Assembly (NCBI RefSeq): GCF_000015825.1
Contig: NC_009051.1
Coordinates: 434,001 to 498,000 of the forward strand
DNA: 64,000 bases
Source: Methanoculleus marisnigri JR1
GTDB lineage: Archaea > Halobacteriota > Methanomicrobia > Methanomicrobiales > Methanoculleaceae
Reading direction: 5' to 3'
The position numbers and the translations under genes are program-made. The notes under the pieces were generated by a model. The model searched no databases. It saw only the letters and a program-made list of their open reading frames with translations, and was not told the DNA's origin. This document shows positions 1-64,000 of the stretch, piece after piece (positions within the stretch are counted from its first letter, which is position 1; the number at the start of each line of letters is the position of its first letter).

Positions 1-1580
1 GAGGAACCTATGATCCCGCTGAGATCTCCAGGCTCTACACCGGGAACCAGCAGCGGGCAGACCTGATCATCAGGGCTGTGCAGGACTACACGACCGATCT
101 CCACGAGATCATCGGGCTCGGGTTCTGCGTCTCTGTTGAGCACGCTGAATACATGGCTGCAGCGTTCCGGGCGGCGGGTGTCCCTGCGGCCTGTCTTCAC
201 GCCGGAAGTTCACGGGAAGAACGTTCCACCATCCAGAAGCGGCTGGTCGATCGGAAGATCCACTTCATCTTCGTCGTCGACCTCTACAACGAAGGCGTTG
301 ATATCCCCGAGGTGAACACCATCCTCTTCCTCCGTCCCACCGAGAGCCTCACAGTTTTTATCCAACAATTTGGACGAGGGCTCCGCCTCTCGGACGGGAA
401 AGAGTGCCTGACGGTCCTTGACTTTGTTGGCAATCACAACAAAAACTTCCCGTTCGGTGAGAGGATTGCAGCGCTTCTCTCTCCTGGCGGGAAAACCCTG
501 GTAGAACAGGTCTCTCGTGACTCTTATTCGCTTCCGAAGGGCTGTTATATCCACTTCGAGGAGAAGGCCCGGGAGAGGGTTCTTGCAAACATCAGGGCAA
601 ACATAACGAATCGGGCCACGCTCATCCGCAAGATCCGTTCGTTTGAAGATGAGACCGGCGAACCTCTCACTTTCAAGAAATTCCTCCAGCGTTACAGCCT
701 GCAGCCTCTTGATATTTACCGGAGGGGCACGTTCTGTTCGTTGGCTGCAGAGGCGAGCGTATACCCTGAAGTTTACGAGGATGAACGCCTCTTCCCCAGG
801 GCGGCTGCACTCAGGCTGGCGACACTGAATTCCCCGGAAGCAATCCGCTTCATCAGGGCCGTGCTCTCCGACCCTCGCCATCACTCGCCGGCGGCCCTCT
901 CGGACCGCGAGAAGAACATGCTGGCGCTCTTCTACTACTCGCTCAACGATGGATTTCTTCGTGACGAGAATATGGGTATTGAAGAGATCTTCTCCGATCT
1001 CTTCGCATATGATGAGATCCGGCGTGAGATCTGCGACCTCCTTGAGTATAACGGGGCACATATCGAGTTCCTCCCAAAACCTGTCGATCTTGGTTTCGAG
1101 AACGCCCTCGAACTCCACTCTACGTACACCCGGGCCCAGGCTTTTGCAGCACTCGGCCACTATACCCTGACCCGGAAACCGGCGGGGGGCAGCCGGGAGG
1201 GGGTTGTGTACCTGGAGGATAAGAAGGCCGACGTGTTCCTGGTCACCCTGAATAAGACCGAGGAGCACTACTCGCCCACAACGATGTACAAGGACTACGC
1301 GGTCAACGAGGACCTCTTCCACTGGCAGTCCCAGAGCACCACTTCGGCATCTTCACCAACCGGCCGGCGCTATATCGAGCATGAACGGCGGGGGAGCAGG
1401 GTCCTTCTCTTCGTCCGCGAGTACAACAGGGTCGACGGCGTCACGCAACCGTATCTCTTCCTCGGCACCGCCCGGTACGTCTCCCACGAGGGGAGCCGGC
1501 CGATGAGCATTACCTGGGAACTCGATGACCCGATGCCGCCGGGCTTCTTCCTGAAAGCGAATAAGATGGTGGTTGGATAA
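1..1580 (+). CDS. SF2 helicase, C-terminal part with DUF3427 (5' truncated by window edge)
   Basis: The reading frame is open from base 3, so the gene begins upstream of the window. The visible N-terminal part is the second RecA-like lobe of a superfamily 2 (ResIII/DEAD-like) helicase: YNEGVDIP matches motif V and QQFGRGLRLS matches motif VI (QxxGRGxR, arginine finger). The last ~200 residues match DUF3427, with SPTTMYKDYA, LFHWQSQS, SPTGRRYI and PMSITWEL. Proteins of this family normally also carry an N-terminal PLD-like or DEAD domain, which cannot be seen here. Role: ATP-dependent nucleic-acid remodelling. Some relatives occur in defence loci, but nothing defence-like follows on this side. 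Confidence 0.9.
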   Translation, partial: GTYDPAEISRLYTGNQQRADLIIRAVQDYTTDLHEIIGLGFCVSVEHAEYMAAAFRAAGVPAACLHAGSSREERSTIQKRLVDRKIHFIFVVDLYNEGVDIPEVNTILFLRPTESLTVFIQQFGRGLRLSDGKECLTVLDFVGNHNKNFPFGERIAALLSPGGKTLVEQVSRDSYSLPKGCYIHFEEKARERVLANIRANITNRATLIRKIRSFEDETGEPLTFKKFLQRYSLQPLDIYRRGTFCSLAAEASVYPEVYEDERLFPRAAALRLATLNSPEAIRFIRAVLSDPRHHSPAALSDREKNMLALFYYSLNDGFLRDENMGIEEIFSDLFAYDEIRREICDLLEYNGAHIEFLPKPVDLGFENALELHSTYTRAQAFAALGHYTLTRKPAGGSREGVVYLEDKKADVFLVTLNKTEEHYSPTTMYKDYAVNEDLFHWQSQSTTSASSPTGRRYIEHERRGSRVLLFVREYNRVDGVTQPYLFLGTARYVSHEGSRPMSITWELDDPMPPGFFLKANKMVVG

Positions 1581-1667
1581 CGGCCCGCCGAAACCTACAT
1601 CGCGGCCGGCGTCGGATCATGAATGAATGAACCCCTGCTTGCCCGGAGGAGACGTGGTAGCATCCCG

Positions 1668-2495
1668 ATGAACCACCGGTGCCCGGCCGTCCTGGTCCAC
1701 GGCTGGCGGAGCCACCCCGGCATCTGGAACCGCCTTGCTCCCGCGCTCTCGGACGCCGCGGTGCCCTTCTGGAACTTCGATCACACCGCGATGCAGGGCG
1801 CCGGGACGGAGACGATCGCCCTCGCTCTCCGGGACTACATCCACGCAAAAAGGAAGGAGACCGGGTACGGCGGCCCGGTCGACATCGTCTGCCACTCGAT
1901 GGGGACGTGCATCGCCCGCTACCTCCTCGAAGTCCTCGACGGCGATGCACAGGAGGAGGACGTCCGGCAGCTCGTCGGGATCGGCCCCCCGAACAACGGT
2001 TCGGCCATGGCCGAACTCTTCAACGACCCCGAACACGGCCCGGAGGTGATCCGGCGGCTTATCGGCGTATTCGTGCCGGAAGACTACGACCCCCGGGAGG
2101 ACACCATCGTCCAGGAGTTCCGCCCCCGGAGCAGGACCGTGGCGGCGCTCCGCCGTGCCGGAACCCGCGACGACATCGCCTACCGGATCGCCCTCGGTGT
2201 GAACCTCACCGCGAACCCGGCGTTCTTCCCGGCCTTCGGGGGCAGAACCTGGGAGTTCGGCCCGGACGGCGGGTGGCGGACGACGTATGCCGGCGACGGG
2301 ATCGTTCCCCACTCCGACTCGCACCTCCCGGGTGCACAGGTGGACGTCCTCCCTGCGGATCCCGCGAACCTTACCCGGCACCCGGAGTTCTACTGCCACA
2401 CCATGCTGCCGAGAAACCCCGAGGTCGTCGCCCGCGTCAGGGATTACCTTGCTGTCTCTTCAGGGCCCGGCGTGCGGAATCCGCCCAGGCGCTGA
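1668..2495 (+). CDS. alpha/beta hydrolase, lipase-like
   Basis: Predicted 275 residues of alpha/beta-hydrolase fold. PAVLVHGW near the N-terminus is the oxyanion-hole region (VHGW). The nucleophile elbow is CHSMGT, with Cys in place of the first Gly of GxSxG, as in some triacylglycerol lipase or PGAP1-like proteins. An acidic residue in GDGIVP and the late His in FYCHTML plausibly complete the triad. There is no signal peptide, so it is probably cytoplasmic. The start is uncertain: ATG 1668 gives the family-like beginning, and an in-frame ATG at 1623 would add 15 basic residues. The 3' end overlaps the convergent next gene by about 59 bases. Substrate unknown. Confidence 0.8.
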   Translation: MNHRCPAVLVHGWRSHPGIWNRLAPALSDAAVPFWNFDHTAMQGAGTETIALALRDYIHAKRKETGYGGPVDIVCHSMGTCIARYLLEVLDGDAQEEDVRQLVGIGPPNNGSAMAELFNDPEHGPEVIRRLIGVFVPEDYDPREDTIVQEFRPRSRTVAALRRAGTRDDIAYRIALGVNLTANPAFFPAFGGRTWEFGPDGGWRTTYAGDGIVPHSDSHLPGAQVDVLPADPANLTRHPEFYCHTMLPRNPEVVARVRDYLAVSSGPGVRNPPRR

Positions 2496-2757
2496 TCGCC
2501 CGTTCGAGATCCTCGCCGGTCTTCCGTGCCGCCTGCTGGATATGCTCGTGCCCCTCGGGCGTTCCGAAGAGGTGCTGGCCTGCGTTCACCACGTCGTTGA
2601 CCGCCTTCCGGACCGACTCCGATGCCCCCTGCACACGCTCCTCGACGGTAGGGGCGTCCGGTGCCGGCTCAGCCTCCGGTGCCGGTTCCTCCTCCGGTGC
2701 GGGGGCGGGATCGACGACCCACCGCCCCTGTTCAAAGCGACCTTCAGTCTCGCTCAT
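2437..2757 (-). CDS. small acidic conserved hypothetical protein
   Basis: 106 residues. The N-terminal half is Pro/Glu/Ala-rich and low complexity (repeated PAPEEEPAPEAE pattern, residues ~18-38). The C-terminal half is a predicted amphipathic helix with evenly spaced charges and no membrane segment. I do not recognise a characterised family. A TATA-like TTTTTATCC lies about 26-30 bases before the ATG, fitting a leaderless transcript. It is divergent from the membrane protein at 2827 and convergent with the hydrolase. Confidence 0.65.
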   Translation of the reverse strand: MSETEGRFEQGRWVVDPAPAPEEEPAPEAEPAPDAPTVEERVQGASESVRKAVNDVVNAGQHLFGTPEGHEHIQQAARKTGEDLERAISAWADSARRALKRQQGNP

Positions 2758-2826
2758 ATGCGTGGGTGTAGATCTCTTTGGGATAAAAACCTGGCTTTTT
2801 TACACCGCCCCCCTCCCGCCGGGTGG

Positions 2827-3438
2827 ATGCGCAGGTTCATCTACCCGGAGGACTACAGAGGATACGATATGGTCAGGGTTGCCGCTATCGAGGCATGCGG
2901 GCGGTCTCTCTCCCCGGACACCTGCCGGTTCCGGGTTGCACGAGCCGTTGCGTTCGTGCTCCTCTTCCTCCTGGCTGTTCCGCTCCTCCTCGGCTCCGCC
3001 TTCGGTGTTTCCCCCGCGGCGGTCCTGGCCCTTATCGGATCGACCCTCCTCCTCCAGGCGGCCGCGGCCGTCGTCGGCCTCTCGCTCGGGATGCACCCGG
3101 CGGCCGTCCTGGTCTTCCTGACGTCGGTAGCCGCTGCCGTCCTGGTCGGCATCCTCGAGATCTGCGACCTCTTTGCCGGGCGTTCCCGGATGATCCAGGG
3201 ACTTTTATCGAAGATCGATGCAAAGACGGGGAGTATCGATTACCTGAAGCGCTACGGCGCCCTGATGCTGATCCCGGTCATCTGGATCCCCGGGATTGCC
3301 CTCTACGGAACCCCCGTCGTCGCGTGGGTCTTCCAGTACCCGCGGGCGGTCTCTCTCCTCTGCATGCTCGCCGGGTGGGCGATCGCGATCGTCGTGGTCA
3401 TGGCGGCGACGATGGGGCTCGTCCGCCTGGCGTTCTGA
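2827..3438 (+). CDS. small multidrug export-like integral membrane protein
   Basis: 203 residues with about five hydrophobic segments. The distal part ([15 protein letters not shown] through [15 protein letters not shown]) resembles the small multi-drug export protein family (PF06695, COG2426): a charged KYG/RYG, then a Pro-Gly containing helix. ATG 2827 is about 26 bases after a T-rich TATA-like box near 2798, so a leaderless start is plausible; ATG 2869 is an alternative. Transport substrate is not known for this family. Confidence 0.65.
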
Positions 3439-3491
3439 GCCATGGCCTGCCCCCACGAGTTGGGGGGAAGGATTTTATCGCCGGTGTGCCG

Positions 3492-4475
3492 ATGAAGGCA
3501 GAGCGCCCGGGTGAGGTCGACCCGCGGCGCAGAGAGGGATCTGATCCTGTGGGGCGAATCTATCGTGATCTGTCCTTGACGATCGGGAGCACCCCGCTCG
3601 TCAGGCTGAACCGGATCACAGAGGGTATTCCGGCAACTGTCGTGGTCAAGCTCGAGTCGTTCAACCCGATGGGGAGTGTAAAAGACCGGATCGGCGTGGC
3701 GATGATCGAGGCCGCAGAGCGGGAAGGCAAAGTCCGGGAAGGGACGGTGATCGTCGAGCCTACCAGCGGGAACACCGGGATCGGCCTCGCGTTCGTCTGC
3801 GCCGCCCGCGGCTACCGCCTCAGGCTTGTGATGCCCGAGACGATGAGCGTCGAGCGCCAGAAGGTGCTCCGGGCCCTCGGGGCCGAACTGGTCCTGACCC
3901 CGGGCGCCGGGGGGATGGCCGGGGCGATCCGCCGGGCGGCAGAGATCGCGGCCGAAGAGCCGGACGCCTATTTCGTCCCCCAGCAGTTTGAGAACCCGTC
4001 CAACCCCGCCATACACCAGCGGACGACCGCCGAAGAGATCTGGTGGGACACCGACGGGGAGGTGGACGTCCTGGTCGCGGGTGTCGGGACCGGGGGGACG
4101 ATCACGGGGATAGCCGGGACGCTGAAACCCCGGAGGCCGTCGTTTCGGGCGGTGGCGGTCGAGCCTGCCGAGTCCCCGGTCCTCTCCGGGGGGAATCCCG
4201 GCCCGCACCGGATCCAGGGGATCGGGGCCGGGTTCGTGCCGCGGATCTACCGGGCGGATCTGGTCGACGAGGTCGTCCGGGTCACATCGGAGGAGGCGTT
4301 CGCCATGACACGCAGGCTTGCCCGCGAGGAGGGCATCCTCGCCGGGATATCCTCCGGTGCGGCGACACACGCTGCCTGCGAGGTCGCACGCCGGCCGGAG
4401 TTCGAGGGGAAACTGATCGTCGTGGTCCTCCCGGATACCGGCGAGCGTTACCTCTCCACCGGCCTCTTCGACTGA
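3492..4475 (+). CDS. cysK: cysteine synthase (O-acetylserine sulfhydrylase)
   Basis: 327-residue PLP enzyme of the beta family that makes cysteine from O-acetylserine and sulfide. [10 protein letters not shown] opens the catalytic domain. The PLP lysine is in MGSVKDRIG, the substrate loop is [11 protein letters not shown], and the phosphate cup is [20 protein letters not shown] lies near the C-terminus. ATG 3492 is given, but GTG 3549 yields the usual family N-terminus [13 protein letters not shown] and may be the true start. It ends 14 bases before the cysE-like gene that supplies its substrate, so the pair is an operon for de novo cysteine synthesis. Confidence 0.92.
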
Positions 4476-4489
4476 ACAGAGGTGCAAGG

Positions 4490-5437
4490 TTGGGGATCAG
4501 GGAGGATATCCGGACGGCCTTTGACAAAGACCCGGCGGCCCGGTCGGCGATTGAGGTGATCTGCTGCTACCCCGGCCTCCACGCGATCTGGGCGCACCGG
4601 ATAGCGCATGCCTTCTATCGCCGTCGGCTCTACTTCCCGGCCCGTCTGGTCTCTCATATCGCCCGGGCGCTGACCGGGATCGAGATCCACCCCGGTGCGA
4701 AGATCGGCCGCCGCGTCTTCATCGACCACGGTTCGGGCGTCGTGATCGGCGAGACGGCGGAGGTCGGCGATGACGTCCTGATCTACATGGGCGTGGTGCT
4801 CGGCGGCACCGCACTCGAGCAGACGAAACGGCACCCGACCATCGAGGACGGCGTCGTCATCGGGTCGGGGGCGAGCGTCCTCGGCCCCATCACCGTCGGA
4901 CGCGGAGCGAAGATCGGGGCGGGTTCGGTCGTCGTCCACCCCGTCCCCGCCGGTGCGACGGTCGTGGGGGTTCCGGGCAGGCTCGCCGGCCCGAAGTGCC
5001 GGAAGGGCCAGGAGAGACTCGACCGCGGTGACCTCCCCGACCCGATGCTCCGGGTGGTCAGCCGCATGCTCGATAGACAGAACCGGATCGAGGAGCGGCT
5101 CCGGGCGATGGAGCGGTCGGGCCTGGTCGGCGGTAAACGGCAGGAGGAGATCGCGCTCGAGGAGAGTATCCGGTCGGCGCTTAAAGAGGTGATCGATCCG
5201 GAGGTCGGGATCGACGTCGTCGACCTCGGCCTGATCAAGGGGATCACCGTTCAGGACTCCTCGGTGCTCGTGGAGATGGTCCTGACCACCGCCACCTGTC
5301 CGCTCGTCGACTACCTTACCGACCGGGTCCGGCGCCGGGTGCTCGACGTGAGCGGCGTCCGGGACGTCGAGATCCGGGTGTTCGACGAGCCATGGGACTG
5401 GGACAGGTTCTTTGGCCAGAGGGATGTTCTCAGGTGA
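4490..5437 (+). CDS. cysE: serine O-acetyltransferase fused to a C-terminal DUF59 (MIP18/PaaD-like) domain
   Basis: 315 residues from a TTG start preceded by AGAGGTG at 4479-4485. Residues ~1-175 are a short EpsC-type CysE: left-handed hexapeptide repeats and the active-site region [17 protein letters not shown]. It acetylates serine for CysK, whose gene lies 14 bases upstream. Residues ~222-310 are a complete DUF59 domain with [14 protein letters not shown] and TTATCPL, the Cys-containing loop seen in Fe-S assembly factors of the SufT/MIP18 type. No stop separates the two parts, so this is one polypeptide. The link suggests coupling cysteine production to Fe-S assembly, which is inference. 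Confidence 0.88.
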
Positions 5438-5768
5438 TCCTGAAATCCGGATACCCCTGCCGGGGAGAGGTCCGGGACCGCTATGGCCCCACTGGAGAGA
5501 ACGGCCCCTGACCGCCGGCCTGCCCGGAGTCGTCACGGAGGCTCGTGATCCGTCAACCGGCCCCGCCTGAGGCCGCGGGGTTCCCCGACCGCAATGATCC
5601 CGGTGCACCGGCGCCTGCGCCAGCTTTGCCCTGCAAAAGCTTTCAAGGCCCGGAGCGGCTCGTGCCGGTACTTGATGACTTCGGCAATGCTCCGGCCTTC
5701 GGGTGTCAGGACCGTGCCGTTTCAGGGGTGAACCTTTTTTCCTGCCGCACGCAAGAGATCCGGTAACC
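5438..5768. other. 330-base intergenic region, mostly without intact genes
   Basis: No plausible intact gene lies between cysE and the QueG-like gene. The minus strand contains a short protein-like stretch, listed separately as a possible DtxR remnant. A T-rich stretch around 5731-5740 may serve as promoter or terminator. Confidence 0.5.
5560..5720 (-). pseudogene. possible remnant of a DtxR/MntR-type metal-dependent regulator
   Basis: Reading the minus strand downstream of an in-frame TGA near 5717 gives a stretch beginning NGTVLTPEGRSIAEVIKYRH and continuing with EPLRALKAF. This resembles the end of the winged helix and the following metal-binding helix of DtxR-family repressors (LTxEG...A...RH). 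After ~30 residues the likeness ends in a basic low-complexity tail, and there is no start codon or DNA-binding helix. Chance similarity cannot be excluded. Confidence 0.3.
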
Positions 5769-6560
5769 ATGAACGACGACCTGAAGGCAGCCGTCCTCGA
5801 GCGGTGCCGGAAGATGGAGATCCCGCTCGTCGGGGTCGCGGGGACGGAGCGGTGGGAGAAACCCCCGTTCCAGCCCTGGATGCCCGAGGAGTTCTACCCG
5901 CAGTCGATCTTTCCCGAGGGCCGATCGGTGGTCGTCATCGGCCTCCCGGTTCACCTCCCGGTGCTCGAGACCTCTCCCTCCATCTACTACCACGAACTCT
6001 ATAAGACCGTCAACACCCTGCTCGACCAGTACACCTACCGGCTCGCCTCCTTCCTCAATGACGAGGGTTACCCCTCGGTCTTCGTTCCCCGGGACGGCTA
6101 CGGGAGCATCGAGGTGCTCCGGGAAAACCCCGTCGCCTTCTTCTCGCACCGTCACGCCGCCCTCCTCGCGGGGCTCGGGACGTTCGGGGTGAACAACACG
6201 CTCCTCACGCCGGAGTACGGCCCCCGGGTCAGGTTCGGCTCGGTCATCACCGCTGCGAACCTCCCGCCCGATCCGCTGCTCGCGGAGAACCTCTGCACCC
6301 GGTGCATGCTCTGCGTCCACGCCTGCCCCGCGGCCGCGCTGGACGAGCGGGATTACCCCGAGGGTCTCACCGACAAGGCGGCCTGCGCGGAGAACAGCGC
6401 CGAACTCGCCCGGCGCCACATCTCGCCCTGCGGGATCTGCATAAAAGTCTGCCCGGTTGGAGAGGACCGGCGGCACTACGGCCGGGACGCTCCCGCCGCT
6501 GACCGGGATCCACGCTACCGCCGGGCCAGGGAGCATGTGCAGAGATACGGCGGGTTGTAA
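5769..6560 (+). CDS. QueG-like double [4Fe-4S] cluster protein
   Basis: 263 residues. The C-terminal third holds ferredoxin-type clusters: CTRCMLCVHACP, then CAEN...CGICIKVCPVG, an eight-cysteine arrangement as in epoxyqueuosine reductase and related corrinoid-linked oxidoreductases. The N-terminal part is the QueG-like substrate domain with LAGLGTFGVNNTLLTPEYGPR. Archaea do not make queuosine, so the real reaction is unknown; relatives in methanogens are annotated only as reductases or 4Fe-4S double-cluster proteins. Start ATG 5769 was chosen over the in-frame upstream extension, which is not protein-like. Confidence 0.8.
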   Translation: MNDDLKAAVLERCRKMEIPLVGVAGTERWEKPPFQPWMPEEFYPQSIFPEGRSVVVIGLPVHLPVLETSPSIYYHELYKTVNTLLDQYTYRLASFLNDEGYPSVFVPRDGYGSIEVLRENPVAFFSHRHAALLAGLGTFGVNNTLLTPEYGPRVRFGSVITAANLPPDPLLAENLCTRCMLCVHACPAAALDERDYPEGLTDKAACAENSAELARRHISPCGICIKVCPVGEDRRHYGRDAPAADRDPRYRRAREHVQRYGGL

Positions 6561-6576
6561 GCCCGCCAAAAAAGGA

Positions 6577-7266
6577 TTATTCTTTTCTCATTTTACCCAT
6601 CAACTGGTCCATCATCTCCGGCGCCCGGTCGCGCATGCCGAGCCCGATGATGATGGCGATTGCCGCACCGATGCCGATCCCGACTCCCCAGGCGATCGGG
6701 ACGACGAAGACGTAGATGATCGAGAGGTCGAGCAGGAGCTGCTGGAGTGCGAGGATGGCGACGACGAAGTAGAGGAACGCCCGTAGCAGCATCGCGATCA
6801 ATCCGAAGCCCTGGATCTGCTGTGTCTCCCCCATGTTCTGGAGGAAGTCGATCAGCCAGTCGATCAGGATGAACCCGGCGATCAGGATGACGAGGAACGC
6901 GACGACGTTCGGGATGTAAGCCACGATGGCCGCAACCGCTGCCGTCAGGGCAGGGATTTGCAGGACGCTGACCGCCGTGAGGATTGCGATGAGGTAGATG
7001 AACCAGCGGACGATGAGGTCGAAGAGGTGGCTTATGTTCATCGTGGAACGTTCGATCTGCTGGCCGACCGATGTCTTCCGGAGCGCGTCGTCGACGCCGA
7101 CCCGGTCGAGGACTTCGGAAACGACCTTCCCGAGGATACGCCCGAGGATCCAGCCGATGATCAGGATGACGATCGCTGCAATGAGGTTTGGCAGAAATAG
7201 GATGACGTTACGGGCCAGTTCTTGAACCGGCTCAAACACCTGAGCCGAGAGGTCTCCATTTGTCAC
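6577..7266 (-). CDS. conserved TM-helix membrane protein (mechanosensitive-channel-related)
   Basis: 229 residues with about five long hydrophobic segments. NLIAAIVILIIGWILGRILG is the typical conserved TM helix (PF05552), a pore-lining-like segment also found next to MscS domains. No MscS beta domain follows, so a channel role is only suggested. Start is GTG 7266 with GGTGAT six bases upstream. A TATA-like TTTATATAG lies further upstream. The tandem 97-bp repeats lie behind its promoter. Confidence 0.78.
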   Translation of the reverse strand: MTNGDLSAQVFEPVQELARNVILFLPNLIAAIVILIIGWILGRILGKVVSEVLDRVGVDDALRKTSVGQQIERSTMNISHLFDLIVRWFIYLIAILTAVSVLQIPALTAAVAAIVAYIPNVVAFLVILIAGFILIDWLIDFLQNMGETQQIQGFGLIAMLLRAFLYFVVAILALQQLLLDLSIIYVFVVPIAWGVGIGIGAAIAIIIGLGMRDRAPEMMDQLMGKMRKE

Positions 7267-7342
7267 GGTATATCACCGGGGGAAGGATATGGGAGGTACT
7301 ATATAAATCTTGATGCCCCGGCCGCCCGGGGGGCGCGGGAAG

Positions 7343-7820
7343 ACCGCTGCAGGGGAGCTCGAGCACCCGATAGGTGCGAGGTGCGACTGCCGGAACGGCA
7401 GGAGCATGAGAAAACGCGAAGCGTTTTCGGGGCAGGAGCGTGAGCACCGCTAGGTGCGGACTGCGACGGGCCGCAGGGTGCGACTGCCGGAACGGCAGGA
7501 GCATGAGAAAACGCGAAGCGTTTTCGGGGCAGGAGCGTGAGCACCGCTAGGTGCGGACTGCGACGGGCCGCAGGGTGCGACTGCCGGAACGGCAGGAGCA
7601 TGAGAAAACGCGAAGCGTTTTCGGGGCAGGAGCGTGAGCACCGCTAGGTGCGGACTGCGACGGGCCGCAGGGTGCGACTGCCGGAACGGCAGGAGCATGA
7701 GAAAACGCGAAGCGTTTTCGGGGCAGGAGCGTGAGCACCGCTAGGTGCGGACTGCGACGGGCCGCAGGGTGCGACGTTCCAACGGAACGGAGCTGGAGCA
7801 CCGTCAAGTGAACCGGACAG
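7343..7820. repeat. tandem array of four 97-bp palindrome-rich repeats with partial copies at both ends
   Basis: Four essentially identical 97-base units start at 7381, 7478, 7575 and 7672 and end at 7768. Each unit holds four small stem-loops in order: CTGCCG-gaa-CGGCAG, GAAAACGC-gaa-GCGTTTTC, GCACC-gcta-GGTGC and CTGCG...CGCAG, separated by GGAGCxTGAG-like linkers. Left of the array is a variant with GAGCACC...GGTGCGAG; right of it GTGCGA continues into a different stem, CGTTCC-aac-GGAACG, then GGAGCTGGAGCACC. The array sits between the start of the membrane protein gene at 7266 and the 3' end of the MMPL gene. It is not a CRISPR, since there are no unique spacers. Confidence 0.95.
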
Positions 7821-7852
7821 GAACTTCTCAAAAAAAGGGGGCGTATAGAGGG

Positions 7853-10111
7853 TTACTCCGTCACCCCGGCCGCCGCTATGGCCCGGGAACGGCCGCTGAG
7901 GCGGTACATCAGCGCGAGGATCGCCGGCATGACGACGATTGCGCCCACGAGCGAGAACCCTACCGATATGACCGTCACGATCCCGAAGTTGCTGATGATG
8001 TTGAACGTCGAGAAGGTGAGCGCCGAGAACCCGAAGACCGTCGTCAGCCCGGAGACCGTGATAGCCGTCCCGATCTTCTGGACGGCGGTCTGGACGGCGT
8101 CGAGGAACTCCGTGCCCCGGCTGAGTTCCTCCTCGCACCGCTCCATGATCAGGATGGTGTACTCGGACGCGACGCCGATCGTCATCGACCCGAGGACGGC
8201 GGTCAGCGGCGTGTAGTCGAGACCGAGGAGATACATGATCGCGCCGTTCCAGCCCACGATGAAGACGATCGGGATGACCGGCGAGACGGCGCCGAACTTC
8301 CGGTAGACGAGGATCAGGAACCCGAGGATGAAGGCAAACCCGAGCACGGTCATATACACCCTGGACTCGCTGATATCGTCCATGACGGCGGCAAACATCT
8401 CCATCTGGCCGGTGATCTTCACCGTCACCCCGGCCGGCGGGTTGTTCCACGCAACGTCGTCCTGTATCCTCCCGACGAGGTCGCGGGCGGCACTCATCTC
8501 CATGTCGACCGTCGAGAACTCGAGCACCGCCTCCAGGTTCCCGTTGAGGTAACGGGAGAGGGTCTCCTCCGGGATCCGGGCAATAATATTGTTGACCTCC
8601 CTTTCGGTCGAGGGGAGCACGCCGCCGTTATGCTCCCGGATCAGGGTCGCGACACTCGTGACGCCCGTGATCTTGTCGTTATGCTCCTGCTCGTAGACCC
8701 CGAACTGATCTATCCAGGCAAGCGTCTCCGGGGAGAGGACGTCGTCTGCGAGCACGACGACCGGGATGGTGCTCGTCGAGCCCATGACCCGGGTAAGTTT
8801 CTCGAGGGAGAGAAGGGCGGGCATATCGCCGGGGACGAAGGTCTTCTCGTCCGCACTGACGGGCACGCTCTGGTCGAGGTAAAAGCCCCCTGCCGCGACC
8901 GTCGCAAAGATCAGGATGACGGGAATCGGGTATTTCGCGACGGTGTAGGCGAGCCTGCCGAGGAGGCGGTCATACCGCTCGATGATGGATTCCCCGCCCG
9001 CCGGTTCGGTTCCGGCGGCTGCGGCCTCCTTCATCGGCCGGTAGCGGGTGACGATTGCAAAGACCGGGACGATGATGAGCGCCGCGACATAGCAGGAGAC
9101 GACTCCGATGGTGCAGACCATCCCGAAGTCGGCCACCATCGGCACCGGGGCAAAGAACATCGCGATGAACCCGAGCGCCGTCGCCGACATCGCGATCAGG
9201 ATCGACGGCCCCATCTGCGTGACGGTGGCCCATACGGCCTCCGGGATCGTGCCGTGCCGGATCTCCTCGTCGAACCGGGCGTGGAGCTGGATCGCGTAAT
9301 CGATTCCGATCCCGATCAGCACCGGGAACGCTCCGACCACCACCATGCTGATGGGAATGCCGAAGAGGCCCATGAACCCGAAGGTCATGATCAGCCCGAC
9401 GGCCACGATCCCGACCGGGAGCAGGCGGTAGCGGACGTGGGAGAAGAGGAGCGTCACCGCGAGGACCATCAGGACCATGGCCACCAGGATCAGCATGCCT
9501 GTCTCGGATCCCATCGCCTCGCCCATCTCCAGCGAGAACGCGGGGTTGCCGGATACCGTGACCGTGAGCCCCGGCGGGGGCTCCGATATGGCGATGATGG
9601 ATTTGATGTTCCCGACAACCTGCTGCTGCGCCTCCATGGTGACGCCGGGCTCGAGGGCGATGACGCTGATCGTCATCAGATCCGAGGGCAGCATCCTCTC
9701 CACCATCTCCGGCGGAGCCTGTCCGATGATAGCGTCGATCTCCGCTGTGGACGACGGCAGGGTGCCGCCGTTCGCCTGTTTCAGGAGGTCGACGACGCCG
9801 GAGACCTCGTCGACGTAGCGCTCGTTCCTGAGGTCTTCCTGGAGATGGTCGATATACCTGAGGATCTCGGGACTCCGGACGCTGTCCGTCTCGTAGATGA
9901 GCATGATCGCGTCGGAGCCGTAGGTCTCGGCGTAGTGGTTCAGGAGCGCGCCGCGGGGCGTGCTCTTGTCGAGGTAGGCGTCGTCGCTGGTCTCCATCGA
10001 GACCATCGAGAGCCCGAAGCAAGCCACAATGAAGATAGCCGCGGCGACCCCGGCGACGGTCCAGGTATGGTTGTTGATGGCGGCAGCGAGCCACTCGTAG
10101 GGGTTCTTCAT
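7853..10111 (-). CDS. MMPL/RND-superfamily transporter (HAE3-like)
   Basis: 752 residues. It has the duplicated RND plan: TM1, a large extracellular loop, five or six TMs including a GIGIDYAIQLHARFDEE segment, then the second half with SMTIGVASEYTILIMERCEEE. Conserved Asp and Glu in these two segments are typical of proton-driven MMPL exporters of hydrophobic or amphiphilic molecules. The gene begins ATGA over the stop of the small upstream gene, so the two are translationally coupled. Cargo unknown; in archaea it may be lipids or toxic organics. Confidence 0.92.
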   Translation of the reverse strand: MKNPYEWLAAAINNHTWTVAGVAAAIFIVACFGLSMVSMETSDDAYLDKSTPRGALLNHYAETYGSDAIMLIYETDSVRSPEILRYIDHLQEDLRNERYVDEVSGVVDLLKQANGGTLPSSTAEIDAIIGQAPPEMVERMLPSDLMTISVIALEPGVTMEAQQQVVGNIKSIIAISEPPPGLTVTVSGNPAFSLEMGEAMGSETGMLILVAMVLMVLAVTLLFSHVRYRLLPVGIVAVGLIMTFGFMGLFGIPISMVVVGAFPVLIGIGIDYAIQLHARFDEEIRHGTIPEAVWATVTQMGPSILIAMSATALGFIAMFFAPVPMVADFGMVCTIGVVSCYVAALIIVPVFAIVTRYRPMKEAAAAGTEPAGGESIIERYDRLLGRLAYTVAKYPIPVILIFATVAAGGFYLDQSVPVSADEKTFVPGDMPALLSLEKLTRVMGSTSTIPVVVLADDVLSPETLAWIDQFGVYEQEHNDKITGVTSVATLIREHNGGVLPSTEREVNNIIARIPEETLSRYLNGNLEAVLEFSTVDMEMSAARDLVGRIQDDVAWNNPPAGVTVKITGQMEMFAAVMDDISESRVYMTVLGFAFILGFLILVYRKFGAVSPVIPIVFIVGWNGAIMYLLGLDYTPLTAVLGSMTIGVASEYTILIMERCEEELSRGTEFLDAVQTAVQKIGTAITVSGLTTVFGFSALTFSTFNIISNFGIVTVISVGFSLVGAIVVMPAILALMYRLSGRSRAIAAAGVTE

Positions 10112-10527
10112 CTGCGCGCCTCCTGTGTCTTTTCCCCGTACTCACCGATGATCGCCATGGTCACCGCGCGAGCAATCTCGCCGTCGCTGCTGTTGCCGGG
10201 CTCGATCCCGTACTCCTCTGCTGTGCGCCGGAGTTTTACGGGGTCGAGGATCCGGTAGCCGCGGCCTTCCTTCCCGGATTTAGCCGTTATCGTGAGAACG
10301 GACGAGAGCAGGGACGCTGTAGGCTCTTCGTCCATGGCGAGACGGTGGAGCAGGGCCACGGCTCGCCGGTAGTCTGCCGGGGGGAGGAATCCGGCTTCGA
10401 TCCAGATCTGGCCGGTCTCTTCAAAGAAAAGTTCTTTGTAGAGTGCTTTGCGGTGGGCCGGTCTCCGGCACCGGGTTTCTTCGGAACCCCGGCGAGACCC
10501 GATGTTGCAGGTGGTTGCGCAGTTCAC
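10108..10527 (-). CDS. small protein of unknown function, weakly CO-dehydrogenase-like, coupled to the MMPL exporter
   Basis: 139 residues from a GTG that lies 26 bases after a TATA box (plus-strand GTTATAAG at 10539-10546), so it is probably leaderless. The stop overlaps the MMPL start (ATGA). It has three Cys in the first 20 residues, then a helical region. The last ~60 residues contain GRGYRILDPVKLRRTAEEYG and DGEIARAVTMA, which resemble the region following the N-terminal cysteine clusters of Ni-CO dehydrogenase (CooS). It lacks the ~500-residue catalytic part, so it cannot be a CODH. The homology is uncertain; the gene itself looks real. Confidence 0.6.
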   Translation of the reverse strand: MNCATTCNIGSRRGSEETRCRRPAHRKALYKELFFEETGQIWIEAGFLPPADYRRAVALLHRLAMDEEPTASLLSSVLTITAKSGKEGRGYRILDPVKLRRTAEEYGIEPGNSSDGEIARAVTMAIIGEYGEKTQEARR

Positions 10528-10537
10528 GTCTGTCCTC

Positions 10538-10561
10538 GTTATAAGTGGCTCATCTGATGAG
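10538..10561. promoter_or_regulatory. TATA box with adjacent 13-bp inverted repeat
   Basis: CTCATC-t-GATGAG at 10549-10561 is a perfect inverted repeat directly behind the TATA box (10539-10546) of the leftward small-gene/MMPL operon. Its position covers the BRE/TFB site, so it could be an operator. The divergent HTH_10 regulator at 10756 is an obvious candidate ligand, which is inference. Confidence 0.45.
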
Positions 10562-10755
10562 GGTAGTATTTTCAAGGGACAGGATATGAACCTGCTGCAA
10601 CCCGGGCGGGGACCTATATCGGATTCCGCTTCCCCGGTGTGATTCCCTGCAGCCGGTTCACGTGTGCTTCCCATACAGTACTCTGGAATACCCGGGGATT
10701 CAAGGTTCTCCCGTATATGTACGGGGATTATAGGGTGCGGCGCCCCACACGGTGT

Positions 10756-11439
10756 ATGCGCAAGATGATCCTCGAGGTCTGCCTGAAGGATCCGTTGATG
10801 GGCATGCCCGCCGACGCAGAGGTTCTCAACCAGGCGGTGCAGCACTTCATGGATAGGGTCGAATCTGTCAGGCTCGTCGAGTTGCTCAAGATGAACTTTG
10901 AGCGGGGGGAGGAGACGGTGATTGCCGAGATCACGATGAAAGCGGGATACACCGCGAACGACCTTGAGCTCCCGGAAGTTCTCGGTTCTCTTGAGGTGCT
11001 CAAGGCCGACGGCCGGACGTATACCTGCTTTCTGCGATGTGTCATCCAGGACGAGTTCCTGCTGGAGAAGATGCGCGAGTTCGACCTGGATATTATCTGG
11101 ACGTTGCCCATGTACAAGTCCCGCGACCTGTATGTCTACACCTGCATCGGCGACGCCGAGAACCTGAACAAAGTTCTCCTTCTCATGTCCACCTACGGCG
11201 AGATCCAGAACGTCATCTTCGAGGAAGCAACCTTTTCCGGGAACAATCCCCTCTCACGGCTCACTCCCCGGCAGAGGGACCTGCTGATCGCGGCAAAACA
11301 GTATGGCTACTACGAGTACCCTCGTAAGATCAACAGCCAGCAGCTGGCGGAGAAGGTGGGCATCAGCAAAGCCACCGCGATAGAGCACCTGCGAAAGGCG
11401 GAGGCACGGCTCATTGCCACGCTCCTTGCCGGCTACTGA
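10756..11439 (+). CDS. HTH_10 (Bat-type) transcriptional regulator
   Basis: 227 residues. The C-terminal ~60 residues form an HTH_10 domain as in bacterio-opsin activator: LTPRQRDLLIAAKQYGYY then YPRKINSQQLAEKVGISKAT and the recognition helix. The N-terminal 150 residues are a sensor-like alpha/beta domain without recognised ligand motifs. ATG 10756 (MRKMILEVCLKDP) is the natural start; the upstream extension is basic and not conserved-looking. It diverges from the MMPL operon across 228 bases that hold an inverted repeat, so it may control that operon. Confidence 0.85.
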   Translation: MRKMILEVCLKDPLMGMPADAEVLNQAVQHFMDRVESVRLVELLKMNFERGEETVIAEITMKAGYTANDLELPEVLGSLEVLKADGRTYTCFLRCVIQDEFLLEKMREFDLDIIWTLPMYKSRDLYVYTCIGDAENLNKVLLLMSTYGEIQNVIFEEATFSGNNPLSRLTPRQRDLLIAAKQYGYYEYPRKINSQQLAEKVGISKATAIEHLRKAEARLIATLLAGY

Positions 11440-11856
11440 CGGCAGGTGCCGCCTGTCCCGGCATACCGTAGAATAGAAGTGTCCCCGGGAGAGGTAGCGG
11501 TTCGAGCGGCGGGTCAGCCACACCCCGGGCCAGCCGCCGTCGCCGCCGGATACGTTCCAGGGCATGTTGATGACCTATCTCGGTCTTTTGAGGACATTCC
11601 TATCCGGGGTATCTGTTGGTTCAGGTGGTATCGCTCTTGCGTGCTGCTCTAATTCGTCCTCACCAGGACAGCCTTCTTCGATGGTGGGTATTCCCGGCCT
11701 GGCGATCCGACCCATTCTGCGTGGGGGTCGGTTCGGGGTGTATGCCTCTGCGGGCGGCTGCTATGGGGACGTTCTTGCGAGGAGACGGGTTCTCTCTCGC
11801 TGATCTATCCGTCTCTCCCGCAAACCATAAGTGTGTTGCAACCAAATAGAGGTGCA
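11440..11856. other. 417-base intergenic region
   Basis: I see no supported gene here. Near its right end CATAAG and the 8-bp palindrome GTTGCAAC (11835-11842) precede the next gene and may be promoter and operator. Confidence 0.5.
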
Positions 11857-12609
11857 ATGGTTGCCGAAATAGTTCCCGGGCTCCGGGCTCTCGGGATGAA
11901 CGAATACGAGGCAAGCGTCTACTCCACGCTCGTCGGGCTGCAGAAGGCAACCGCACGAGACATCCACGAAGCAAGCGGGGTTCCCCGGGGACGGATCTAC
12001 GAGATCTTAAACGACCTGGCCCAGCGGGGCTTCATCGCGGTTGAAGAAGGATCCCCCACCTCCTATTACGTGCTCGAGATCGACGTGGTCTTCGACCGGC
12101 TCAAAGAAGATTACGTCCGGACTCTCGACGAGACCCGCGAGGTGTTAAAGAGCCTCTCGGTCAAACCGCGTCTCCCTCCCGATTCGTTCTTCATCCTCAG
12201 GAGCGGCTGGGCGATCGAGAACCATCTCTCCTCGCTCTTCCGCCGGGTAAAGAAGAGCATGGTGATCCTCTGCTACGATCCGGCGTTTCTCCGGAAGCAC
12301 TATGCGGCCATCAAACCGCTCAAGCGCAAGATCGACCTCTACGTGGTCGTACGGAAGAAGGAGGATTATGCCGGGATCAACCTCCCGATCTACGAGGCCA
12401 GGGGTACCGTGCTTGAACTCCTCGAGAGCCCGGCGGTGAACGAGTCCGCAATGGGCTTGAGGAAGGATGAGTGCTCCATACTGGTCGACGGCCGTGACTT
12501 CTTCGTCATCGCCACCGCGGGATCCGGGCGGCACGCGGTGATCGGCTCGGATATGCCGCTCATCGGTTACATGCAGAAGACGATCGTCGAGCGGCTCGCC
12601 GGGGCGTGA
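11857..12609 (+). CDS. TrmB-family transcriptional regulator
   Basis: 250 residues. Winged helix at residues ~1-85: LGMNEYEASVYSTLVGLQ, ATARDIHEASGVPRGRIYEI and a wing ending in YYV. The C-terminal part (~110-245) is the PLD-like TrmB sensor domain, used in relatives to bind sugars or other small molecules. ATG 11857 has AGAGGTG at 11848-11854 and follows the GTTGCAAC palindrome, which may be an autoregulatory site. It is convergent with the serpin gene. Confidence 0.88.
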   Translation: MVAEIVPGLRALGMNEYEASVYSTLVGLQKATARDIHEASGVPRGRIYEILNDLAQRGFIAVEEGSPTSYYVLEIDVVFDRLKEDYVRTLDETREVLKSLSVKPRLPPDSFFILRSGWAIENHLSSLFRRVKKSMVILCYDPAFLRKHYAAIKPLKRKIDLYVVVRKKEDYAGINLPIYEARGTVLELLESPAVNESAMGLRKDECSILVDGRDFFVIATAGSGRHAVIGSDMPLIGYMQKTIVERLAGA

Positions 12610-12645
12610 GGGGGCGAGAGGCCCACCTCACCGGGTCCCTGTTCC

Positions 12646-13950
12646 TTACGACCCTTCGGGATTGACGACCCGTCCTGCAAAGAGGATCGTGCCGGAATCC
12701 TCCTCGACGATGACGAAGACGAACGGGTGATCCGCCCGGAATACGGGCGTGGTGTCCTCGCCGGGCGCGCACTTCAGGTTCACGACGACGCCGGTCGCCG
12801 CCGCGGCTTCGGTGCCCTCCTCGCTTACGTCGACGAATGCCTTGTGAACGACCTCGCTGATGAAGAGCATATCCGTGCCGTCCATCCCCGAGAAGTCGGC
12901 ATCGTAAGAGAATGCCGTCGGCATCCCCATCGCCGCAAGCGCCCGCGGGAGGCTGTACTCCGTCTCAAGCGTGAACTTCGGGAAGACGACCCTGACGCGC
13001 CGGTCAGTCATCGAGTCCCGGAGGTCCGCGAGCGTCTCCGCATCCAGCGCCTCCTCTGCCGCCGTCAGGTTGTCCTCCCGCGGGAGGAGGACGAGCATCG
13101 AGAGTTCCGTTCCGTCGGCGTGCGCATACGGCATCCTGAGCACCTGGAGGGTCCCGGTCTCGGTATACCCGTAGATTGCCTCCTCGTCTGTGCGGTGCAT
13201 CATCTGGACCTGCACCGTCTCTCCCGGAGCGACCCGGAACTCCTCCTCGGTCGTCTCGGCGGGGTCGAACTGCTTGACCCAGGTGCCCTTGAAGTAGATC
13301 GCGTTCGTGATCACGAGCCGGGTCATGGAGTCGATCGAACCGGCGGGGAGGAGGTCGCGGATCCGATCCTCGGTCTTCTCCTCCACCCAGCGGTTGATTG
13401 TCTGCCGCGACCCCTCGGAGTCGCCGGCGAAGTCGAGGTTTGTCGCGTTCGCCCCGTACCAGCGGGCGGCCGTATCGACGTACTCCGGGAGGAACGGGTA
13501 AGTCTCCTCGGCCCAGAGAGCGTTTGCTGTGCGGAGGGTGTAGTTCTCGTCCCCGCTGTTCAGAGCGGCATCGAGCCCGGCAAACCCGGATCTCCGGAGA
13601 GTCTCGTTCTGTGGGAGGTGGAGCACTGACCCGATCTCGTCGGCGGTCGTGCCCCGGGCGCCCTCGTAGGTGATCGCGAGGGCCGAGGAGATGCTGTAGG
13701 GCGAGAAGAAGATGTTCTGGCCCGCGTAATCCGGGTCGCTCGCGAGTTGCCGGTAGAGGTCGGCCGCGAACCGGTTGTTCCCCGCCGAGACGTTGCCGGC
13801 GCCTTCTGCAGCCGGGCCCGGCGTCTCCCCCTCCGTGGGAGGAGCCGACTGTCCGGACGTCGTTTCCGGTATGTCGGTGCACCCGGCACCGATGCAGCCG
13901 AGCGCGATGAGGCCTGCAAGCAGCAGCAGGCCGATAACCCTTCTGTTCAT
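12646..13950 (-). CDS. secreted lipoprotein serpin (serine protease inhibitor)
   Basis: 434 residues. The signal peptide ends in a lipobox-like LGCIGAGC, so the protein is probably anchored outside the membrane. The serpin body starts near residue 58 (NRFAADLYRQL, NIFFSPYSISSALA) and includes ITNAIYFKGTW and HPFVFVI. The hinge EEGTEAAAATGVVV has small residues at P12-P9, as in inhibitory serpins. Counting from P17, P1 is Lys in VNLKCAPG, which would suit a trypsin-like protease. The segment from P1' to HPF is about five residues longer than in antitrypsin. Serpins are rare in archaea. Confidence 0.93.
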   Translation of the reverse strand: MNRRVIGLLLLAGLIALGCIGAGCTDIPETTSGQSAPPTEGETPGPAAEGAGNVSAGNNRFAADLYRQLASDPDYAGQNIFFSPYSISSALAITYEGARGTTADEIGSVLHLPQNETLRRSGFAGLDAALNSGDENYTLRTANALWAEETYPFLPEYVDTAARWYGANATNLDFAGDSEGSRQTINRWVEEKTEDRIRDLLPAGSIDSMTRLVITNAIYFKGTWVKQFDPAETTEEEFRVAPGETVQVQMMHRTDEEAIYGYTETGTLQVLRMPYAHADGTELSMLVLLPREDNLTAAEEALDAETLADLRDSMTDRRVRVVFPKFTLETEYSLPRALAAMGMPTAFSYDADFSGMDGTDMLFISEVVHKAFVDVSEEGTEAAAATGVVVNLKCAPGEDTTPVFRADHPFVFVIVEEDSGTILFAGRVVNPEGS

Positions 13951-14220
13951 GGTGTGCGGTATGGTGTCCCGGATAATTATACCTGGCGTTAACGACGAAG
14001 TTTTTCGAAGTCTTGCGCCTGTCGAGCGGCGGTTTTTCCCTCCTGATGGCTGGTGTGCAAAAAGAACTGATGGAGGGCGGGCGACCGGCCATCGGGCAGG
14101 GGTTTGAGAAACGCGATGCGTTTCGAATGGGTTTCCTCGCCCCGGTATCGGTGTTTTGAGACGCCTTCCTGATCAGTGTATCCAGGAGCAATCCGAGACG
14201 ATCGAACGAAACAAAAGGAA
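13951..14220. other. 270-base intergenic region with one stem-loop
   Basis: No gene is supported. GAAACGC-gat-GCGTTTC at 14108-14124, preceded by TTTGA, closely resembles the second stem-loop of the 97-bp repeats (GAAAACGC-gaa-GCGTTTTC) and is probably a solitary member of the same family. Confidence 0.55.
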
Positions 14221-14293
14221 GGCCAGGGCCGAGATTCGAACCCGGGTCGAGGGATCCACAGTCCCTTAGGATAACCGACTACCCCACCCTGGC
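14221..14293 (-). tRNA. tRNA-His (GTG)
   Basis: On the minus strand a full cloverleaf folds: 7-bp acceptor stem GCCAGGG/CCCTGGC, anticodon loop CTGTGGA giving anticodon GTG, and T-arm GGGTTCGAATC. The discriminator base is C73, as expected for histidine. The base before position 1 is T, so G-1 is not encoded and must be added after transcription. No CCA is encoded and no intron is present. Confidence 0.96.
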
Positions 14294-14679
14294 AAGGTAC
14301 TCATAATAATTGGCAGTCGGATTTGATTAAGGTATCTCTTCGCCGAGTCCGCGTTACACGCCTCCCCGGAACCATGGGCGCACATCCTCCGGTTGCATTC
14401 AGCCGGGAATCCGGCCTGCCGTGCCGCCCGATCCGGTCGCCGTTATCTGCAGTGGGAACAGGGATCCTGCAGGAATGCGGTTTGAGCACCGGAGGTGTGA
14501 ATCGCCGGGGTGAATTATTAATAGACACCATGTTCTATAACGTACCAGTGTTCCGGGCGCCGAGCGACGCCCCGGGGGTAGGGGAATCACCCTGACTCTG
14601 GCGTGATTCGGAAAAAAGCGGTCAATATCTCGGGATTTTTCGGGTTTATTCGTCCAGTATATACCGGAAGGTGATTATC
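14294..14679. other. 386-base intergenic region with a repeat-like element and the infB promoter
   Basis: 14463-14504 holds TCCTGCAGGA (a 10-bp palindrome) followed by GGTTTGAGCACCGGAGGTG, the hallmark linker and stem of the dispersed repeat family. A TATA-like AGTATATACC lies at 14657-14666, just before infB. No gene is supported. Confidence 0.55.
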
Positions 14680-16461
14680 ATGGCAAAGGAATCAACGATC
14701 AGGACCCCCATCGTCTGCGTGATGGGCCACGTAGATCACGGCAAGACATCGCTCCTGGACCGGATCCGGGGCTCGTCCGTGGTATCTACCGAAGAAGGCG
14801 AGATTACACAGCACATCGGTGCCACGCTTGTTCCTATCGATGCAGTCACCCGCATGGGCGGAGCCCTGAGCAAGGTCAGCGTCAACGTCCCGGGCCTCCT
14901 CTTCATCGACACCCCCGGCCACCACGCCTTCACCACCCTTCGTGCGCGCGGCGGGGCGCTTGCCGACATGGCGATCGTCGTGGTGGACATCAACGAGGGC
15001 TTCCGCCCCCAGACGATCGAGGCGCTCCAGATCCTGCGCAACTACAAGACGCCGTTCGTCATCGCGGCAAACAAGGTCGACCGCATCCACGGCTGGCGCG
15101 TCCAGGAGAACCAGCCGTTCCTGAAGACGTTTGCGCAGCAGAACGAGCGCGTCCAGGGTATGGTCGAGACGAAAGTATATGAACTCGTCGGCAAACTCTC
15201 CGACCTCGGGTTCAACTCCGAACGGTTCGACCGGGTCTCGGACTTCGCGCGGAACATCTGCATCGTCCCGACGAGCGCCCTCACCGGGGAAGGCCTTCCC
15301 GACATCCTCATGGTGCTGATCGGGCTTGCCCAGCGTTACATGACCGAGAGCCTCAAGGTCAGCGCCGACGGCCCCGGTGCCGGCACCGTGCTCGAGGTGA
15401 AGGAGGAGCGGGGGCTCGGGATGACGCTTGATCTGATCCTCTACGACGGCACCCTCAAGGTCGGGGACGAGATCGTCGTCGCAGGAAACGACCAGATCAT
15501 CGAGACGAAAGTGCGCTCGCTCTTAAAGCCCCGCCCGATGAGCGAGATCCTGATCGAGGAACGGTTCGAACGGGTCAAATCCGTCACCGCCGCTGCGGGC
15601 ATCAAGGTCGCCGCCCCGAAACTCGACGGGGTCATCGCGGGCTCCCCCCTCCGGGCCGTCCGGAGCGGCAACCGGGACGAGGTGATCGAGCAGGTCCGGC
15701 GTGAAGTCCAGGACATCGAGGTGAATCTCTCCGATGTCGGCGTCATCATCCGGGCGGATACCATCGGCGCCCTCGAAGCGCTCTCGAAGGAACTCGAGGG
15801 TCACCAGATCCAGGTGATGCGGGCGACCGTGGGGCCGGTCACCCGCCACGACGTCATCGAGGCGGGAACGATCAAGGACCCCCTCTACAGCGCGATCATC
15901 GCCTTCAACACCCCCGTGCTACCGGACGCGGTCGATGCCCTCGCGGATACGGCGATGTCCCACGTCAGCATATTCGAGGGCGGGGTCATCTACCAGCTCA
16001 TCGACGACTACGTCGAGTGGCGCGACGAGAAGAAACAGGAACTCGAGCGGCAGAAGTTCGAGAAGCTGATCATGCCCGCGAAGATCCGGATCCTCCCGAA
16101 CTGCGTCTTCCGGCAGAGCAACCCGGCGGTGGTCGGCGTCAGGATCCTCGGCGGGAAACTCCAGAGCGGGGTCGACCTCGCCCTTCCGAACGGCAAGAAG
16201 ATCGGCCGCATCAAGCAGATCCAGGCAAAGAACGAGACCGTCCAGGAGGCGGAGGCGGGCAAGGAAGTGGCGATCTCGATCGAAGGGCCGACGGTCGGCC
16301 GCCAGATCAACGTCGACGACGATCTCTACGTCGACATCCCGGAGCGGCACGTGAAGGTGATCGAGCGGGAGGTGATCGATCACTTAAGCCCGAGCCTGCG
16401 CGAGACCCTGGAGGAGTTCACCACCCTCAAGCGCCGGGAAGACCCCTTCTGGGGGAAGTGA
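14680..16461 (+). CDS. infB: translation initiation factor aIF5B (IF-2-like GTPase)
   Basis: 593 residues. G domain at the N-terminus: [12 protein letters not shown] (G1), DTPGHHAF (G3), NKVD (G4), then domains II-IV. It promotes subunit joining and initiator-tRNA placement on the ribosome. Start ATG 14680 has GGAAGGTGAT ending five bases upstream, which decides against GTG 14671. No intein interrupts the G domain, unlike in some archaea. rps6e follows 116 bases later with its own TATA-like box. Confidence 0.97.
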
Positions 16462-16577
16462 CCCGTTCGGGGAACGTGTGGGCTTCTCCCGCCCGCCGCT
16501 CCCCTCGAACCCTGCAGAGGTAGTCTTTTAATACCACATTCTCAAATTGTATAGGTACTTTCGAAGGAGTCGTCAAC

Positions 16578-16976
16578 ATGGCAGATTTCAAAATCATACT
16601 ATCAGACCCGGAGACCGGACGTTCATATAAGATCGATGCGACCGGCCCCGCCGCCGGAGGGTTCGTCGGCAAGCGCATCGGCGACGAGATCGACGGTGAC
16701 GTCCTCGGCTTTGCGGGCTACACGATCAAGATCACCGGTGCCACGGACAAGACCGGCATTCCCTCGCGCCGCGACCTTCCCGGCCCGTCCCGGAGGAGGC
16801 TTCTCCTCTCCAAGGGCGTCGGGTTCCACCCGGTCATGGACGGGGAACGCCGCAGGAAGTCGGTGCGGGGCAACGAGATCAGCGCCGATATCGTTCAGAT
16901 CAACGCCGCCGTAACACAGAGCGGTGCAAAACCTCTGGCAGAATACTTCAGCCAGCCCGAGGCGGCGGCTGAATAA
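16578..16976 (+). CDS. rps6e: 30S ribosomal protein S6e
   Basis: 132 residues, the usual archaeal length without the long eukaryotic tail. MADFKIILSDPETGRSYK and the central GxDKxGxPxRxDLPG-type motif (ATDKTGIPSRRDLPG), followed by RRRLLLSKGVGF, identify it. TCTTTTAATACC around 16525-16536 is the likely TATA region. Archaeal S6e often sits next to aIF5B or aIF2 genes, as here. Confidence 0.97.
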   Translation: MADFKIILSDPETGRSYKIDATGPAAGGFVGKRIGDEIDGDVLGFAGYTIKITGATDKTGIPSRRDLPGPSRRRLLLSKGVGFHPVMDGERRRKSVRGNEISADIVQINAAVTQSGAKPLAEYFSQPEAAAE

Positions 16977-17039
16977 ATCAGCCCCAATCTTTTCTGAAGT
17001 GTTATTGTCCCGGGTCAATCTACCCGTATTTCCGTCGTT

Positions 17040-18038
17040 CTACCGGCCGCGCCAGGGTTCCCTGAGCGTGGCGGGGCAGCGGTCGCGGAGGGCGCATGCC
17101 CCGCAGTCGCGGGGGTGGGTCGGGCACCCGCACGCCGCGGCATACGCGCCGGTGAGCGCCGCCGGGGCCTCTCCTCCGTATGCATCGGTGAGTCCTGCCG
17201 CCCGGGCGGCAACATCGTCCGGCACCGTCTCGGGGTAGTAGCCGCTCCAGGCCACGTCCTCGAGCCCGGCCTTACGGCAGACCGCAGAGAGGCGCTCCAT
17301 CTCCTCCCTCGACGGCCCCGGGTGGTAGTAGAGGACGTTGTTCGGGCGAAAGCCGATGAGGCGGTAGGGCACGCCCGGGTCGAGCGAGGCGATGAATGCC
17401 GCGATCCTGCCCACCTCCCTATCGGTCATGCCGGGGATCACCACCGTCCGAAAGACCCGGATCCGGTCTCTCCCCTCGCGGACGAGGTACTCCGCGTTCC
17501 TGAGCACCGGGCCCACTGGCGCTCCCGTGAGGGCGCGGTGAACCGGGTCCGACCACGCCTTGATCTCGAGGGCGATCGTCCGGCAGAGGCCGACGATCCG
17601 CTCCATCGCCGCCTCCGTCGCAAACCCTCCGGTCGATATCCCGATCCCGAGATCGAGCCCCTGCCGTTCCACCTCGGCCGCCACCTCTTCTATGTAGGGG
17701 AGGTGAATGATCGGGTCGCCGCCCGTAAACCCGATCGTGCGGATACGGGGGCCCCTGTAGGCGGCAATCCGCTCCCGGGCGTCGGCAACCAGCACCGCCG
17801 CAGGCACGTGGCCGACGTAGTGCCAGCCGGGATCGGGGTACTGCGAGATCCGGTAGGCGTTGCAGTGGAGGCAGCGGTAACAGCACCCGAGCAGGGTGAC
17901 GATGTAACTCGCGAGGGTGCCCGAACGCATCGTCGCCGCCACCTCCGCCCGGCCGACGCGGCACACCCCCCGCTCTCCCCGGAGCCGGTCGGCACCACAC
18001 CTCCACTCGCAGAGGCGGCAGGACTCGAGGTCTTGCAT
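17040..18038 (-). CDS. radical SAM protein, pyruvate-formate-lyase-activating-enzyme-like
   Basis: 332 residues from ATG 18038. The N-terminus has a cysteine pair set (CRLCEWRCG...GVCRVG). The radical SAM motif is in LLGCCYRCLHCNAY, giving canonical Cx3Cx2C. FTGGDP is the SAM-binding GGE-like loop with Asp. The C-terminus carries a further Cys-rich segment (CGCPTHPRDCGACALRDRC), probably an auxiliary metal site. Substrate is unknown. Upstream in-frame extensions to 18248 overlap the divergent trmO gene and are not protein-like. Confidence 0.85.
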   Translation of the reverse strand: MQDLESCRLCEWRCGADRLRGERGVCRVGRAEVAATMRSGTLASYIVTLLGCCYRCLHCNAYRISQYPDPGWHYVGHVPAAVLVADARERIAAYRGPRIRTIGFTGGDPIIHLPYIEEVAAEVERQGLDLGIGISTGGFATEAAMERIVGLCRTIALEIKAWSDPVHRALTGAPVGPVLRNAEYLVREGRDRIRVFRTVVIPGMTDREVGRIAAFIASLDPGVPYRLIGFRPNNVLYYHPGPSREEMERLSAVCRKAGLEDVAWSGYYPETVPDDVAARAAGLTDAYGGEAPAALTGAYAAACGCPTHPRDCGACALRDRCPATLREPWRGR

Positions 18039-18138
18039 ACCTGTTCCTGGCGCAGGCATGCACGATAGCCTTTGGGACACCGGTGCGACGGGGGCTGTGT
18101 CACCTCCGGTACAACTATTCGCGAGCGGGTGCCAACGT

Positions 18139-18696
18139 ATGACCATGCATACGCCATCGCCCGAATCCGGCGGCATGATCCTGCGGCCCGTGGGGTTCGT
18201 CCGGAGCACCGTACAGGAACCCTTCCTTGTCGCCGGCAGGGACGGCATCTCGATGCGGGAAGGGCCGGACGCGAGCAGGGATCATGTCAGGAGCGTGAAA
18301 GAGACTGTCTCGGAGATCGTCATCGACGAGAACCGCGTTGCGCTGCTTGACGGCATCGAGGAGTACTCCCACGTCACGGTGCTGTACTGGGGGCACAAGG
18401 TGCCGGAGGAGAGCCGCTCCGTCGACCACGTGCACCCGATGGGCAGGACCGATATCCCGAAGACGGGGATCTTCTCGACCTGCAGCCCCGCCCGTCCCAA
18501 CCCCGTGCTCGCGACCGTTGTCCGGCTGCACGCGCGGCGGGGGAACGTTCTCGAGGTTACCGGGCTCGACGCCGTCGACGGCAGCCCCGTCATTGACATC
18601 AAGCCCTACGTCCCGGGCCAGTACCCGAAAGGCGGCGTGCGGATCCCCGCGTGGATGGAAGGGCTCATGAACGAAGTGGGCGAACGGCGGGCGTGA
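18139..18696 (+). CDS. trmO: TrmO/TsaA-type tRNA methyltransferase
   Basis: 185 residues. PVGFVRSTV, HVTVLYWGHK, GIFSTCSPARPNP and GLDAVDGSPVIDIKPYVP are the landmark motifs of the TsaA/YaeB beta-barrel family, which N6-methylates t6A37 of certain tRNAs using SAM. Start ATG 18139 is followed by in-frame ATGs at 18145 and 18175, the latter giving the minimal domain (MILRPVGFV). Divergent from the radical SAM gene by 100 bases. Confidence 0.9.
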   Translation: MTMHTPSPESGGMILRPVGFVRSTVQEPFLVAGRDGISMREGPDASRDHVRSVKETVSEIVIDENRVALLDGIEEYSHVTVLYWGHKVPEESRSVDHVHPMGRTDIPKTGIFSTCSPARPNPVLATVVRLHARRGNVLEVTGLDAVDGSPVIDIKPYVPGQYPKGGVRIPAWMEGLMNEVGERRA

Positions 18697-18726
18697 ATCC
18701 TGGACGTGGGGAGAAAAAGGGATATC

Positions 18727-19194
18727 CTATCGCGACTTCGCGACAGACTTTTCCAGGGCGGGGAGTTTGTCGTCGAACGCCACCCCGTATTTCTTCGCGA
18801 GGATGATCACCGCCGCCTCCACCCGGAGATTGCCGTCGAAGTTGTCGGCGACGATCCGGTGGAGTTCGGCGACGACCTCCTGGGGCGGCTTCTCGGTCGC
18901 GGCGGCGATCCGCCCGATCAGCTCCTCGTAGGGGCTCTCCGCCGCTGCGAGGACGTCGGAGGTGGGTTTGAACCCGAGCGGTATCGAGACCTCGGCAACA
19001 TCGAAGAGCGGCCGGATGGCTCCTCCGTCCACCGCGATGAGCCCCTCCGCCTTCGCCCGCTCCAGGAGCTGGTTTGCCTGCTCCTTGTTCATCCACTTCC
19101 GGTCGATGGCGATGTAGAAGACGAACTCGCTCCTCTGCAGCCGGTCTTTGCGCATGTGCTTGAACGGCGCGGCAACCGCAATCCTGACACTCAC
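18727..19194 (-). CDS. DUF2240 family protein
   Basis: 155 residues. The start is GTG 19194, which overlaps the stop of the preceding gene (GTGA), giving the family-like beginning VSVRIAVAAPFKHMRKDRL. SEFVFYIAIDRKW and IPLGFKPTSDVL match archaeal DUF2240 proteins. It is predicted soluble and mostly helical; function unknown. It is the second gene of a two-gene unit with the 140-residue protein upstream. Confidence 0.8.
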   Translation of the reverse strand: MSVRIAVAAPFKHMRKDRLQRSEFVFYIAIDRKWMNKEQANQLLERAKAEGLIAVDGGAIRPLFDVAEVSIPLGFKPTSDVLAAAESPYEELIGRIAAATEKPPQEVVAELHRIVADNFDGNLRVEAAVIILAKKYGVAFDDKLPALEKSVAKSR

Positions 19195-19613
19195 TCGCAG
19201 GCACCCTTGAGCATCTTTCGCAGGTCCATCGCGTCCAGGTCTCCGAGCCGCCCCTCTTTCGCGACGTAGCACTCGGTCACCGCACCCTTGTCGACGATCC
19301 GGAGGAAGAAGACGTTCTCCGAGACCGGGAGCCTCTTTTCAGGGGTGAGCAGCGTCCTCTGCAGGTCGATCCGGAAGTCAGCCGCCTCGGCGACCTTCTC
19401 GGCGAGCGGCGCGAGGTCGTTCAGGTCGAGGAACTGCGTCCGCCCGTCCGCGATCTGAACGAGCATCCGCTCCTTGACGAGGCCGTCGGCGCCCCGTACG
19501 GTCGTGTGGGTGTCGTGCATCCGGGCTATGCAGGCAAGGACCTCCCGGAACGGCCGGGCGAGTTCGAAGTCGAGGTCGATGGATTGGGGGAAACGATGGT
19601 ATATCCTGCGCAT
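19191..19613 (-). CDS. conserved hypothetical protein, first gene of the DUF2240 pair
   Basis: 140 residues from ATG 19613, MRRIYHRFPQSIDLDFEL. Mixed alpha/beta composition, no membrane segment, one central and one C-terminal Cys. I do not recognise the family. The 3' end overlaps the GTG of the DUF2240 gene, so co-translation and a joint role are likely. Diverges from the SoxB-like gene by 89 bases. Confidence 0.7.
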   Translation of the reverse strand: MRRIYHRFPQSIDLDFELARPFREVLACIARMHDTHTTVRGADGLVKERMLVQIADGRTQFLDLNDLAPLAEKVAEAADFRIDLQRTLLTPEKRLPVSENVFFLRIVDKGAVTECYVAKEGRLGDLDAMDLRKMLKGACE

Positions 19614-19702
19614 CACTAGAATTGAGGTCTGCGGAACGTAAAAAGAATGTGATCCCGCCGGAGGCGCAAACGTTTTTTGCACATCGCTCCCTTCCCGCAT
19701 CC

Positions 19703-21142
19703 ATGACCGACCACCTCACGCTCCTCCAGGTGAACGACTCGCACGGCTACCTGGAACCGCACCAGGAACTCTTTTATGCCGCCGGGCCGCCGGTGTACCG
19801 GACGGCCGGCGGGTATGCCCGGATTGCCGCTCTCCTCGAAGATGCCCGTGAAGAGCGGCCGGGAACTGTGCTCGCGTTCGACTGCGGCGACACCATCCAC
19901 GGGACCTACCCTGCCGTCCGGTCGGAAGGCGAAGCGCTCGTCCCGATCCTGAACGCTCTCGCCTTCGATGCCATGACCGCTCACTGGGAGTTCGCCTACG
20001 GCCCGGAGCAGTTCCGGAAGGTTGCCGGGAGGCTCGATTACCCTGTCCTCGCCGACAACTGCTACGACGATGCGACCGGCGACCCGGTCTTTCCCCCGTA
20101 TACGGTCTGCGAGACCGATAGTCTGCAGGTGGGCGTCATCGGCATCGCCGCCACCATCGTCGACAAGGTGATGCCGGACTCCTTCTCGGAAGGGATCCAT
20201 TTCTCTCTCGGCAACGCCGAACTCCCCGGTCACATCGCCCGGCTCCGCGAAGAGGAGGGGGTGGATCTTGTCGTGGTGATATCGCACCTCGGGTTTCCGC
20301 AGGAGGTGAAACTCGCCCGCGAGACGGACGGGATCGACGTCCTCCTCTCAGGGCACACCCACAACCGGCTTTTTGAACCAGCGGTCGTCAACGACACCGT
20401 CATCATCCAGTCGGGCTGTCACGCCTCCTTCCTCGGGCGGCTCGACCTTACGGTCGAGAACCGGCGGGTGAAGAAGTTCGACCACGAACTCATCGTCGTC
20501 GGTGAGGAGATCCGGCCTCACCCGGAGGTCGAGGAGATGGTCGAGGGGATCATGGAACCCCACCGCGAATACCTCTCCCGGGTCGTCGGGGAGACCCGGA
20601 CCGGTCTTAACCGGAACACGGTTCTCGAGGCCACGATGGACAACCTTCTCCTGCAGGCGCTCCTCGACGCCACGGGTGCGGAGATGGCGTTCTCGAATGG
20701 CTGGCGCTACGGCGCCCCGGTGCCGCCCGGCCCGGTCACACAAAACGATCTCTGGGATATCATCCCGGTCAACCCCCCGGTCTCGACGGTCGAGATCACC
20801 GGCCGGGATCTCCGGGCGATGATGGAGGAGAACCTGGAACGGACTTTTTCGCGCGACCCATACGAGCAGATGGGTGGCTACGTGAAGCGGTGCATGGGGG
20901 TCAACCTCTACTGCAAGATGGAGAATCCGGCCGGGCTGCGGATCCAGGAGTTCTTTGCGGCCGGCAAAAGGCTCGACCCGGACGCCGTCTACAGCGCGGC
21001 GTTCGTCACCGGGCAGGGCGTGCCGCCGAAGTACGGGAAGAACCGCCAGAACCTCGATGTCCGGGCGATCGAGGCGCTCGAACGCTATCTCTCGGGCGGC
21101 CCCGTCAGCGCCGAACTCCGCGGGAGCGTGACGGCGGTATGA
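19703..21142 (+). CDS. metallophosphoesterase of the 5'-nucleotidase/SoxB type
   Basis: 479 residues. N-terminal calcineurin-like domain: LLQVNDSHGYLEP, FDCGDTIHGT, ISHLGFPQEV and SGHTHNR supply metal ligands. The usual GNHE motif is replaced by AMTAHWEFAYG, which recalls the SoxB thiosulfohydrolase branch rather than UshA. The C-terminal 5'-nucleotidase domain carries SNGWRYGAPVPPGPVT and FVTGQGVPP. There is no signal peptide, so it acts in the cytoplasm. The last codon overlaps the DsrE-like gene (ATGA). A sulfur-linked role is inferred from subfamily and partner; nucleotidase activity is the alternative. Confidence 0.85.
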   Translation: MTDHLTLLQVNDSHGYLEPHQELFYAAGPPVYRTAGGYARIAALLEDAREERPGTVLAFDCGDTIHGTYPAVRSEGEALVPILNALAFDAMTAHWEFAYGPEQFRKVAGRLDYPVLADNCYDDATGDPVFPPYTVCETDSLQVGVIGIAATIVDKVMPDSFSEGIHFSLGNAELPGHIARLREEEGVDLVVVISHLGFPQEVKLARETDGIDVLLSGHTHNRLFEPAVVNDTVIIQSGCHASFLGRLDLTVENRRVKKFDHELIVVGEEIRPHPEVEEMVEGIMEPHREYLSRVVGETRTGLNRNTVLEATMDNLLLQALLDATGAEMAFSNGWRYGAPVPPGPVTQNDLWDIIPVNPPVSTVEITGRDLRAMMEENLERTFSRDPYEQMGGYVKRCMGVNLYCKMENPAGLRIQEFFAAGKRLDPDAVYSAAFVTGQGVPPKYGKNRQNLDVRAIEALERYLSGGPVSAELRGSVTAV

Positions 21143-21477
21143 CTCCCTCCCCGCGGGTCGCCGTCCACCTGGACGAGCGCGAGAAGGCGGCTCTGGCGCT
21201 CCGAAATACAAAGAACCTTCTTGAAGGTCTTGCAGGTGTCGAGGTCGAGGTGGTCGCCCATGCCGACGGGGTGGAGGAGCTCCGCACCGGAAGCCCGCAG
21301 GCGGCGCTGACGGCGCAACTTGCGGATCGGGGTGTCCGGTTCGTCGTCTGCGAGAACACCCTTCGTTCCCGGAACCTGTCGGAGAAAGACTTCCCCGGTT
21401 ACGTTGGAACCGTCCCGTCCGCGATCGTAGAACTGGTCGTCAGACAGGCGGAGGGCTGGCAGTATCTTCGGCCGTAA
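21139..21477 (+). CDS. DsrE/DsrF-like sulfur-relay family protein
   Basis: 112 residues, COG1416-like DsrE fold: VAVHLDEREKAALALRNTKN, VEVVAHADGVEEL and FVVCENTLRSRNL. The Cys in FVVCENTL lies where DsrE proteins often carry the sulfur-binding Cys. Its ATG overlaps the stop of the phosphoesterase, so both are made together. Convergent with rps8e 14 bases away. Confidence 0.85.
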   Translation: MTPSPRVAVHLDEREKAALALRNTKNLLEGLAGVEVEVVAHADGVEELRTGSPQAALTAQLADRGVRFVVCENTLRSRNLSEKDFPGYVGTVPSAIVELVVRQAEGWQYLRP

Positions 21478-21491
21478 AAAAGGAGGGTATC

Positions 21492-21869
21492 TTATGCGAG
21501 CAGAACGGCGTTGACGACGCCGTCCTGGCTCGGTCTGCTGACGATCCGCGCGCGCCCCATCTCGGTCTTGATGATGGCGCCCTTCGTCAGGAGTTTCCGC
21601 CGGACGTAGTTCGGGTCGGCGCTGTTTGCCTCGACCGCCTCGATCTTCGTCTTTTTGGTCTCGCCGGTTGCGGGGTTCGAGACCGTTGCGTACTCTAACC
21701 GGAGTGCCCGGACCTTCTGGTTGCCGCCGAAGGTGCGGACAATTCTCCTGCGTTCTTCACCGATATGCGTCTCTGCCGGAGCTCTTCCGATCTCCGTTCT
21801 CTTTTTGCCCTGGGAGGTGTGGTAGCGTCCGCCCGATGGCTTCCGTACTGATCTTCCTTGCCACTGCAT
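21492..21869 (-). CDS. rps8e: 30S ribosomal protein S8e
   Basis: 125 residues. MQWQGRSVRKPSGGRYH is the typical archaeal S8e N-terminus and ends near ILTKGAII-like sequence (LLTKGAIIKTEMGRARI). Start at ATG 21869 follows GGTGGTC on the minus strand, and the longer in-frame extension is not needed. Located between the DsrE gene and hypB. Confidence 0.97.
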   Translation of the reverse strand: MQWQGRSVRKPSGGRYHTSQGKKRTEIGRAPAETHIGEERRRIVRTFGGNQKVRALRLEYATVSNPATGETKKTKIEAVEANSADPNYVRRKLLTKGAIIKTEMGRARIVSRPSQDGVVNAVLLA

Positions 21870-21973
21870 GTGACCACCGATATACTCTGCTGAGGACGCA
21901 ATACCCTTCGGGGGTAGCAATCTCTCGTTAAAGTGCTATAACTATTCGGGACCGGGATATTTAACTCTGCTGA

Positions 21974-22639
21974 TCACGCGAGGATCGCGTCCAGCAGCTC
22001 GTCCAACCCTTTTCCGGTCTTCATGTTCGTCCGGAAGATCTTCATCTCCGGGTTGTAGCGGCGCATATCCGCCTCCATCCGATCGAGGTCGGCGCCGACG
22101 AACCCGGCGAGGTCGACCTTGTTGATGACGCCGATGTTGCTGCTTCTAAACATCATCGGGTGCTTGTTCACCACGTCATCCCCTTCTGTCGAGCTGACGA
22201 CGACGATCCTCTTCTCGGCGCCCAGCCGGAAGTCGGTCGGGCAGACCATGTTGCCGACGTTCTCGATGAAGAGGATATCGATCTCATCGAGCGGGAGGTG
22301 TTCGATGGCGTGCTCCACCAGGTGGGCGTCGAGGTGACACTCCTTCCCGGTGTTCGCGTTGTAGGCCGGGACGTCGAGTGCAACGATCCGCTTGAAGTCG
22401 TCGTCGCCGTAGACGTCCCCGGCGATGGCGCCGGCGCGGAGGCCCCGCTTCCGGATAAGCGGCACCAGCCGCTCGATCGTGGCGGTCTTCCCCGACCCGA
22501 TGGCGCCGAGAAGATCGAACGCCCGGATGCCGTGGTCTTTGAGGTGGGCTGCGTTGGCATCTGCAAGGCGGTTGTTGACATCGTAGATGTCCTTCTCCAC
22601 GTGGACGTCGATGTGATGCATGGTATGTACTGTGATCAT
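21974..22639 (-). CDS. hypB: hydrogenase nickel incorporation GTPase HypB
   Basis: 221 residues (215 if ATG 22621 is used). P-loop GAIGSGKTATIE; conserved metal-site Cys-His in GKECHLDAH; FIENVGNMVCP and NKVDLAGFVG complete the SIMIBI GTPase. It inserts nickel into [NiFe] hydrogenases together with HypA. The N-terminus lacks the His-rich nickel store of some bacterial HypBs. It diverges from srp19 across only ~35 bases, so promoters overlap. Confidence 0.96.
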   Translation of the reverse strand: MITVHTMHHIDVHVEKDIYDVNNRLADANAAHLKDHGIRAFDLLGAIGSGKTATIERLVPLIRKRGLRAGAIAGDVYGDDDFKRIVALDVPAYNANTGKECHLDAHLVEHAIEHLPLDEIDILFIENVGNMVCPTDFRLGAEKRIVVVSSTEGDDVVNKHPMMFRSSNIGVINKVDLAGFVGADLDRMEADMRRYNPEMKIFRTNMKTGKGLDELLDAILA

Positions 22640-22674
22640 GATCTGTTTATAGATTAACCACCAGATCATACACT

Positions 22675-22947
22675 ATGAGCGCTGAACGCATCCTGTACCC
22701 CTGTTACTTCGACGCCACGCTCGAGCGGCGGGAGGGGCGCCGCGTTGCTAAAAATATCGGCGTGAAGTCCCCGGACATCCCTGCCGTCGAGGCGGTCCTG
22801 CGGAAGATGAAGGTCCCGCACCGGGTGGAGGAGCACCACCATCCCGCCCGGTGGGCCGAGCACGAAGGCCGGATCGTGGCGGAATGGGAGGGGAGCAAGG
22901 AAGACCTGATCCGGAAGGTTGCGAGTGGCCTTGCCGCCCGGAAGTGA
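22675..22947 (+). CDS. srp19: signal recognition particle 19 kDa protein
   Basis: 90 residues. RILYPCYFDATLERREGRRV matches the start of archaeal SRP19, and the central VLRKMKVPHRVEEHHHPARW is the 7S-RNA-binding region. It assembles on 7S RNA helices 6 and 8 so that SRP54 can bind. The PHP-domain gene follows after 5 bases. Confidence 0.95.
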   Translation: MSAERILYPCYFDATLERREGRRVAKNIGVKSPDIPAVEAVLRKMKVPHRVEEHHHPARWAEHEGRIVAEWEGSKEDLIRKVASGLAARK

Positions 22948-22952
22948 CTGCG

Positions 22953-23597
22953 ATGTATGACCTGCACACCCATACCATCCTCTCCGACGGCGAACTCCTC
23001 CCGACGGAACTGGTTCGCCGGGCTGCCGTGCTCGGCTACGAGACCCTCGCCGTCACCGACCACGCGGACGCCTCGAATCTCCGGCACCTGGTGGAAGCGG
23101 TGAGCAGCGTCCGGGAATCGGCGCGGTGTTACGGTGTGGGCCTGCTCGTCGGGGTGGAACTCACCCACGTTCCGCCGTCCCTGATCCCGGCGTTTGCACG
23201 CGATGCGAAGAAGTTCGGCGCCGATATCGTCGTGGTCCACGGCGAGACGGTGGTGGAGCCGGTCGCCCCGGGAACCAACCGCGCCGCATGCGCGTGCGAG
23301 TACGTGGACGTGCTCGGCCATCCTGGGCTCATAGCGATCGAGGATGCGCGCGCGGCCGCGGAGCATGGGGTGGCGCTCGAGATCACCTCGCGGGCGGGGC
23401 ATAATCGCACCAACGGTCACGTGGCGCGGGTGGCGCGGGAGGCCGGGTGCCTGCTCGTGATCGATTCCGATACGCATGCTCCGTCCGATCTGATGTCAAA
23501 GGAGGGGCGGTGGGCGGTCGCGCTCGGCGCCGGGCTGACGGAGGCGGAATCCCGGGAGGCTCTCTCTGTGGATATAAATCGGCTTCTTCAGAAGTGA
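22953..23597 (+). CDS. PHP-domain phosphoesterase (histidinol-phosphatase-like)
   Basis: 214 residues forming one PHP domain: DLHTHTILSDG, TDHAD, a central GVELTH, VHGETV, LGHPG and DSDTHAP give the His/Asp/Glu trinuclear metal site. Substrate is uncertain; archaeal relatives are labelled histidinol phosphatase or generic PHP hydrolase. It follows srp19 by 5 bases and is cotranscribed with it. Confidence 0.9.
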   Translation: MYDLHTHTILSDGELLPTELVRRAAVLGYETLAVTDHADASNLRHLVEAVSSVRESARCYGVGLLVGVELTHVPPSLIPAFARDAKKFGADIVVVHGETVVEPVAPGTNRAACACEYVDVLGHPGLIAIEDARAAAEHGVALEITSRAGHNRTNGHVARVAREAGCLLVIDSDTHAPSDLMSKEGRWAVALGAGLTEAESREALSVDINRLLQK

Positions 23598-23699
23598 GAT
23601 GTGGTATTTATAATTTAGCAAAAACTTTTTATACTCTAATGGTTAATATATATATGTTACTAAATACGCCCGGATATAGTATCCCCTAGAGGTTGCAGT
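23598..23699. promoter_or_regulatory. AT-rich island with stacked TATA-like boxes upstream of gar1-tfb
   Basis: This ~100-base stretch is strikingly AT-rich against the GC-rich background. It contains TATTTATAATTTAG, CTTTTTATACTC and TTAATATATATATG. It probably ends the srp19-PHP transcript and starts the gar1-tfb transcript. Confidence 0.65.
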
Positions 23700-23924
23700 T
23701 TGCGGTTAATCGGTCGTTCTGTAAGTGTTTGCGGCAATCGCTTGTTAATCTTGCGATGCGATGCTGCACAGTTGCCCCGTCTCTACGGTGAGGCTGTGGA
23801 TCGCCGGTTAAAACCCGTAGGGAAGGTAGTTGACATATTTGGGAATATATCATCGCCGTACGCCGTAGTACTTTGCAACAACGGCTGCTCCGTGCAGGTC
23901 GGCGAGAAGATCTTTGCGAGATAG
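23700..23924 (+). CDS. gar1: H/ACA RNP protein Gar1
   Basis: 74 residues from a TTG start; AGAGGT at 23688-23693 is the ribosome-binding site. PVGKVVDIFGNISSPYAVV is the hallmark of the Gar1/Naf1 beta-barrel. It joins Cbf5, Nop10 and L7Ae in guide-RNA-directed pseudouridylation. The usual partner tfb follows 11 bases downstream, a common archaeal pairing. Confidence 0.9.
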   Translation: MRLIGRSVSVCGNRLLILRCDAAQLPRLYGEAVDRRLKPVGKVVDIFGNISSPYAVVLCNNGCSVQVGEKIFAR

Positions 23925-23935
23925 GTGTATAATCG

Positions 23936-24949
23936 ATGGCTGAAGTAGAAAAACTAAAACAGCTGCAGTTGCAGCGCGAGGCCCTGAAGAAGAGAGGGGA
24001 GCAGAAGGTCAAGGAGACGGAGAAGAAGCGCACCGAGGAGAGCGTTCAGTCCGTCTGCCCTGAGTGCGGCAGCCGCCAGCTCGTCCACGACTACGAGCGC
24101 GCGGAACTCGTATGCCAGAACTGTGGTCTCGTCCTCGACGAGGAGTTCATCGACCGCGGCCCCGAGTGGCGTGCATTCGACCACGACCAGCGCATGAAGC
24201 GCTCCCGTGTCGGCGCACCGATGACGTTCACGATCCACGACAAGGGTCTCTCGACGATGATCGACTGGAGGAACCGTGACTCCTACGGCCGCGCGATCTC
24301 GAGCAAGAACCGCGCCCAGCTCTACCGTCTCCGGAAGTGGCAGCGGCGTATCCGTGTCTCGAATGCGACCGAGCGGAACCTGGCGTTCGCGCTCTCGGAA
24401 CTGGACCGGATGGCGTCTGCGCTCGGCCTGCCCCGGAACGTGCGCGAGACCGCGGCGGTCGTCTACCGCGACGCGGTGGACAAGAACCTGATCCGCGGCC
24501 GGAGTATCGAGGGCGTCGCGGCGGCGGCGCTGTATGCGGCATGCCGGCAGTGCAGCGTCCCGAGGACGCTCGATGAGATCGCCGAGGTATCCCGTGTATC
24601 CCGTAAGGAGATCGGCCGCACCTACCGGTTCATCTCCCGCGAGCTCGGGTTAAAGCTCCTGCCGACGTCCCCGATCGATTACGTACCGCGCTTCTGCTCG
24701 GGCCTGAACCTGAAGGGTGAGGTCCAGAGCCGTGCGGTCGAGATCCTTCGGCAGGCCGGCGAGCGCGAACTTACGAGCGGCAGAGGCCCGACGGGCGTCG
24801 CGGCGGCCGCCATTTACATCTCGTCGATCCTCGGCGGAGAGCGGCGCACCCAGCGCGAAGTCGCCGAGGTTGCGGGCGTGACCGAGGTCACGATCAGGAA
24901 CAGATATAAGGAACTGGCAGAAAAATTAGATATCGAGATCATACTCTGA
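23936..24949 (+). CDS. tfb: transcription initiation factor TFB (TFIIB)
   Basis: 337 residues. An unusual ~38-residue Lys/Glu/Gln-rich coiled N-terminal lead ([19 protein letters not shown]) precedes the zinc ribbon [12 protein letters not shown]...[12 protein letters not shown], the B-finger and two cyclin repeats (~135-235 and ~240-330). The recognition helix lies in [20 protein letters not shown]. It recruits RNA polymerase to TBP-TATA. Cotranscribed with gar1; tRNA-Ala lies 12 bases downstream. Confidence 0.97.
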
Positions 24950-24961
24950 TCTCATATCTTC

Positions 24962-25033
24962 GGGCTCGTAGATCAGGGGTAGATCGCTACGTTCGCAACG
25001 TAGAGGCCGCGGGTTCAAATCCCGCCGGGTCCA
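24962..25033 (+). tRNA. tRNA-Ala (CGC)
   Basis: Cloverleaf with anticodon stem CTACG/CGTAG and loop TTCGCAA, anticodon CGC. The acceptor stem carries the G3-U70 wobble pair that identifies alanine tRNAs; the discriminator is A. T-arm GGGTTCAAATCCC. No intron and no encoded CCA. A T-rich tail (TTTATTATTATTTTC, 25041-25055) fits an archaeal terminator. Confidence 0.97.
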
Positions 25034-25254
25034 TCGGTTCTTTATTATTATTTTCGCGAGATTCATCTGTCCATAGGCGACCACAGGTCGCCGGGGGTTT
25101 CGAAATGGGCGCAGCCCCTTCTTTTGGGATAAAATGGCTCACTTCTTTGGCCGTTGCAATAGCGGCACATTCTTTACCTCCGGCAGTCTGATATCACCAC
25201 GTACAAAGCAGGAGAAGAGAATCAGACCATGGAGCGGGACGAGGGAAGGCGCGC
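25034..25254. other. 221-base intergenic region with a stem-loop
   Basis: GGCGACC-aca-GGTCGCC at 25076-25092 is a perfect 7-bp stem with a 3-base loop, followed by GTTTCGAAATGGGCGCAGCCCC. It may be a transcript end or a weak relative of the dispersed stem-loop family. No gene is supported. Confidence 0.45.
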
Positions 25255-25908
25255 ATGAAAGAAAGAATCAAAGAGACCGATCAGGGAATCCAGGGCGAAC
25301 TCGATGTCCAATATTTTGACCGGATGCAGAGGCATCTGCGGGATAAGGGCCTGATTGCAACCGACGAGATTGTCCGTTCCGGGATCGCCGGCGGCCTGGC
25401 GCTCGAGCTCGGCCCGGGGCCCGGGTACCTGGGTCTTGAGTGGCTCCGGAAAACGGACGGAAGCAGACTCAGGGCAGTCGAGATCAGCCGGAACATGATC
25501 GTTGTCGCCCAAAAAAACGCCCGGGAGTACGGCCTTGCATCGAGGGTCGAATACACGCTCGGCCGGGTCGAGGAGATCCCGTTCGGGGATGAAGTGTTCG
25601 ACGCGGTCTTCTCCAACGGCTCCCTGCACGAATGGAGCGAACCACAGAGAGCGTTTCACGAGATCTACCGCGTCCTGAAGCCCGGCGGCAGGTGGTACGT
25701 AAGCGACCTGAAGAGGGACATGAACCGTGTCGTGGTCTGGTTCATGAAGATCAGCGTCAGGCCCGTCGAGATGCGGCCGGGACTGCAGACCTCGATCGAT
25801 GCCGCATATACGCGGCGCGAACTCGAAGGAATTTTGGCCGGAACGCCGCTCAAATCCGGGCAGGTCTCCGAAAACCCGTTCGGGTTGAGCATCCGGGGAA
25901 CAAAATAA
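25255..25908 (+). CDS. class I SAM-dependent methyltransferase
   Basis: 217 residues with a Rossmann core: motif I ALELGPGPGYLGLEWL, acidic strand LRAVEIS, VFDAVFSNGSLHEW (motif IV) and the post-motif YRVLKPGGRWYVSDLKRD. This pattern is UbiE/Methyltransf_11-like. Substrate unknown. ATG 25255 follows GAGGGAAGG. It stands alone, convergent with the CotH gene. Confidence 0.87.
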   Translation: MKERIKETDQGIQGELDVQYFDRMQRHLRDKGLIATDEIVRSGIAGGLALELGPGPGYLGLEWLRKTDGSRLRAVEISRNMIVVAQKNAREYGLASRVEYTLGRVEEIPFGDEVFDAVFSNGSLHEWSEPQRAFHEIYRVLKPGGRWYVSDLKRDMNRVVVWFMKISVRPVEMRPGLQTSIDAAYTRRELEGILAGTPLKSGQVSENPFGLSIRGTK

Positions 25909-26027
25909 CAGCCCGAATACACGGGGCACGGGGTTACCCCCGCCCCCTCGCTTCGCTCTTCATCCTTCTTCGAGACCTCGTGCTCTGCCCGCGGTGTCTG
26001 CCGGTGGCGGGGAACCCCCGGCTCCTC

Positions 26028-27782
26028 TTACCGATCCGGCAGCACCACCTCAAACCGCGTCGTTCCCTGCAGCGAGACGTCCGCAGACGCTTTGTTCGAA
26101 TACGGGTTGACGTAGGTGGCGAGCGCTGTCCTGTTCCCGGACTCGCTCTCCCAAACGATCCGCAGGTCCCATTGCGAGTAACGGTCGTCCCTCACCGCCG
26201 CGTCACTGACGAACCAGTTCTCTATCGGGAAGCAGCACGATTCGACGTCGTTACGGTAGTAGAGGGTCAGTTCGCCGCTGACGTCGGCATCGCCCGCATC
26301 GAACTCCCAGCGCCGGTCGATGCCGGGATTCTCCGGCGTCCCGTTCACCGTAGCGGTGATCGTGCCCGGCTCCGTCACTTCCGAGACCTCGAAGGTCGCA
26401 ATCACCCACCCGCCGGGGTCGGTGAAGGAGACGGTGCTCCCCTCCGGCTCCGCCGGTATCTCGACGGAGGCGGTATAGGGTTCCCCGGAGCCGGGCGTGA
26501 TCGCTCTCTCGATGAACCGGTACCGGAGCCGCACGAAATCCAGCACCGCTTCGGTGTGGTATGCCAGGTAGCCGAGATCGCCGTGGTGGTTCTGCGGGTG
26601 CAGCACGAACGCGTCCTCCCCCGGCGTGATGTTCAGCCTCTCCCCGATCGCCTCTTTGTGCACGTCAATCTGCCCGGCATAGTAGTCTTCGGTGAAGACC
26701 CCGTCCATCAGGAACGCCATGCGGAGGTTGAGCCTTTCGCGGAGCCCGGGAGTATCGAGGAACTTCTCCACCAGATCGTTGTCCCAGCCGCTCGCTATCG
26801 CCGACTCGTACCCGAAATAATCGTTGACCGTAGCGCTTCTCCGGGTATGCGAACCGAACGTCAGATCCTTGTCCCAGGGTATGACCTTCCACTCCGCATC
26901 CGGATCTCCGGTGTCCAGGTAGAGCCAGTAGTCGTCGCCGAAAGAGTCGACATCGCCGATGAGGTAATGGATTGCCAGCCAGTCGATGAAATTCTCCTCA
27001 TCGAACCGCTCGACGAAGCCTTCTTCGAACTCCGGGCCGGCAGGAGTCCGGTAGACCCAGGCGACAAGGTCGCGGACCGCTCCCCAGTCCGGTTCGCCCC
27101 GGCTGTCCATGGTCTCTGCGAGAAATGCTTCCGGATCGTCCTGCTCCTCGATGGGATACCCGAAGACCGAGAGGCGGTCGACCCCCGGCAGGCCGAAGTT
27201 TCCCCGGAAATCGTCGGCAACCAGTGTCCCTGCAGGGTTCAGGCCGTTGCTTGCGAGCAGATCCCCGTCGACCCGCTCCACGTGGACGTACAGGCCTTCA
27301 TAGACTCCGTTGATGTACAGATCGAAGTACTTCGTCCTCGGTGCCGGCTGCCCGAGAACGTGGAAGAGATCCATCGACAGCCTCTCCCGCATCATCGTGG
27401 GATCGGTGTACGTAGCCTTCAGGTTCATGTCGTCGCTGCCGAACAGGAACTCCTGAGATTCGTTAAACCGGATGCTGAACGACTTCTTCGGCAACTCCCG
27501 CGAAGAAGAGCCCCGGAACCGCACCCCCTCCAGTTCGATATCCTCGCCGTCCGGAGAGAGCCGCACGTAACCGTCCAGCCGCTCGTCGGACGTCTCTTCG
27601 CGGGTATACAGCTCGACGAGATCCTTCCAGCCCATGAAGAGGTACAGGTCCTGCACGCCGGTGTCCGGACTGATCGTGTTCTCCTGTCCCCCCGCCGGGG
27701 GTATGAAGAAGGTCAGTAGAGACAGCACGATGAGCATGCCGGCCACGGCCCGACCCGCAGAATCCGTTGCCATGGCCCGCAT
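26028..27782 (-). CDS. secreted CotH kinase family protein
   Basis: 584 residues. A signal peptide precedes the CotH kinase-like domain (~residues 50-400), which contains RGSSSRELPKKSFSIRF, NLKATYTDPTMMRERLSMDL, GLYVHVERVDGDLL and the metal-binding VIPWDKDLTFG. The C-terminal ~150 residues look like a secreted beta-sandwich. CotH proteins are atypical protein kinases of spore coats and cell surfaces, and archaeal ones are uncharacterised. Likely acts outside the cell on surface or cellulosome-like proteins (inference). Flanking genes give no operon partner. Confidence 0.88.
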   Translation of the reverse strand: MRAMATDSAGRAVAGMLIVLSLLTFFIPPAGGQENTISPDTGVQDLYLFMGWKDLVELYTREETSDERLDGYVRLSPDGEDIELEGVRFRGSSSRELPKKSFSIRFNESQEFLFGSDDMNLKATYTDPTMMRERLSMDLFHVLGQPAPRTKYFDLYINGVYEGLYVHVERVDGDLLASNGLNPAGTLVADDFRGNFGLPGVDRLSVFGYPIEEQDDPEAFLAETMDSRGEPDWGAVRDLVAWVYRTPAGPEFEEGFVERFDEENFIDWLAIHYLIGDVDSFGDDYWLYLDTGDPDAEWKVIPWDKDLTFGSHTRRSATVNDYFGYESAIASGWDNDLVEKFLDTPGLRERLNLRMAFLMDGVFTEDYYAGQIDVHKEAIGERLNITPGEDAFVLHPQNHHGDLGYLAYHTEAVLDFVRLRYRFIERAITPGSGEPYTASVEIPAEPEGSTVSFTDPGGWVIATFEVSEVTEPGTITATVNGTPENPGIDRRWEFDAGDADVSGELTLYYRNDVESCCFPIENWFVSDAAVRDDRYSQWDLRIVWESESGNRTALATYVNPYSNKASADVSLQGTTRFEVVLPDR

Positions 27783-27964
27783 TCATACCGTCAGGTGGCA
27801 TTAAGGTTCCTCGGCAGGGAGAACGGGCGAAGCAGCGCCGGGTAAGCGGCCATCTGCGCCGAAATTCGTGGCCGATGGAGTTGTAATGCCGTGTCTCGAG
27901 ACCCCTGGTTGCGAGGGTACGTCTACGTAAAAATCTGCGGAACAGGGGAGTCCCCCGTTCTTGG
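27783..27964. other. 182-base intergenic region
   Basis: No gene or clear repeat seen. It contains the promoter side of the CotH gene and the 3' end of the propeller gene. Confidence 0.4.
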
Positions 27965-29137
27965 TCACCGCCGCCGGAGACGACCCGCGGCGCCCGCGGC
28001 AGCGACGGCGAGGAGCCCGATGAGCGCGCCCGCCCCTCCGGCCTCGGTCGGTTCCGGCGTGGTGTTCCCGGTCCCTTCCGCCATCGCCGTCATCGGATCG
28101 TCGGCCGTCCGGAAGATGTAGGCCCGCTCTCCCGCACCCGCCGCGAGGTAGTCGCCGTTGTCCGAGAGGGTAACTGCGCTAACGGCTGCACCGGCATCGA
28201 ACGACCAGCGTGCGTCGCCGTTGCCGTTCCAGAGGTACACGGTTCCGCCTGCGTTCCCTGCCGCGACGGCCTCGCCCCGCCGGGAGACGTCCACGGCGAT
28301 GACGTTGCTTCCCGTCCGGTTCTTCCAGAGCAGGTCGTCGTTCGGCCGGTAACACTCCACGTCGCCGCCCTCTTTGCCGACGACCGCGAACTTCCCGTCA
28401 CCGGAGAGAGCGAGCGCCAGGATCGGCGCTCCGGTAGGCAGCGCCCAGGGGAGACCCCCTGCCCGGCCGTAAACCTGGAGCGCGCGATCCCGGCCTCCGG
28501 CGGCGACGACCGATCCGTCACGTGAGACGTCGACCGCGGTAACTACGTCACGGGCAAGCCCCTCCCAGATCAGGTTTCCCTCCCGGTTCATGAAGAGGAT
28601 GGCACCGTTGCTGCTCCCGGTGACGATGAATTTGCCGTCCTGCGTGAAAGCGACGGACGTGACGTACGGTTTGGTGTCGCTGGAACGAGCGCCCGGCTGC
28701 ACGGCGCGGTTCCATTCCTCCTTCCCGAGGTTGGTGAAGAGAACGATGCGATCGCCCGCTACGGCGATCGCCCGCCCGTCACCTGCGAAAGCAAGGTCGC
28801 GAACGGATCCCGTGACGCTCTTCGTCCAGTAGCGGCCGCCGTTCCCATCGAAGAGGAGCACGTCGCCCCCCTCGGTTCCGGCGGCAACGTAGTCCCCGGC
28901 GGCGGCAACCGCGGTCACCGCACCTGGGGCGCTCGCGTTCCAGGGGACGGTACCGTCCCGCTGCAGGCAGACGATCTCCCCGTCGCCCGTCCCCGCGACC
29001 ATATACTTTCCGTCGGCGGTGATCGCAACGTCGTTGACGATGCCCCCCGTCGATACGCCGTGATAGGCCCCCTCCGCCCCGGCAGCCGCCGGAACCAGAG
29101 CGACGATCAGGGCAATGATCAATGCAGTTCTTTTCAT
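27965..29137 (-). CDS. secreted beta-propeller protein (WD40/PQQ-like) with C-terminal anchor
   Basis: 390 residues. Signal peptide MKRTALIIALIVALVPAAAG. At least seven repeats of a blade pattern such as VTAVAAAGDYVAAGTEGGDV and VTAVDVSRDGSVVAAGGRDR form a propeller over residues ~25-345. The C-terminus is a linker (NTTPEPTEAGG), a hydrophobic helix GALIGLLAVAAAGAAG and RLRRR, the tripartite layout of an archaeosortase-like or simple membrane anchor. Probably a cell-surface protein; ligand unknown. Confidence 0.83.
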   Translation of the reverse strand: MKRTALIIALIVALVPAAAGAEGAYHGVSTGGIVNDVAITADGKYMVAGTGDGEIVCLQRDGTVPWNASAPGAVTAVAAAGDYVAAGTEGGDVLLFDGNGGRYWTKSVTGSVRDLAFAGDGRAIAVAGDRIVLFTNLGKEEWNRAVQPGARSSDTKPYVTSVAFTQDGKFIVTGSSNGAILFMNREGNLIWEGLARDVVTAVDVSRDGSVVAAGGRDRALQVYGRAGGLPWALPTGAPILALALSGDGKFAVVGKEGGDVECYRPNDDLLWKNRTGSNVIAVDVSRRGEAVAAGNAGGTVYLWNGNGDARWSFDAGAAVSAVTLSDNGDYLAAGAGERAYIFRTADDPMTAMAEGTGNTTPEPTEAGGAGALIGLLAVAAAGAAGRLRRR

Positions 29138-29272
29138 GGTTAACCCCTGCTCGGGAAAGGATTCCCCTAATACGTCTACTTTCTCGGGTGGGTTCTTAAA
29201 CCATTCCTGCACCGTGCCCTGTCGCGGAAACTTGAAGCCGTCAGGAGCGCAACCGACCTCCAGGTGAATCGG

Positions 29273-29743
29273 ATGGGTAACAGGGCAAAAGAGGCGGTCT
29301 CCCGCTTCATGCAGGGTTATAACTGTGCGCAGGCGGTCAGTTCGGTCTTTGCGGGCGACGCCGGGGTGCCCGAAGAGGTCGTCCTCTGTGCGGTCACCGG
29401 GTTCGGCGGCGGGATGGGGCATGCCGGGGGCACGTGCGGAGCAGTTTCGGGCGGGGTTCTCGCCATAGGGCTCTTATTCGGGAGCACCGGTGTCGACGAG
29501 AAAGAGGCGAAGGATCTGACCTACGCCCTCACGCGAGAGTTCATCATGCGGTTTGTCCGGAAGAACGGCACCGTCTCCTGCACCGAACTCCTTGGGTGCG
29601 ACATATCGACCGACGAAGGGCTTGCCCGGTCGCGCGAGCAGAACCTCACCCGGACGCTCTGCCCCCGCTACGTCCGGGACGCGGTCGAGATCCTCGAAGA
29701 GGTTCTTGCATCCGTCACTTCCGGGCAATCCACCATGCGGTGA
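29273..29743 (+). CDS. C_GCAxxG_C_C family redox protein
   Basis: 156 residues. The named motif set is visible: YNCAQAV, then GFGGGMGHAGGTCGAVSGG, then Cys in VSCTELLGCD and a last Cys in TLCPRYV. The family is small, cytoplasmic and probably binds a cofactor or metal through these cysteines; its reaction is not established. ATG 29273 chosen; a GTG at 29264 is in frame. Overlaps the convergent acyltransferase by 29 bases. Confidence 0.87.
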   Translation: MGNRAKEAVSRFMQGYNCAQAVSSVFAGDAGVPEEVVLCAVTGFGGGMGHAGGTCGAVSGGVLAIGLLFGSTGVDEKEAKDLTYALTREFIMRFVRKNGTVSCTELLGCDISTDEGLARSREQNLTRTLCPRYVRDAVEILEEVLASVTSGQSTMR

Positions 29744-30821
29744 GGGACTCCGGCAGGGACGGCAGCCTGAGTTTCCGCCGCAGATCGTCGGTGCCGAGGC
29801 TCTTTGCCGCGAGCGCGCGCTTCTCGACGGCGTGCCAGGAGAAGAACGCGAGAACAAACGTCGCCAGGAACGAGACCCCGCAGAGCACCGCGAGGTGGAG
29901 CGTGTTTGCCGTGGTCTGGATCAGCACCTGCTGGATCGGGTAGTGGTAGATGTAGATGCCGTAGGAGAAGTCCCCCGGTCTCCCGAAGGTGCTCAAAGAT
30001 GGAACCGGGATGTGCGCGGCGTAGATGGTGAGGTAGGGGATGGCGATAACCGCGGCGACGGTCAGGTAGGGGGTCATGGCCGAGAGCCCGAGGAGCAGGA
30101 GCAGCACCCCGGCGACGACCGGCCGGTAGGCGATCCGCTCCCGGTGAAGATAGAGGTAGGCCCCGGCGAGGAAGTAGAGGGTGAACCTGACCTTCGCCAT
30201 CCGGGGGTCGTCGAACCAGTATATCCAGACCAGGATGTTTACTGCGGCGAGGGCGGGGATGGCGCCCCACCGGTGCAGGAGCCCGGCTATCCCGAGGGCC
30301 GCGACGACCCCGTACATCATGACCTCGACGGGTATCGTCCAGAGCGAGCCGTTGACGTAGGTCCACGGGTTGCCCTGGAAGAGGCCTATCGCCGATCCGT
30401 CTTCGAAAAACGGGGCGGTGGCGAGACCTGCCGGGGAGAAGAGGGCGGCGAAGTACTCGCCCGGGGAAAGGGACGTCATCAGCGGGCCGATGACGAAGAG
30501 CGTGACGAGGATCACGAGGACAAGAGCCGGAATGACCCGCAGGGACCGTTTCCAGGCGAACCGGAGCGGCGACGCGGTCGATTCCCAGCTCGCCGTTATC
30601 AGGTATCCGCTGGTGACGAGGAGGGCGGCAAGCCCTGCCTGTGCCATGAGCATGACCGGGTCGTACAGCCCTATCCCGACGTAGCCGAGCCTGAGGGCGT
30701 AGGCGTGCGCGACGACGATCATCGCCGCCGCCGCGAACCGCAGGAAGTCGAAGTTGTTGGAGAACCGGCCTCCCGGAATGCTCCCGGCTTCAGTGACCGC
30801 TCCCGGGTGCTCTGTTTTCAT
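29715..30821 (-). CDS. membrane acyltransferase (OafA/YrhL, acyltransferase 3 family)
   Basis: 368 residues with about ten TM segments. NNFDFLRFAAAAMIVVAHAY carries the catalytic His of acyltransferase 3 proteins, and GNPWTYVNGSLWTIPVE is a second landmark. It transfers acyl groups to surface glycans or lipids. ATG 30821 with AGGAAAGGA upstream is preferred over TTG 30857. Diverges from the YhfC-like gene across a perfect palindrome. Confidence 0.9.
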   Translation of the reverse strand: MKTEHPGAVTEAGSIPGGRFSNNFDFLRFAAAAMIVVAHAYALRLGYVGIGLYDPVMLMAQAGLAALLVTSGYLITASWESTASPLRFAWKRSLRVIPALVLVILVTLFVIGPLMTSLSPGEYFAALFSPAGLATAPFFEDGSAIGLFQGNPWTYVNGSLWTIPVEVMMYGVVAALGIAGLLHRWGAIPALAAVNILVWIYWFDDPRMAKVRFTLYFLAGAYLYLHRERIAYRPVVAGVLLLLLGLSAMTPYLTVAAVIAIPYLTIYAAHIPVPSLSTFGRPGDFSYGIYIYHYPIQQVLIQTTANTLHLAVLCGVSFLATFVLAFFSWHAVEKRALAAKSLGTDDLRRKLRLPSLPESLTAWWIARK

Positions 30822-30840
30822 GGCTATCGGGATCCTTTCC

Positions 30841-30854
30841 TCACTGTACAGTGA
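30841..30854. promoter_or_regulatory. 14-bp perfect palindrome between divergent genes
   Basis: TCACTGTACAGTGA is its own reverse complement. It lies six bases before the AT-rich TATA region (TTAAATAATTAG, 30860-30871) of the rightward YhfC-like gene and between that box and the ATG of the acyltransferase. A repressor bound here could block both promoters. Confidence 0.55.
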
Positions 30855-30889
30855 CAACTGTTAAATAATTAGTCAAAACATTCTCCCCA

Positions 30890-31675
30890 ATGGATCCGCT
30901 CGTCGTCGCCACGTTCGCCGCCGTCGCCCTGCTCGAGATCGCCGTTCCGCTCGTGCTCGGTTACTGGTTCGTCAAAAAGTTCGGCCTCTCATGGCGTGTC
31001 TTCGGGCTCGGTGCCCTCTTCTTCATCATCGTGCAGATCGTCCACGCGCCGCTCGTCATCGTGACGCAGACCCCGCTCTACCTCGCCGTCCTCCCGTTCG
31101 GCACGACAACGGCCCTCGCGGCCCTCGCCGTCTACCTCGGCCTCATGGCCGGGCTCTTCGAGGAGATCGGCCGCTACCTCGTCTACCGCTACCTTTTCGG
31201 GCGGCAGAAGATCCCCCTCACCCGCGAGAACGGCCTCCTCTTCGGGACCGGGTGGGGCGGCATCGAGAGCATCTTCGTCGCGCTCCTGGTGCTCACGAGC
31301 ATGGTCTCCTACATCCTTCTCACAGGCGACGGGGGAGCGATCCCCCTGCCCGACGATCCTGCCATCCAGGCAGAGATCGAGGCCGTCCAGGCCCTCACGC
31401 CGCTCGACATCCTGCCCGGTCTCGCCGAGCGGATGATGACGATCACCCTGCACATCGCCTGGTCGCTGATGGTGCTTGCCGCCGTTGTCTACGGCAGAAA
31501 GGCCCTCCTCGCGCTTGCCGTCCTCTGGCACGCCGCCGTGGACGCCGCCGCCGTTTATCTCGCGCAGACGCAGGGGATCCTGGTGACCGAGGCGGTGATC
31601 TTCGTCTTTGCGGTGCTCGCCCTCGCGTATATCCTCTGGGAGTGGCGGAGGATGGGGGTAAGGGCGGCGACCTAG
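30890..31675 (+). CDS. YhfC family putative intramembrane metalloprotease
   Basis: 261 residues with about seven TM helices. LGLMAGLFEEIGRYLVYRYL contains the EExxR-like motif of CPBP/PrsW/YhfC-type intramembrane proteases, and GIESIFV plus a His in IAWSLMV and LWHAAVD supply further candidate metal ligands. The ATG is 26 bases from a TATA box, so it is probably leaderless. Overlaps the convergent thiL by 4 bases. Substrate unknown. Confidence 0.82.
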   Translation: MDPLVVATFAAVALLEIAVPLVLGYWFVKKFGLSWRVFGLGALFFIIVQIVHAPLVIVTQTPLYLAVLPFGTTTALAALAVYLGLMAGLFEEIGRYLVYRYLFGRQKIPLTRENGLLFGTGWGGIESIFVALLVLTSMVSYILLTGDGGAIPLPDDPAIQAEIEAVQALTPLDILPGLAERMMTITLHIAWSLMVLAAVVYGRKALLALAVLWHAAVDAAAVYLAQTQGILVTEAVIFVFAVLALAYILWEWRRMGVRAAT

Positions 31676-32538
31676 CCCTTCCACTCGTGCAGGTAGCCCC
31701 GGCGTTCGAGCGGCTCTCCGTCCGCGAGGACCGTCCGCTCCGGTATGACCTCGCCGATGACACGGGCCTCGACCCCCGGAACCGGAAGGATGTCGGGAGG
31801 AGCGGTAAAGAGGAGTTCGAAGTCCCCCCCGCCGTAGAGGGCAAGCTCCCGCCCCTCGTCCTCCGGGACGCCTGCCGGGAGCGGGAGGCGGGCGGTATCG
31901 ACGGAAAACCCGCAGTCGTTCACGGCGAGGAGGTCGTGGAGGGAGAGGACGAGGCCGTCGGATATGTCCATCATCGCCGAGACCCCGGCACGGCCGAGCG
32001 CCTGTCCCTCCCGGACCCGGGGCTGTGGTTCGAGGAGTTCCCTCCTGTGCCGGTCGTAGCCGGCGAGAGCGGCCTCGGCCTCCCCGAGCGGGCCGGTGAC
32101 CGCGATGACGTCGCCCGGCCGCGCTCCCCGTCTCCGGACGAGGTGTTCCGGGGCGACGAGCCCGAGCCCCGTGCTCACGATCGTCAGTTCCCGGTGGGCG
32201 TCGAGGTCGCCGCCCACGAGTTCGGCGCCGAACCTCGTGCAGCAGTCCCGTGCGCCCTCCATGATCCCGGAGAGCCGTTCCGGCCTATCAAGGCCGACCG
32301 CGAGGAGCACCTCGCCCGGCGCCGCGCCCATGCTCGCGACGTCGGAGAGCGTGACCGCCGTTGCCATCCAGCCGATCTGCCAGTCGGTCATCCCGGCAGG
32401 GAAATCGGTCGTCTCGTGGAGCATATCGGTGCTCGCGACCATGAGACGGTCGCCGCAGGGGATGACGGCGCAGTCGTCATCGAGCCGCTCCGGGTCGATG
32501 ATCGTCCCGATCAGCCGGTGCAGACCCCGTTCATCCAC
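31672..32538 (-). CDS. thiL: thiamine-monophosphate kinase
   Basis: 288 residues. LDDDCAVIP (ATP/Mg site), STDMLHETTDFPAGMT, TLSDVASMGA, GGDLDAHRELTIVSTG and MMDISDGLVLSLH are family motifs. It phosphorylates thiamine phosphate to thiamine diphosphate. The ATG lies inside the end of the DUF460 gene (8-base overlap), so it is the last gene of the rio2-DUF460-thiL unit. Confidence 0.95.
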   Translation of the reverse strand: MDERGLHRLIGTIIDPERLDDDCAVIPCGDRLMVASTDMLHETTDFPAGMTDWQIGWMATAVTLSDVASMGAAPGEVLLAVGLDRPERLSGIMEGARDCCTRFGAELVGGDLDAHRELTIVSTGLGLVAPEHLVRRRGARPGDVIAVTGPLGEAEAALAGYDRHRRELLEPQPRVREGQALGRAGVSAMMDISDGLVLSLHDLLAVNDCGFSVDTARLPLPAGVPEDEGRELALYGGGDFELLFTAPPDILPVPGVEARVIGEVIPERTVLADGEPLERRGYLHEWKG

Positions 32539-34483
32539 CGCGACGCACCTCCTTCTCCCGCTCGCTCCGGTACTCCTTGACGAGATACTCGACCCGCTCG
32601 GCTTCCTGCTCGCGCCGGAACTCCTTCTGCTCCTCCTTCCATTCCGCGACGGCGTCCTCGACTGCTCCGGTCAGTGCCGCCCCGGTCCTGCCGCGGATCT
32701 CCGGACTGACGGTCTCCGCGGGGAGGAGGGAGAGATCGATCTCGCGGGCGACCCGGATCAGGTGCGGGTCGGGCGGCTCCCCGCCGACGACCAGCGCCCG
32801 CACCCCCGTTCCCGCGAGATCCTTCACCACGCCGCGGCCCCAGCCGTGAGTCCGGGGGACGTAGAGGACGTCCCCTTCGGCGATGCCGATCTCCTCCTGG
32901 AGGGCCCGCACCGCTTCGCGGGTGAGGGATTCGAGCACCTTGAGCGGGGTGTAATCCTCCGAGACCTCGAGTTTCGCGACCTTCTGCATCCTCTCCAGGC
33001 GCTTCTTCAGCCGCCGGGACCGCCGCCGCTCGCCCCGGAGCTGTTCGCGCAGGCTCTCGATGGCCGCGTCCTTCGCCGCCAGTTCCGCGTCCCGGCGGAT
33101 CTTTCGCTCGGCCGCGGAACGGGCCCGGCGCACGTCCTGCCGCAGCCGCTCCACCTCCCGGCCGCGTTCCCGGAGGTCGTCCTGCAGCTCCTGGACGTAA
33201 CTGCGCAGCCTTTTGACCATCCCGTCGAGCGCCATCACCCGCTCGTCCTCGACCGGCCGCTCCGGCTCGGCCTCCGCCGCCGGTTCCGCCTCCTTTTTCG
33301 CCGCCGGAACCCCCTGCAGGTCTGCAAGAACCGTGTCGAGCGGTTGGCCGCGGAGCACCCGCGCCCGCACCTCGTCGAGGTCGAACCCCGGCCCCACCCT
33401 CTTTACGATATTCCGAAACTTGTTCTGGAGGCTCCGGTAGGCGTCCAGCGCCGCCGAGAGGGCGTCGCGCTCGTGGTCGTTCGTGTAGGAGAACGGGGCG
33501 GTCAGGTCGTACTTCGCCTCCACCGAGAGCGACTGCTTCGGGGTGTAAGGGATGGCGTTGAACGCCCGCCGGATCTTCTCGACCGAGTAGGGCATCTCGC
33601 GGACGTCGGAGGCGACGATGAGCGGTTTTCCCGCACGGTAGAGTTCCTCGACGATATCGGACATCGTCATCTGCCGCGAACTCGAGAGGAGAACCAGGTT
33701 TCCGTCGAGGTCCACGGCGGCGATGCCGGTGGTGGTCCCGGGGTCGAGCCCGACGATCAGGTAGCGGGGGCGGCCGGAGAGCGGTTCGAACCGTATCCGG
33801 TCGAGCTGCCTTCCTGCCACCCGCACCTGGACGTCGGCGCCCCGGGAGGAGTGGACCGGAACCATCTCACGGGGGGCCCTGACCCGGAAGGCGACTCTTG
33901 AGTATCCGCCGAAGGCCTTCGTCTCCTTCTTCTCGTAGTCGAGGCCGGCGCCACGGAGCCGTCCCTCGATCTCGCGGGCCTTCTGCATCACGGCGCCGTG
34001 GATCTTCCGGGCATAGCGGTTCTGGCTCCACCCGCCCCGGCCGGGCGAACGGTGCCTGCTCACCACGATGTCGGTGGTGTTCTCAAACGCGATCACCTCG
34101 ACGCCCGCCCCGAGCGCGGCCACCCGGGCGGTGGTTCGTGCCTCGGCGTAGGGGTCGAATTTGTTGAAACTGATGTTGTAGCGGGCGGCGACCTTCCCGA
34201 GACTCTCCTTCTTCTCGCCGCCGGTCACCTGGACGAGTTTTGTTGCGGGCGGGAGCGCCTGCAGGAATGCGTGGAGTTCGCGCTGGTCGGCGGCGATCTC
34301 CTGGAGGCTGTCCACCGCGAGGATGTCGGGCTCTTCGGCAGCGAGGAGGCGCTGGAGCCGGAACCCGGTGACCTCCTCGACGCTCTGGATATCGCCGTCC
34401 TCCACCCGGGCGAGCGCGTAGACCGGTCGGCGGGTACGGGAACGAACCGAACCTTTGATGATATCGATCCCGAAGACCTTCAC
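32531..34483 (-). CDS. DUF460 protein, predicted RNase H-like nuclease (COG2433)
   Basis: 650 residues from GTG 34483, which overlaps the rio2 stop (GTGA). It has two RNase H-fold-like strands: FGIDIIKGSVRSR at the N-terminus and LIVGLDPGTTTGIAAVDLDG near residue 240, with acidic residues as in RuvC/YqgF proteins. ASDVREMPYSVEKIRRAFNA and ERDALSAALDAYR follow. Residues ~395-520 are a long Arg/Glu coiled coil; the C-terminal domain ends in a basic tail. Archaea-specific; likely acts on RNA or recombination intermediates (inference). Confidence 0.9.
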   Translation of the reverse strand: MKVFGIDIIKGSVRSRTRRPVYALARVEDGDIQSVEEVTGFRLQRLLAAEEPDILAVDSLQEIAADQRELHAFLQALPPATKLVQVTGGEKKESLGKVAARYNISFNKFDPYAEARTTARVAALGAGVEVIAFENTTDIVVSRHRSPGRGGWSQNRYARKIHGAVMQKAREIEGRLRGAGLDYEKKETKAFGGYSRVAFRVRAPREMVPVHSSRGADVQVRVAGRQLDRIRFEPLSGRPRYLIVGLDPGTTTGIAAVDLDGNLVLLSSSRQMTMSDIVEELYRAGKPLIVASDVREMPYSVEKIRRAFNAIPYTPKQSLSVEAKYDLTAPFSYTNDHERDALSAALDAYRSLQNKFRNIVKRVGPGFDLDEVRARVLRGQPLDTVLADLQGVPAAKKEAEPAAEAEPERPVEDERVMALDGMVKRLRSYVQELQDDLRERGREVERLRQDVRRARSAAERKIRRDAELAAKDAAIESLREQLRGERRRSRRLKKRLERMQKVAKLEVSEDYTPLKVLESLTREAVRALQEEIGIAEGDVLYVPRTHGWGRGVVKDLAGTGVRALVVGGEPPDPHLIRVAREIDLSLLPAETVSPEIRGRTGAALTGAVEDAVAEWKEEQKEFRREQEAERVEYLVKEYRSEREKEVRRGG

Positions 34484-35337
34484 TCCACCACCCTTGCCAG
34501 TGCTTCGTCGAATGCATAATCGATGCCGTATTTCCGTTTGAAGTACTGGAGGATGTTCTCGATGTCGCGGTTGAGGATCTCGGCGGCGTTCGGGTGGGCG
34601 ATCTCCACCCACTGCGGCCAGTCGATCAGCCAGCATTGCTTTTCGTCGACCATAACGTTGAACTCGCTCAGGTCGCCGTGGACGATCCCGAGGCGGTAGG
34701 CTTCGCGGACGTTGTCGAGGATCTCGTCGAGGATCGGCCGGGGCTCCTCGAGGGCCGCCCGCGAGAGGTTGACGCCGGGGACGAACGACATCACGACGAC
34801 GTGCCGGTTCTGGTCGATGGGGAGCGGCACCGAGACGGCGGGATGGAGGGTTTTCAGGGCGTCGTACTCCATCTTCGCCGAGCTGCTCGAAGCGAAGATC
34901 CAGGGGCAGTGCCCGGCCTCCGGCATGTAGCCGCGCTTTACGCGGGCGGACTGAAATGACCGCTGCCCGACCCGGTGGAACTTCAGCACGACGACGCCGA
35001 GCCCCATCGCCTCGTATACCTCCGACTCCTTCCCGACGCCAATCTGCGTCCCGAGCGCCTGGATGGTGCCCCGGCGGGTGAGGGAGTGGAGGGCCAGGCT
35101 GTCGTAGCCGTTGAAGACGAGAGCGTAACCCTCGTAGGGGGTCTTCTCGTATCTGACCATGTCCATGGCCATCAGCCTGCCCAGGCGGTAGGAGAGCTCG
35201 GATTCCGAGAATTTGGTGGCCGACTTGAGCACCTCGAGCGGCACCCACCGGTACCGGCGCATGAGGCGTTCGAGGGCGAGCAGGATCCGGAGTTCGTAGG
35301 CGTGCAGGGATCGCACGTATTCTGCAGGAACAGGCAT
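34480..35337 (-). CDS. rio2: RIO2-type atypical protein kinase/ATPase
   Basis: 285 residues. N-terminal winged helix (~1-90) then RIO domain: GVGKESEVYEA (flexible loop), VVVLKFHRVG (Lys), IVHGDLSEFNVMVDE (catalytic Asp) and LIDWPQW (metal Asp). Rio2 acts in late 40S/30S ribosome maturation. First gene of a three-gene unit with DUF460 and thiL. Diverges from the thiolase gene by 49 bases. Confidence 0.96.
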   Translation of the reverse strand: MPVPAEYVRSLHAYELRILLALERLMRRYRWVPLEVLKSATKFSESELSYRLGRLMAMDMVRYEKTPYEGYALVFNGYDSLALHSLTRRGTIQALGTQIGVGKESEVYEAMGLGVVVLKFHRVGQRSFQSARVKRGYMPEAGHCPWIFASSSSAKMEYDALKTLHPAVSVPLPIDQNRHVVVMSFVPGVNLSRAALEEPRPILDEILDNVREAYRLGIVHGDLSEFNVMVDEKQCWLIDWPQWVEIAHPNAAEILNRDIENILQYFKRKYGIDYAFDEALARVVE

Positions 35338-35386
35338 CTTCTACACCATTTATGTGATGCCGTGATAAAAGGATGATCGAGAACGC

Positions 35387-36418
35387 ATGCAGTGCAGCAA
35401 GTGCCGCCGCGACGCGGTCATTTTCCAGCGATACTCGGGGCTGCACCTCTGCGAGCATCACTTCAACCGGGATTTCGAGGCGAAGGCGAAGCGGGCGATC
35501 CGGGAGCACCGCTGGATCGAGTCGGGGGACACGGTGGCGGTGGCGCTCTCGGGGGGCAAGGACTCGAGCGCCGTCCTCTTCTTCCTCCACCGGCTCCTCG
35601 GTGAGCGCCGGGACGTGCGGCTGATGGCGATCACGGTGGACGAGGGGATCTCCGGCTACCGCGACCCGAACCAGGCCAGGAAGATTGCCGAGAGCATGGG
35701 CGTCCCCTGGGTGACGGCAACGTTTGCCGACGAATACAGGATCACGCTCGACGAGATCGTGGCGCGGAAAGGGACGGGGCTCTCCTGCTCCTACTGCGGC
35801 GTGCTCCGGCGGGCGCTGATGAACCGGATTGCCCGCGAACACGACGTCACGAAGTTCGCGTATGGGTTCAACCTGGACGACGAAGCCCAGTCGGTGCTGA
35901 TGAACGCCCTCCGGGGGGATGCGGAACGGCTCACCCGTCCTATGCGGGAGGCGGAGGGGATGGTTCCCCGGATCAAGCCGTTCATGTACATCCCGGAGCG
36001 CGAGGTGGCGCTTTACGCCTTCCTCCACGTCGAGGGCTTCGACCTTGCGGGCTGCCCCTACGCGGGCGACGCTCTCCGGGGCGACGTCCGCGGCATCCTC
36101 GACGACTACACCTACCGTCACCCGGCGACGAAGTACTCGCTCGTGAACCTCGGCGAGGCCCTCCGGGGGACGGAGAGACCCGAGACGAAGATGGGGTTCG
36201 GAATTTGCGAGAGGTGTGGTGAGCGACTGCCGGAACGGCAGGAGCTTGAGCACCGGGAGGTGCGGGATGCGACTGCCGGAACGGCGGGAGCACGAGCACC
36301 GAAGAACGACGTTCCTTCAGGAACGGAGTTTGAGCACCGGAGGTGCGAAGGTGCGAAGCCGTGCGGGAAGATCTGCCGGACGTGCCAGGTGCTTGATGAG
36401 GTTCGGAAGGGGGGTTGA
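35387..36418 (+). CDS. tRNA 2-thiolation adenylyltransferase (TtuA/CTU1/NcsA-like, TIGR00269) with in-frame repeat insertion
   Basis: 343 residues. N-terminal zinc knuckle MQCSKCRRDA...LHLCEHHF; PP-loop VALSGGKDSSAVL; catalytic/Fe-S cysteines in LSCSYCGVLRR and LAGCPYAGD; C-terminal knuckle CERCG...CGKICRTCQVL. It adenylates and thiolates U34 or U54 of tRNA. Normally the last two CxxC pairs lie within about ten residues. Here 45 extra residues (about 280-324) separate them, encoded by the palindromic repeats at 36224-36358. The frame stays open and the cysteines are kept, so it may still be functional. Confidence 0.92.
   Translation: MQCSKCRRDAVIFQRYSGLHLCEHHFNRDFEAKAKRAIREHRWIESGDTVAVALSGGKDSSAVLFFLHRLLGERRDVRLMAITVDEGISGYRDPNQARKIAESMGVPWVTATFADEYRITLDEIVARKGTGLSCSYCGVLRRALMNRIAREHDVTKFAYGFNLDDEAQSVLMNALRGDAERLTRPMREAEGMVPRIKPFMYIPEREVALYAFLHVEGFDLAGCPYAGDALRGDVRGILDDYTYRHPATKYSLVNLGEALRGTERPETKMGFGICERCGERLPERQELEHREVRDATAGTAGARAPKNDVPSGTEFEHRRCEGAKPCGKICRTCQVLDEVRKGG
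36224..36358. repeat. composite palindromic repeat inserted in frame inside the tRNA thiolase gene
   Basis: 135 bases (45 codons). It contains CTGCCG-gaa-CGGCAG, GGAGCTTGAGCACC-ggg-AGGTGCGGGATGCGA, a second CTGCCGGAACGGC, then CGTTCC-ttca-GGAACG and GAGTTTGAGCACCGGAGGTG. These are the same modules as in the 7.4 kb array and at 36.53 and 36.73 kb. The edges are set by joining CERCGE to PCGKICRTC, the normal family sequence. Confidence 0.88.
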
Positions 36419-36912
36419 CAGAGACTGGACGCACTTATCTATGGCATGGAGCGGAACTGTCCAGACGATGAAACCGCCTGGTACGGTGGACCGTGGGTTA
36501 TCGCCATTGGGGGAGGGGCTGACGGGGAGTGCGACGTTCCGCAGGAACGGAGCTCGACCACCGTCAGGTGGGGAGGAGGGCTCGCCCCCCTCCCCTGTCT
36601 CTACCCCGTAGGGCTCTACCTTTGACCCCCACCGCCCGCGCTTCGCGCTCCTCCCGCCCCCATGGGGGCGGGCAGTGCGTGGCGATAGGCGATGTCCCAT
36701 GGGGACATCGCTGGAGAAGACGGAAGGTGCGACATACCGAAGAAACGGAGCTTGAGCACCATTGGGTGCGGGGGCAGGAGCAGGAGAAAACCAAATGTCT
36801 TGAACCGACGACTGGTTGAAGATGCACAAGCCAGTGGAAATTCGTGTATAGATTGCATAACGTCGCAAAAAGAACTGGATTTTAGTGCCGGCTGAGACTC
36901 TGCCCTTACCCT
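36419..36912. repeat. repeat-rich intergenic region with several perfect stem-loops
   Basis: 36529-36572 carries GTGCGACGTTCC-gca-GGAACGGAGCTC and CCACCgtcaGGTGG. 36653-36672 is CCCGCCCC-catg-GGGGCGGG. 36691-36709 is GATGTCCC-atg-GGGACATC. 36726-36780 carries GGTGCGACATACC, GGAGCTTGAGCACC and GGGTGCGGGGGCAGGAGCAGG. Their shared linkers tie them to the 97-bp array. I find no credible gene here; the overlapping frames encode only translated repeat. Confidence 0.8.
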
Positions 36913-37635
36913 TCACCGCATCACGAGACATCCACCCGTAACGTCGGAGAAGATCTCCATGAACTGCTCGGGGTGGTTCAGGAAAGCAACCGACCGAGGC
37001 CGCCCGACCAGATCGTAGAGCCCGACCTCTTTCTCGATCCCGATGTCCGGGACCTCCACCGGGTCGCAGTAGCGCACCGGCGGGGCGTCGGGATAACCTG
37101 GGTTCTTCACGAGCGCCCCGCCCTCCATCTCGTAGTAGGCGGCGCCCCGCAGTTCCGCGTAGGGGCCGTAGTTGCTCGAGAACTCCGACGAAACGAGGTT
37201 TGCCATCACGAGATCCTCCTTTCCGGGGTTGATCGTCACGTGGCCGTATCCCGGCGGGATCAGGATCTTGTCGCCGGCGGTGCCCTCGATCATCACCACG
37301 TCGTCGGCATTGCGGGTCTGGAGGAGGTAGTGCCCCGTCCCCTCAAGCACCTCGTAGATCTCCGGGTAGAGTTCTCCTGCCGGGTTCTCGGTGTGGTAAT
37401 GCCCCTTCGTCTTGACGTACTCCCCGCAGAGCGTCCGGGCAGGAATGACGGTGATATCGTAGCGGATGCGGTGCTCCCGGAGCCACTCCCGGTCGCTCTC
37501 GCTCTTCGCGAGATCCCGGTACATAAAATAGAGAGGCTGGTCGGAGGTGCAGCCGGGATCTGCGAGAACCTCCCGCATCTCCTCGATTGTCCTTACCTGC
37601 GGCTCCGGTTTGGGTCCGTCCCAGTACCCGTTCAT
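36913..37635 (-). CDS. pgiA: glucose-6-phosphate isomerase, archaeal cupin type
   Basis: 240 residues. The cupin metal site is KGHYHTENPAGELYPEIYEV (H-x-H, E) with the later His in GYGHVTINPG, as in euryarchaeal cupin PGI. Interconverts glucose-6-P and fructose-6-P in the cytoplasm. Its start overlaps the stop of the S-layer-like gene by ATGA, an unexpected operon partner. Likely under the TrmB-type regulator upstream. Confidence 0.95.
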   Translation of the reverse strand: MNGYWDGPKPEPQVRTIEEMREVLADPGCTSDQPLYFMYRDLAKSESDREWLREHRIRYDITVIPARTLCGEYVKTKGHYHTENPAGELYPEIYEVLEGTGHYLLQTRNADDVVMIEGTAGDKILIPPGYGHVTINPGKEDLVMANLVSSEFSSNYGPYAELRGAAYYEMEGGALVKNPGYPDAPPVRYCDPVEVPDIGIEKEVGLYDLVGRPRSVAFLNHPEQFMEIFSDVTGGCLVMR

Positions 37636-38918
37636 CTCTGTTTCTTACGGTACACGAATATATAATACCCTGCACCGATGATGACGGCCAGAACGGCGAC
37701 GAGGAAGACCGGATTGGTGAAGAGCGTGCCCTGCCTCCGCTCAAGCGCGACCTGCACCTTCATGGTGTCGGATATCTTGCTGTTGTCGAGGTCGTCGCGG
37801 TAGCGGATCTCGGAGTCGATCCCGTACTCCTTCTCGGTGCCGTCATTGTCGACGTTCACCTCGAACCGTGCCGTCGCGGTCTCGCCCGGGGCGAGGTCGC
37901 CGAGGAAGGCGGTGTCGTCGCTGCTCGTGAAGGGGTCGACGGCGCTGATCCGGGCCTGTGCGTTGTAGACCGTTGCCGCCCCGGAGTTCTTGTACACGAC
38001 TTCAAGGATGCTCTTCTGCCCCAGGTAAAGTGTCGACGGAGGCGAGACGACCTCGAAGGCGATCTTGCCGCCGACGGGAAGGCCGATCGTCGCCGGCCGG
38101 GAGGTCACCGTCTTGCCCTCGTAGTCCTCGTAGGTGACCGCTACGTCCAGCGGGTACGACTGCGGCTCGGCGGTATCGGCGACCGAGACCTTGAACTTCA
38201 CGTCAACCGTCTCTCCCGGCTCGAACGTTCCGACGTAGGCGTTCCCGTCGGTGGGGATGAGCGGGCTCGCGCCGCTTCTCGTGACCATCGCGATTGCCTT
38301 GTTCGCCGTGTCATGCCCGGCGTTCTTCAAGGTCATGTAGACGTAGCCTTCCGTGCCGACGTTCAGCGACCCGGTGTGCACGTCAAGAACTTCGACCTGA
38401 AGGTCGGGGGTGACCCGCACCTCGAGGGGCAGGGTCTGGGTCTTCTGCTGGTAGTTGTAGCGGAGGACGTCACTCCCGTACTCTTCCGCATCCGCGAGGT
38501 AGGTATAGGTCACCTCGAGCGGCAGCGTGTAGGTGCCCGGTTCCGCGGAATCCGTGATCTTCACATCGAACGCGGCGGTTGCGGAGGCGCCGCCCGCAAT
38601 GTCGCTTAAGAACTGCGGGTCCGTCTTGACGGTGAACGGCGTATCGCTGCTCTTGAGCCCCACGGTGACCAGTTTTGCGGTGTTCGGCTGGTCGTCGGGG
38701 GTGAGGAGCGTCGAGCCGACGATCTTGTGGGTATTCAGGCCGCTGTTGGATATGATAACCGCAATCTGGGTCTCGGCACCCGGCGCGAACTGGTTGGTGC
38801 CGGAAATCGTTGCCGATAGATCGGGACTTCCATAGAGGTACTTGACGCCTTGCGCCGACCCCGGGACAACCAGGAGTGCCAGCAGGAGCATCAGTACAGG
38901 TACATGTTGCCAACGCAT
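37632..38918 (-). CDS. S-layer-like secreted protein with repeated CARDB/NEW3-type domains (COG1361)
   Basis: 428 residues. Signal peptide, then three Ig-like domains each with an alternating pattern such as ETQIAVIISNSGLNTH, EGYVYMTLKNAGHDTAN and KSILEVVYKNSGAATV followed by LAPGETATARFEV. A C-terminal TM helix and short basic tail (FVYRKKQR) anchor it in the membrane with the domains outside. RBS AAGGTGA precedes ATG 38918. Transcribed with pgiA. Confidence 0.85.
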   Translation of the reverse strand: MRWQHVPVLMLLLALLVVPGSAQGVKYLYGSPDLSATISGTNQFAPGAETQIAVIISNSGLNTHKIVGSTLLTPDDQPNTAKLVTVGLKSSDTPFTVKTDPQFLSDIAGGASATAAFDVKITDSAEPGTYTLPLEVTYTYLADAEEYGSDVLRYNYQQKTQTLPLEVRVTPDLQVEVLDVHTGSLNVGTEGYVYMTLKNAGHDTANKAIAMVTRSGASPLIPTDGNAYVGTFEPGETVDVKFKVSVADTAEPQSYPLDVAVTYEDYEGKTVTSRPATIGLPVGGKIAFEVVSPPSTLYLGQKSILEVVYKNSGAATVYNAQARISAVDPFTSSDDTAFLGDLAPGETATARFEVNVDNDGTEKEYGIDSEIRYRDDLDNSKISDTMKVQVALERRQGTLFTNPVFLVAVLAVIIGAGYYIFVYRKKQR

Positions 38919-38928
38919 CTCTTCACCT

Positions 38929-38974
38929 TGTTGTTATATTAGCAACAACATTTATTGCTAAACCGTATATATAC
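38929..38974. promoter_or_regulatory. operator/promoter region shared by S-layer-like/pgiA operon and TrmB regulator gene
   Basis: TTAGCAA at 38939-38945 and TTGCTAA at 38955-38961 form a perfect 7-bp inverted repeat with 9-base spacer. An overlapping GTTGTT...AACAAC repeat lies to its left. For the leftward operon the repeat sits between the TATA-like TATATATACGG (38963-38973) and the predicted start of transcription near 38940. For the regulator gene it overlaps TTTATTG, a box about 26-30 bases before ATG. This is the expected place for TrmB autoregulation. Confidence 0.65.
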
Positions 38975-38982
38975 ATGATGGT

Positions 38983-39774
38983 ATGAAGGCTCCCCGGGAC
39001 GTTCCGAACGCCCTCCTTGAATCTCTTAAATCACTGGGACTTACGAAGTACGAAGCCCTTGTATATATCGGGCTCCTCAGAACCTCGGGCGCGACTGCAA
39101 CGGAGGTTCACGAGATCTCCGGCGTGCCGCGCGCATCCGTCTACCCGGTTCTCGACCGGCTCGTCCAGAAGGAGCTGGTCAGCGTCTCGCACACGACGCC
39201 CAAACGCTTCGACGCCGTTGCCCCCGACCAGGGCGTCGAGAACCTGATGCGCCGGATCGAGAGCGACGCTGAGAGCGCCCGGGCGGCCCTCGACGTCTTT
39301 TACCGGGAGAAGGGGCTGGAAGGCCGGGGCGACCGGGAACTGGTCTGGACGATCTACGGCGAAGAGAACATCAGAACCCGCCTCGCCGGCATGTTCGGGA
39401 GCGCGGAGCGGAGCGTGGAGGTGCTGGCGACGTGGGACATTCTCCAGGGGGGCGTGCTCCCGCTGCTTGAATCCGCTCCCGACTCCGTGCCGGTCGATAT
39501 CGTCACCGAGCGCTGGGAAGGCGAGCAGCCTTCCCGGTTCCGGCTCCACCTCCTTCCCCTCGCCGGGCTGCGCGAGACCCGTCTCCCGACGGAGAACCTG
39601 CTGCCGTACGAGCGGTCGGGCGTCTTCCTGGTGGACGACTCCCGTGCGCTGCTCTGGATGGGTGCGGTCGACGGGCAGCCGTCCGCCCTCTACTCCGAAT
39701 CCGAGGGGCTCGTCCTGTTTGTGCGGCGGCATATCACCACCGTCACGGAGTGGGCGAAGGCTGCGGTTCAGTAA
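38983..39774 (+). CDS. TrmB-family transcriptional regulator
   Basis: 263 residues. Winged helix at ~10-85: SLGLTKYEALVYIGLLR, ATATEVHEISGVPRASVYPV. A short coiled linker (~90-115) leads to the TrmB PLD-like sensor domain. TrmB proteins sense sugars in other archaea. The divergent operon contains glucose-6-phosphate isomerase, so a sugar-phosphate ligand is a reasonable guess. Convergent with the NrpR-like gene (7-base overlap). Confidence 0.88.
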   Translation: MKAPRDVPNALLESLKSLGLTKYEALVYIGLLRTSGATATEVHEISGVPRASVYPVLDRLVQKELVSVSHTTPKRFDAVAPDQGVENLMRRIESDAESARAALDVFYREKGLEGRGDRELVWTIYGEENIRTRLAGMFGSAERSVEVLATWDILQGGVLPLLESAPDSVPVDIVTERWEGEQPSRFRLHLLPLAGLRETRLPTENLLPYERSGVFLVDDSRALLWMGAVDGQPSALYSESEGLVLFVRRHITTVTEWAKAAVQ

Positions 39775-40514
39775 TCGTCCAGGTAGTCCATCTCCCGGAT
39801 ATCGATCAATCCTTTGAGCGCCCGGGTCACCACCGGTTTTCCCGCCTCCCTGACGGCCGCCATCGCGTTCGTGCCCCCGACCATTGCCACGCCTATGTAC
39901 TGCGGGCTTACCGGGACACCCAGCAGGGGAACGTTCGGAGCGCCGACATCGAGGATGCCGGAGAACCCTATGGCCGAAAGTTCGTCGAGCACCGTCCCAA
40001 GGAGCTGCTCGGCCTCCATGTGGCACTCTCTGATGTTTGCGAGGATGTTGCCCTTTCCGTGGCGCATGACGTCGAGGATCGACGTGGCCTCCTGGGAGAT
40101 GAGAACCTCGAGAGGGTCGAGCGTGGTGTCGCGGTAGAGGATCATGCTCGTGAACCGCTGCGCAACTCTCCCGTCGACCTCGACGATCCCGCCTCCGATT
40201 GGGCTCGCCGGGATACCGCGCTGGAGGAGAAGAGCGTCGAGCGTAATGCTGCACATCGTACAGACGGCGTGCCGGCCGTCCGGGACGGTGTAGCCGGCGA
40301 CCTGCCCCCCGGGCCCGGCGACCAGGAGCCGGTCGCTGATGGTGATGCCCCGTTTGTGCGCCTCTTTCATAATGGAGAGCGCGAACTCGAGGTCGCGGCT
40401 CTCGATGAGCGAGAGGTTGTAGATGATCTTTCCCGTGTCATCCTCCGGGCGGTAGGTCACCTTGAGCGCGTACTCCTCGATGCGATGGTTGGTGAACTTC
40501 AGGGGAGCGTGCAT
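39768..40514 (-). CDS. NrpR-type regulatory domain protein (DUF128) lacking HTH
   Basis: 248 residues forming a single DUF128/NrpR domain: KVTYRPEDDTGKIIYNLSLI, GYTVPDGRHAVCTMCSITLD, LLQRGIPASPIGGGIVEV and NVPLLGVPVSPQYIGVAMVGG. NrpR represses nitrogen-assimilation genes and senses 2-oxoglutarate, normally through an N-terminal winged helix plus one or two such domains. Here the protein starts at the sensor domain and no HTH is encoded upstream. It may act as an NrpRII-like partner protein. Confidence 0.85.
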   Translation of the reverse strand: MHAPLKFTNHRIEEYALKVTYRPEDDTGKIIYNLSLIESRDLEFALSIMKEAHKRGITISDRLLVAGPGGQVAGYTVPDGRHAVCTMCSITLDALLLQRGIPASPIGGGIVEVDGRVAQRFTSMILYRDTTLDPLEVLISQEATSILDVMRHGKGNILANIRECHMEAEQLLGTVLDELSAIGFSGILDVGAPNVPLLGVPVSPQYIGVAMVGGTNAMAAVREAGKPVVTRALKGLIDIREMDYLDDY

Positions 40515-40730
40515 TATCAGATCTCTTGCCGTGCAGGTGAAAAAGTGTTGCCTTCAGTCGGTGGATTCTTCCGGCAGGGGCCCGGGGCGGCACCGGCCGT
40601 TCATCGCTTCCGTATCCCGCCGGCGGTATGCTTATCCCGTTCGTCCCGTTGAACGCCCCGCCTCACCGCTATCCACGCCCGGCCCCGAAAGGGAAAACTT
40701 GTTCTATCTCCCTGTGGTATTGTTAGATGA
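40515..40730. other. 216-base intergenic region
   Basis: Nothing protein-like. It contains the divergent promoters of the NrpR-like gene and the 321-residue unknown; TTGTTCTATC near 40700 is weakly TATA-like. Confidence 0.4.
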
Positions 40731-41696
40731 ATGGAGAGTGGGACTCGGGAAAAAGCCCGGAACGTGCTGAAGCGGATCCTTGCCGCGGCCTCCTACGACG
40801 TTGAGGAGGTCGGCGACCCGCTGGATCTCTCCGCGATCGGGAGCGAGGATGCCCTGGTGGTGCTCTGCTCGGACGATCCGGAGACGATTGAGAACTTCGA
40901 TTCGATGACCTATCGCCTGCGCACCGGTGAAGAGGACTGGGTCTGCAGGAAACTGCTCTTCACCCTCGATTCGGCGATGCAGACGGAGGACTGCATCCTG
41001 TGGGGACCTGACGAGTTCGTCCGCTACGCGGGCAGGGCCGCGCTTGCGGAAGTGCTCGGGCAGAGCCTGATCCTGGATCTTCCCCCGGCGGCCGGGGCAG
41101 TCCGGCGGAGGCAGATCGAGGCCGCTCCAGCGGCGGTGGAGGAAGAGCCGGAAGACGGGCCGGAGTTGCCTCATCTCCCGGTTCAGGTGCCCGAGAAGCG
41201 TGCCTGCGGCATCGCCGGGTTACACGGAGCGGCGAAGTGTCGGTTCATCCCGTACTGGAACTACCGCTACGTGAGCACCGGCGAGCGCGAGGTGAAAGAC
41301 CGGCTGGTCTCCTTCGATGCCGAGGGTGCCGGGGCGGTCAACGCTATCAACGGCCTGAAGATGGAGATCAATCCCGACGAGATCGAGCGGGGCCCGGTTC
41401 CGTTCGGTTCCGAGATCGTCTCCGCCCGGCTCGTGCGGGAGGACGTGGAGGAGCAGCTCGTGCGGGAGGTCGTGGACCGGCTCACCCAGCGGATCCGATT
41501 CCGCTACGAGAAGGGCGACGCCATCTTCTATGAGGAGAAGACCCTCAAACCCGACCGGAACAACATCACCGTTGATCTCGAGACCGTCTACGTGCCGGTC
41601 TGGCAGGTGCGGGGCGGGAGCAAGATCGTCGAAGTCAACGGGTTCACCGGCGAAGTTCTCTCGATGCCGATGGACGAAGGCGTCGAACTGCTGTAA
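40731..41696 (+). CDS. conserved hypothetical protein, two-domain, coupled to a disulfide oxidoreductase
   Basis: 321 residues. The N-terminal ~115 residues form an alpha/beta domain (YDVEEVGDPLDLSAIGSEDA, LVVLCSDDPETIENF, LLFTLDSAMQ). An acidic Pro-rich linker (~125-150) leads to a C-terminal domain with IPYWNYRYVSTGEREVKDR and a PepSY-like ending (VWQVRGGSKIVEVNGFTGEV). No catalytic motif recognised, no membrane segment. The oxidoreductase gene starts 4 bases later, so the two are probably functional partners. Confidence 0.75.
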   Translation: MESGTREKARNVLKRILAAASYDVEEVGDPLDLSAIGSEDALVVLCSDDPETIENFDSMTYRLRTGEEDWVCRKLLFTLDSAMQTEDCILWGPDEFVRYAGRAALAEVLGQSLILDLPPAAGAVRRRQIEAAPAAVEEEPEDGPELPHLPVQVPEKRACGIAGLHGAAKCRFIPYWNYRYVSTGEREVKDRLVSFDAEGAGAVNAINGLKMEINPDEIERGPVPFGSEIVSARLVREDVEEQLVREVVDRLTQRIRFRYEKGDAIFYEEKTLKPDRNNITVDLETVYVPVWQVRGGSKIVEVNGFTGEVLSMPMDEGVELL

Positions 41697-41700
41697 GATC

Positions 41701-43020
41701 ATGATCGTCGTCATCGGCGGCGGGCCCGCGGGAAGGCTCGGGGCGATACACCTCGCACAGGCCGGGGAGGAGGTCAGACTCGTCGAGCAGCGCAGCATCG
41801 GCGGGCAGTGCCTTCACGAGCGATGCATGACGATCTGCGCCTTAAACGACGTCGCCCGGCTCGTCGAGTGCGCCAGAACCCAGAAGGACCTCGGCATCCT
41901 CGATTCGGTTCCGGCCGTCTCGTACCCGGCCATCCGGAAGCGTATCTGCGAGGTCCAGGAGAAACTCTCCTCGGTTCTCGATGCGGAGACCCGCCGGGCG
42001 GGGGTCGAGGTGATCTACGGAGCCGTTGGCCGGCTGGAGGGGAGCCGGGTCTTCATCGGCGACGAGGAGGTCCGGGCCGACGCGGTCATCGCGGCCACCG
42101 GGTCGCGGCCGGCAATCCCCGAGATCCCCGGCACCGATCTTACCGGCGTCTACACCTACCGTACGCTCCCCGCCATGCCCGATCTCCCCCGCCGCATGGC
42201 CGTTATCGGTGGCGGGGTGGTGGCGGCGGAGTTCGCCCACATATTCCACGCCTTCGGGGTCGAGGTCGAGATAATCGCCCGGCACGGGCTGCTCCGCGAT
42301 CTCGACGAGAAGATGCGGTCCGCTGCGCTCCGCGACCTTGCCGGAATCGGCGTCCGTGAAGAGACCCCGGTTGCAAGCATAGAAGGCGGCGGGCGGGTCC
42401 GCTCGGTTCTTCTCGCCGACGGCGAGGAGATCGAGGCCGATGCCGTCCTGCTCGCAACCGGGCTCGTCCCCCGCTCGGAGACGCTCCAGGGTCTCGAGAA
42501 GGGCCCGGACGGGGCGGTCATCGTCGATCGGCGGATGCGCACGAGTGTTCCGGGCGTCTACGCCGCCGGCGACGTCATAGGGCCGCCCTACCTCACCCCC
42601 GCGGCCCGGAGGGAGGGCGTGGTGGCGGCCGAGAACATCCTCGGCCGCGACACCGTCATGGACTACGAGGGCATTCCGCAGGCGATGAGCCTCCGCTACG
42701 ACTACGCTTTCGCCACGACCGGCGACGGAGGCGTCACCCTCTCGTCCCCCGCTCCCGCGGGCCCCGGATCGTTCTGGGACGTCGCGGGGGGCTGGGCGGG
42801 GCTTGCCCAGGTCCGGGTCGATCCCGCGACCGGCCGGCTCATCGGGGCCGCCGCCGCCGTCCCCGGGGCATCGATCCTCCTCTCCTACATCGGCTACCTG
42901 ATGAAACAGGGCATCACCGTCGACGACTTCGACGATATCGTCGAGGTCCATCCCTCGACCGACGGCGTTTACGGGCTCGCGCGCTACGCTGCGGGGATGT
43001 TCAAGAAGAGGGAAGAGTGA
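41701..43020 (+). CDS. FAD-dependent pyridine nucleotide-disulfide oxidoreductase (dihydrolipoamide dehydrogenase-like)
   Basis: 439 residues. FAD-binding IVVIGGGPAGRLGAIHLAQ, redox pair GGQCLHERCMTICAL (Cx4C as in lipoamide dehydrogenase), NAD-binding MAVIGGGVVAAEFAHIF, FAD motif VYAAGDVIGP. The dimerisation end has VHPSTDGVYG where lipoamide dehydrogenase has HPTLSE: the catalytic His is kept but the Glu is not. Substrate is therefore uncertain; coenzyme A disulfide or another thiol is possible. Cotranscribed with the unknown upstream protein. Confidence 0.88.
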   Translation: MIVVIGGGPAGRLGAIHLAQAGEEVRLVEQRSIGGQCLHERCMTICALNDVARLVECARTQKDLGILDSVPAVSYPAIRKRICEVQEKLSSVLDAETRRAGVEVIYGAVGRLEGSRVFIGDEEVRADAVIAATGSRPAIPEIPGTDLTGVYTYRTLPAMPDLPRRMAVIGGGVVAAEFAHIFHAFGVEVEIIARHGLLRDLDEKMRSAALRDLAGIGVREETPVASIEGGGRVRSVLLADGEEIEADAVLLATGLVPRSETLQGLEKGPDGAVIVDRRMRTSVPGVYAAGDVIGPPYLTPAARREGVVAAENILGRDTVMDYEGIPQAMSLRYDYAFATTGDGGVTLSSPAPAGPGSFWDVAGGWAGLAQVRVDPATGRLIGAAAAVPGASILLSYIGYLMKQGITVDDFDDIVEVHPSTDGVYGLARYAAGMFKKREE

Positions 43021-43033
43021 TTCGTCCCGGCGG

Positions 43034-44656
43034 CTAGAGCTGCCGGAACATCTGCCCGAACTTCGGGATGAAATCTTTTTTGCGGGACATGACGCCCTCG
43101 AGCCGGACGGGCTGGTCCCGGAGATCCAGTTTGGTGATGCAGGCCTCGTCCCCGGCGGCAAAGAGGTCGCTTGCGTTACTAAAGACGTTCGTGAAGAGGG
43201 CGAAGAAGCAGTCGATCCCCATCGTCGTCCGCAGGCGATCCAGTTCGGCACGGATCTCGTCGGCGTGAGTCTCTGCGAACGCAAACGACGACGTCATCAC
43301 CTGCGAGACCATGATGCTCTTCCCGAAGAGGTTGTAGCGCTTCATGTCCCGGGTGAGGAGTTCTTCCTTCGGGAGTGCGTCGAGATCCATGCCCTTCCGG
43401 ATCAGTTCCGGCCCGTATTCGGCCGGATCGACCCCGGCGATACCCGCGAGGTAGTCGGCCGCCCGGATATCCGCGGGGGTGGTCGTCGAGAGTTTCATCA
43501 CCATCGTATCCGAGAGGATCCCCGAGAGAAGGAGCCCGGCGGTCGACGGCGTGGGCTCGATGCAGGCCTCGATGAACTTGCTCGCCACGATCGTCGAGGT
43601 CGACCCCACGGGATCGTTGAGGAACCGCACCGGTTTTAAGGTCGAGATCGCGCCGAGACGGTGGTGGTCGATGATCTCGAGGATATCCGCCTGCTCGATC
43701 CCGTCCACGGCCTGGGAGTACTCGTTGTGGTCGAGGAGGATCACCGACTTCTGAACCTCCTGCATCAGCGTCGTCCGGGATACGAGCCCGATATGCCGTC
43801 CCCCTTCCCCGACGACGCAGGCCGTCCTGAACTTGGAGTTCGAGACGACGCTCTTTGCATACTCGAGCGAGTCCTCCATCCGCACCGTGGGGACGTCGGT
43901 CTCCATGATCATGCTCGCGGGAAGGGAGAGGCTGATCATCTTGCCGACGCTGAACGCGTCGAGCGTCGTCGAGAGCACCGAGGCGCCCCTCGTCCGCGCG
44001 GCGTCGATCACCCGCTCGCCCACCGGCGCCCCTTCGGCGATGATGAGCGCGGCGACCCCCGCCGATATCAGCGCGAGCTGGGCGGGTTCGTTGTCCCCGA
44101 CGATCGCGATATCGTCGGGCGTCATCCGCGAGAGGGTGACGTGCAGGGCGTCGATGACGGTGTAGACCCGGCCTTCCCCGAGCGTCTCGCGCGCCGGGAC
44201 GACGATCCGGGCGTCCAGGATGCGGGCGAGGGTCTCGAGCGGCATCGGGATGAGGGAGAGTTGCTCCCGGGGATTCTTCCGGACGTATGCCCGGGCGAGG
44301 CCGTACTCGCTGACGAGGCCGACCAGGGTCTCGTGTCCGTCCGTGATCGGCATGTTCCGCATGTCGTAGGTGTCCATCAGGGCGGCGACGTCGACCGTCG
44401 GGACGTCCTGGCGGACGCTCCGGGTGTCGAGCGGTATGTCCGATACGGTGGGTTCGACGCTCGCTACGTAGGCCGGTGCCTCAACGCCGAACGTCTCGAG
44501 CGCAAACTTCGCCTCCGGGCTTACCTCCCCGCACCGGGCGGGAATATATTTTCCCGGTTCGGCGCGGTTGCGGAGCTCGGCGTAGCCGATGACGCTGCAG
44601 ATGCTGTCGGTGTCGGGTTGTTTGTGGCCGATGATGATGATTTTGTTCAGTCCCAT
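43034..44656 (-). CDS. ppaC: manganese-dependent inorganic pyrophosphatase with CBS and DRTGG domains
   Basis: 540 residues of family II (DHH) pyrophosphatase: IIIGHKQPDTDSICS, VILLDHNEYSQA, EIIDHHRLG and ILSDTMVM. Between the DHH motif halves lie a CBS pair (~residues 70-125 and ~240-300) and a DRTGG domain (~130-240), which bind adenine nucleotides or diadenosine polyphosphates and tune activity. Hydrolyses PPi in the cytoplasm. GAGGAG precedes ATG 44656; a much longer upstream extension is rejected. Confidence 0.94.
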   Translation of the reverse strand: MGLNKIIIIGHKQPDTDSICSVIGYAELRNRAEPGKYIPARCGEVSPEAKFALETFGVEAPAYVASVEPTVSDIPLDTRSVRQDVPTVDVAALMDTYDMRNMPITDGHETLVGLVSEYGLARAYVRKNPREQLSLIPMPLETLARILDARIVVPARETLGEGRVYTVIDALHVTLSRMTPDDIAIVGDNEPAQLALISAGVAALIIAEGAPVGERVIDAARTRGASVLSTTLDAFSVGKMISLSLPASMIMETDVPTVRMEDSLEYAKSVVSNSKFRTACVVGEGGRHIGLVSRTTLMQEVQKSVILLDHNEYSQAVDGIEQADILEIIDHHRLGAISTLKPVRFLNDPVGSTSTIVASKFIEACIEPTPSTAGLLLSGILSDTMVMKLSTTTPADIRAADYLAGIAGVDPAEYGPELIRKGMDLDALPKEELLTRDMKRYNLFGKSIMVSQVMTSSFAFAETHADEIRAELDRLRTTMGIDCFFALFTNVFSNASDLFAAGDEACITKLDLRDQPVRLEGVMSRKKDFIPKFGQMFRQL

Positions 44657-44785
44657 GCTCTCCTCGGAACCCCGGCGGGGCGACGGTTGTCTCCAGAGGT
44701 ATCGCCCTCTGCCGTCAAAGGCTTTATCCCGGCCTCCGGGTGATGCGGGGTAACGTTGAAGTAGAGGCTCTCTCCATTCTCCCGT

Positions 44786-45925
44786 GTGGGAACCGATCGC
44801 CCCGGGCCTGTTCCGGTCCTGCTCATCCTGGCATGCCTTCTCGTCTCCCCGGCCGCGGGAGCGCAGGGCAACGTGACGGTGACGTCCGTTGCGGTCGAGC
44901 CGGAAGTCCTGATGCCGGGCGACTCGGGTTTCGTCACGGTCACCGTGCAGAACACCGGCCCGTCCACCCTCCTGCTCGGCAGGGCCCGCCTCTACGAGGA
45001 CGGCGTCGTCCCGGCGGGTGAGCCCTATCCCTCGGTCGGGGATCTCGGGGCGGGCCTCAACCGGACGTTCACCTTCGCCGTCCGTGCGGACGCTCCCGAC
45101 GGAACCTACTACCCCCGTTTCTCCCTCGATCTCCGGGAGAACGGAACTCTCAGCCACCCGGTTCCTGTCCGGGTGGACGGTACTCCACTTGAGGCGTCGG
45201 TGGCCGATAGGCCGGACGCCTTCGCTGCCGGGAGGGAGGCCGCCATCGCCGTTCAGGTCGGCAACCCACGGCCGAACGCCGCCTCCGGCGTCCGGGTGAT
45301 CCCCGAGGGTGCGAACTTCTCCGTCACGCCGGGCAGCGCATTCATCGGGACCCTGGAACCCGACGCGTCCGGAACCGTCGCCTTCAACCTGACCCCGGCG
45401 GCGGAGACAAACGTCACGTTCCGGGTGGTCTGGCGCAACGGGATCAACACTCACGCCGCCGATCTCGTGCTGCCGGTCACGTTCGGCGAGGACAAACGGC
45501 AGGCGGACCCCGTCATCACCAACGTCGAAGTCGCCGTGGAGGGAGGGATCTACCGGGCGACGGGCGACGTCATGAACGCGGGGCTCGAGCCGGCCCGATC
45601 GGTCATCATCTCCCCGGGTGCGCCCGCGACGCCCGTCGACCCGTTCCGGGTCTACGTCGTCGGAACGCTTGATTCCGACGACATCTCGACGTTCGAGGTT
45701 ACGTTCCGCGCCGGTGCCGGCGTGGAGGAGATCCCGCTCGTCATCGACTACCGGGACGGCGACGGTAACCCCTACTCCGTCGAGCGGCCGATCTCGCTCG
45801 AGAACCGCACTGCAGAGGAGGGCGCCGATGCCGGGCTGCCCGCTCCGGCCGTTGCCGCCGTGGCGCTGGTCGCCGTCGCCGCCGGCCTCGCGGCCCTCTG
45901 GTACGTCCGGAGGCGGCGGCGGTGA
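44786..45925 (+). CDS. secreted CARDB/S-layer-like protein, first gene of a MacB-type ABC operon
   Basis: 379 residues. GTG start, signal peptide (VPVLLILACLLVSPAAGAQ), three Ig-like repeats (SGFVTVTVQNTGPSTLLLG, EAAIAVQVGNPRPNAASG, IYRATGDVMNAGLEPARSV), a C-terminal TM helix and RRRRR-like stop-transfer tail. It has the same architecture as the protein at 37632-38918. Its stop overlaps the ATPase start (GTGA), tying it to the ABC transporter as a possible extracellular partner. Confidence 0.83.
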   Translation: MGTDRPGPVPVLLILACLLVSPAAGAQGNVTVTSVAVEPEVLMPGDSGFVTVTVQNTGPSTLLLGRARLYEDGVVPAGEPYPSVGDLGAGLNRTFTFAVRADAPDGTYYPRFSLDLRENGTLSHPVPVRVDGTPLEASVADRPDAFAAGREAAIAVQVGNPRPNAASGVRVIPEGANFSVTPGSAFIGTLEPDASGTVAFNLTPAAETNVTFRVVWRNGINTHAADLVLPVTFGEDKRQADPVITNVEVAVEGGIYRATGDVMNAGLEPARSVIISPGAPATPVDPFRVYVVGTLDSDDISTFEVTFRAGAGVEEIPLVIDYRDGDGNPYSVERPISLENRTAEEGADAGLPAPAVAAVALVAVAAGLAALWYVRRRRR

Positions 45926-46596
45926 GCGGCGAGCCTATCCTCCGGTTCGAGGAGGTCAGCAAGATCTACCCCCTCCCGGCAGGCGACGTCGTGGCGCTCG
46001 ATCGCGTCTCCCTCACCGTCGATCCGGGCGAGTTCATCGCCGTTATGGGGCCCTCGGGCTCCGGGAAGTCGACGCTCCTGAACCTGATGGGCTGTCTCGA
46101 CGTCCCGACCCGCGGGAAGATCTACCTATCCGGGCATGAGATCTCCAGGATGAGCGACGACGACCTCACCCGGCTCCGGCGCGACCGCATCGGGTTCGTC
46201 TTCCAGCAGTTCAATCTCATCCCGCTGCTCTCGGCGGTCGAGAACGTCGAGTTTCCCATCATCCTCACCACCGACCGGGAGGAGAGCCGGCGCCGGGCGA
46301 TCGAGGTCATGCGGGCGATGCACCTCAACGACGCCCTCTTGACCCACAGGCCGGCCGAGCTCTCGGGCGGCGAGCAGCAACGGGTCGCCATCGCCCGCGC
46401 GCTCGTGAACGACCCCGACCTCCTTCTCTGCGACGAGCCGACCGGGAACCTGGACACGAAGACCGGGACGGCGATCATGGAGATTCTTGCGGAGGAGAAC
46501 CGGGAGGGCAAGACGGTCATCATGGTCACTCACGACCCCAACGTCGCCGCATACGCCCGCCGCACGATCCGGATCGTGGACGGGAGGCTGGCATAG
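45922..46596 (+). CDS. ABC transporter ATP-binding protein, MacB/LolD type
   Basis: 224 residues. Walker A GPSGSGKSTLLN, Q-loop FVFQQFNLIPLL, signature LSGGEQQRVAIARAL, Walker B LLLCDEPTGNLDT, switch His in VTHDPNV. It powers the two downstream FtsX/MacB-type permeases. GTG start overlaps the preceding gene by 4 bases; the permease start overlaps its stop by 1 base. Confidence 0.95.
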   Translation: MSGEPILRFEEVSKIYPLPAGDVVALDRVSLTVDPGEFIAVMGPSGSGKSTLLNLMGCLDVPTRGKIYLSGHEISRMSDDDLTRLRRDRIGFVFQQFNLIPLLSAVENVEFPIILTTDREESRRRAIEVMRAMHLNDALLTHRPAELSGGEQQRVAIARALVNDPDLLLCDEPTGNLDTKTGTAIMEILAEENREGKTVIMVTHDPNVAAYARRTIRIVDGRLA

Positions 46597-47795
46597 TGTT
46601 CTTCTCGTTCGCGGCGAGGAACCTGCGGAGGCACTGGATACGCTCGGCGCTCTCGATCATCGGGATCGTCATCGGCGTCGTCGCCATCGCCTCCCTCGGC
46701 GTCATGGGCAACAGCATCAATCTCCTCGTCGCGAACGTCATCACCGACGTCGGCGATACCATCGTGATCACGCCGCACACCGCGATCGGCGGGACCTTTG
46801 CCGGAGACCCACGGACGGCAGTGGACGCCGCCATCCCCGTCCGCGAGGTCGAGGAGATCCGGCGGGCGGCAAACCCGCACCGGACGGTCCCGGTGCTCCA
46901 GGGAGCCGACGAGGTGGAGTTCGGCCGCGGCGAGAGCGGGTATACCCAGATCATCGGGCTTGCATCGGACGATATTCCCATCCTGCTTGAGATCGCGGAC
47001 GGGCAGTACCCCCGGCAGAACCAGCCGGGCGCGCTCGTCGGGACATACCTCGCCGCGGAGTACGACGTAGCCCCGGGCTTCAGGCTCACGATCGGGAACG
47101 AGAGCATCCGGGTTGCCGGCGTGCTTGCGGAGCGCGGGTTTGCCGCCGACATCAACCCGGACTACGCGATCGTCGTCCCCGACGGCTGGTACGAGAGCCA
47201 CTTCGGGGCCAGGGATACCTACCCGATGGTCATCGTCCGGGTCGGGAACGCGGAAGAGATCGACGCCGTGAAAGAGGCGATCGATAGCCGGATCAACCGG
47301 CGCGAGGAGATCGTGGACGTATTCGACTCGCGCGACATGCTCCGGCAGTACGAGGAGATCTACCAGCAGATCACGGTGTTTCTTCTCGGGATCGGGGGGA
47401 TATCACTCATTGTCGCCGCCGTCAACATCTTAAACGTCATGTACATCTCGGTGACCGAGCGCATCCGCGAGATCGGCGTCATGAGGAGCATCGGGGCGTT
47501 GCGGCGGGAGGTTCTGCGGATGTTCCTCTACGAAGCGGTGCTCCTCGGGCTCATCGGAAGCATCATCGGCGGTGTTCTGAGCACCGCCTTCGGCTACCTG
47601 ATCAGCCTCGCCGCGGTCGAGGTTTTCACGGCCGGGACGACATTCGGCGAAAACATCACGATCTTCGACCTGAGCGCGGTCGGATATATCGTCTTCGGGA
47701 TGGCGTTCGGTATAGGGACGAGCATCGCCGCCGGGTTTTACCCGGCCTGGAATGCTTCGCAGCTCGCTCCGGTCGATGCGATGCGGCAGAAATGA
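46596..47795 (+). CDS. MacB-type ABC permease 1
   Basis: 399 residues. N-terminal TM helix (WIRSALSIIGIVIGVVAIAS), extracytoplasmic MacB_PCD domain (~45-240), then three C-terminal FtsX-type TM helices including the VTERIREIGVMRSIGALRRE coupling motif. MacB-type systems work as mechanotransmitters and export or extract lipoproteins, peptides or drugs. Probably pairs with the next paralogue as a heterodimer. Confidence 0.92.
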   Translation: MFFSFAARNLRRHWIRSALSIIGIVIGVVAIASLGVMGNSINLLVANVITDVGDTIVITPHTAIGGTFAGDPRTAVDAAIPVREVEEIRRAANPHRTVPVLQGADEVEFGRGESGYTQIIGLASDDIPILLEIADGQYPRQNQPGALVGTYLAAEYDVAPGFRLTIGNESIRVAGVLAERGFAADINPDYAIVVPDGWYESHFGARDTYPMVIVRVGNAEEIDAVKEAIDSRINRREEIVDVFDSRDMLRQYEEIYQQITVFLLGIGGISLIVAAVNILNVMYISVTERIREIGVMRSIGALRREVLRMFLYEAVLLGLIGSIIGGVLSTAFGYLISLAAVEVFTAGTTFGENITIFDLSAVGYIVFGMAFGIGTSIAAGFYPAWNASQLAPVDAMRQK

Positions 47796-47810
47796 GAGGT
47801 GTGACGGGGC

Positions 47811-49004
47811 ATGATCTTCTTCGATCTCGCGGTCAGGAACCTCAAACGGCACAAGGTCCGCTCGGTCCTCGCAACGGTCGGCATCATCATCGGCGTGATA
47901 GCCATCGCCTCCCTCGGCGTCATGGGAAGCAGCCTCTCGGTGCTCTTCAGCGGGATGGTCTCCGACGTGAGCGACACCTTGCTCGTCACCCCGCACCTCG
48001 CGGCATCGAGCGGCGACCCGTTCGACCCCAGAAACACCCTTGCCGCACGCATCTCCGATAAAAACCTGGGGCTGATAGAGAAGGCCGCGGGAGAGCACCG
48101 CGTCATCCCCATGATTCTCGCATCGGACCGGCTGCATGTGCGGGATGCGAGCGGCTACGTGACGATATATGCCATGCCGGCGGCCGACATCCCGTTCCTG
48201 CTGGAAGAAGAAGCCGGGATCTACCCGCAGGGGAGGTCGTCCGGGGTGATGGTGGGCTCGCTCCTTGCCGATGAATTCGACCTCCATCCCGGGAGCCGCA
48301 TCGAGGTCGGGGGCGAACGCGTCCGTGTCGTGGGAATCGCGGCGGAGCGGGGGATGGGCATCGACATCAACCCCGACTATGCCGTCATCGTCACGGAGGA
48401 CTGGTATACGGAGCGGCACGGGGAGCAGGACTACAGCCGTGTCGTCGTCAAGGTCGGCGATCTCTCGGAGATCGAAGGGGTGAAGGCCGCCATCGACCAG
48501 CAGATCAACCGCAGGAAGGAGGTCGTGGACGTTCTCGACTCGCGCGAGATCCTGGAGATCTTCTACGAGACCACCGACGCCATCAACATCTTCCTCCTCG
48601 GCATCGGTGCGGTTTCGCTCCTCGTCGCGAGCGTGAGCATCTTAAACGTCATGATCATCTCGGTCACGGAGCGGACGGGGGAGATCGGGCTGATGCGGAG
48701 CATCGGGGCGCGAAAACGGGAGGTTCTGCGGATGTTCCTCTACGAGAGCCTTGTCCTCGGGATCGCAGGGAGCATCGCCGGCGGCATCGTGAGCATAGCG
48801 GTCGCCTACTACGTCACCACCACGGTAGCGGAGTACCTCACCGACTTCGCCATGTCGGCAGGAGCGGGCATCCCTGTTACCGTGGTGATCGGCTACGTCG
48901 CCTTTGCGATGGCGTTCGGGACGGCAACCAGCATCGTCGCCGGGTTCTACCCGGCATGGAAAGCGGCGCAGTTAAACCCAATCGAGGCGCTCCGCTACGA
49001 GTGA
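47811..49004 (+). CDS. MacB-type ABC permease 2
   Basis: 397 residues, clear paralogue of the preceding permease with the same layout: TM1 RSVLATVGIIIGVIAIAS, periplasmic-like domain, VTERTGEIGLMRSIGARKRE and three TMs. AGAGGTG precedes ATG 47811. Two permeases for one ATPase imply a heterodimeric transporter; the tandem copies arose by duplication. Confidence 0.92.
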   Translation: MIFFDLAVRNLKRHKVRSVLATVGIIIGVIAIASLGVMGSSLSVLFSGMVSDVSDTLLVTPHLAASSGDPFDPRNTLAARISDKNLGLIEKAAGEHRVIPMILASDRLHVRDASGYVTIYAMPAADIPFLLEEEAGIYPQGRSSGVMVGSLLADEFDLHPGSRIEVGGERVRVVGIAAERGMGIDINPDYAVIVTEDWYTERHGEQDYSRVVVKVGDLSEIEGVKAAIDQQINRRKEVVDVLDSREILEIFYETTDAINIFLLGIGAVSLLVASVSILNVMIISVTERTGEIGLMRSIGARKREVLRMFLYESLVLGIAGSIAGGIVSIAVAYYVTTTVAEYLTDFAMSAGAGIPVTVVIGYVAFAMAFGTATSIVAGFYPAWKAAQLNPIEALRYE

Positions 49005-49075
49005 CGGGGTCACCGGGGGTGGGAGGCCGGCCACCAGTGCAGGATTTTTATACCTGAGATGATATGGGGGACCCG

Positions 49076-49339
49076 GTGAAGACGATGTTGTTTGTCCTGT
49101 GGTATCAGTTCGAACCGGAGCACGCGCACCAGGTTCTGGAACTCTGGAAGCACTTTAAGTTCCCCTCGGACGTGAACGTCCTCCAGCGCTACCTCCTCAT
49201 CGGGAGGCACATGTCGGTTGCCGTCTTCGAGGCGCCGGACGAGCGCTCCATCTTAAAGATCACCGCGCCGTTCAGTTCGTACGGCGTTGCCCACGTCGTG
49301 CCGGCAATGACGCTCGAAGAAGCGATCAAGACGGTCTGA
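49076..49339 (+). CDS. DUF3303-like small protein
   Basis: About 87 residues. MLFVLWYQFEPEHAHQVLEL, RYLLIGRHMSVAVFEAPDE and FSSYGVAHVVPAMTLEEAI match DUF3303-type ferredoxin-like-fold proteins. Starts possible at ATG 49064, GTG 49076 or ATG 49085; TTTTTATACC (49045-49054) places transcription near 49075 and favours GTG 49076. Function unknown. Confidence 0.78.
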   Translation: MKTMLFVLWYQFEPEHAHQVLELWKHFKFPSDVNVLQRYLLIGRHMSVAVFEAPDERSILKITAPFSSYGVAHVVPAMTLEEAIKTV

Positions 49340-49587
49340 TCCCGGGCCCTGCCCGGCACCGGAACCCCTCTCTTTTCCCGCCCTGTTCGAGTTCGCCTCC
49401 TTCCTAACCCTGCCGCGAGGCCGGGCGTGGTGAACCCCCTCGCGGCGGTGAGACCATGCGTAATTTCATAGTCCTGGAGACCGGAAACTCTATGAGCACT
49501 TATAGGATGATAGACTTCCCTGTCAGGAAGTGCTCCGGCCCCTATCCGGTCCCCAATACGATAACAATACCCGGCTGTGTGAAACGA

Positions 49588-50766
49588 ATGTTGCAAATGA
49601 TTACGTGGCTCGACAAAAACTTCAGCTCGCTCCAGCCGACGCGGGCGATCATCATGAGAGCGCTGCGCCACCTGCGCCCTGCGGATCGAAAAAAACTCTT
49701 CTCGGAGGACATCCCCGAGATGCGGACCGCCGAAGGGCGGTGGTTCGAGGCGATCGTCTACGAGATGATCCTCGATCTCTCTCTGCAGACCGATCTGGTC
49801 CTCTCCGTCGTGGCCAGGGGTGCCGACGGGCCCGCCAAAGTCCGGCGCGCGCAACTCGGTCAGAACGGGCTCTTCTACTCGAACATCGGAGACGTCAAGG
49901 TCCGGGGGAACGGCCAGGACCTCGCCGAAGTCGATCTCGTGCTCGTCGACCATACCGGGGCGCTGACGTTTGGGGAGATCATCACGTCTCCTGCCGACTT
50001 AAAAGAGTTCGAGGCGGAGATCCGCTACAAGAAGCAACTCTTCGGCTATCTCTACGGGCAGCCGACCGTGCCGTTTCTCCTCATCTCCTCGGTCGATATC
50101 TCCCGGACGGCCGTCGTCCGCCGCCTCCTCAAGGAACCGGACAACATCCTCCTCACCACGCCCACCTGCGAGGATTTGAAGGCCCTTATCCGGCAGCGGG
50201 ACCTGAAGCGGAGCCCTACCCGCCGGGTCAAGCACGAAAAACTGGTATCCATCAAGGACATCCCGCCCCGCCGTCCGTTCGACTACAAGAAACTGCACGA
50301 CGAGCGGCTGCAGAGCATCATCTCCACCGTCACCTCGAAGAAAGGCGTCGGGGAACTCGGCACCCCGGACGAAATCCCGCCGATCGTGAAGAAAGTCCTC
50401 TTCGGGGGGCTCTACCCCTCCGCCGTCCGGATGCTCGATGCCCGATACCCCATTCGCATCAAAGGGAAGACCTACGACCCGGATACGATCCAGAAACAGT
50501 TCTCGAAGGTCATTCTCGCCGTGAACATCCCGGATTACCGGCCGATCATCTATCTCCGGACCCGGAACAAGAAGGAGTACCTCAAGATGGTGCCGAACAA
50601 GACGGGCGGGTTCAAGTTCGAGAGCCGGCGGACGCCCCATATGGCAGGCTTCTTCCTCTGGCTCGAATCCGTTCAGCCGTCGCTCGGGGCCGAACTGACG
50701 CGGGAACTCCTCGACGCGTTCCCCGCGGTCCACGTCCTGGAATCGGTCGCGGAAAGGAAACCGTAA
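49588..50766 (+). CDS. uncharacterised protein with PD-(D/E)XK-like nuclease fold signature
   Basis: 392 residues from ATG 49588; ATG 49456 would add 44 less conserved-looking residues from an AT-richer stretch, and a TATA-like GATAACAAT lies ~26 bases before 49588. Residues ~85-170 contain DLAEVDLVLVDHTGALTFGE followed by IITS, then YKKQLFGYLYG. This resembles the core D...(D/E)xK plus following helix of restriction-like nucleases, but the motif reads E-I-I, so the catalytic Lys is missing or displaced. The C-terminal ~200 residues are not recognised. Confidence 0.72.
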   Translation: MLQMITWLDKNFSSLQPTRAIIMRALRHLRPADRKKLFSEDIPEMRTAEGRWFEAIVYEMILDLSLQTDLVLSVVARGADGPAKVRRAQLGQNGLFYSNIGDVKVRGNGQDLAEVDLVLVDHTGALTFGEIITSPADLKEFEAEIRYKKQLFGYLYGQPTVPFLLISSVDISRTAVVRRLLKEPDNILLTTPTCEDLKALIRQRDLKRSPTRRVKHEKLVSIKDIPPRRPFDYKKLHDERLQSIISTVTSKKGVGELGTPDEIPPIVKKVLFGGLYPSAVRMLDARYPIRIKGKTYDPDTIQKQFSKVILAVNIPDYRPIIYLRTRNKKEYLKMVPNKTGGFKFESRRTPHMAGFFLWLESVQPSLGAELTRELLDAFPAVHVLESVAERKP

Positions 50767-50824
50767 GGTACGTATGCGCGCCGGTCGTATGTGGGCGCAT
50801 GGACTCGGACGGCGGTGATCCTGA

Positions 50825-51484
50825 ATGGACCTGATAACGGAGATCGCCGGGTTTGTGGGGTTGACCCTGGTCGCGGTCGCGTCGATTACCGCGGTGATGA
50901 ATCCGGCCTCCACGACCGCGGTCTTTACGGCGCTCACCGAGGGGATGACCCCGGACGAGCGCCGTCAGGTCATCCTTACGACGGTTAGAATATCTTTCAT
51001 CGTGCTCGCCTTCTTTGCGCTGACCGGGCAACTGGTCTTCTCGATCTTCAACATAACCGTCCCGGCGTTCCAGATAGCGGGAGGCATCCTGCTCGTCACC
51101 GTGGCTACCGGGATGCTCGGTTCACGCGGCGAGTCCTATCAGGCCGGTGACCTGGAGAATATCGCCATCGTTCCGCTGGCCTTTCCGCTCTCCTGCGGGC
51201 CGGGGACGATCACGGCGGTGATTCTGCTCACGTCCGCCGGTGCATCGAGCCTGATCGCCGTCTTCCTCGGGATCGCCGTGGCTCTCGTCATCTCGTACGT
51301 CGGAATGCTTTACGGTCCCCGCATATTCGCCTTTATCGGGGAAGGAGGCCTCAGGGTCGTCCCGAAACTGATGGCGGTCATCGTTCTTGCGATAGCCATC
51401 CAGTTCATCATCAGCGGGATCGCGGAGGCGATGCCCCAGCTGCTCTCGAACGTCGACTTCGGCGGGGATGCGGGTACGGAATGA
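50825..51484 (+). CDS. MarC family integral membrane protein
   Basis: 219 residues, six TM helices. TAVMNPASTTAVFTALTEGM and AIVPLAFPLSCGPGTITAVI are the paired MarC half-repeats (NPxxxxP-like; PLAxPxxxGPG). The family was once linked to antibiotic resistance but its substrate is unknown. The ATG of the PAP2 gene overlaps its stop (ATGA). Confidence 0.9.
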   Translation: MDLITEIAGFVGLTLVAVASITAVMNPASTTAVFTALTEGMTPDERRQVILTTVRISFIVLAFFALTGQLVFSIFNITVPAFQIAGGILLVTVATGMLGSRGESYQAGDLENIAIVPLAFPLSCGPGTITAVILLTSAGASSLIAVFLGIAVALVISYVGMLYGPRIFAFIGEGGLRVVPKLMAVIVLAIAIQFIISGIAEAMPQLLSNVDFGGDAGTE

Positions 51485-52446
51485 CGGATGTTCAGATCGC
51501 TCTCATCCAGGCACTCCAGACCCACGCGACGTGGCTCGAAGCGCCGATGCTCTTCTTCTCGGCCCTCGGGGAACCGGAGTTCTACCTGCTCGTCATCCTG
51601 ATCCTCTACTGGTGCTGGGACACGCGTCTCGGCCTCCGTCTGGCCCTCCTGATGGGAATTACCGGCGGGCTCAACGAGGCCCTCAAAGTCGCGTTCCACC
51701 TCCCCCGCCCCTACTGGGTCAGTCCGGAGGTCAGGGCGTTTGGAAGTCACCCGTCGTTCGGGCTGCCGTCGGCGCACGCTCAGGGGTCGGCGTCGTTCTG
51801 GGGGCTGCTCGCCGCCGACGCCCGGCGCAGGTGGGTCTGGGCGTTCGCGGCAGGAACGGTCTTTCTCATCGGCGGATCGAGGGTGTTTCTCGGTGTTCAT
51901 TTCCCGATCGATGTCCTCGTGGGCTGGACGATCGGCGCAGCCGTCCTCCTCGCGTTCCTCGCTCTCGAGGGACCGGTGGGCCGCCGGGTCGCCGCCCTCC
52001 CGCTCTCAGGGAAGGTGCTTGCCGCATTCGCCGGCTCCCTCGCCCTGGCCATAGCCTCGTTTGCCGCTCTCGCGGCCCTCGGGGACTGGGAGGTTCCCGC
52101 CTCCTGGGCGGCGGGGGCGCTCGAGCGGTCCGGGGAGCCGATCAACCCGCTCCTTCTCCTGGACGCGGTCACGGCGTCGGGGCTCTTCTTCGGGTTTGCG
52201 GCAGGTGCGGCGGCAGACCGCCATCCGGGGAGCATGTGCGCGAGAGGGAAGGGATCGGTCCGCCTGTTCCGCTACGCCTTCGGGATCCTGATAATCGGGG
52301 CGATCTGGTACGGGCTCGGGCTCTTCGTCCCGCAGGACGCCGTTCCCGCTGCCTACCTCTTCCAGTACCTCCGGGCCGCCGTTGCCGGGGCCTGGGTCTC
52401 GTTCGGTGCCCCGGCGTTCTTCGCCCGGTACGGCCCGGGCACGTAA
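51481..52446 (+). CDS. PAP2 superfamily membrane phosphatase
   Basis: 321 residues, about eight TM segments. The three PAP2 motifs are KVAFHLPRP (KxxxxxxRP), LPSAHAQG (PSxH) and SRVFLGVHFPID (SRxxxxxHxxxD). It dephosphorylates lipid or isoprenoid phosphates/pyrophosphates at the membrane. A C-terminal four-TM extension (~180-321) follows the catalytic core. Coupled to marC. Confidence 0.92.
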   Translation: MTDVQIALIQALQTHATWLEAPMLFFSALGEPEFYLLVILILYWCWDTRLGLRLALLMGITGGLNEALKVAFHLPRPYWVSPEVRAFGSHPSFGLPSAHAQGSASFWGLLAADARRRWVWAFAAGTVFLIGGSRVFLGVHFPIDVLVGWTIGAAVLLAFLALEGPVGRRVAALPLSGKVLAAFAGSLALAIASFAALAALGDWEVPASWAAGALERSGEPINPLLLLDAVTASGLFFGFAAGAAADRHPGSMCARGKGSVRLFRYAFGILIIGAIWYGLGLFVPQDAVPAAYLFQYLRAAVAGAWVSFGAPAFFARYGPGT

Positions 52447-52451
52447 CGCCG

Positions 52452-52461
52452 GGTATATATC
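52452..52461 (+). promoter_or_regulatory. TATA box of the archaellin-like gene
   Basis: GGTATATATC sits right after the PAP2 stop and ~28 bases before the ATG at 52483, the spacing of a leaderless archaeal promoter. It marks where translation of the archaellin-like gene should begin. Confidence 0.6.
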
Positions 52462-52486
52462 CCCTCCGGACGAGAATTCCGTATGG

Positions 52487-53056
52487 ATTCGACGGAAGGC
52501 GGTCTTCACGGTGCTCGAAGGGATGATCCTCTGCGTCGTGGCGATCCTGTTTGCCGTGCTTGCGGCCCACGCCCTGAACGCTCCCCCCGGCCATCCGGCG
52601 GGCTTCGTCTACTCCGCGCTCGAGGAGACCGGGGGATGCCTGATGGTCTCCGGCGAGGTCTACGGTTACGCGCTCACCGGCGGAACCGTCGACGGCGTCG
52701 CCCTCGTCTGCGACCGGCCCGATCCGTCACGGATGGGGGCGGTCACCTGCAGCGTCCGCCTCTTCGTCGGCGATATGGGGAGCGTCGATATCGGCCGCGC
52801 CGCGCTCGAGGTCGCCACCGCTGAAGGCACCGAGCGTCTCGCAAGGACTGCCGGAGCACCCGTATCGCCCGGGAACTGGACGATCGCCCGGACGGGACAC
52901 ACGATCCCGTTTCTGCAGGCGGACGACGACACGCTCCTCGAGCCCGGAGAACAGTTCGACCTGGTCATCTATCCATCCCGGCCGCTTGCGCCCGGCGAGA
53001 GGTTCCTGATCCGGATCGCCCCGCCCCAGATCACGCCGGTGACGGATCTCGGGTAA
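52487..53056 (+). CDS. archaellin-like (flagellin) protein with disrupted start codon
   Basis: About 190 residues in the frame that ends at 53056. RRKAVFTVLEGMILCVVAIL is a class III (archaellin/pilin) signal and N-terminal helix, equivalent to KRGFTGLEAAIV in FlaB. VSGEVYGYALTGGTVDGVAL and a C-terminal IAPPQITPVTDLG match archaellin body and end. No ATG, GTG or TTG lies just before this in frame. ATG 52483 is one base out: deleting one G (ATGG to ATG) would give MIRRKAVFTVLEG. So it is a frameshifted gene, an ATT start, or a sequence error. It stands alone without other fla genes. Confidence 0.75.
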   Translation: MRRKAVFTVLEGMILCVVAILFAVLAAHALNAPPGHPAGFVYSALEETGGCLMVSGEVYGYALTGGTVDGVALVCDRPDPSRMGAVTCSVRLFVGDMGSVDIGRAALEVATAEGTERLARTAGAPVSPGNWTIARTGHTIPFLQADDDTLLEPGEQFDLVIYPSRPLAPGERFLIRIAPPQITPVTDLG

Positions 53057-53103
53057 AAACCATCCTTCAGCAGGCTTTTATAGCCGAAAGCCGACTCACT
53101 CCT

Positions 53104-53562
53104 ATGCTTGCAGAGGGGATCACTCTCGGCTGGATGCTGATCGTGCTCGGAGCGGTGCTGCTCCTGGTGGAGGTCTACCAGCCCGGGTTCTTCATCGCCG
53201 TCCCCGCGACGGTCATGATCATCCTCGGGGTTCTCCTCCTCCTCGGTGTCGACATCCTCTCGTCCCCCTGGGGTCTCGTCGTCGGGGTCCTCGCGGCAAT
53301 CGTGGCGGCCTCGGTCACCGTGTGGCTCTACGGCCGCCTCACGCCCGGTCAGGAACCGCCGACGACCCTCTCCCGCGACTCGCTCGTCGGTCTCGAGGGA
53401 ACGGTGGTCGTCCCGGTCGATCCGGAGACGCTCGTGGGGAAGGTACGGCTCGGGAGCATGGAGTGGAGCGCCCGTTCCGAGTCGGGAGAGATCCCGGTCG
53501 GGAGAAAAGTTATCGTCGTTCGCTCCGAAGGGGTGCACGTCGTTGTGAAGGAGGTAGTTTAA
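53104..53562 (+). CDS. nfeD: NfeD family membrane protein
   Basis: 152 residues. Two or three N-terminal TM helices (WMLIVLGAVLLLVEVYQPGF, VMIILGVLLLLG, VGVLAAIVAASVTVWLYG) then an OB-fold NfeD domain (LVGLEGTVVVPVDPETLVGK...VGRKVIVV). NfeD partners with stomatin-like SPFH proteins in membrane quality control; that gene follows after 1 base. Confidence 0.92.
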   Translation: MLAEGITLGWMLIVLGAVLLLVEVYQPGFFIAVPATVMIILGVLLLLGVDILSSPWGLVVGVLAAIVAASVTVWLYGRLTPGQEPPTTLSRDSLVGLEGTVVVPVDPETLVGKVRLGSMEWSARSESGEIPVGRKVIVVRSEGVHVVVKEVV

Positions 53563-53563
53563 G

Positions 53564-54655
53564 ATGCTTTTTACTGGAGAGGGCCCGTTGACCGGGCTCA
53601 TCACGGTCTTTCTTATCATCGTCATCATCATCATCTTCGCCCGTGGCGTGGTGATCGTACAGCCCTACGAACAGGGACTTCAGATCCGCCTGGGACGCTA
53701 CATCGGGAGGATGAACCCCGGCTTTCGGTGGGTCGTCCCGCTGATTACGGTAGTCAAGAAACTCGACCTCCGGACAGAGGTGATGGACGTCCCGCGGCAG
53801 GAGGTGATCACGAAGGACAACTCCCCGACGAACGTCGACGCGATCGTCTATGTCCGAATAATCGATCCCGAGAAGGCCTACTTCGAGGTGATGAACTACC
53901 GGTCGGCGACGGTGGCGCTGGCGCAGACGAGCCTGCGCGGGATCATCGGCGACATGGAACTCGACGAGGTCCTCTACAACCGGGACGTCATCAACGCCCG
54001 CCTCAGGGATATTCTGGACCGTGAGACCGATGCCTGGGGCGTCAAAGTCGAGCGAGTGGAGATCAAGGAGGTCGACCCGGTGGGTGCGGTCAAGCAGGCG
54101 ATGACCGAGCAGACCGCGGCCGAGCGTGAGCGGCGTGCGGCGATCCTCCGTGCGGACGGCGAGAAGCGGGCGGCGATCCTCAAGGCGGAGGGGAGCCGGC
54201 AGAGCATCATCCTGGAGGCCGAGGGCGAGCGGCAGAGCAAGATCCTGCGGGCCGAGGGTGAACGGCTATCGAAGATCCTGCAGGCGCAGGGCGAGGCGCA
54301 GGGGCTGCGCATCCTCTCGGTCGGCGCCCGGCCGCTTGATAAGCGGGCGATCACGGTCCTCTCCCTCGACGCCTTGAAGAAGATGGCCGAGGGCCAGGCG
54401 ACGAAGATCATATTCCCCTTCGAGCTCTCGAGCATTGTGAAGCAGGCCGCGGAGTACCTCGGCGCCACGACCGAGGCACCCGAAGTTCCGGAAGGAGGAG
54501 AACTGCCCCCGGAGGATATCCTCGGGGAGATCCCGGGACGGGATGTGGTCAGAACCGCTGAGGAGGCGGTAAAGAGCATCGATACCGACATCGGCGTGGA
54601 GATGCAGAAGAAGTCACGGGACCTGATCGGGAAGGGAGAGGACGAGGGGCTATAA
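53564..54655 (+). CDS. stomatin/prohibitin-like SPFH domain protein
   Basis: 363 residues. N-terminal membrane helix, SPFH domain (~25-190) with QPYEQGLQIRLGRY and DVPRQEVITKDN. Then a heptad region with repeats of the AEGERQSKIL type (~195-250) forming the oligomeric coiled coil, and a Pro/Glu-rich tail. It forms large membrane scaffolds with NfeD. The repeated 12-residue units reflect internal duplication at DNA level (54150-54300). Confidence 0.94.
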   Translation: MLFTGEGPLTGLITVFLIIVIIIIFARGVVIVQPYEQGLQIRLGRYIGRMNPGFRWVVPLITVVKKLDLRTEVMDVPRQEVITKDNSPTNVDAIVYVRIIDPEKAYFEVMNYRSATVALAQTSLRGIIGDMELDEVLYNRDVINARLRDILDRETDAWGVKVERVEIKEVDPVGAVKQAMTEQTAAERERRAAILRADGEKRAAILKAEGSRQSIILEAEGERQSKILRAEGERLSKILQAQGEAQGLRILSVGARPLDKRAITVLSLDALKKMAEGQATKIIFPFELSSIVKQAAEYLGATTEAPEVPEGGELPPEDILGEIPGRDVVRTAEEAVKSIDTDIGVEMQKKSRDLIGKGEDEGL

Positions 54656-55002
54656 GGCCCGGTCCCCCCCCTCTTTTATTCATCGAACCCGAATTCCACT
54701 TGACCCTGCCGAACCTGAAGCGGGAGTAATTTCTGTAATTCCAGCGTTTAAAGGGTGCAATGGCAGGCTTCCCCCGGCTGAGACTCCGGCACCACCGCTA
54801 TTGTCTCACGCGAAGAACGACTGCCGATACAGCCGGGTTTTGAGAAAAACGAAGTTCTTCGAGACCGCGAAGGAGGTTATAGGTTTGCCGAAAAATACCG
54901 CCTTCGCGAAGGGGCGGCCCTTTGGGTCGGAGTTCAGGCCCCGGGGGTAAACCTCTACGCGTGGGAGAATTGAGATCGCTGCACCGCCTGGTGCAGTGAG
55001 TC
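54656..55002. other. 347-base intergenic region between convergent genes, with hairpins
   Basis: GTTTTGAGAAAAACGAAG-TTCTTCGAGACC (~54836-54868) recalls the dispersed repeat modules. GCGAAGG...CCTTCGC (~54869-54920) is a long-loop inverted repeat. CTGCACC-gcct-GGTGCAG at 54979-54996 lies just past the protease stop and may end its transcript. No gene supported. Confidence 0.5.
54979..54996 (-). terminator. stem-loop after the site-2 protease gene
   Basis: Perfect 7-bp stem CTGCACC/GGTGCAG with a 4-base loop, starting 7 bases beyond the stop of the leftward protease gene. It may mark a 3' end; no strong T-tract follows, so the call is tentative. The GCACC...GGTGC core is also the stem used in the dispersed repeats. 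Confidence 0.4.
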
Positions 55003-56337
55003 TTACCCCATCGTCAGCACGAACCGCAGCGCCGCAACGATCATCGGCATCGTGATGAGGAGGATCAGCATCACCGTCACAAAGCCGCTGATCGAGGCGA
55101 CGACCCGCTGCGCGTACTGCGACCAGCCCCGGCGCTCGAAGAACCGTTCCACGCCTTCCTTCATCATGTAACCGCCGTCGAGCGGGACGATCGGTATCGC
55201 GTTGAACATCCCGACCAGCAGGTTGAACCACCCGGTCCAGAAGAGGAGGTGAACCGTGCCCCAGAAGAGGGGGAACGGCTCCTCCCAGGCTATCTGCTCG
55301 GGGGTATCGGTGAGCAGGATCCCGAGCTGCTGGGTGTTGCCCTGGATGAATGCGTCGATCGGGGCTATCGTCAGGTAGAGGGGCGCAAGAAGCCCGAGAT
55401 CTGCGATATTCCCGATATGTTCCTTCACCGCGGGAGCACTGTAGTAGTAGACCCCCATGAACCCGGAATCCCGGTCGCCGTTGAGCGCCTCCGGCCACTC
55501 GGAGAGGGTGAGCGTGTAGGTGCTCTCGACTCCGTCTTTTGCGGCAGTCAGCGTGACCGTCTCACCCGGCCGCGTCCCGTCCATGATCGCTGCAATCTCT
55601 TCCTGGCTTGCCACGGGAACACCGTTCACGCCCGTGATGATCGAGTAGCCGGGAATCCCCGCGTCGGCCGCGGGGTAGTCCTGGTAGACTCCCTGGACGA
55701 GCGGGACGGCAAGGGGCGCCGCCATCCCGAAGAGAAGGAACATCGCCGCAAAGCATGCGAGGCCGAAGACTATGTTGTTCGTGATCCCGGCGCCGAACAT
55801 CCGGATCTTCGGCATCCCCCTGGCCGCTTCCACGTCTTCCTCGTCGGGCTCGACGAACGCCCCTATCGGGATGACGGCGATGAGGAGGCCCATGCTCTTG
55901 ACCCGCATATTCTCGACCCGGGCGAGGATGGCGTGACCGAACTCGTGGATGACGATCGTGAGGAGGAGGCCGAGGAAGACGGCCGCGGTGATCGGGATCG
56001 CCTGGTTGACACCGGGTATCGCGAGGAGGTTTCTCGGGTCGTAGATCCCGGTCGGCTCCGGGGTATGCACCAGATACTGGGGAACCGCGACGAGCAGGGC
56101 GAGGGTCATGAAGGCCGAAACCACGACCACCAGCAGGACCCCGAGCGTCGCGTAAGCCCGAAGCACCGTTCCGAACTTCCGGAACCAGTCGAAGAAACCG
56201 ACCCGTTCGGTCTTGATGGCGAGGATCGGGCCGAAGAACATGACGTGTTCCTTGAACAGTCCTCGTTCACGGATGTAATAAGCAATAAGGAGGTATGCCG
56301 CGACGAGGAGAAGGAGTATCTGGAGCCAGTTCATCAC
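55003..56337 (-). CDS. site-2 protease family (M50) membrane metalloprotease with PDZ domain
   Basis: 444 residues. Zinc motif in TIVIHEFGHAILARVE, third ligand region NAIPIVPLDGGYMMKEGVE. Between them lies one PDZ domain (~residues 220-300, YSIITGVNGVPVASQEEIAA). Multiple TM helices on both sides. It cleaves membrane-spanning substrates inside the bilayer, such as anti-sigma-like or signal proteins; the archaeal substrate is unknown. Confidence 0.92.
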   Translation of the reverse strand: MMNWLQILLLLVAAYLLIAYYIRERGLFKEHVMFFGPILAIKTERVGFFDWFRKFGTVLRAYATLGVLLVVVVSAFMTLALLVAVPQYLVHTPEPTGIYDPRNLLAIPGVNQAIPITAAVFLGLLLTIVIHEFGHAILARVENMRVKSMGLLIAVIPIGAFVEPDEEDVEAARGMPKIRMFGAGITNNIVFGLACFAAMFLLFGMAAPLAVPLVQGVYQDYPAADAGIPGYSIITGVNGVPVASQEEIAAIMDGTRPGETVTLTAAKDGVESTYTLTLSEWPEALNGDRDSGFMGVYYYSAPAVKEHIGNIADLGLLAPLYLTIAPIDAFIQGNTQQLGILLTDTPEQIAWEEPFPLFWGTVHLLFWTGWFNLLVGMFNAIPIVPLDGGYMMKEGVERFFERRGWSQYAQRVVASISGFVTVMLILLITMPMIVAALRFVLTMG

Positions 56338-56374
56338 TCACGATTAGAGCGCGCGAGGCATAAAACCTTCCCGG

Positions 56375-57004
56375 TCACGTGAAATCCTGCATCGTCGTCT
56401 GACAGAGATTCGTGACCGTCTTCCAGCTCCGGCGGGCGCAGGCCGGCGGGCTTCCGTGAGAGCGGATGTAGCCCCGGAGGAACTCGATGGTCGCCGGGTC
56501 GGAGGGGTAGCCGCTCCCGATCGCTCCGTACTGCTGTTCGAGTTCCCGGATCGCCCGGTCACGGGTGACTTTCGCGACGACGCTCGCCGCGCCGACGACC
56601 TTGTGCCGGGCGTCGGCGTGGTGTTCTGCGACGATCTCGCAGGGATAGTCGAGGAGCTCCGCAACCGTCCGCCCGTAGCGTTCTGCGTTCACGTCGCAGG
56701 CGTCCACGTAGGCGTACTCCGGCTGGAGGCTCATGAGCGCCTCGGCGTGGAGTTCGGCCACGCAGGTGTTCATGCTCATCCTGCTCCGGGCATCATCGAT
56801 CCCGGCGGCATCGATGGTGACGATCGCTATCGAAAAATCGCGGAAGAGAATCTCGTAGAGCGCCTCGCGCTGTTTCGGCCGGAGCACCTTCGAGTCCCTG
56901 ATGGGAAGGGTCGCAAGATCTTCGATCTCGCGGCACCCGACGGCGGCGACTACCATCGGGCCGAGAACCGAACCCTTCCCCGCTTCGTCCACCCCGCAGA
57001 TCAC
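56375..57004 (-). CDS. rnhB: ribonuclease HII
   Basis: 209 residues from GTG 57004. MICGVDEAGKGSVLGPMVVA holds the first catalytic Asp-Glu, AYVDACDVN the third acidic residue, and HHADARHKVVGAASVVAKVTRD the family signature. Removes RNA primers and single ribonucleotides from DNA. Diverges from the TrkA gene by 30 bases. Confidence 0.96.
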   Translation of the reverse strand: MICGVDEAGKGSVLGPMVVAAVGCREIEDLATLPIRDSKVLRPKQREALYEILFRDFSIAIVTIDAAGIDDARSRMSMNTCVAELHAEALMSLQPEYAYVDACDVNAERYGRTVAELLDYPCEIVAEHHADARHKVVGAASVVAKVTRDRAIRELEQQYGAIGSGYPSDPATIEFLRGYIRSHGSPPACARRSWKTVTNLCQTTMQDFT

Positions 57005-57034
57005 ACAACCTGATTTATTCGCAAAGGTATTTCA

Positions 57035-57724
57035 ATGCTGACGGTTGAATCCAGATGGATGTACACGATCATCATCGGCCTTGGGGGAATCGGCCGGAAC
57101 CTGACTGCGATCGCCGTGAACGCCGGCGACTCCGTGGTGGTGATCGACCAGGACGAGGAACGCGCGAGCGATATCCTGGAGCACTACGACGTTCTCGCCA
57201 TCACCGGGAACGCAACCGACAAATCGGTGCTCGAGGACGCGGGGATCGACCGGGCCGATGCTCTGGTCGCCACGACGAGCGACGACGCCGTGAACCTGAT
57301 GACCTGCTGGCTCGCGAAACGCTACGAAGTCGGAAACGTCGTCTCGATCGTCAACCAGAAGGAGCACTCCGATCTCTTCAACGAGGTTGGGGTGAGGATC
57401 AGCGAGAACCCCGACGAGCTGGTGGCGACCCGGCTCTACTACTGGGCGAAGAGCCCGAACCTCCAGCAGGTCGCCTCGATCCCCGGCGGCACCATCTTCG
57501 AGATCGTCGCCGACGAGGGCGCGCCCATCGTCGACCACGAGATCCGCGAGCTCGAAGTCCGGGACTTCGTCTTCATCGCCATCCGGCGTGCCGGGGGCGA
57601 CCTCATCATCCCGAGCGGCACCGTCCGTATCCGGCCGGGCGACGTCATCACGGTGTTCACGAAAAAAGAGGCGGAGACGGAGACCTTAAAGACCCTCAAC
57701 AAGCAGTTGATACGCTCAGGATAG
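57035..57724 (+). CDS. trkA: TrkA-type potassium uptake regulatory protein
   Basis: 229 residues. RCK-N Rossmann domain [19 protein letters not shown] with acidic [10 protein letters not shown], then an RCK-C domain ([20 protein letters not shown]...[12 protein letters not shown]). Binds NAD(H) or nucleotides and gates a Trk/Ktr channel, which is not encoded here. ATG 57035 lies ~23 bases after a TATTC box; ATG 57059 is an alternative. Overlaps the geranylgeranyl reductase 3' end by 9 bases. Confidence 0.92.
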
Positions 57725-58912
57725 CGTATCTTTGAGTGCTTTGAGTTCGAGGAGCAGTTTCGGGTTCCGCTTGATCAGTTCCTTGATGAGACCCAGGACC
57801 GAGAACTCTTTGAGGCTGCTCTGGGCGATAGATTCCGCGAGGGTGTTGAGTTTCGCGTCGTCGAGGGTGACGAAGTACTCCTTGACCTTGTAGTTCCGCT
57901 CGAGGACCGTCCCCATCTTCGATGCCCGCCATTCTGCATCGTAGGGCATCAGGGCCTCTTTCGAGCAGTCGCCCGCCGCTATGCACTTCGATGCCACCTG
58001 TGCGGCGAGCCTTCCGGTATACATGGCGTTGCCGATCCCGCCGCCGGTGATGGGGTCGACGACCCTTGCCGCGTCCCCGGCGACCATGAGCCCATCGGCG
58101 ACCGTGCAGGCGAGCGGCCGGCAGACCGGGACGCCGCCCGCGATCGCCTCGATTGTCTTGCCGTTCGGGAAGTTCTTTGCGACGAACCGGTCCAGGTAGT
58201 CCTTTGCCCGGGACCCGTCCCGGCTCTTGCGGCCGGAGATGCCGATCCCGACGTTTGCCGTCCGGTTGCCCTTCGGGAAGACCCAGAGGTAGCCTTCGGG
58301 CGCGATCTCGTTGCCCAGGTAGAAATCCGTCGAGCCTGCGTCGATGTCGATGTCGGTCATCAGGTACTGGGCGCAGCTCATCATCTCCCGGAGGGGGACG
58401 ACGGTGTCGAGCCCGGCCCGGCGGGCAAACTGCGCTTCCGTGCCGTCGGCGGCGATGACCACCTCGGCCCGGATATCTGCCGGTATGCCGACCGAGAGCA
58501 CCTTCGCACCCCGGACCGCTCCGTTCTCCATGATCGGTGCGGTCGCCCGGGTCTTGACGATCACGTCCGCCCCGGCCTCGGCCGCCTGCCAGACGAGCTC
58601 CCGGTCAAAGATTTTCCGGTCGAGGACGTAGCCGACCTCGTTTCCCGCTCTGTCCTGTTCGAGACTGATGGCGGTGCCGTTCGGTGAGATGATCCGGGCA
58701 CGCTCGATATCGGCGGCAATCCAGCGTGGGTCGGGCTTGATGAACTCTTTTAAGAGTTCTTTGCCGATTCCCTCCGCACACCGGACGGGCGTGCCGATGG
58801 CGGCGCGCTTCTCGATGAGGCAGACCGTGTTTCCGGCTTCTGCTGCTGTCTTCGCCGCAAGAGCGCCGGCGGGCCCGCCCCCGATGATGAGGATATCGTA
58901 GTTATTCTTCAT
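57716..58912 (-). CDS. geranylgeranyl reductase (digeranylgeranylglycerophospholipid reductase)
   Basis: 398 residues. FAD site [33 protein letters not shown] with the Cys typical of the family; [17 protein letters not shown] and [20 protein letters not shown]. It saturates the isoprenoid chains of archaeal membrane lipids. The start lies inside the end of the ferredoxin gene (11-base overlap), pointing to that ferredoxin as electron donor. Confidence 0.95.
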
Positions 58913-59087
58913 GGATGACCTCCAGTGCTCCGAGCGGGCACGCCCGTGCGCAGATACCGCAGGCGATGCACTCCCGCTCAAGGCTGAGGTACACATCGAT
59001 CAGCTCGAGCGCATCCTCGGGACAGACTGCGACGCAGGTGCCGCAGTATCCACACTTGTCTCGGTTTATCCTGAGCATTGTACTCAT
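58902..59087 (-). CDS. 2[4Fe-4S] ferredoxin, probable donor to geranylgeranyl reductase
   Basis: 61 residues with two clusters, [12 protein letters not shown] and [17 protein letters not shown]-like CATAAAGG precedes the ATG. The stop codon overlaps the reductase start, so the two are co-translated. Methanogen geranylgeranyl reductases are known to need such ferredoxins. Confidence 0.94.
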
Positions 59088-59267
59088 AATGTCTTCTGTC
59101 CCGCAAAAACCTTTATGCTCCTCGCGCGAGTTGCAGCACCAGAATCTTCGTCCCTGATGCCGGATCTGTGCACCGTCGTCCCGCGCCGCCCGGAGCCGGG
59201 CGGCGAGACGGCCCACTGCTCCATTAAATAGGAGTTAGCACAAATTTATCTGGGTAACGTGAATGCC

Positions 59268-59798
59268 ATGGGATTGAAGGGCGGACCAACGCAGGACGAA
59301 GTCATGGCCGTCTCGCTCGCAAAACTCGGCATCCTCCCGGGCGACCGGGTGGCCGATATCGGGTGCGGGACGGGAAAGATTGCTGTCGCTGCATCGAAGA
59401 CGGCGGAGCGGGTCTACGCGATCGACCGCCGATCGGAGGCGATCGCGTATGCCCGGGCCGAGGCGGCTCGCGCCGGTGCAGAGAACATCGAGTTCTTCGA
59501 GGGCGATGCGGTGGAGATCCTCCCGGATCTGGGGGCGCTCGACGCCGCCTTTGTCGGGGGCTCCCGCCGCCTGCCGGAGGTCCTCGACCTCCTCGCCGAC
59601 CGGGTGCGGGGAAAGATCGTCGTGAACGCGGTGATGGTCGGGACGCTTCATGAGGCGATAGCGAGCATGCAGCGTCTCGGGATCTTCGAGGAAGCCGTCC
59701 ACCTCCAGGTCTCGCGGTCGGCGGGGATCGCCGGCGGGGTGATGTTCAAACCCATCAATCCCGTCTACATCGTCGTCGGGGGTGCCGGATGCTCGTAG
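59268..59798 (+). CDS. cbiT: cobalt-precorrin-6B C15-methyltransferase (decarboxylating)
   Basis: 176 residues. GGPTQDEVMAVSLAKLG is the CbiT signature; VADIGCGTGKIAVAAS is the SAM site; VYAIDR and AFVGGSRRLPEVL follow. Methylates C15 and decarboxylates the C12 acetate in anaerobic cobalamin synthesis. First gene of a cbi operon; a GTG at 59259 is in frame. The cbiL start lies 10 bases inside its end. Confidence 0.95.
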   Translation: MGLKGGPTQDEVMAVSLAKLGILPGDRVADIGCGTGKIAVAASKTAERVYAIDRRSEAIAYARAEAARAGAENIEFFEGDAVEILPDLGALDAAFVGGSRRLPEVLDLLADRVRGKIVVNAVMVGTLHEAIASMQRLGIFEEAVHLQVSRSAGIAGGVMFKPINPVYIVVGGAGCS

Positions 59799-60406
59799 GC
59801 GTGGGGCTCGGGCCCGGCGACCCGGAACTCCTGACCCTCAGGGCGGTCAGGCTCCTTCGCGAAGCATCGGCGGTCTTTGTCCCCGGAAATCTTGCCTACG
59901 ACCTGGTGCGGCCGTACCGCCCCGACGCCGTCGTCCTCAACTTCCCGATGACGAACGACGAGGACTACATCAGAACGTGCATGGAAGAGAACGCCGACCG
60001 GATTGCGCCGCACGCAGCGGACGGTCTCTCGGTATTCGGGATCCTCGGCGACCCGAACTTTTACTCGACATTCTCGCGGCTCTGCGAGGTGATCGCTGCC
60101 CGTTACCCGGAAGTCGCGTTTGCGACCGAGCCCGGGATCAGTTCCATCACGGCGTTTGCGTCGGTCGCGAACGTCCCGGTGGCCGGCGGATTTCTTGTCT
60201 CCGACGGGAACGGGCCGGAATCCCGGATCTTCATGAAAGTCAGGAAGCCGGCGGCGCTCGCGGCCTCTCTCTCGGAGGAGGGCTACTCGGAGTTCGTCCT
60301 CGTCGAGCGGATGTTCATGCCGGAGCAGCGGGTCTACCGGGGGGGCGATCTCCCCGAGAAGAGCGACTACTTCTCGATCCTCTTTGCGAGGCGGCCGCAT
60401 GCTTAA
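59789..60406 (+). CDS. cbiL: cobalt-factor II C20-methyltransferase
   Basis: 205 residues of tetrapyrrole methylase fold: VGVGLGPGDPELLTLRAVRL, VFGILGDPNFYSTFSRLCE, EPGISSITAFAS. Methylates C20 of cobalt-factor II with SAM. Overlaps cbiT and cbiF on either side by 8-10 bases. Confidence 0.95.
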   Translation: MLVGVGLGPGDPELLTLRAVRLLREASAVFVPGNLAYDLVRPYRPDAVVLNFPMTNDEDYIRTCMEENADRIAPHAADGLSVFGILGDPNFYSTFSRLCEVIAARYPEVAFATEPGISSITAFASVANVPVAGGFLVSDGNGPESRIFMKVRKPAALAASLSEEGYSEFVLVERMFMPEQRVYRGGDLPEKSDYFSILFARRPHA

Positions 60407-61115
60407 ATTCTCCATCGTGGGTGCGGGGCCGGGGGCGCCCGACCTCATCACCGTCCGGGGGATGGACCTCCTCCGGCGGGCGGACGTCCTCATCTACGCG
60501 GGTTCGCTCGTGAACCCGGCACTCGTGGAGGAATCGGGCGCGGGCGTGAGACTCGACAGCTGGGGGATGACCCTTGACGAGATCGTCGATGCCATCGAAG
60601 AGCACGTCCGTGCCGGCAAACTCGTCGTCCGTCTCCACTCCGGCGACCCGGCGCTCTACGGCGCGATCGTGGAGCAGATGGCGGAACTCGAGCGGCGCGG
60701 GATCGAGGCCGAGATCGTCCCCGGGGTCTCGTCGCTCTTTGCGGCCGCGGCGGCCTTAAAGACCCAGTTCACCCTCCGCGACGTCTCCGAGAGCCTGATC
60801 GTCACCCGCCCGGCGGGAGCGACGCTTGAATCGGACCTGATCCCCGAGTTATCCCGGCTCGGACAGACGATGGTGGTCTTCCTCGGAACGGAGCGAATGG
60901 AGGAGATCCTCGCCCGGGTGGAGTGCCCGCCCGATACCCCGGCGGCGGTCGTCTACCACGCTTCCTGGCCCGACCAGAAAGTCGTCCGGGGAACGGTGGC
61001 CGACATCGCACAAAAGGCCCGGGCGGCCGGGATCGAGCGGACGGCGCTGATCGTGATCGGGCGAGTGGTGGATCCGGCAACGTCCGGGTTCGGGAGGTCG
61101 GTCCTCTACTCATGA
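60399..61115 (+). CDS. cbiF: cobalt-precorrin-4 C11-methyltransferase
   Basis: 238 residues. FSIVGAGPGAPDLITVRGM, YAGSLVNPALVEE, RLHSGDPALYGAIVEQM and IVPGVSSLFAAAAAL identify CbiF within the tetrapyrrole methylases. Methylates C11. Overlaps cbiL by 8 bases and cbiG by 4 (ATGA). Confidence 0.96.
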   Translation: MLKFSIVGAGPGAPDLITVRGMDLLRRADVLIYAGSLVNPALVEESGAGVRLDSWGMTLDEIVDAIEEHVRAGKLVVRLHSGDPALYGAIVEQMAELERRGIEAEIVPGVSSLFAAAAALKTQFTLRDVSESLIVTRPAGATLESDLIPELSRLGQTMVVFLGTERMEEILARVECPPDTPAAVVYHASWPDQKVVRGTVADIAQKARAAGIERTALIVIGRVVDPATSGFGRSVLYS

Positions 61116-61984
61116 CCGGGACAGTCGTGATCGCGCTCGAGCGGTTCCTCCCCGACGCCCGCCGGATCGCGGACGCTCTCGGTGCCGACGTCCTCTCCTA
61201 CGGCCCGGACGTGTTCCGGGCGGCGTTTGCCGGCTACGGCCGGATCGTCGCCCTGATGTCGGCCGGGATCGCCGTCCGGGGGATAGCGCCCCTCCTCACC
61301 GACAAGTGGCGCGACCCGGCGGTGGTGGTGGTCGGGCCGGACCTCCGCTACGCCGTCCCGGTCGTCGGCGGGCACCACGGCGGAAACGACCTTGCCCGGG
61401 AACTCGCCGCTCTCGGGATCGAGCCGGTGATCACGACCGCGACCGAGACCCGGGGGCGGGAATCGGTCGAGGGGCTTGCCGCCCGCACGGGGTGCGAGAT
61501 CGTGAACCGCGACTCCACCCGGGCGGTGAACGCCGCGATGCTGGACGGTGACGTTCCCCTCTACGCCGTCGCCGGCCCAGGGTTCGTCGTCGCGGGCCCG
61601 GGTGTCTCCCTCCTCGTCAGGAAGGGCGAGCACGTCGTCGGCGTCGGGTGCCGCAAGGGCGTCGACGCGGCCGAGGTGGAAGAAGCCGTCCGGCGGGCAC
61701 TTCGTGAGGCCGGGATCGCCCCGGACGAGGTTCTCGTCTACGCGACGACCGCAAAAAAGCGCGGCGAGGCGGGGCTTCTCGATGCCGTCGCGAACCTGGG
61801 CGGCAACCTCGTCTTCTTAGACGACGGGACATTGAACGCACAGGAGGCTCCGTCGCCCTCGCGGGCCCCGCTGATCGGGCTTGCCGGGGTCGCGGAACCC
61901 GCGGCTCTCGCGATCGCGAAGCGCAAAGTTCTGGTTCTCGTCAAACAGACATATGGTGGTGTCACTGTTGCAATCGCACGATAG
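61112..61984 (+). CDS. cbiG: cobalt-precorrin-5A hydrolase
   Basis: 290 residues. CbiG N-domain with IVALMSAGIAVRGIAPLLTDKWRD (positions ~45-68) and VVGGHHGGNDLARELA, mid region, and C-domain GVGCRKGVDAAEVEEAV. Opens the ring delta-lactone and releases acetaldehyde from C20. Runs 32 bases into cbiH. Confidence 0.95.
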   Translation: MTGTVVIALERFLPDARRIADALGADVLSYGPDVFRAAFAGYGRIVALMSAGIAVRGIAPLLTDKWRDPAVVVVGPDLRYAVPVVGGHHGGNDLARELAALGIEPVITTATETRGRESVEGLAARTGCEIVNRDSTRAVNAAMLDGDVPLYAVAGPGFVVAGPGVSLLVRKGEHVVGVGCRKGVDAAEVEEAVRRALREAGIAPDEVLVYATTAKKRGEAGLLDAVANLGGNLVFLDDGTLNAQEAPSPSRAPLIGLAGVAEPAALAIAKRKVLVLVKQTYGGVTVAIAR

Positions 61985-62750
61985 CGGCGGAGGAAGGCTG
62001 TACATCGTCGGCACCGGCCCCGGCAACCTGCTGCAGATGACGCCCCGCGCCTTGAAAGCCCTCGGCGAGGCCGACTGCGTCATCGGCAACGGGTTCTACC
62101 TCGATCTCGTCGAGCCGATGCTCGCCGGGAAAGAGGTCGTCCGGAGCAGTATGGGCAAGGAGGTCGACCGGGCGGCAAAAGCGCTCGACCTCGCGCGCGA
62201 CCGTGTCGTCGCGATGGTGAGCGGCGGCGACGCCGGGGTCTACGGGATGGCGAGCATCGTCCTCGAGGTGGCCGAACGGTCGGGCTCGACGGTCGCGGTC
62301 GCGGTCGTCCCCGGGATCACGGCAGCGGTCTCGGCGGCGGCACGGCTCGGTTCGCCGCTCTCGGGCGACTACGTCACGATGAGCCTCTCGGATCTCCTGA
62401 CCCCCCGGGAGGAGATCGAGCGGAGGCTCGACCTCGCGTTCCGGATGCGGGTGCCGGTCGTCCTCTACAACCCCCGTTCGAGAGGAAGGCCGCACAACCT
62501 TGATGCAGCGGTCGGGATCGCCCGCCGTCACCTCCTGGAGACGACGCCGGTCGGGGTGATCAAGAACGCCTACCGGGAGGGAGAGGAGCGGTTGATCACG
62601 ACGCTTGGAGAGTTCGAAGACCACTTCGCCTTCGTGGACATGCATTCGATCGTTTTTATCGGCGGAGAAGAGACGAGGATCTGGAGGGATGAGAATGGTG
62701 CGAGAGGAATCATCACGCCCCGGGGATACCACCGGAAATACGTATACTGA
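61953..62750 (+). CDS. cbiH: cobalt-precorrin-3 C17-methyltransferase
   Basis: 265 residues. RLYIVGTGPGNLLQMTPRAL, MVSGGDAGVYGMASIV, VVPGITAAVSAAARLG and PVVLYNPRSRGR are CbiH/CobJ motifs. Methylates C17 and drives ring contraction. ATG 61953 lies inside cbiG. Confidence 0.95.
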   Translation: MVVSLLQSHDSGGGRLYIVGTGPGNLLQMTPRALKALGEADCVIGNGFYLDLVEPMLAGKEVVRSSMGKEVDRAAKALDLARDRVVAMVSGGDAGVYGMASIVLEVAERSGSTVAVAVVPGITAAVSAAARLGSPLSGDYVTMSLSDLLTPREEIERRLDLAFRMRVPVVLYNPRSRGRPHNLDAAVGIARRHLLETTPVGVIKNAYREGEERLITTLGEFEDHFAFVDMHSIVFIGGEETRIWRDENGARGIITPRGYHRKYVY

Positions 62751-63378
62751 CCTTGCGGCGGTCACGCCGGAGGCCTACGCGATAGCGAGCGCGAGCCGGA
62801 ACCTGGCCCGGGAACGGGTGGGGAACACCACCCTCGAAGACCGGATCCGGCAGCGGTGCTCGGTGGCGGTCGGCGACTTCGCGATGGCCGATCTCATGCG
62901 CTTTTCCGGCGACCCGGTCGACGCCGGGGTTGCCGCGCTTGCCCGCCGGGCACCGATTATTGTCGATATCCGGATGGTGCAGGCGGGCATCCTGAAACGC
63001 GGGCATGCAAGCGAGATCCTCTGCGCCCTCGACTACGGCGAGGATCTCGCCCGCGAGCGCGGGATCACCCGGACGTCCGCGGGGTTTCTCGCCCTGCGCG
63101 ACCGGCTGGAGGGCGCTATCGTGGTCATCGGGAACGCTCCTTCGGCGCTTCTCGTCGTCTGCGACCTGATCCGGGAAGGGGTCCGGCCGGCGCTGGTCGT
63201 CGGAACCCCGGTGGGGTTCGTGAACGCCGCAGAGTCGAAGGAGGAACTGCGCATCGTCGACGTGCCGTCGGTCTCGAACGCCGGCACCCGGGGCGGGACG
63301 CCGGTCGCGGTGGCGGCGATGAACGAGATCATCACGATTCATGCCGAGCGTGAAGGTCATGCGGGACCCGGTTACTGA
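62695..63378 (+). CDS. cbiC: cobalt-precorrin-8 methylmutase
   Basis: 227 residues. RCSVAVGDFAMADLMRFSG, RAPIIVDIRMVQAGI, VVIGNAPSALLVVCDLI and GTPVGFVNAAESKEEL are CbiC landmarks. Moves the C11 methyl to C12, giving cobyrinate. GGAGGG at 62683-62688 suits ATG 62695 better than ATG 62689. Overlaps both neighbours. Confidence 0.95.
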   Translation: MVREESSRPGDTTGNTYTDLAAVTPEAYAIASASRNLARERVGNTTLEDRIRQRCSVAVGDFAMADLMRFSGDPVDAGVAALARRAPIIVDIRMVQAGILKRGHASEILCALDYGEDLARERGITRTSAGFLALRDRLEGAIVVIGNAPSALLVVCDLIREGVRPALVVGTPVGFVNAAESKEELRIVDVPSVSNAGTRGGTPVAVAAMNEIITIHAEREGHAGPGY

Positions 63379-64000
63379 CTTTGAGTATCCCGCGGCATGG
63401 GTGGCGGCCTGCCGCTCCCCGGACCTCCTCGACGACGTCCGGAGGGGCCTTGCGGTTCTGACCGCATCGGGAACGGTCCTTCGCCGGGGGTTCTCGACCG
63501 GGACGACGGCGGCCGCGGCCTGCAAGGCTGCAATCCTCTCGCTCGCCTGCGACACCGTTCGGGAGGTGGACGTCACCCTCCCCTGCGGCATCGCGGTCCG
63601 GCTCGCGGTCGACGGCTACCGTGGGCAGGCGTCCTGCCGCAAAGATGCCGGGGACTACACCGCGGATGTGACGGGGGGGCTTGAGTTCGTCGCGATGGCG
63701 GCCCCCTCCCTCTCCGGGGGAGTCCAGTTCGTTCCCGGCGAGGGCATCGGGAGTTTCGCCCGCGACACCCCCCGCCACCGGCGGGGGACGCCCGCGATCA
63801 GCGCTCCGGCGCTCGACTGCATCCGGCGCTCCATCGACGAGGCGGTGGAGGAGGCGGATCTATCAGGGACGACGGTCATCCTGACGATTCCCCGGGGGGC
63901 GGAGGTGGCGCAGAAGACGCTGAATCCCCGGGTCGGGGTGCACGGGGGGATATCAGTCCTCGGAACGACCGGGTTCGTGGAGCCCTGGGACGACCATATG
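63359..64000 (+). CDS. cbiD: cobalt-precorrin-5B C1-methyltransferase (3' truncated by window edge)
   Basis: 214 codons visible with no stop. RRGFSTGTTAAAACKAAIL is the CbiD signature and VQFVPGEGIGSFARDTPR follows; ILTIPRGAEVAQKTLNPRVG is also typical. Methylates C1 using SAM. ATG 63359 preceded by GAAGGT is preferred; ATG 63341 and GTG 63350 are also in frame. Continues the cbi operon. Confidence 0.94.
   Translation, partial: MRDPVTDFEYPAAWVAACRSPDLLDDVRRGLAVLTASGTVLRRGFSTGTTAAAACKAAILSLACDTVREVDVTLPCGIAVRLAVDGYRGQASCRKDAGDYTADVTGGLEFVAMAAPSLSGGVQFVPGEGIGSFARDTPRHRRGTPAISAPALDCIRRSIDEAVEEADLSGTTVILTIPRGAEVAQKTLNPRVGVHGGISVLGTTGFVEPWDDHM

Follow-up and report, generated by a model that had tools for sequence, protein, structure and literature searches.

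Intergenic repeats with a mosaic structure, in which subunits recur in varying number, include the neisserial NIME/dRS3 and the pneumococcal BOX elements. RAYT transposases move REP elements, and integron integrases move attC sites, by way of a folded single strand. REP families are defined by a GTAG or CGTC tag (PMC3733652). A survey of satellites (Subirana and Messeguer, 2019) counted 21 in Methanoculleus marisnigri, among them families with periods of 45 and 51 bp; the only species it named for families of non-coding long-repeat satellites were Leptospira interrogans and Methanocella conradii (PMC6749651).

Here, we compare with these systems a tandem array in M. marisnigri JR1, the genome of which is a single closed contig of 2,478,101 bases. 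The stretch analysed (64,000 bp; NC_009051.1, positions 434,001 to 498,000) is called the window, and coordinates refer to it unless given in kb or Mb of the genome. TRF detected 4.1 copies of a 97-bp period with 100% identity at 7380-7775, in agreement with the original prediction of a four-copy array of identical units that had duplicated recently. A chance origin of four such copies is ruled out. As the four units do not differ at any position and hold no unique spacers, the array was rightly set apart from CRISPR. Each unit contains four stems (CTGCCGgaaCGGCAG, GAAAACGCgaaGCGTTTTC, GCACCgctaGGTGC, and CTGCGacgggcCGCAG); the single-strand fold of one unit gave z = -4.2 as DNA and z = -5.3 as RNA, and none of 200 shuffles folded equally well. 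The exchange of modules expected at the flanks was found on the right side, where the partial module switches to CGTTCCaacGGAACG at 7775-7789. The locus comprises the following features:

6577..7266, minus strand: downstream neighbour, small membrane protein with a mechanosensitive-channel TM helix (PF05552)
7354..7379, plus strand: left partial module (GGAGCTCGA-GCACCcgataGGTGC-GA), from the sequence
7380-7476, 7477-7573, 7574-7670, 7671-7767, plus strand: four identical 97-bp units (TRF, 100% match)
7387..7401, plus strand: unit 1, A hairpin CTGCCG-gaa-CGGCAG
7402..7409, plus strand: unit 1, conserved linker GAGCATGA
7410..7428, plus strand: unit 1, B hairpin GAAAACGC-gaa-GCGTTTTC
7444..7457, plus strand: unit 1, second B-type hairpin GCACC-gcta-GGTGC
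7461..7476, plus strand: unit 1, fourth stem CTGCG-acgggc-CGCAG
7770..7816, plus strand: right partial module with the A stem swapped to CGTTCC-aac-GGAACG (covariance model)
7853..10111, minus strand: upstream neighbour, MMPL/RND-type exporter (PF03176)

The array thus lies between two minus-strand genes, in the order exporter stop codon, T-run, array, and TATA-like sequence of the gene for the small membrane protein. No Rfam family matched at the array. Overlapping minus-strand ORFs (MLLPFRQSHPAARRS... / SHAPAPKTLRVFSC...) at 7232-8450 derive from modules and probably do not represent genes, and short hypothetical proteins of this type in related genomes may have arisen in this way too. Minus-strand frames had been described as staying open across units. 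This holds for ORFs of 82-100 aa, which span about 2.5 units, but no frame remains open beyond about 3 units, because each unit contains a TAG (CTA in GCTAGG) in one frame.

Modules with exchangeable hairpins

Modular stems on conserved linkers, as predicted from the array, were recovered among the genome matches as a fixed grammar, CGA-[hairpin A]-GAG(C/T)NNGA-[hairpin B]-GA, which sets two short hairpins of one strand on GA-rich linkers. Hairpin A usually has 6 bp (C....G) and hairpin B 5-9 bp (G....C), both with loops of 3-4 bases. The 147 distinct module sequences drew on 36 different A stems and 16 different B stems, joined by 16 linkers; A and B stems occurred in 69 combinations, and the mutual information between A and B (1.05 vs 0.92 +/- 0.06 after shuffling) was close to free assortment. 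A covariance model trained on 6 and later on 150 modules placed the modules of the array at 7382, 7479, 7576, and 7673. Stem cells were paired in 96.5% of cases vs 72.5% in shuffles, and in a set independent of model building in 94.7% vs 71.1%, percentages that are biased upward as the alignments were fitted to the structure; pairing also far exceeded that in slid controls.

Pairs of the G.U type made up about 2-4% of the paired cells. The loops are GNA or GNNA, and only 11 of 65 GNNA loops were GNRA; linkers and loops are strand-asymmetric. GNA triloops and GNNA tetraloops are stable DNA loops. The evidence leans to an activity as DNA over RNA, because G.U pairs are few, GNNA loops are rarely GNRA, and the modules have no overall orientation bias (see below).

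In position-matched copies, 788 stem pairs included 20 one-arm changes and 9 both-arm changes, the latter mostly belonging to whole-stem swaps; a copy at 915 kb differs in one arm only of a G/C stem. The covariation therefore reflects hairpin exchange, since matched copies change one arm or swap whole stems. Stepwise compensatory evolution was rejected, as the both-arm changes in matched copies mostly belong to whole-stem swaps and not to single-pair double changes, and base-by-base copying from arm to arm is contradicted by the one-arm changes and whole-stem swaps. Matched copies diverged at 38 of 1576 stem bases (2.4%) vs 34 of 419 loop bases (8.1%), which may be due to selection, recent copying, or conversion.

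The covariance model detected 318 modules in 98 clusters within 617 kb of the M. marisnigri genome, consisting of stretches around module sites and a few unselected stretches. For the whole genome we estimate about 85 clusters and about 255 modules, a rough extrapolation from the 9 clusters present in unselected stretches totalling 262 kb. The array thus represents one site in about 85 of a family that spans the genus, a scale that was invisible to the reader of the window. Further modules in the window are:

14080..14131, plus strand: single module of the same family (covariance model, 49 bits)
36530..36579, plus strand: module inside a larger palindromic (M2) element (covariance model)
36728..36776, plus strand: degenerate module (covariance model)
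54816..54867, plus strand: single module of the same family (covariance model, 43 bits)

The original prediction would have been refuted if the 97-bp unit were confined to this array, which it is not. With the unit as query, the genome yielded 75 matches, two copies of 96-97% identity (positions 1-80) were found at 1.39 Mb, and sister species contain full or near-full units, some of them in tandem. Modules were matched at 1e-4 in 32 of 35 Methanoculleus genomes; their number is strongly uneven, with few or none in some genomes. In the rest of the Methanomicrobiales one further genus is rich in modules and the others are sparse. Outside the order, three genomes among 295 sampled from the phylum gave single matches near E = 1e-4, which is at chance level, and an exact pattern run over 84,980 species matched only records of Methanoculleus, Methanomicrobiales, or Euryarchaeota. 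The family is native to the Methanomicrobiales and most abundant in Methanoculleus. Viruses were considered as carriers and rejected, as two exact patterns gave zero matches among viral contigs.

Clusters were often accompanied by another repeat: 51 of 98 lay within 350 bp of the palindromic family M2, vs 2 of 607 control windows. M2 is a second, larger element (GTGGACCGTGGGGATATCGCCA ... GGGGCTGACGGGGAGGGGG/CCCCCTCCCCTGTC ... TGGCGATATCC) of about 250-300 bp, in which modules are often nested; it occurs at 36470-36770 in the window and at 915 kb, 1.56 Mb, 1.69 Mb, 1.79 Mb, and other sites of the genome, and had no match in Rfam. Another dispersed repeat (ACTCACGCGAAG-AACGCGAAGCCGCGAAG and its inverse), present at 206.4 kb and elsewhere, is often found beside modules.

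Placement, turnover and insertion into a gene

Gene calls were home-made and based on codon usage. Modules were present in 40 of 51 convergent gaps, 35 of 156 codirectional gaps, and 6 of 77 divergent gaps (Fisher p ~1e-12 for convergent vs codirectional and ~1e-16 for convergent vs divergent); as the sample of gaps was centred on module sites, only the contrast between gap types is meaningful. In codirectional gaps 19 modules ran with the genes and 18 against them. At most 30 bp from a stop codon, 15 of 16 clusters ran in the direction of that gene, which may be due to selection on C-termini. No bias for a replication strand was observed between chromosome halves, set without the position of the origin (27/22 vs 30/19). 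Only 1 of 98 clusters lay within a called gene.

The gap that contains the array is without any module in two sisters with flanks of about 95% identity; M. sediminis carries the unit once at this locus, and other relatives have different modules. Eleven other arrays, with periods of 44-86 bp and 5-22 copies, have also expanded. Growth relative to sisters was apparent with 7 x 52 bp vs 2 copies and 8 x 68 bp vs a remnant. An intragenic 33-bp tandem repeat in the window (54175-54294, 3.6 copies, 76% match) is probably a coding repeat, because its period is divisible by three. A single module of 49 bp at 915 kb is missing in one sister with flanks 100% identical over 120 bp, and this insertion is flanked by a repeat of at most 1 bp. 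Insertions of bare modules had direct repeats of 0-3 bp at their ends and no clear target duplication; no shared target sequence was seen among four insertion sites. Some pairs of presence and absence may be deletions.

The array had been judged not to be a transposon end. This is true for the array, but elsewhere modules are carried within MITE-like elements. An array of 22 x 47 bp lies inside such a MITE, sister copies of which hold 0-2 modules. One MITE family has the ends CGGCTTTGTTGAAACC / GGTTTCAACA(AAGCCG or GGGCC) and target duplications of about 7-10 bp; it occurs at 222.3-223.6 kb, and near-identical copies, some of them bearing modules, are present in several congeners.

The intragenic modules in the window were found in a gene for tRNA thiolation:

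35387..36418, plus strand: TtuA-like tRNA thiolation gene with a 135-bp in-frame insertion
36222..36353, plus strand: three in-frame modules in the TtuA gene (covariance model and empty sites of relatives)

The 135-bp block (45 codons) lies in the loop of the zinc ribbon at the C terminus of TtuA, between its two CxxC pairs. At least 18 congeners have an empty site, one of them a sister with 99% identity across 565 bases of the gene, and in other congeners this point is occupied by different modules. In M. sediminis, TtuA additionally contains a duplication of 102 bp as well as a module of 51 bp, the latter within the loop of a hairpin. Both insertions in the gene are flanked by 3-bp repeats (AGC, GGA). 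A search for further in-frame insertions in congeners gave one weak candidate only, possibly a C-terminal extension. The idea that minus-strand frames, by staying open, help modules to enter genes was not borne out, as the TtuA frame runs along the plus strand of its modules and 97 of the 98 clusters lie outside called genes.

Genome comparison shows gain, loss, whole-hairpin exchange, tandem growth, carriage by MITEs, and in-frame insertion at the level of sequence, and it locates the modules mostly where insertion would be harmless.

Origin and possible role of the array

We consider the array, with a probability of about 0.62, to be a local tandem amplification of one compound unit within a dispersed, mainly selfish or neutral family of mosaic palindromes that acts at the DNA level. 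The hairpin strand would fold while single-stranded in replication or repair, and the conserved linkers would serve as joints for recombination or template switching. Part of the spread would proceed via MITE-like elements carrying modules, and the modules would be mainly selfish or neutral and not a regulatory device of the host. The lower divergence of stems than of loops could indicate selection on hairpins, which counts against neutrality, and the orientation of clusters next to stop codons is explained by a neutral family only through selection on C-termini.

A dedicated enzyme that recognises the folded single strand, comparable to RAYT with REP or integron integrase with attC, might instead move the modules, which we regard as unlikely. 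The units of insertion are whole modules, bare-module ends carry the short repeats that a single-strand mechanism predicts, and the strand asymmetry of linkers and loops agrees with such an enzyme. On the other hand, no shared target sequence was seen at the four insertion sites, and the two candidates surveyed are missing from the M. marisnigri genome. The Y1 transposase (PF01797) had 0 matches in the M. marisnigri genome, so that mobilisation by RAYT was rejected; in the genus, Y1 exceeded the cut-off in 6 of 35 genomes, uncorrelated with modules, and a genome with 19 Y1 matches has none. Mobilisation by reverse transcriptase was rejected likewise, as PF00078 is absent from the M. marisnigri genome. 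Somewhat less probable still is a structure-recognising recombination system of the Methanomicrobiales, with an enzyme of another family, that cuts and joins modules as single-stranded cassettes. If true, it would constitute a combinatorial stem alphabet on fixed linkers and an archaeal counterpart, in principle, to attC/integrase and REP/RAYT.

It is improbable that the modules are functional cis elements, acting between genes as terminators, insulators, or mRNA-stability hairpins. Their strong enrichment in convergent gaps and beside stop codons, the same-strand orientation of clusters there, and the better conservation of stems than loops would fit this role; a cis-acting RNA is nevertheless disfavoured, because divergent promoters are avoided, convergent gaps favoured, and no overall strand bias exists. 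Avoidance of promoters is predicted by any insertion at harmless sites, orientation in codirectional gaps is unbiased, the gap of the array is empty in close relatives, and Rfam gives no match. Archaeal terminators rely on T-tracts, and a T-run already follows the exporter stop codon ahead of the array.

Binding sites for a chromosome-organising protein or a topoisomerase, a role proposed for BIMEs, would agree with the high copy number and with placement between convergent genes, where supercoils accumulate, but the stem sequences vary widely and copy number differs strongly among congeners, with few or none in some, which makes this very improbable. An assembly artefact, to which identical tandem units are prone by collapse or expansion, is of negligible probability given a single closed contig and the presence of related units, in part as tandems, in congeners whose genomes were assembled independently.

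Comparison with known repeat systems

In the open literature we found neither an archaeal family of modular palindromic repeats of this kind nor an archaeal case of in-frame palindrome insertion of the Rickettsia type. If the preferred reading of a selfish or neutral DNA-level family is true, Methanoculleus would be a genus in which, across dozens of sequenced genomes, the gain, loss, swap, and tandem growth of hairpins are readable event by event, including in a conserved tRNA-modification enzyme. The module family would also account for a number of spurious small ORFs and satellites found in Methanoculleus genomes.

Arrays with periods of 45 and 51 bp, as in the 2019 survey, were found here too, and some module satellites appear to have been counted there without explanation; modules, dispersal, exchange, and gene insertion went undescribed in that survey (PMC6749651).

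Like Rickettsia palindromic elements (RPE), the modules are palindromes of about 50-150 bp that occur in many copies per genus and in frame in a conserved gene. By description, not by sequence, they differ from RPE in that 1 of 98 clusters is intragenic whereas RPE have a large intragenic share, and further in their two-hairpin build with exchangeable stems, their long tandem arrays, and their archaeal host. With REP/BIME they share high-copy intergenic hairpins in mosaics, with the bias for convergent gaps seen here. Unlike these, they lack a GTAG/CGTC end tag, the A hairpins being bounded by CGA/GAG and the B hairpins by GA/GA, and the RAYT (Y1) transposase is absent from the M. marisnigri genome. 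Modules inside elements with terminal inverted repeats and target duplications of about 7-10 bp resemble MITEs; for bare modules, neither of these two features was clearly seen. In their mosaic build the modules are like NIME/dRS3 and BOX, from which they differ in sequence and in their grammar, which combines fixed linkers with a stem vocabulary.
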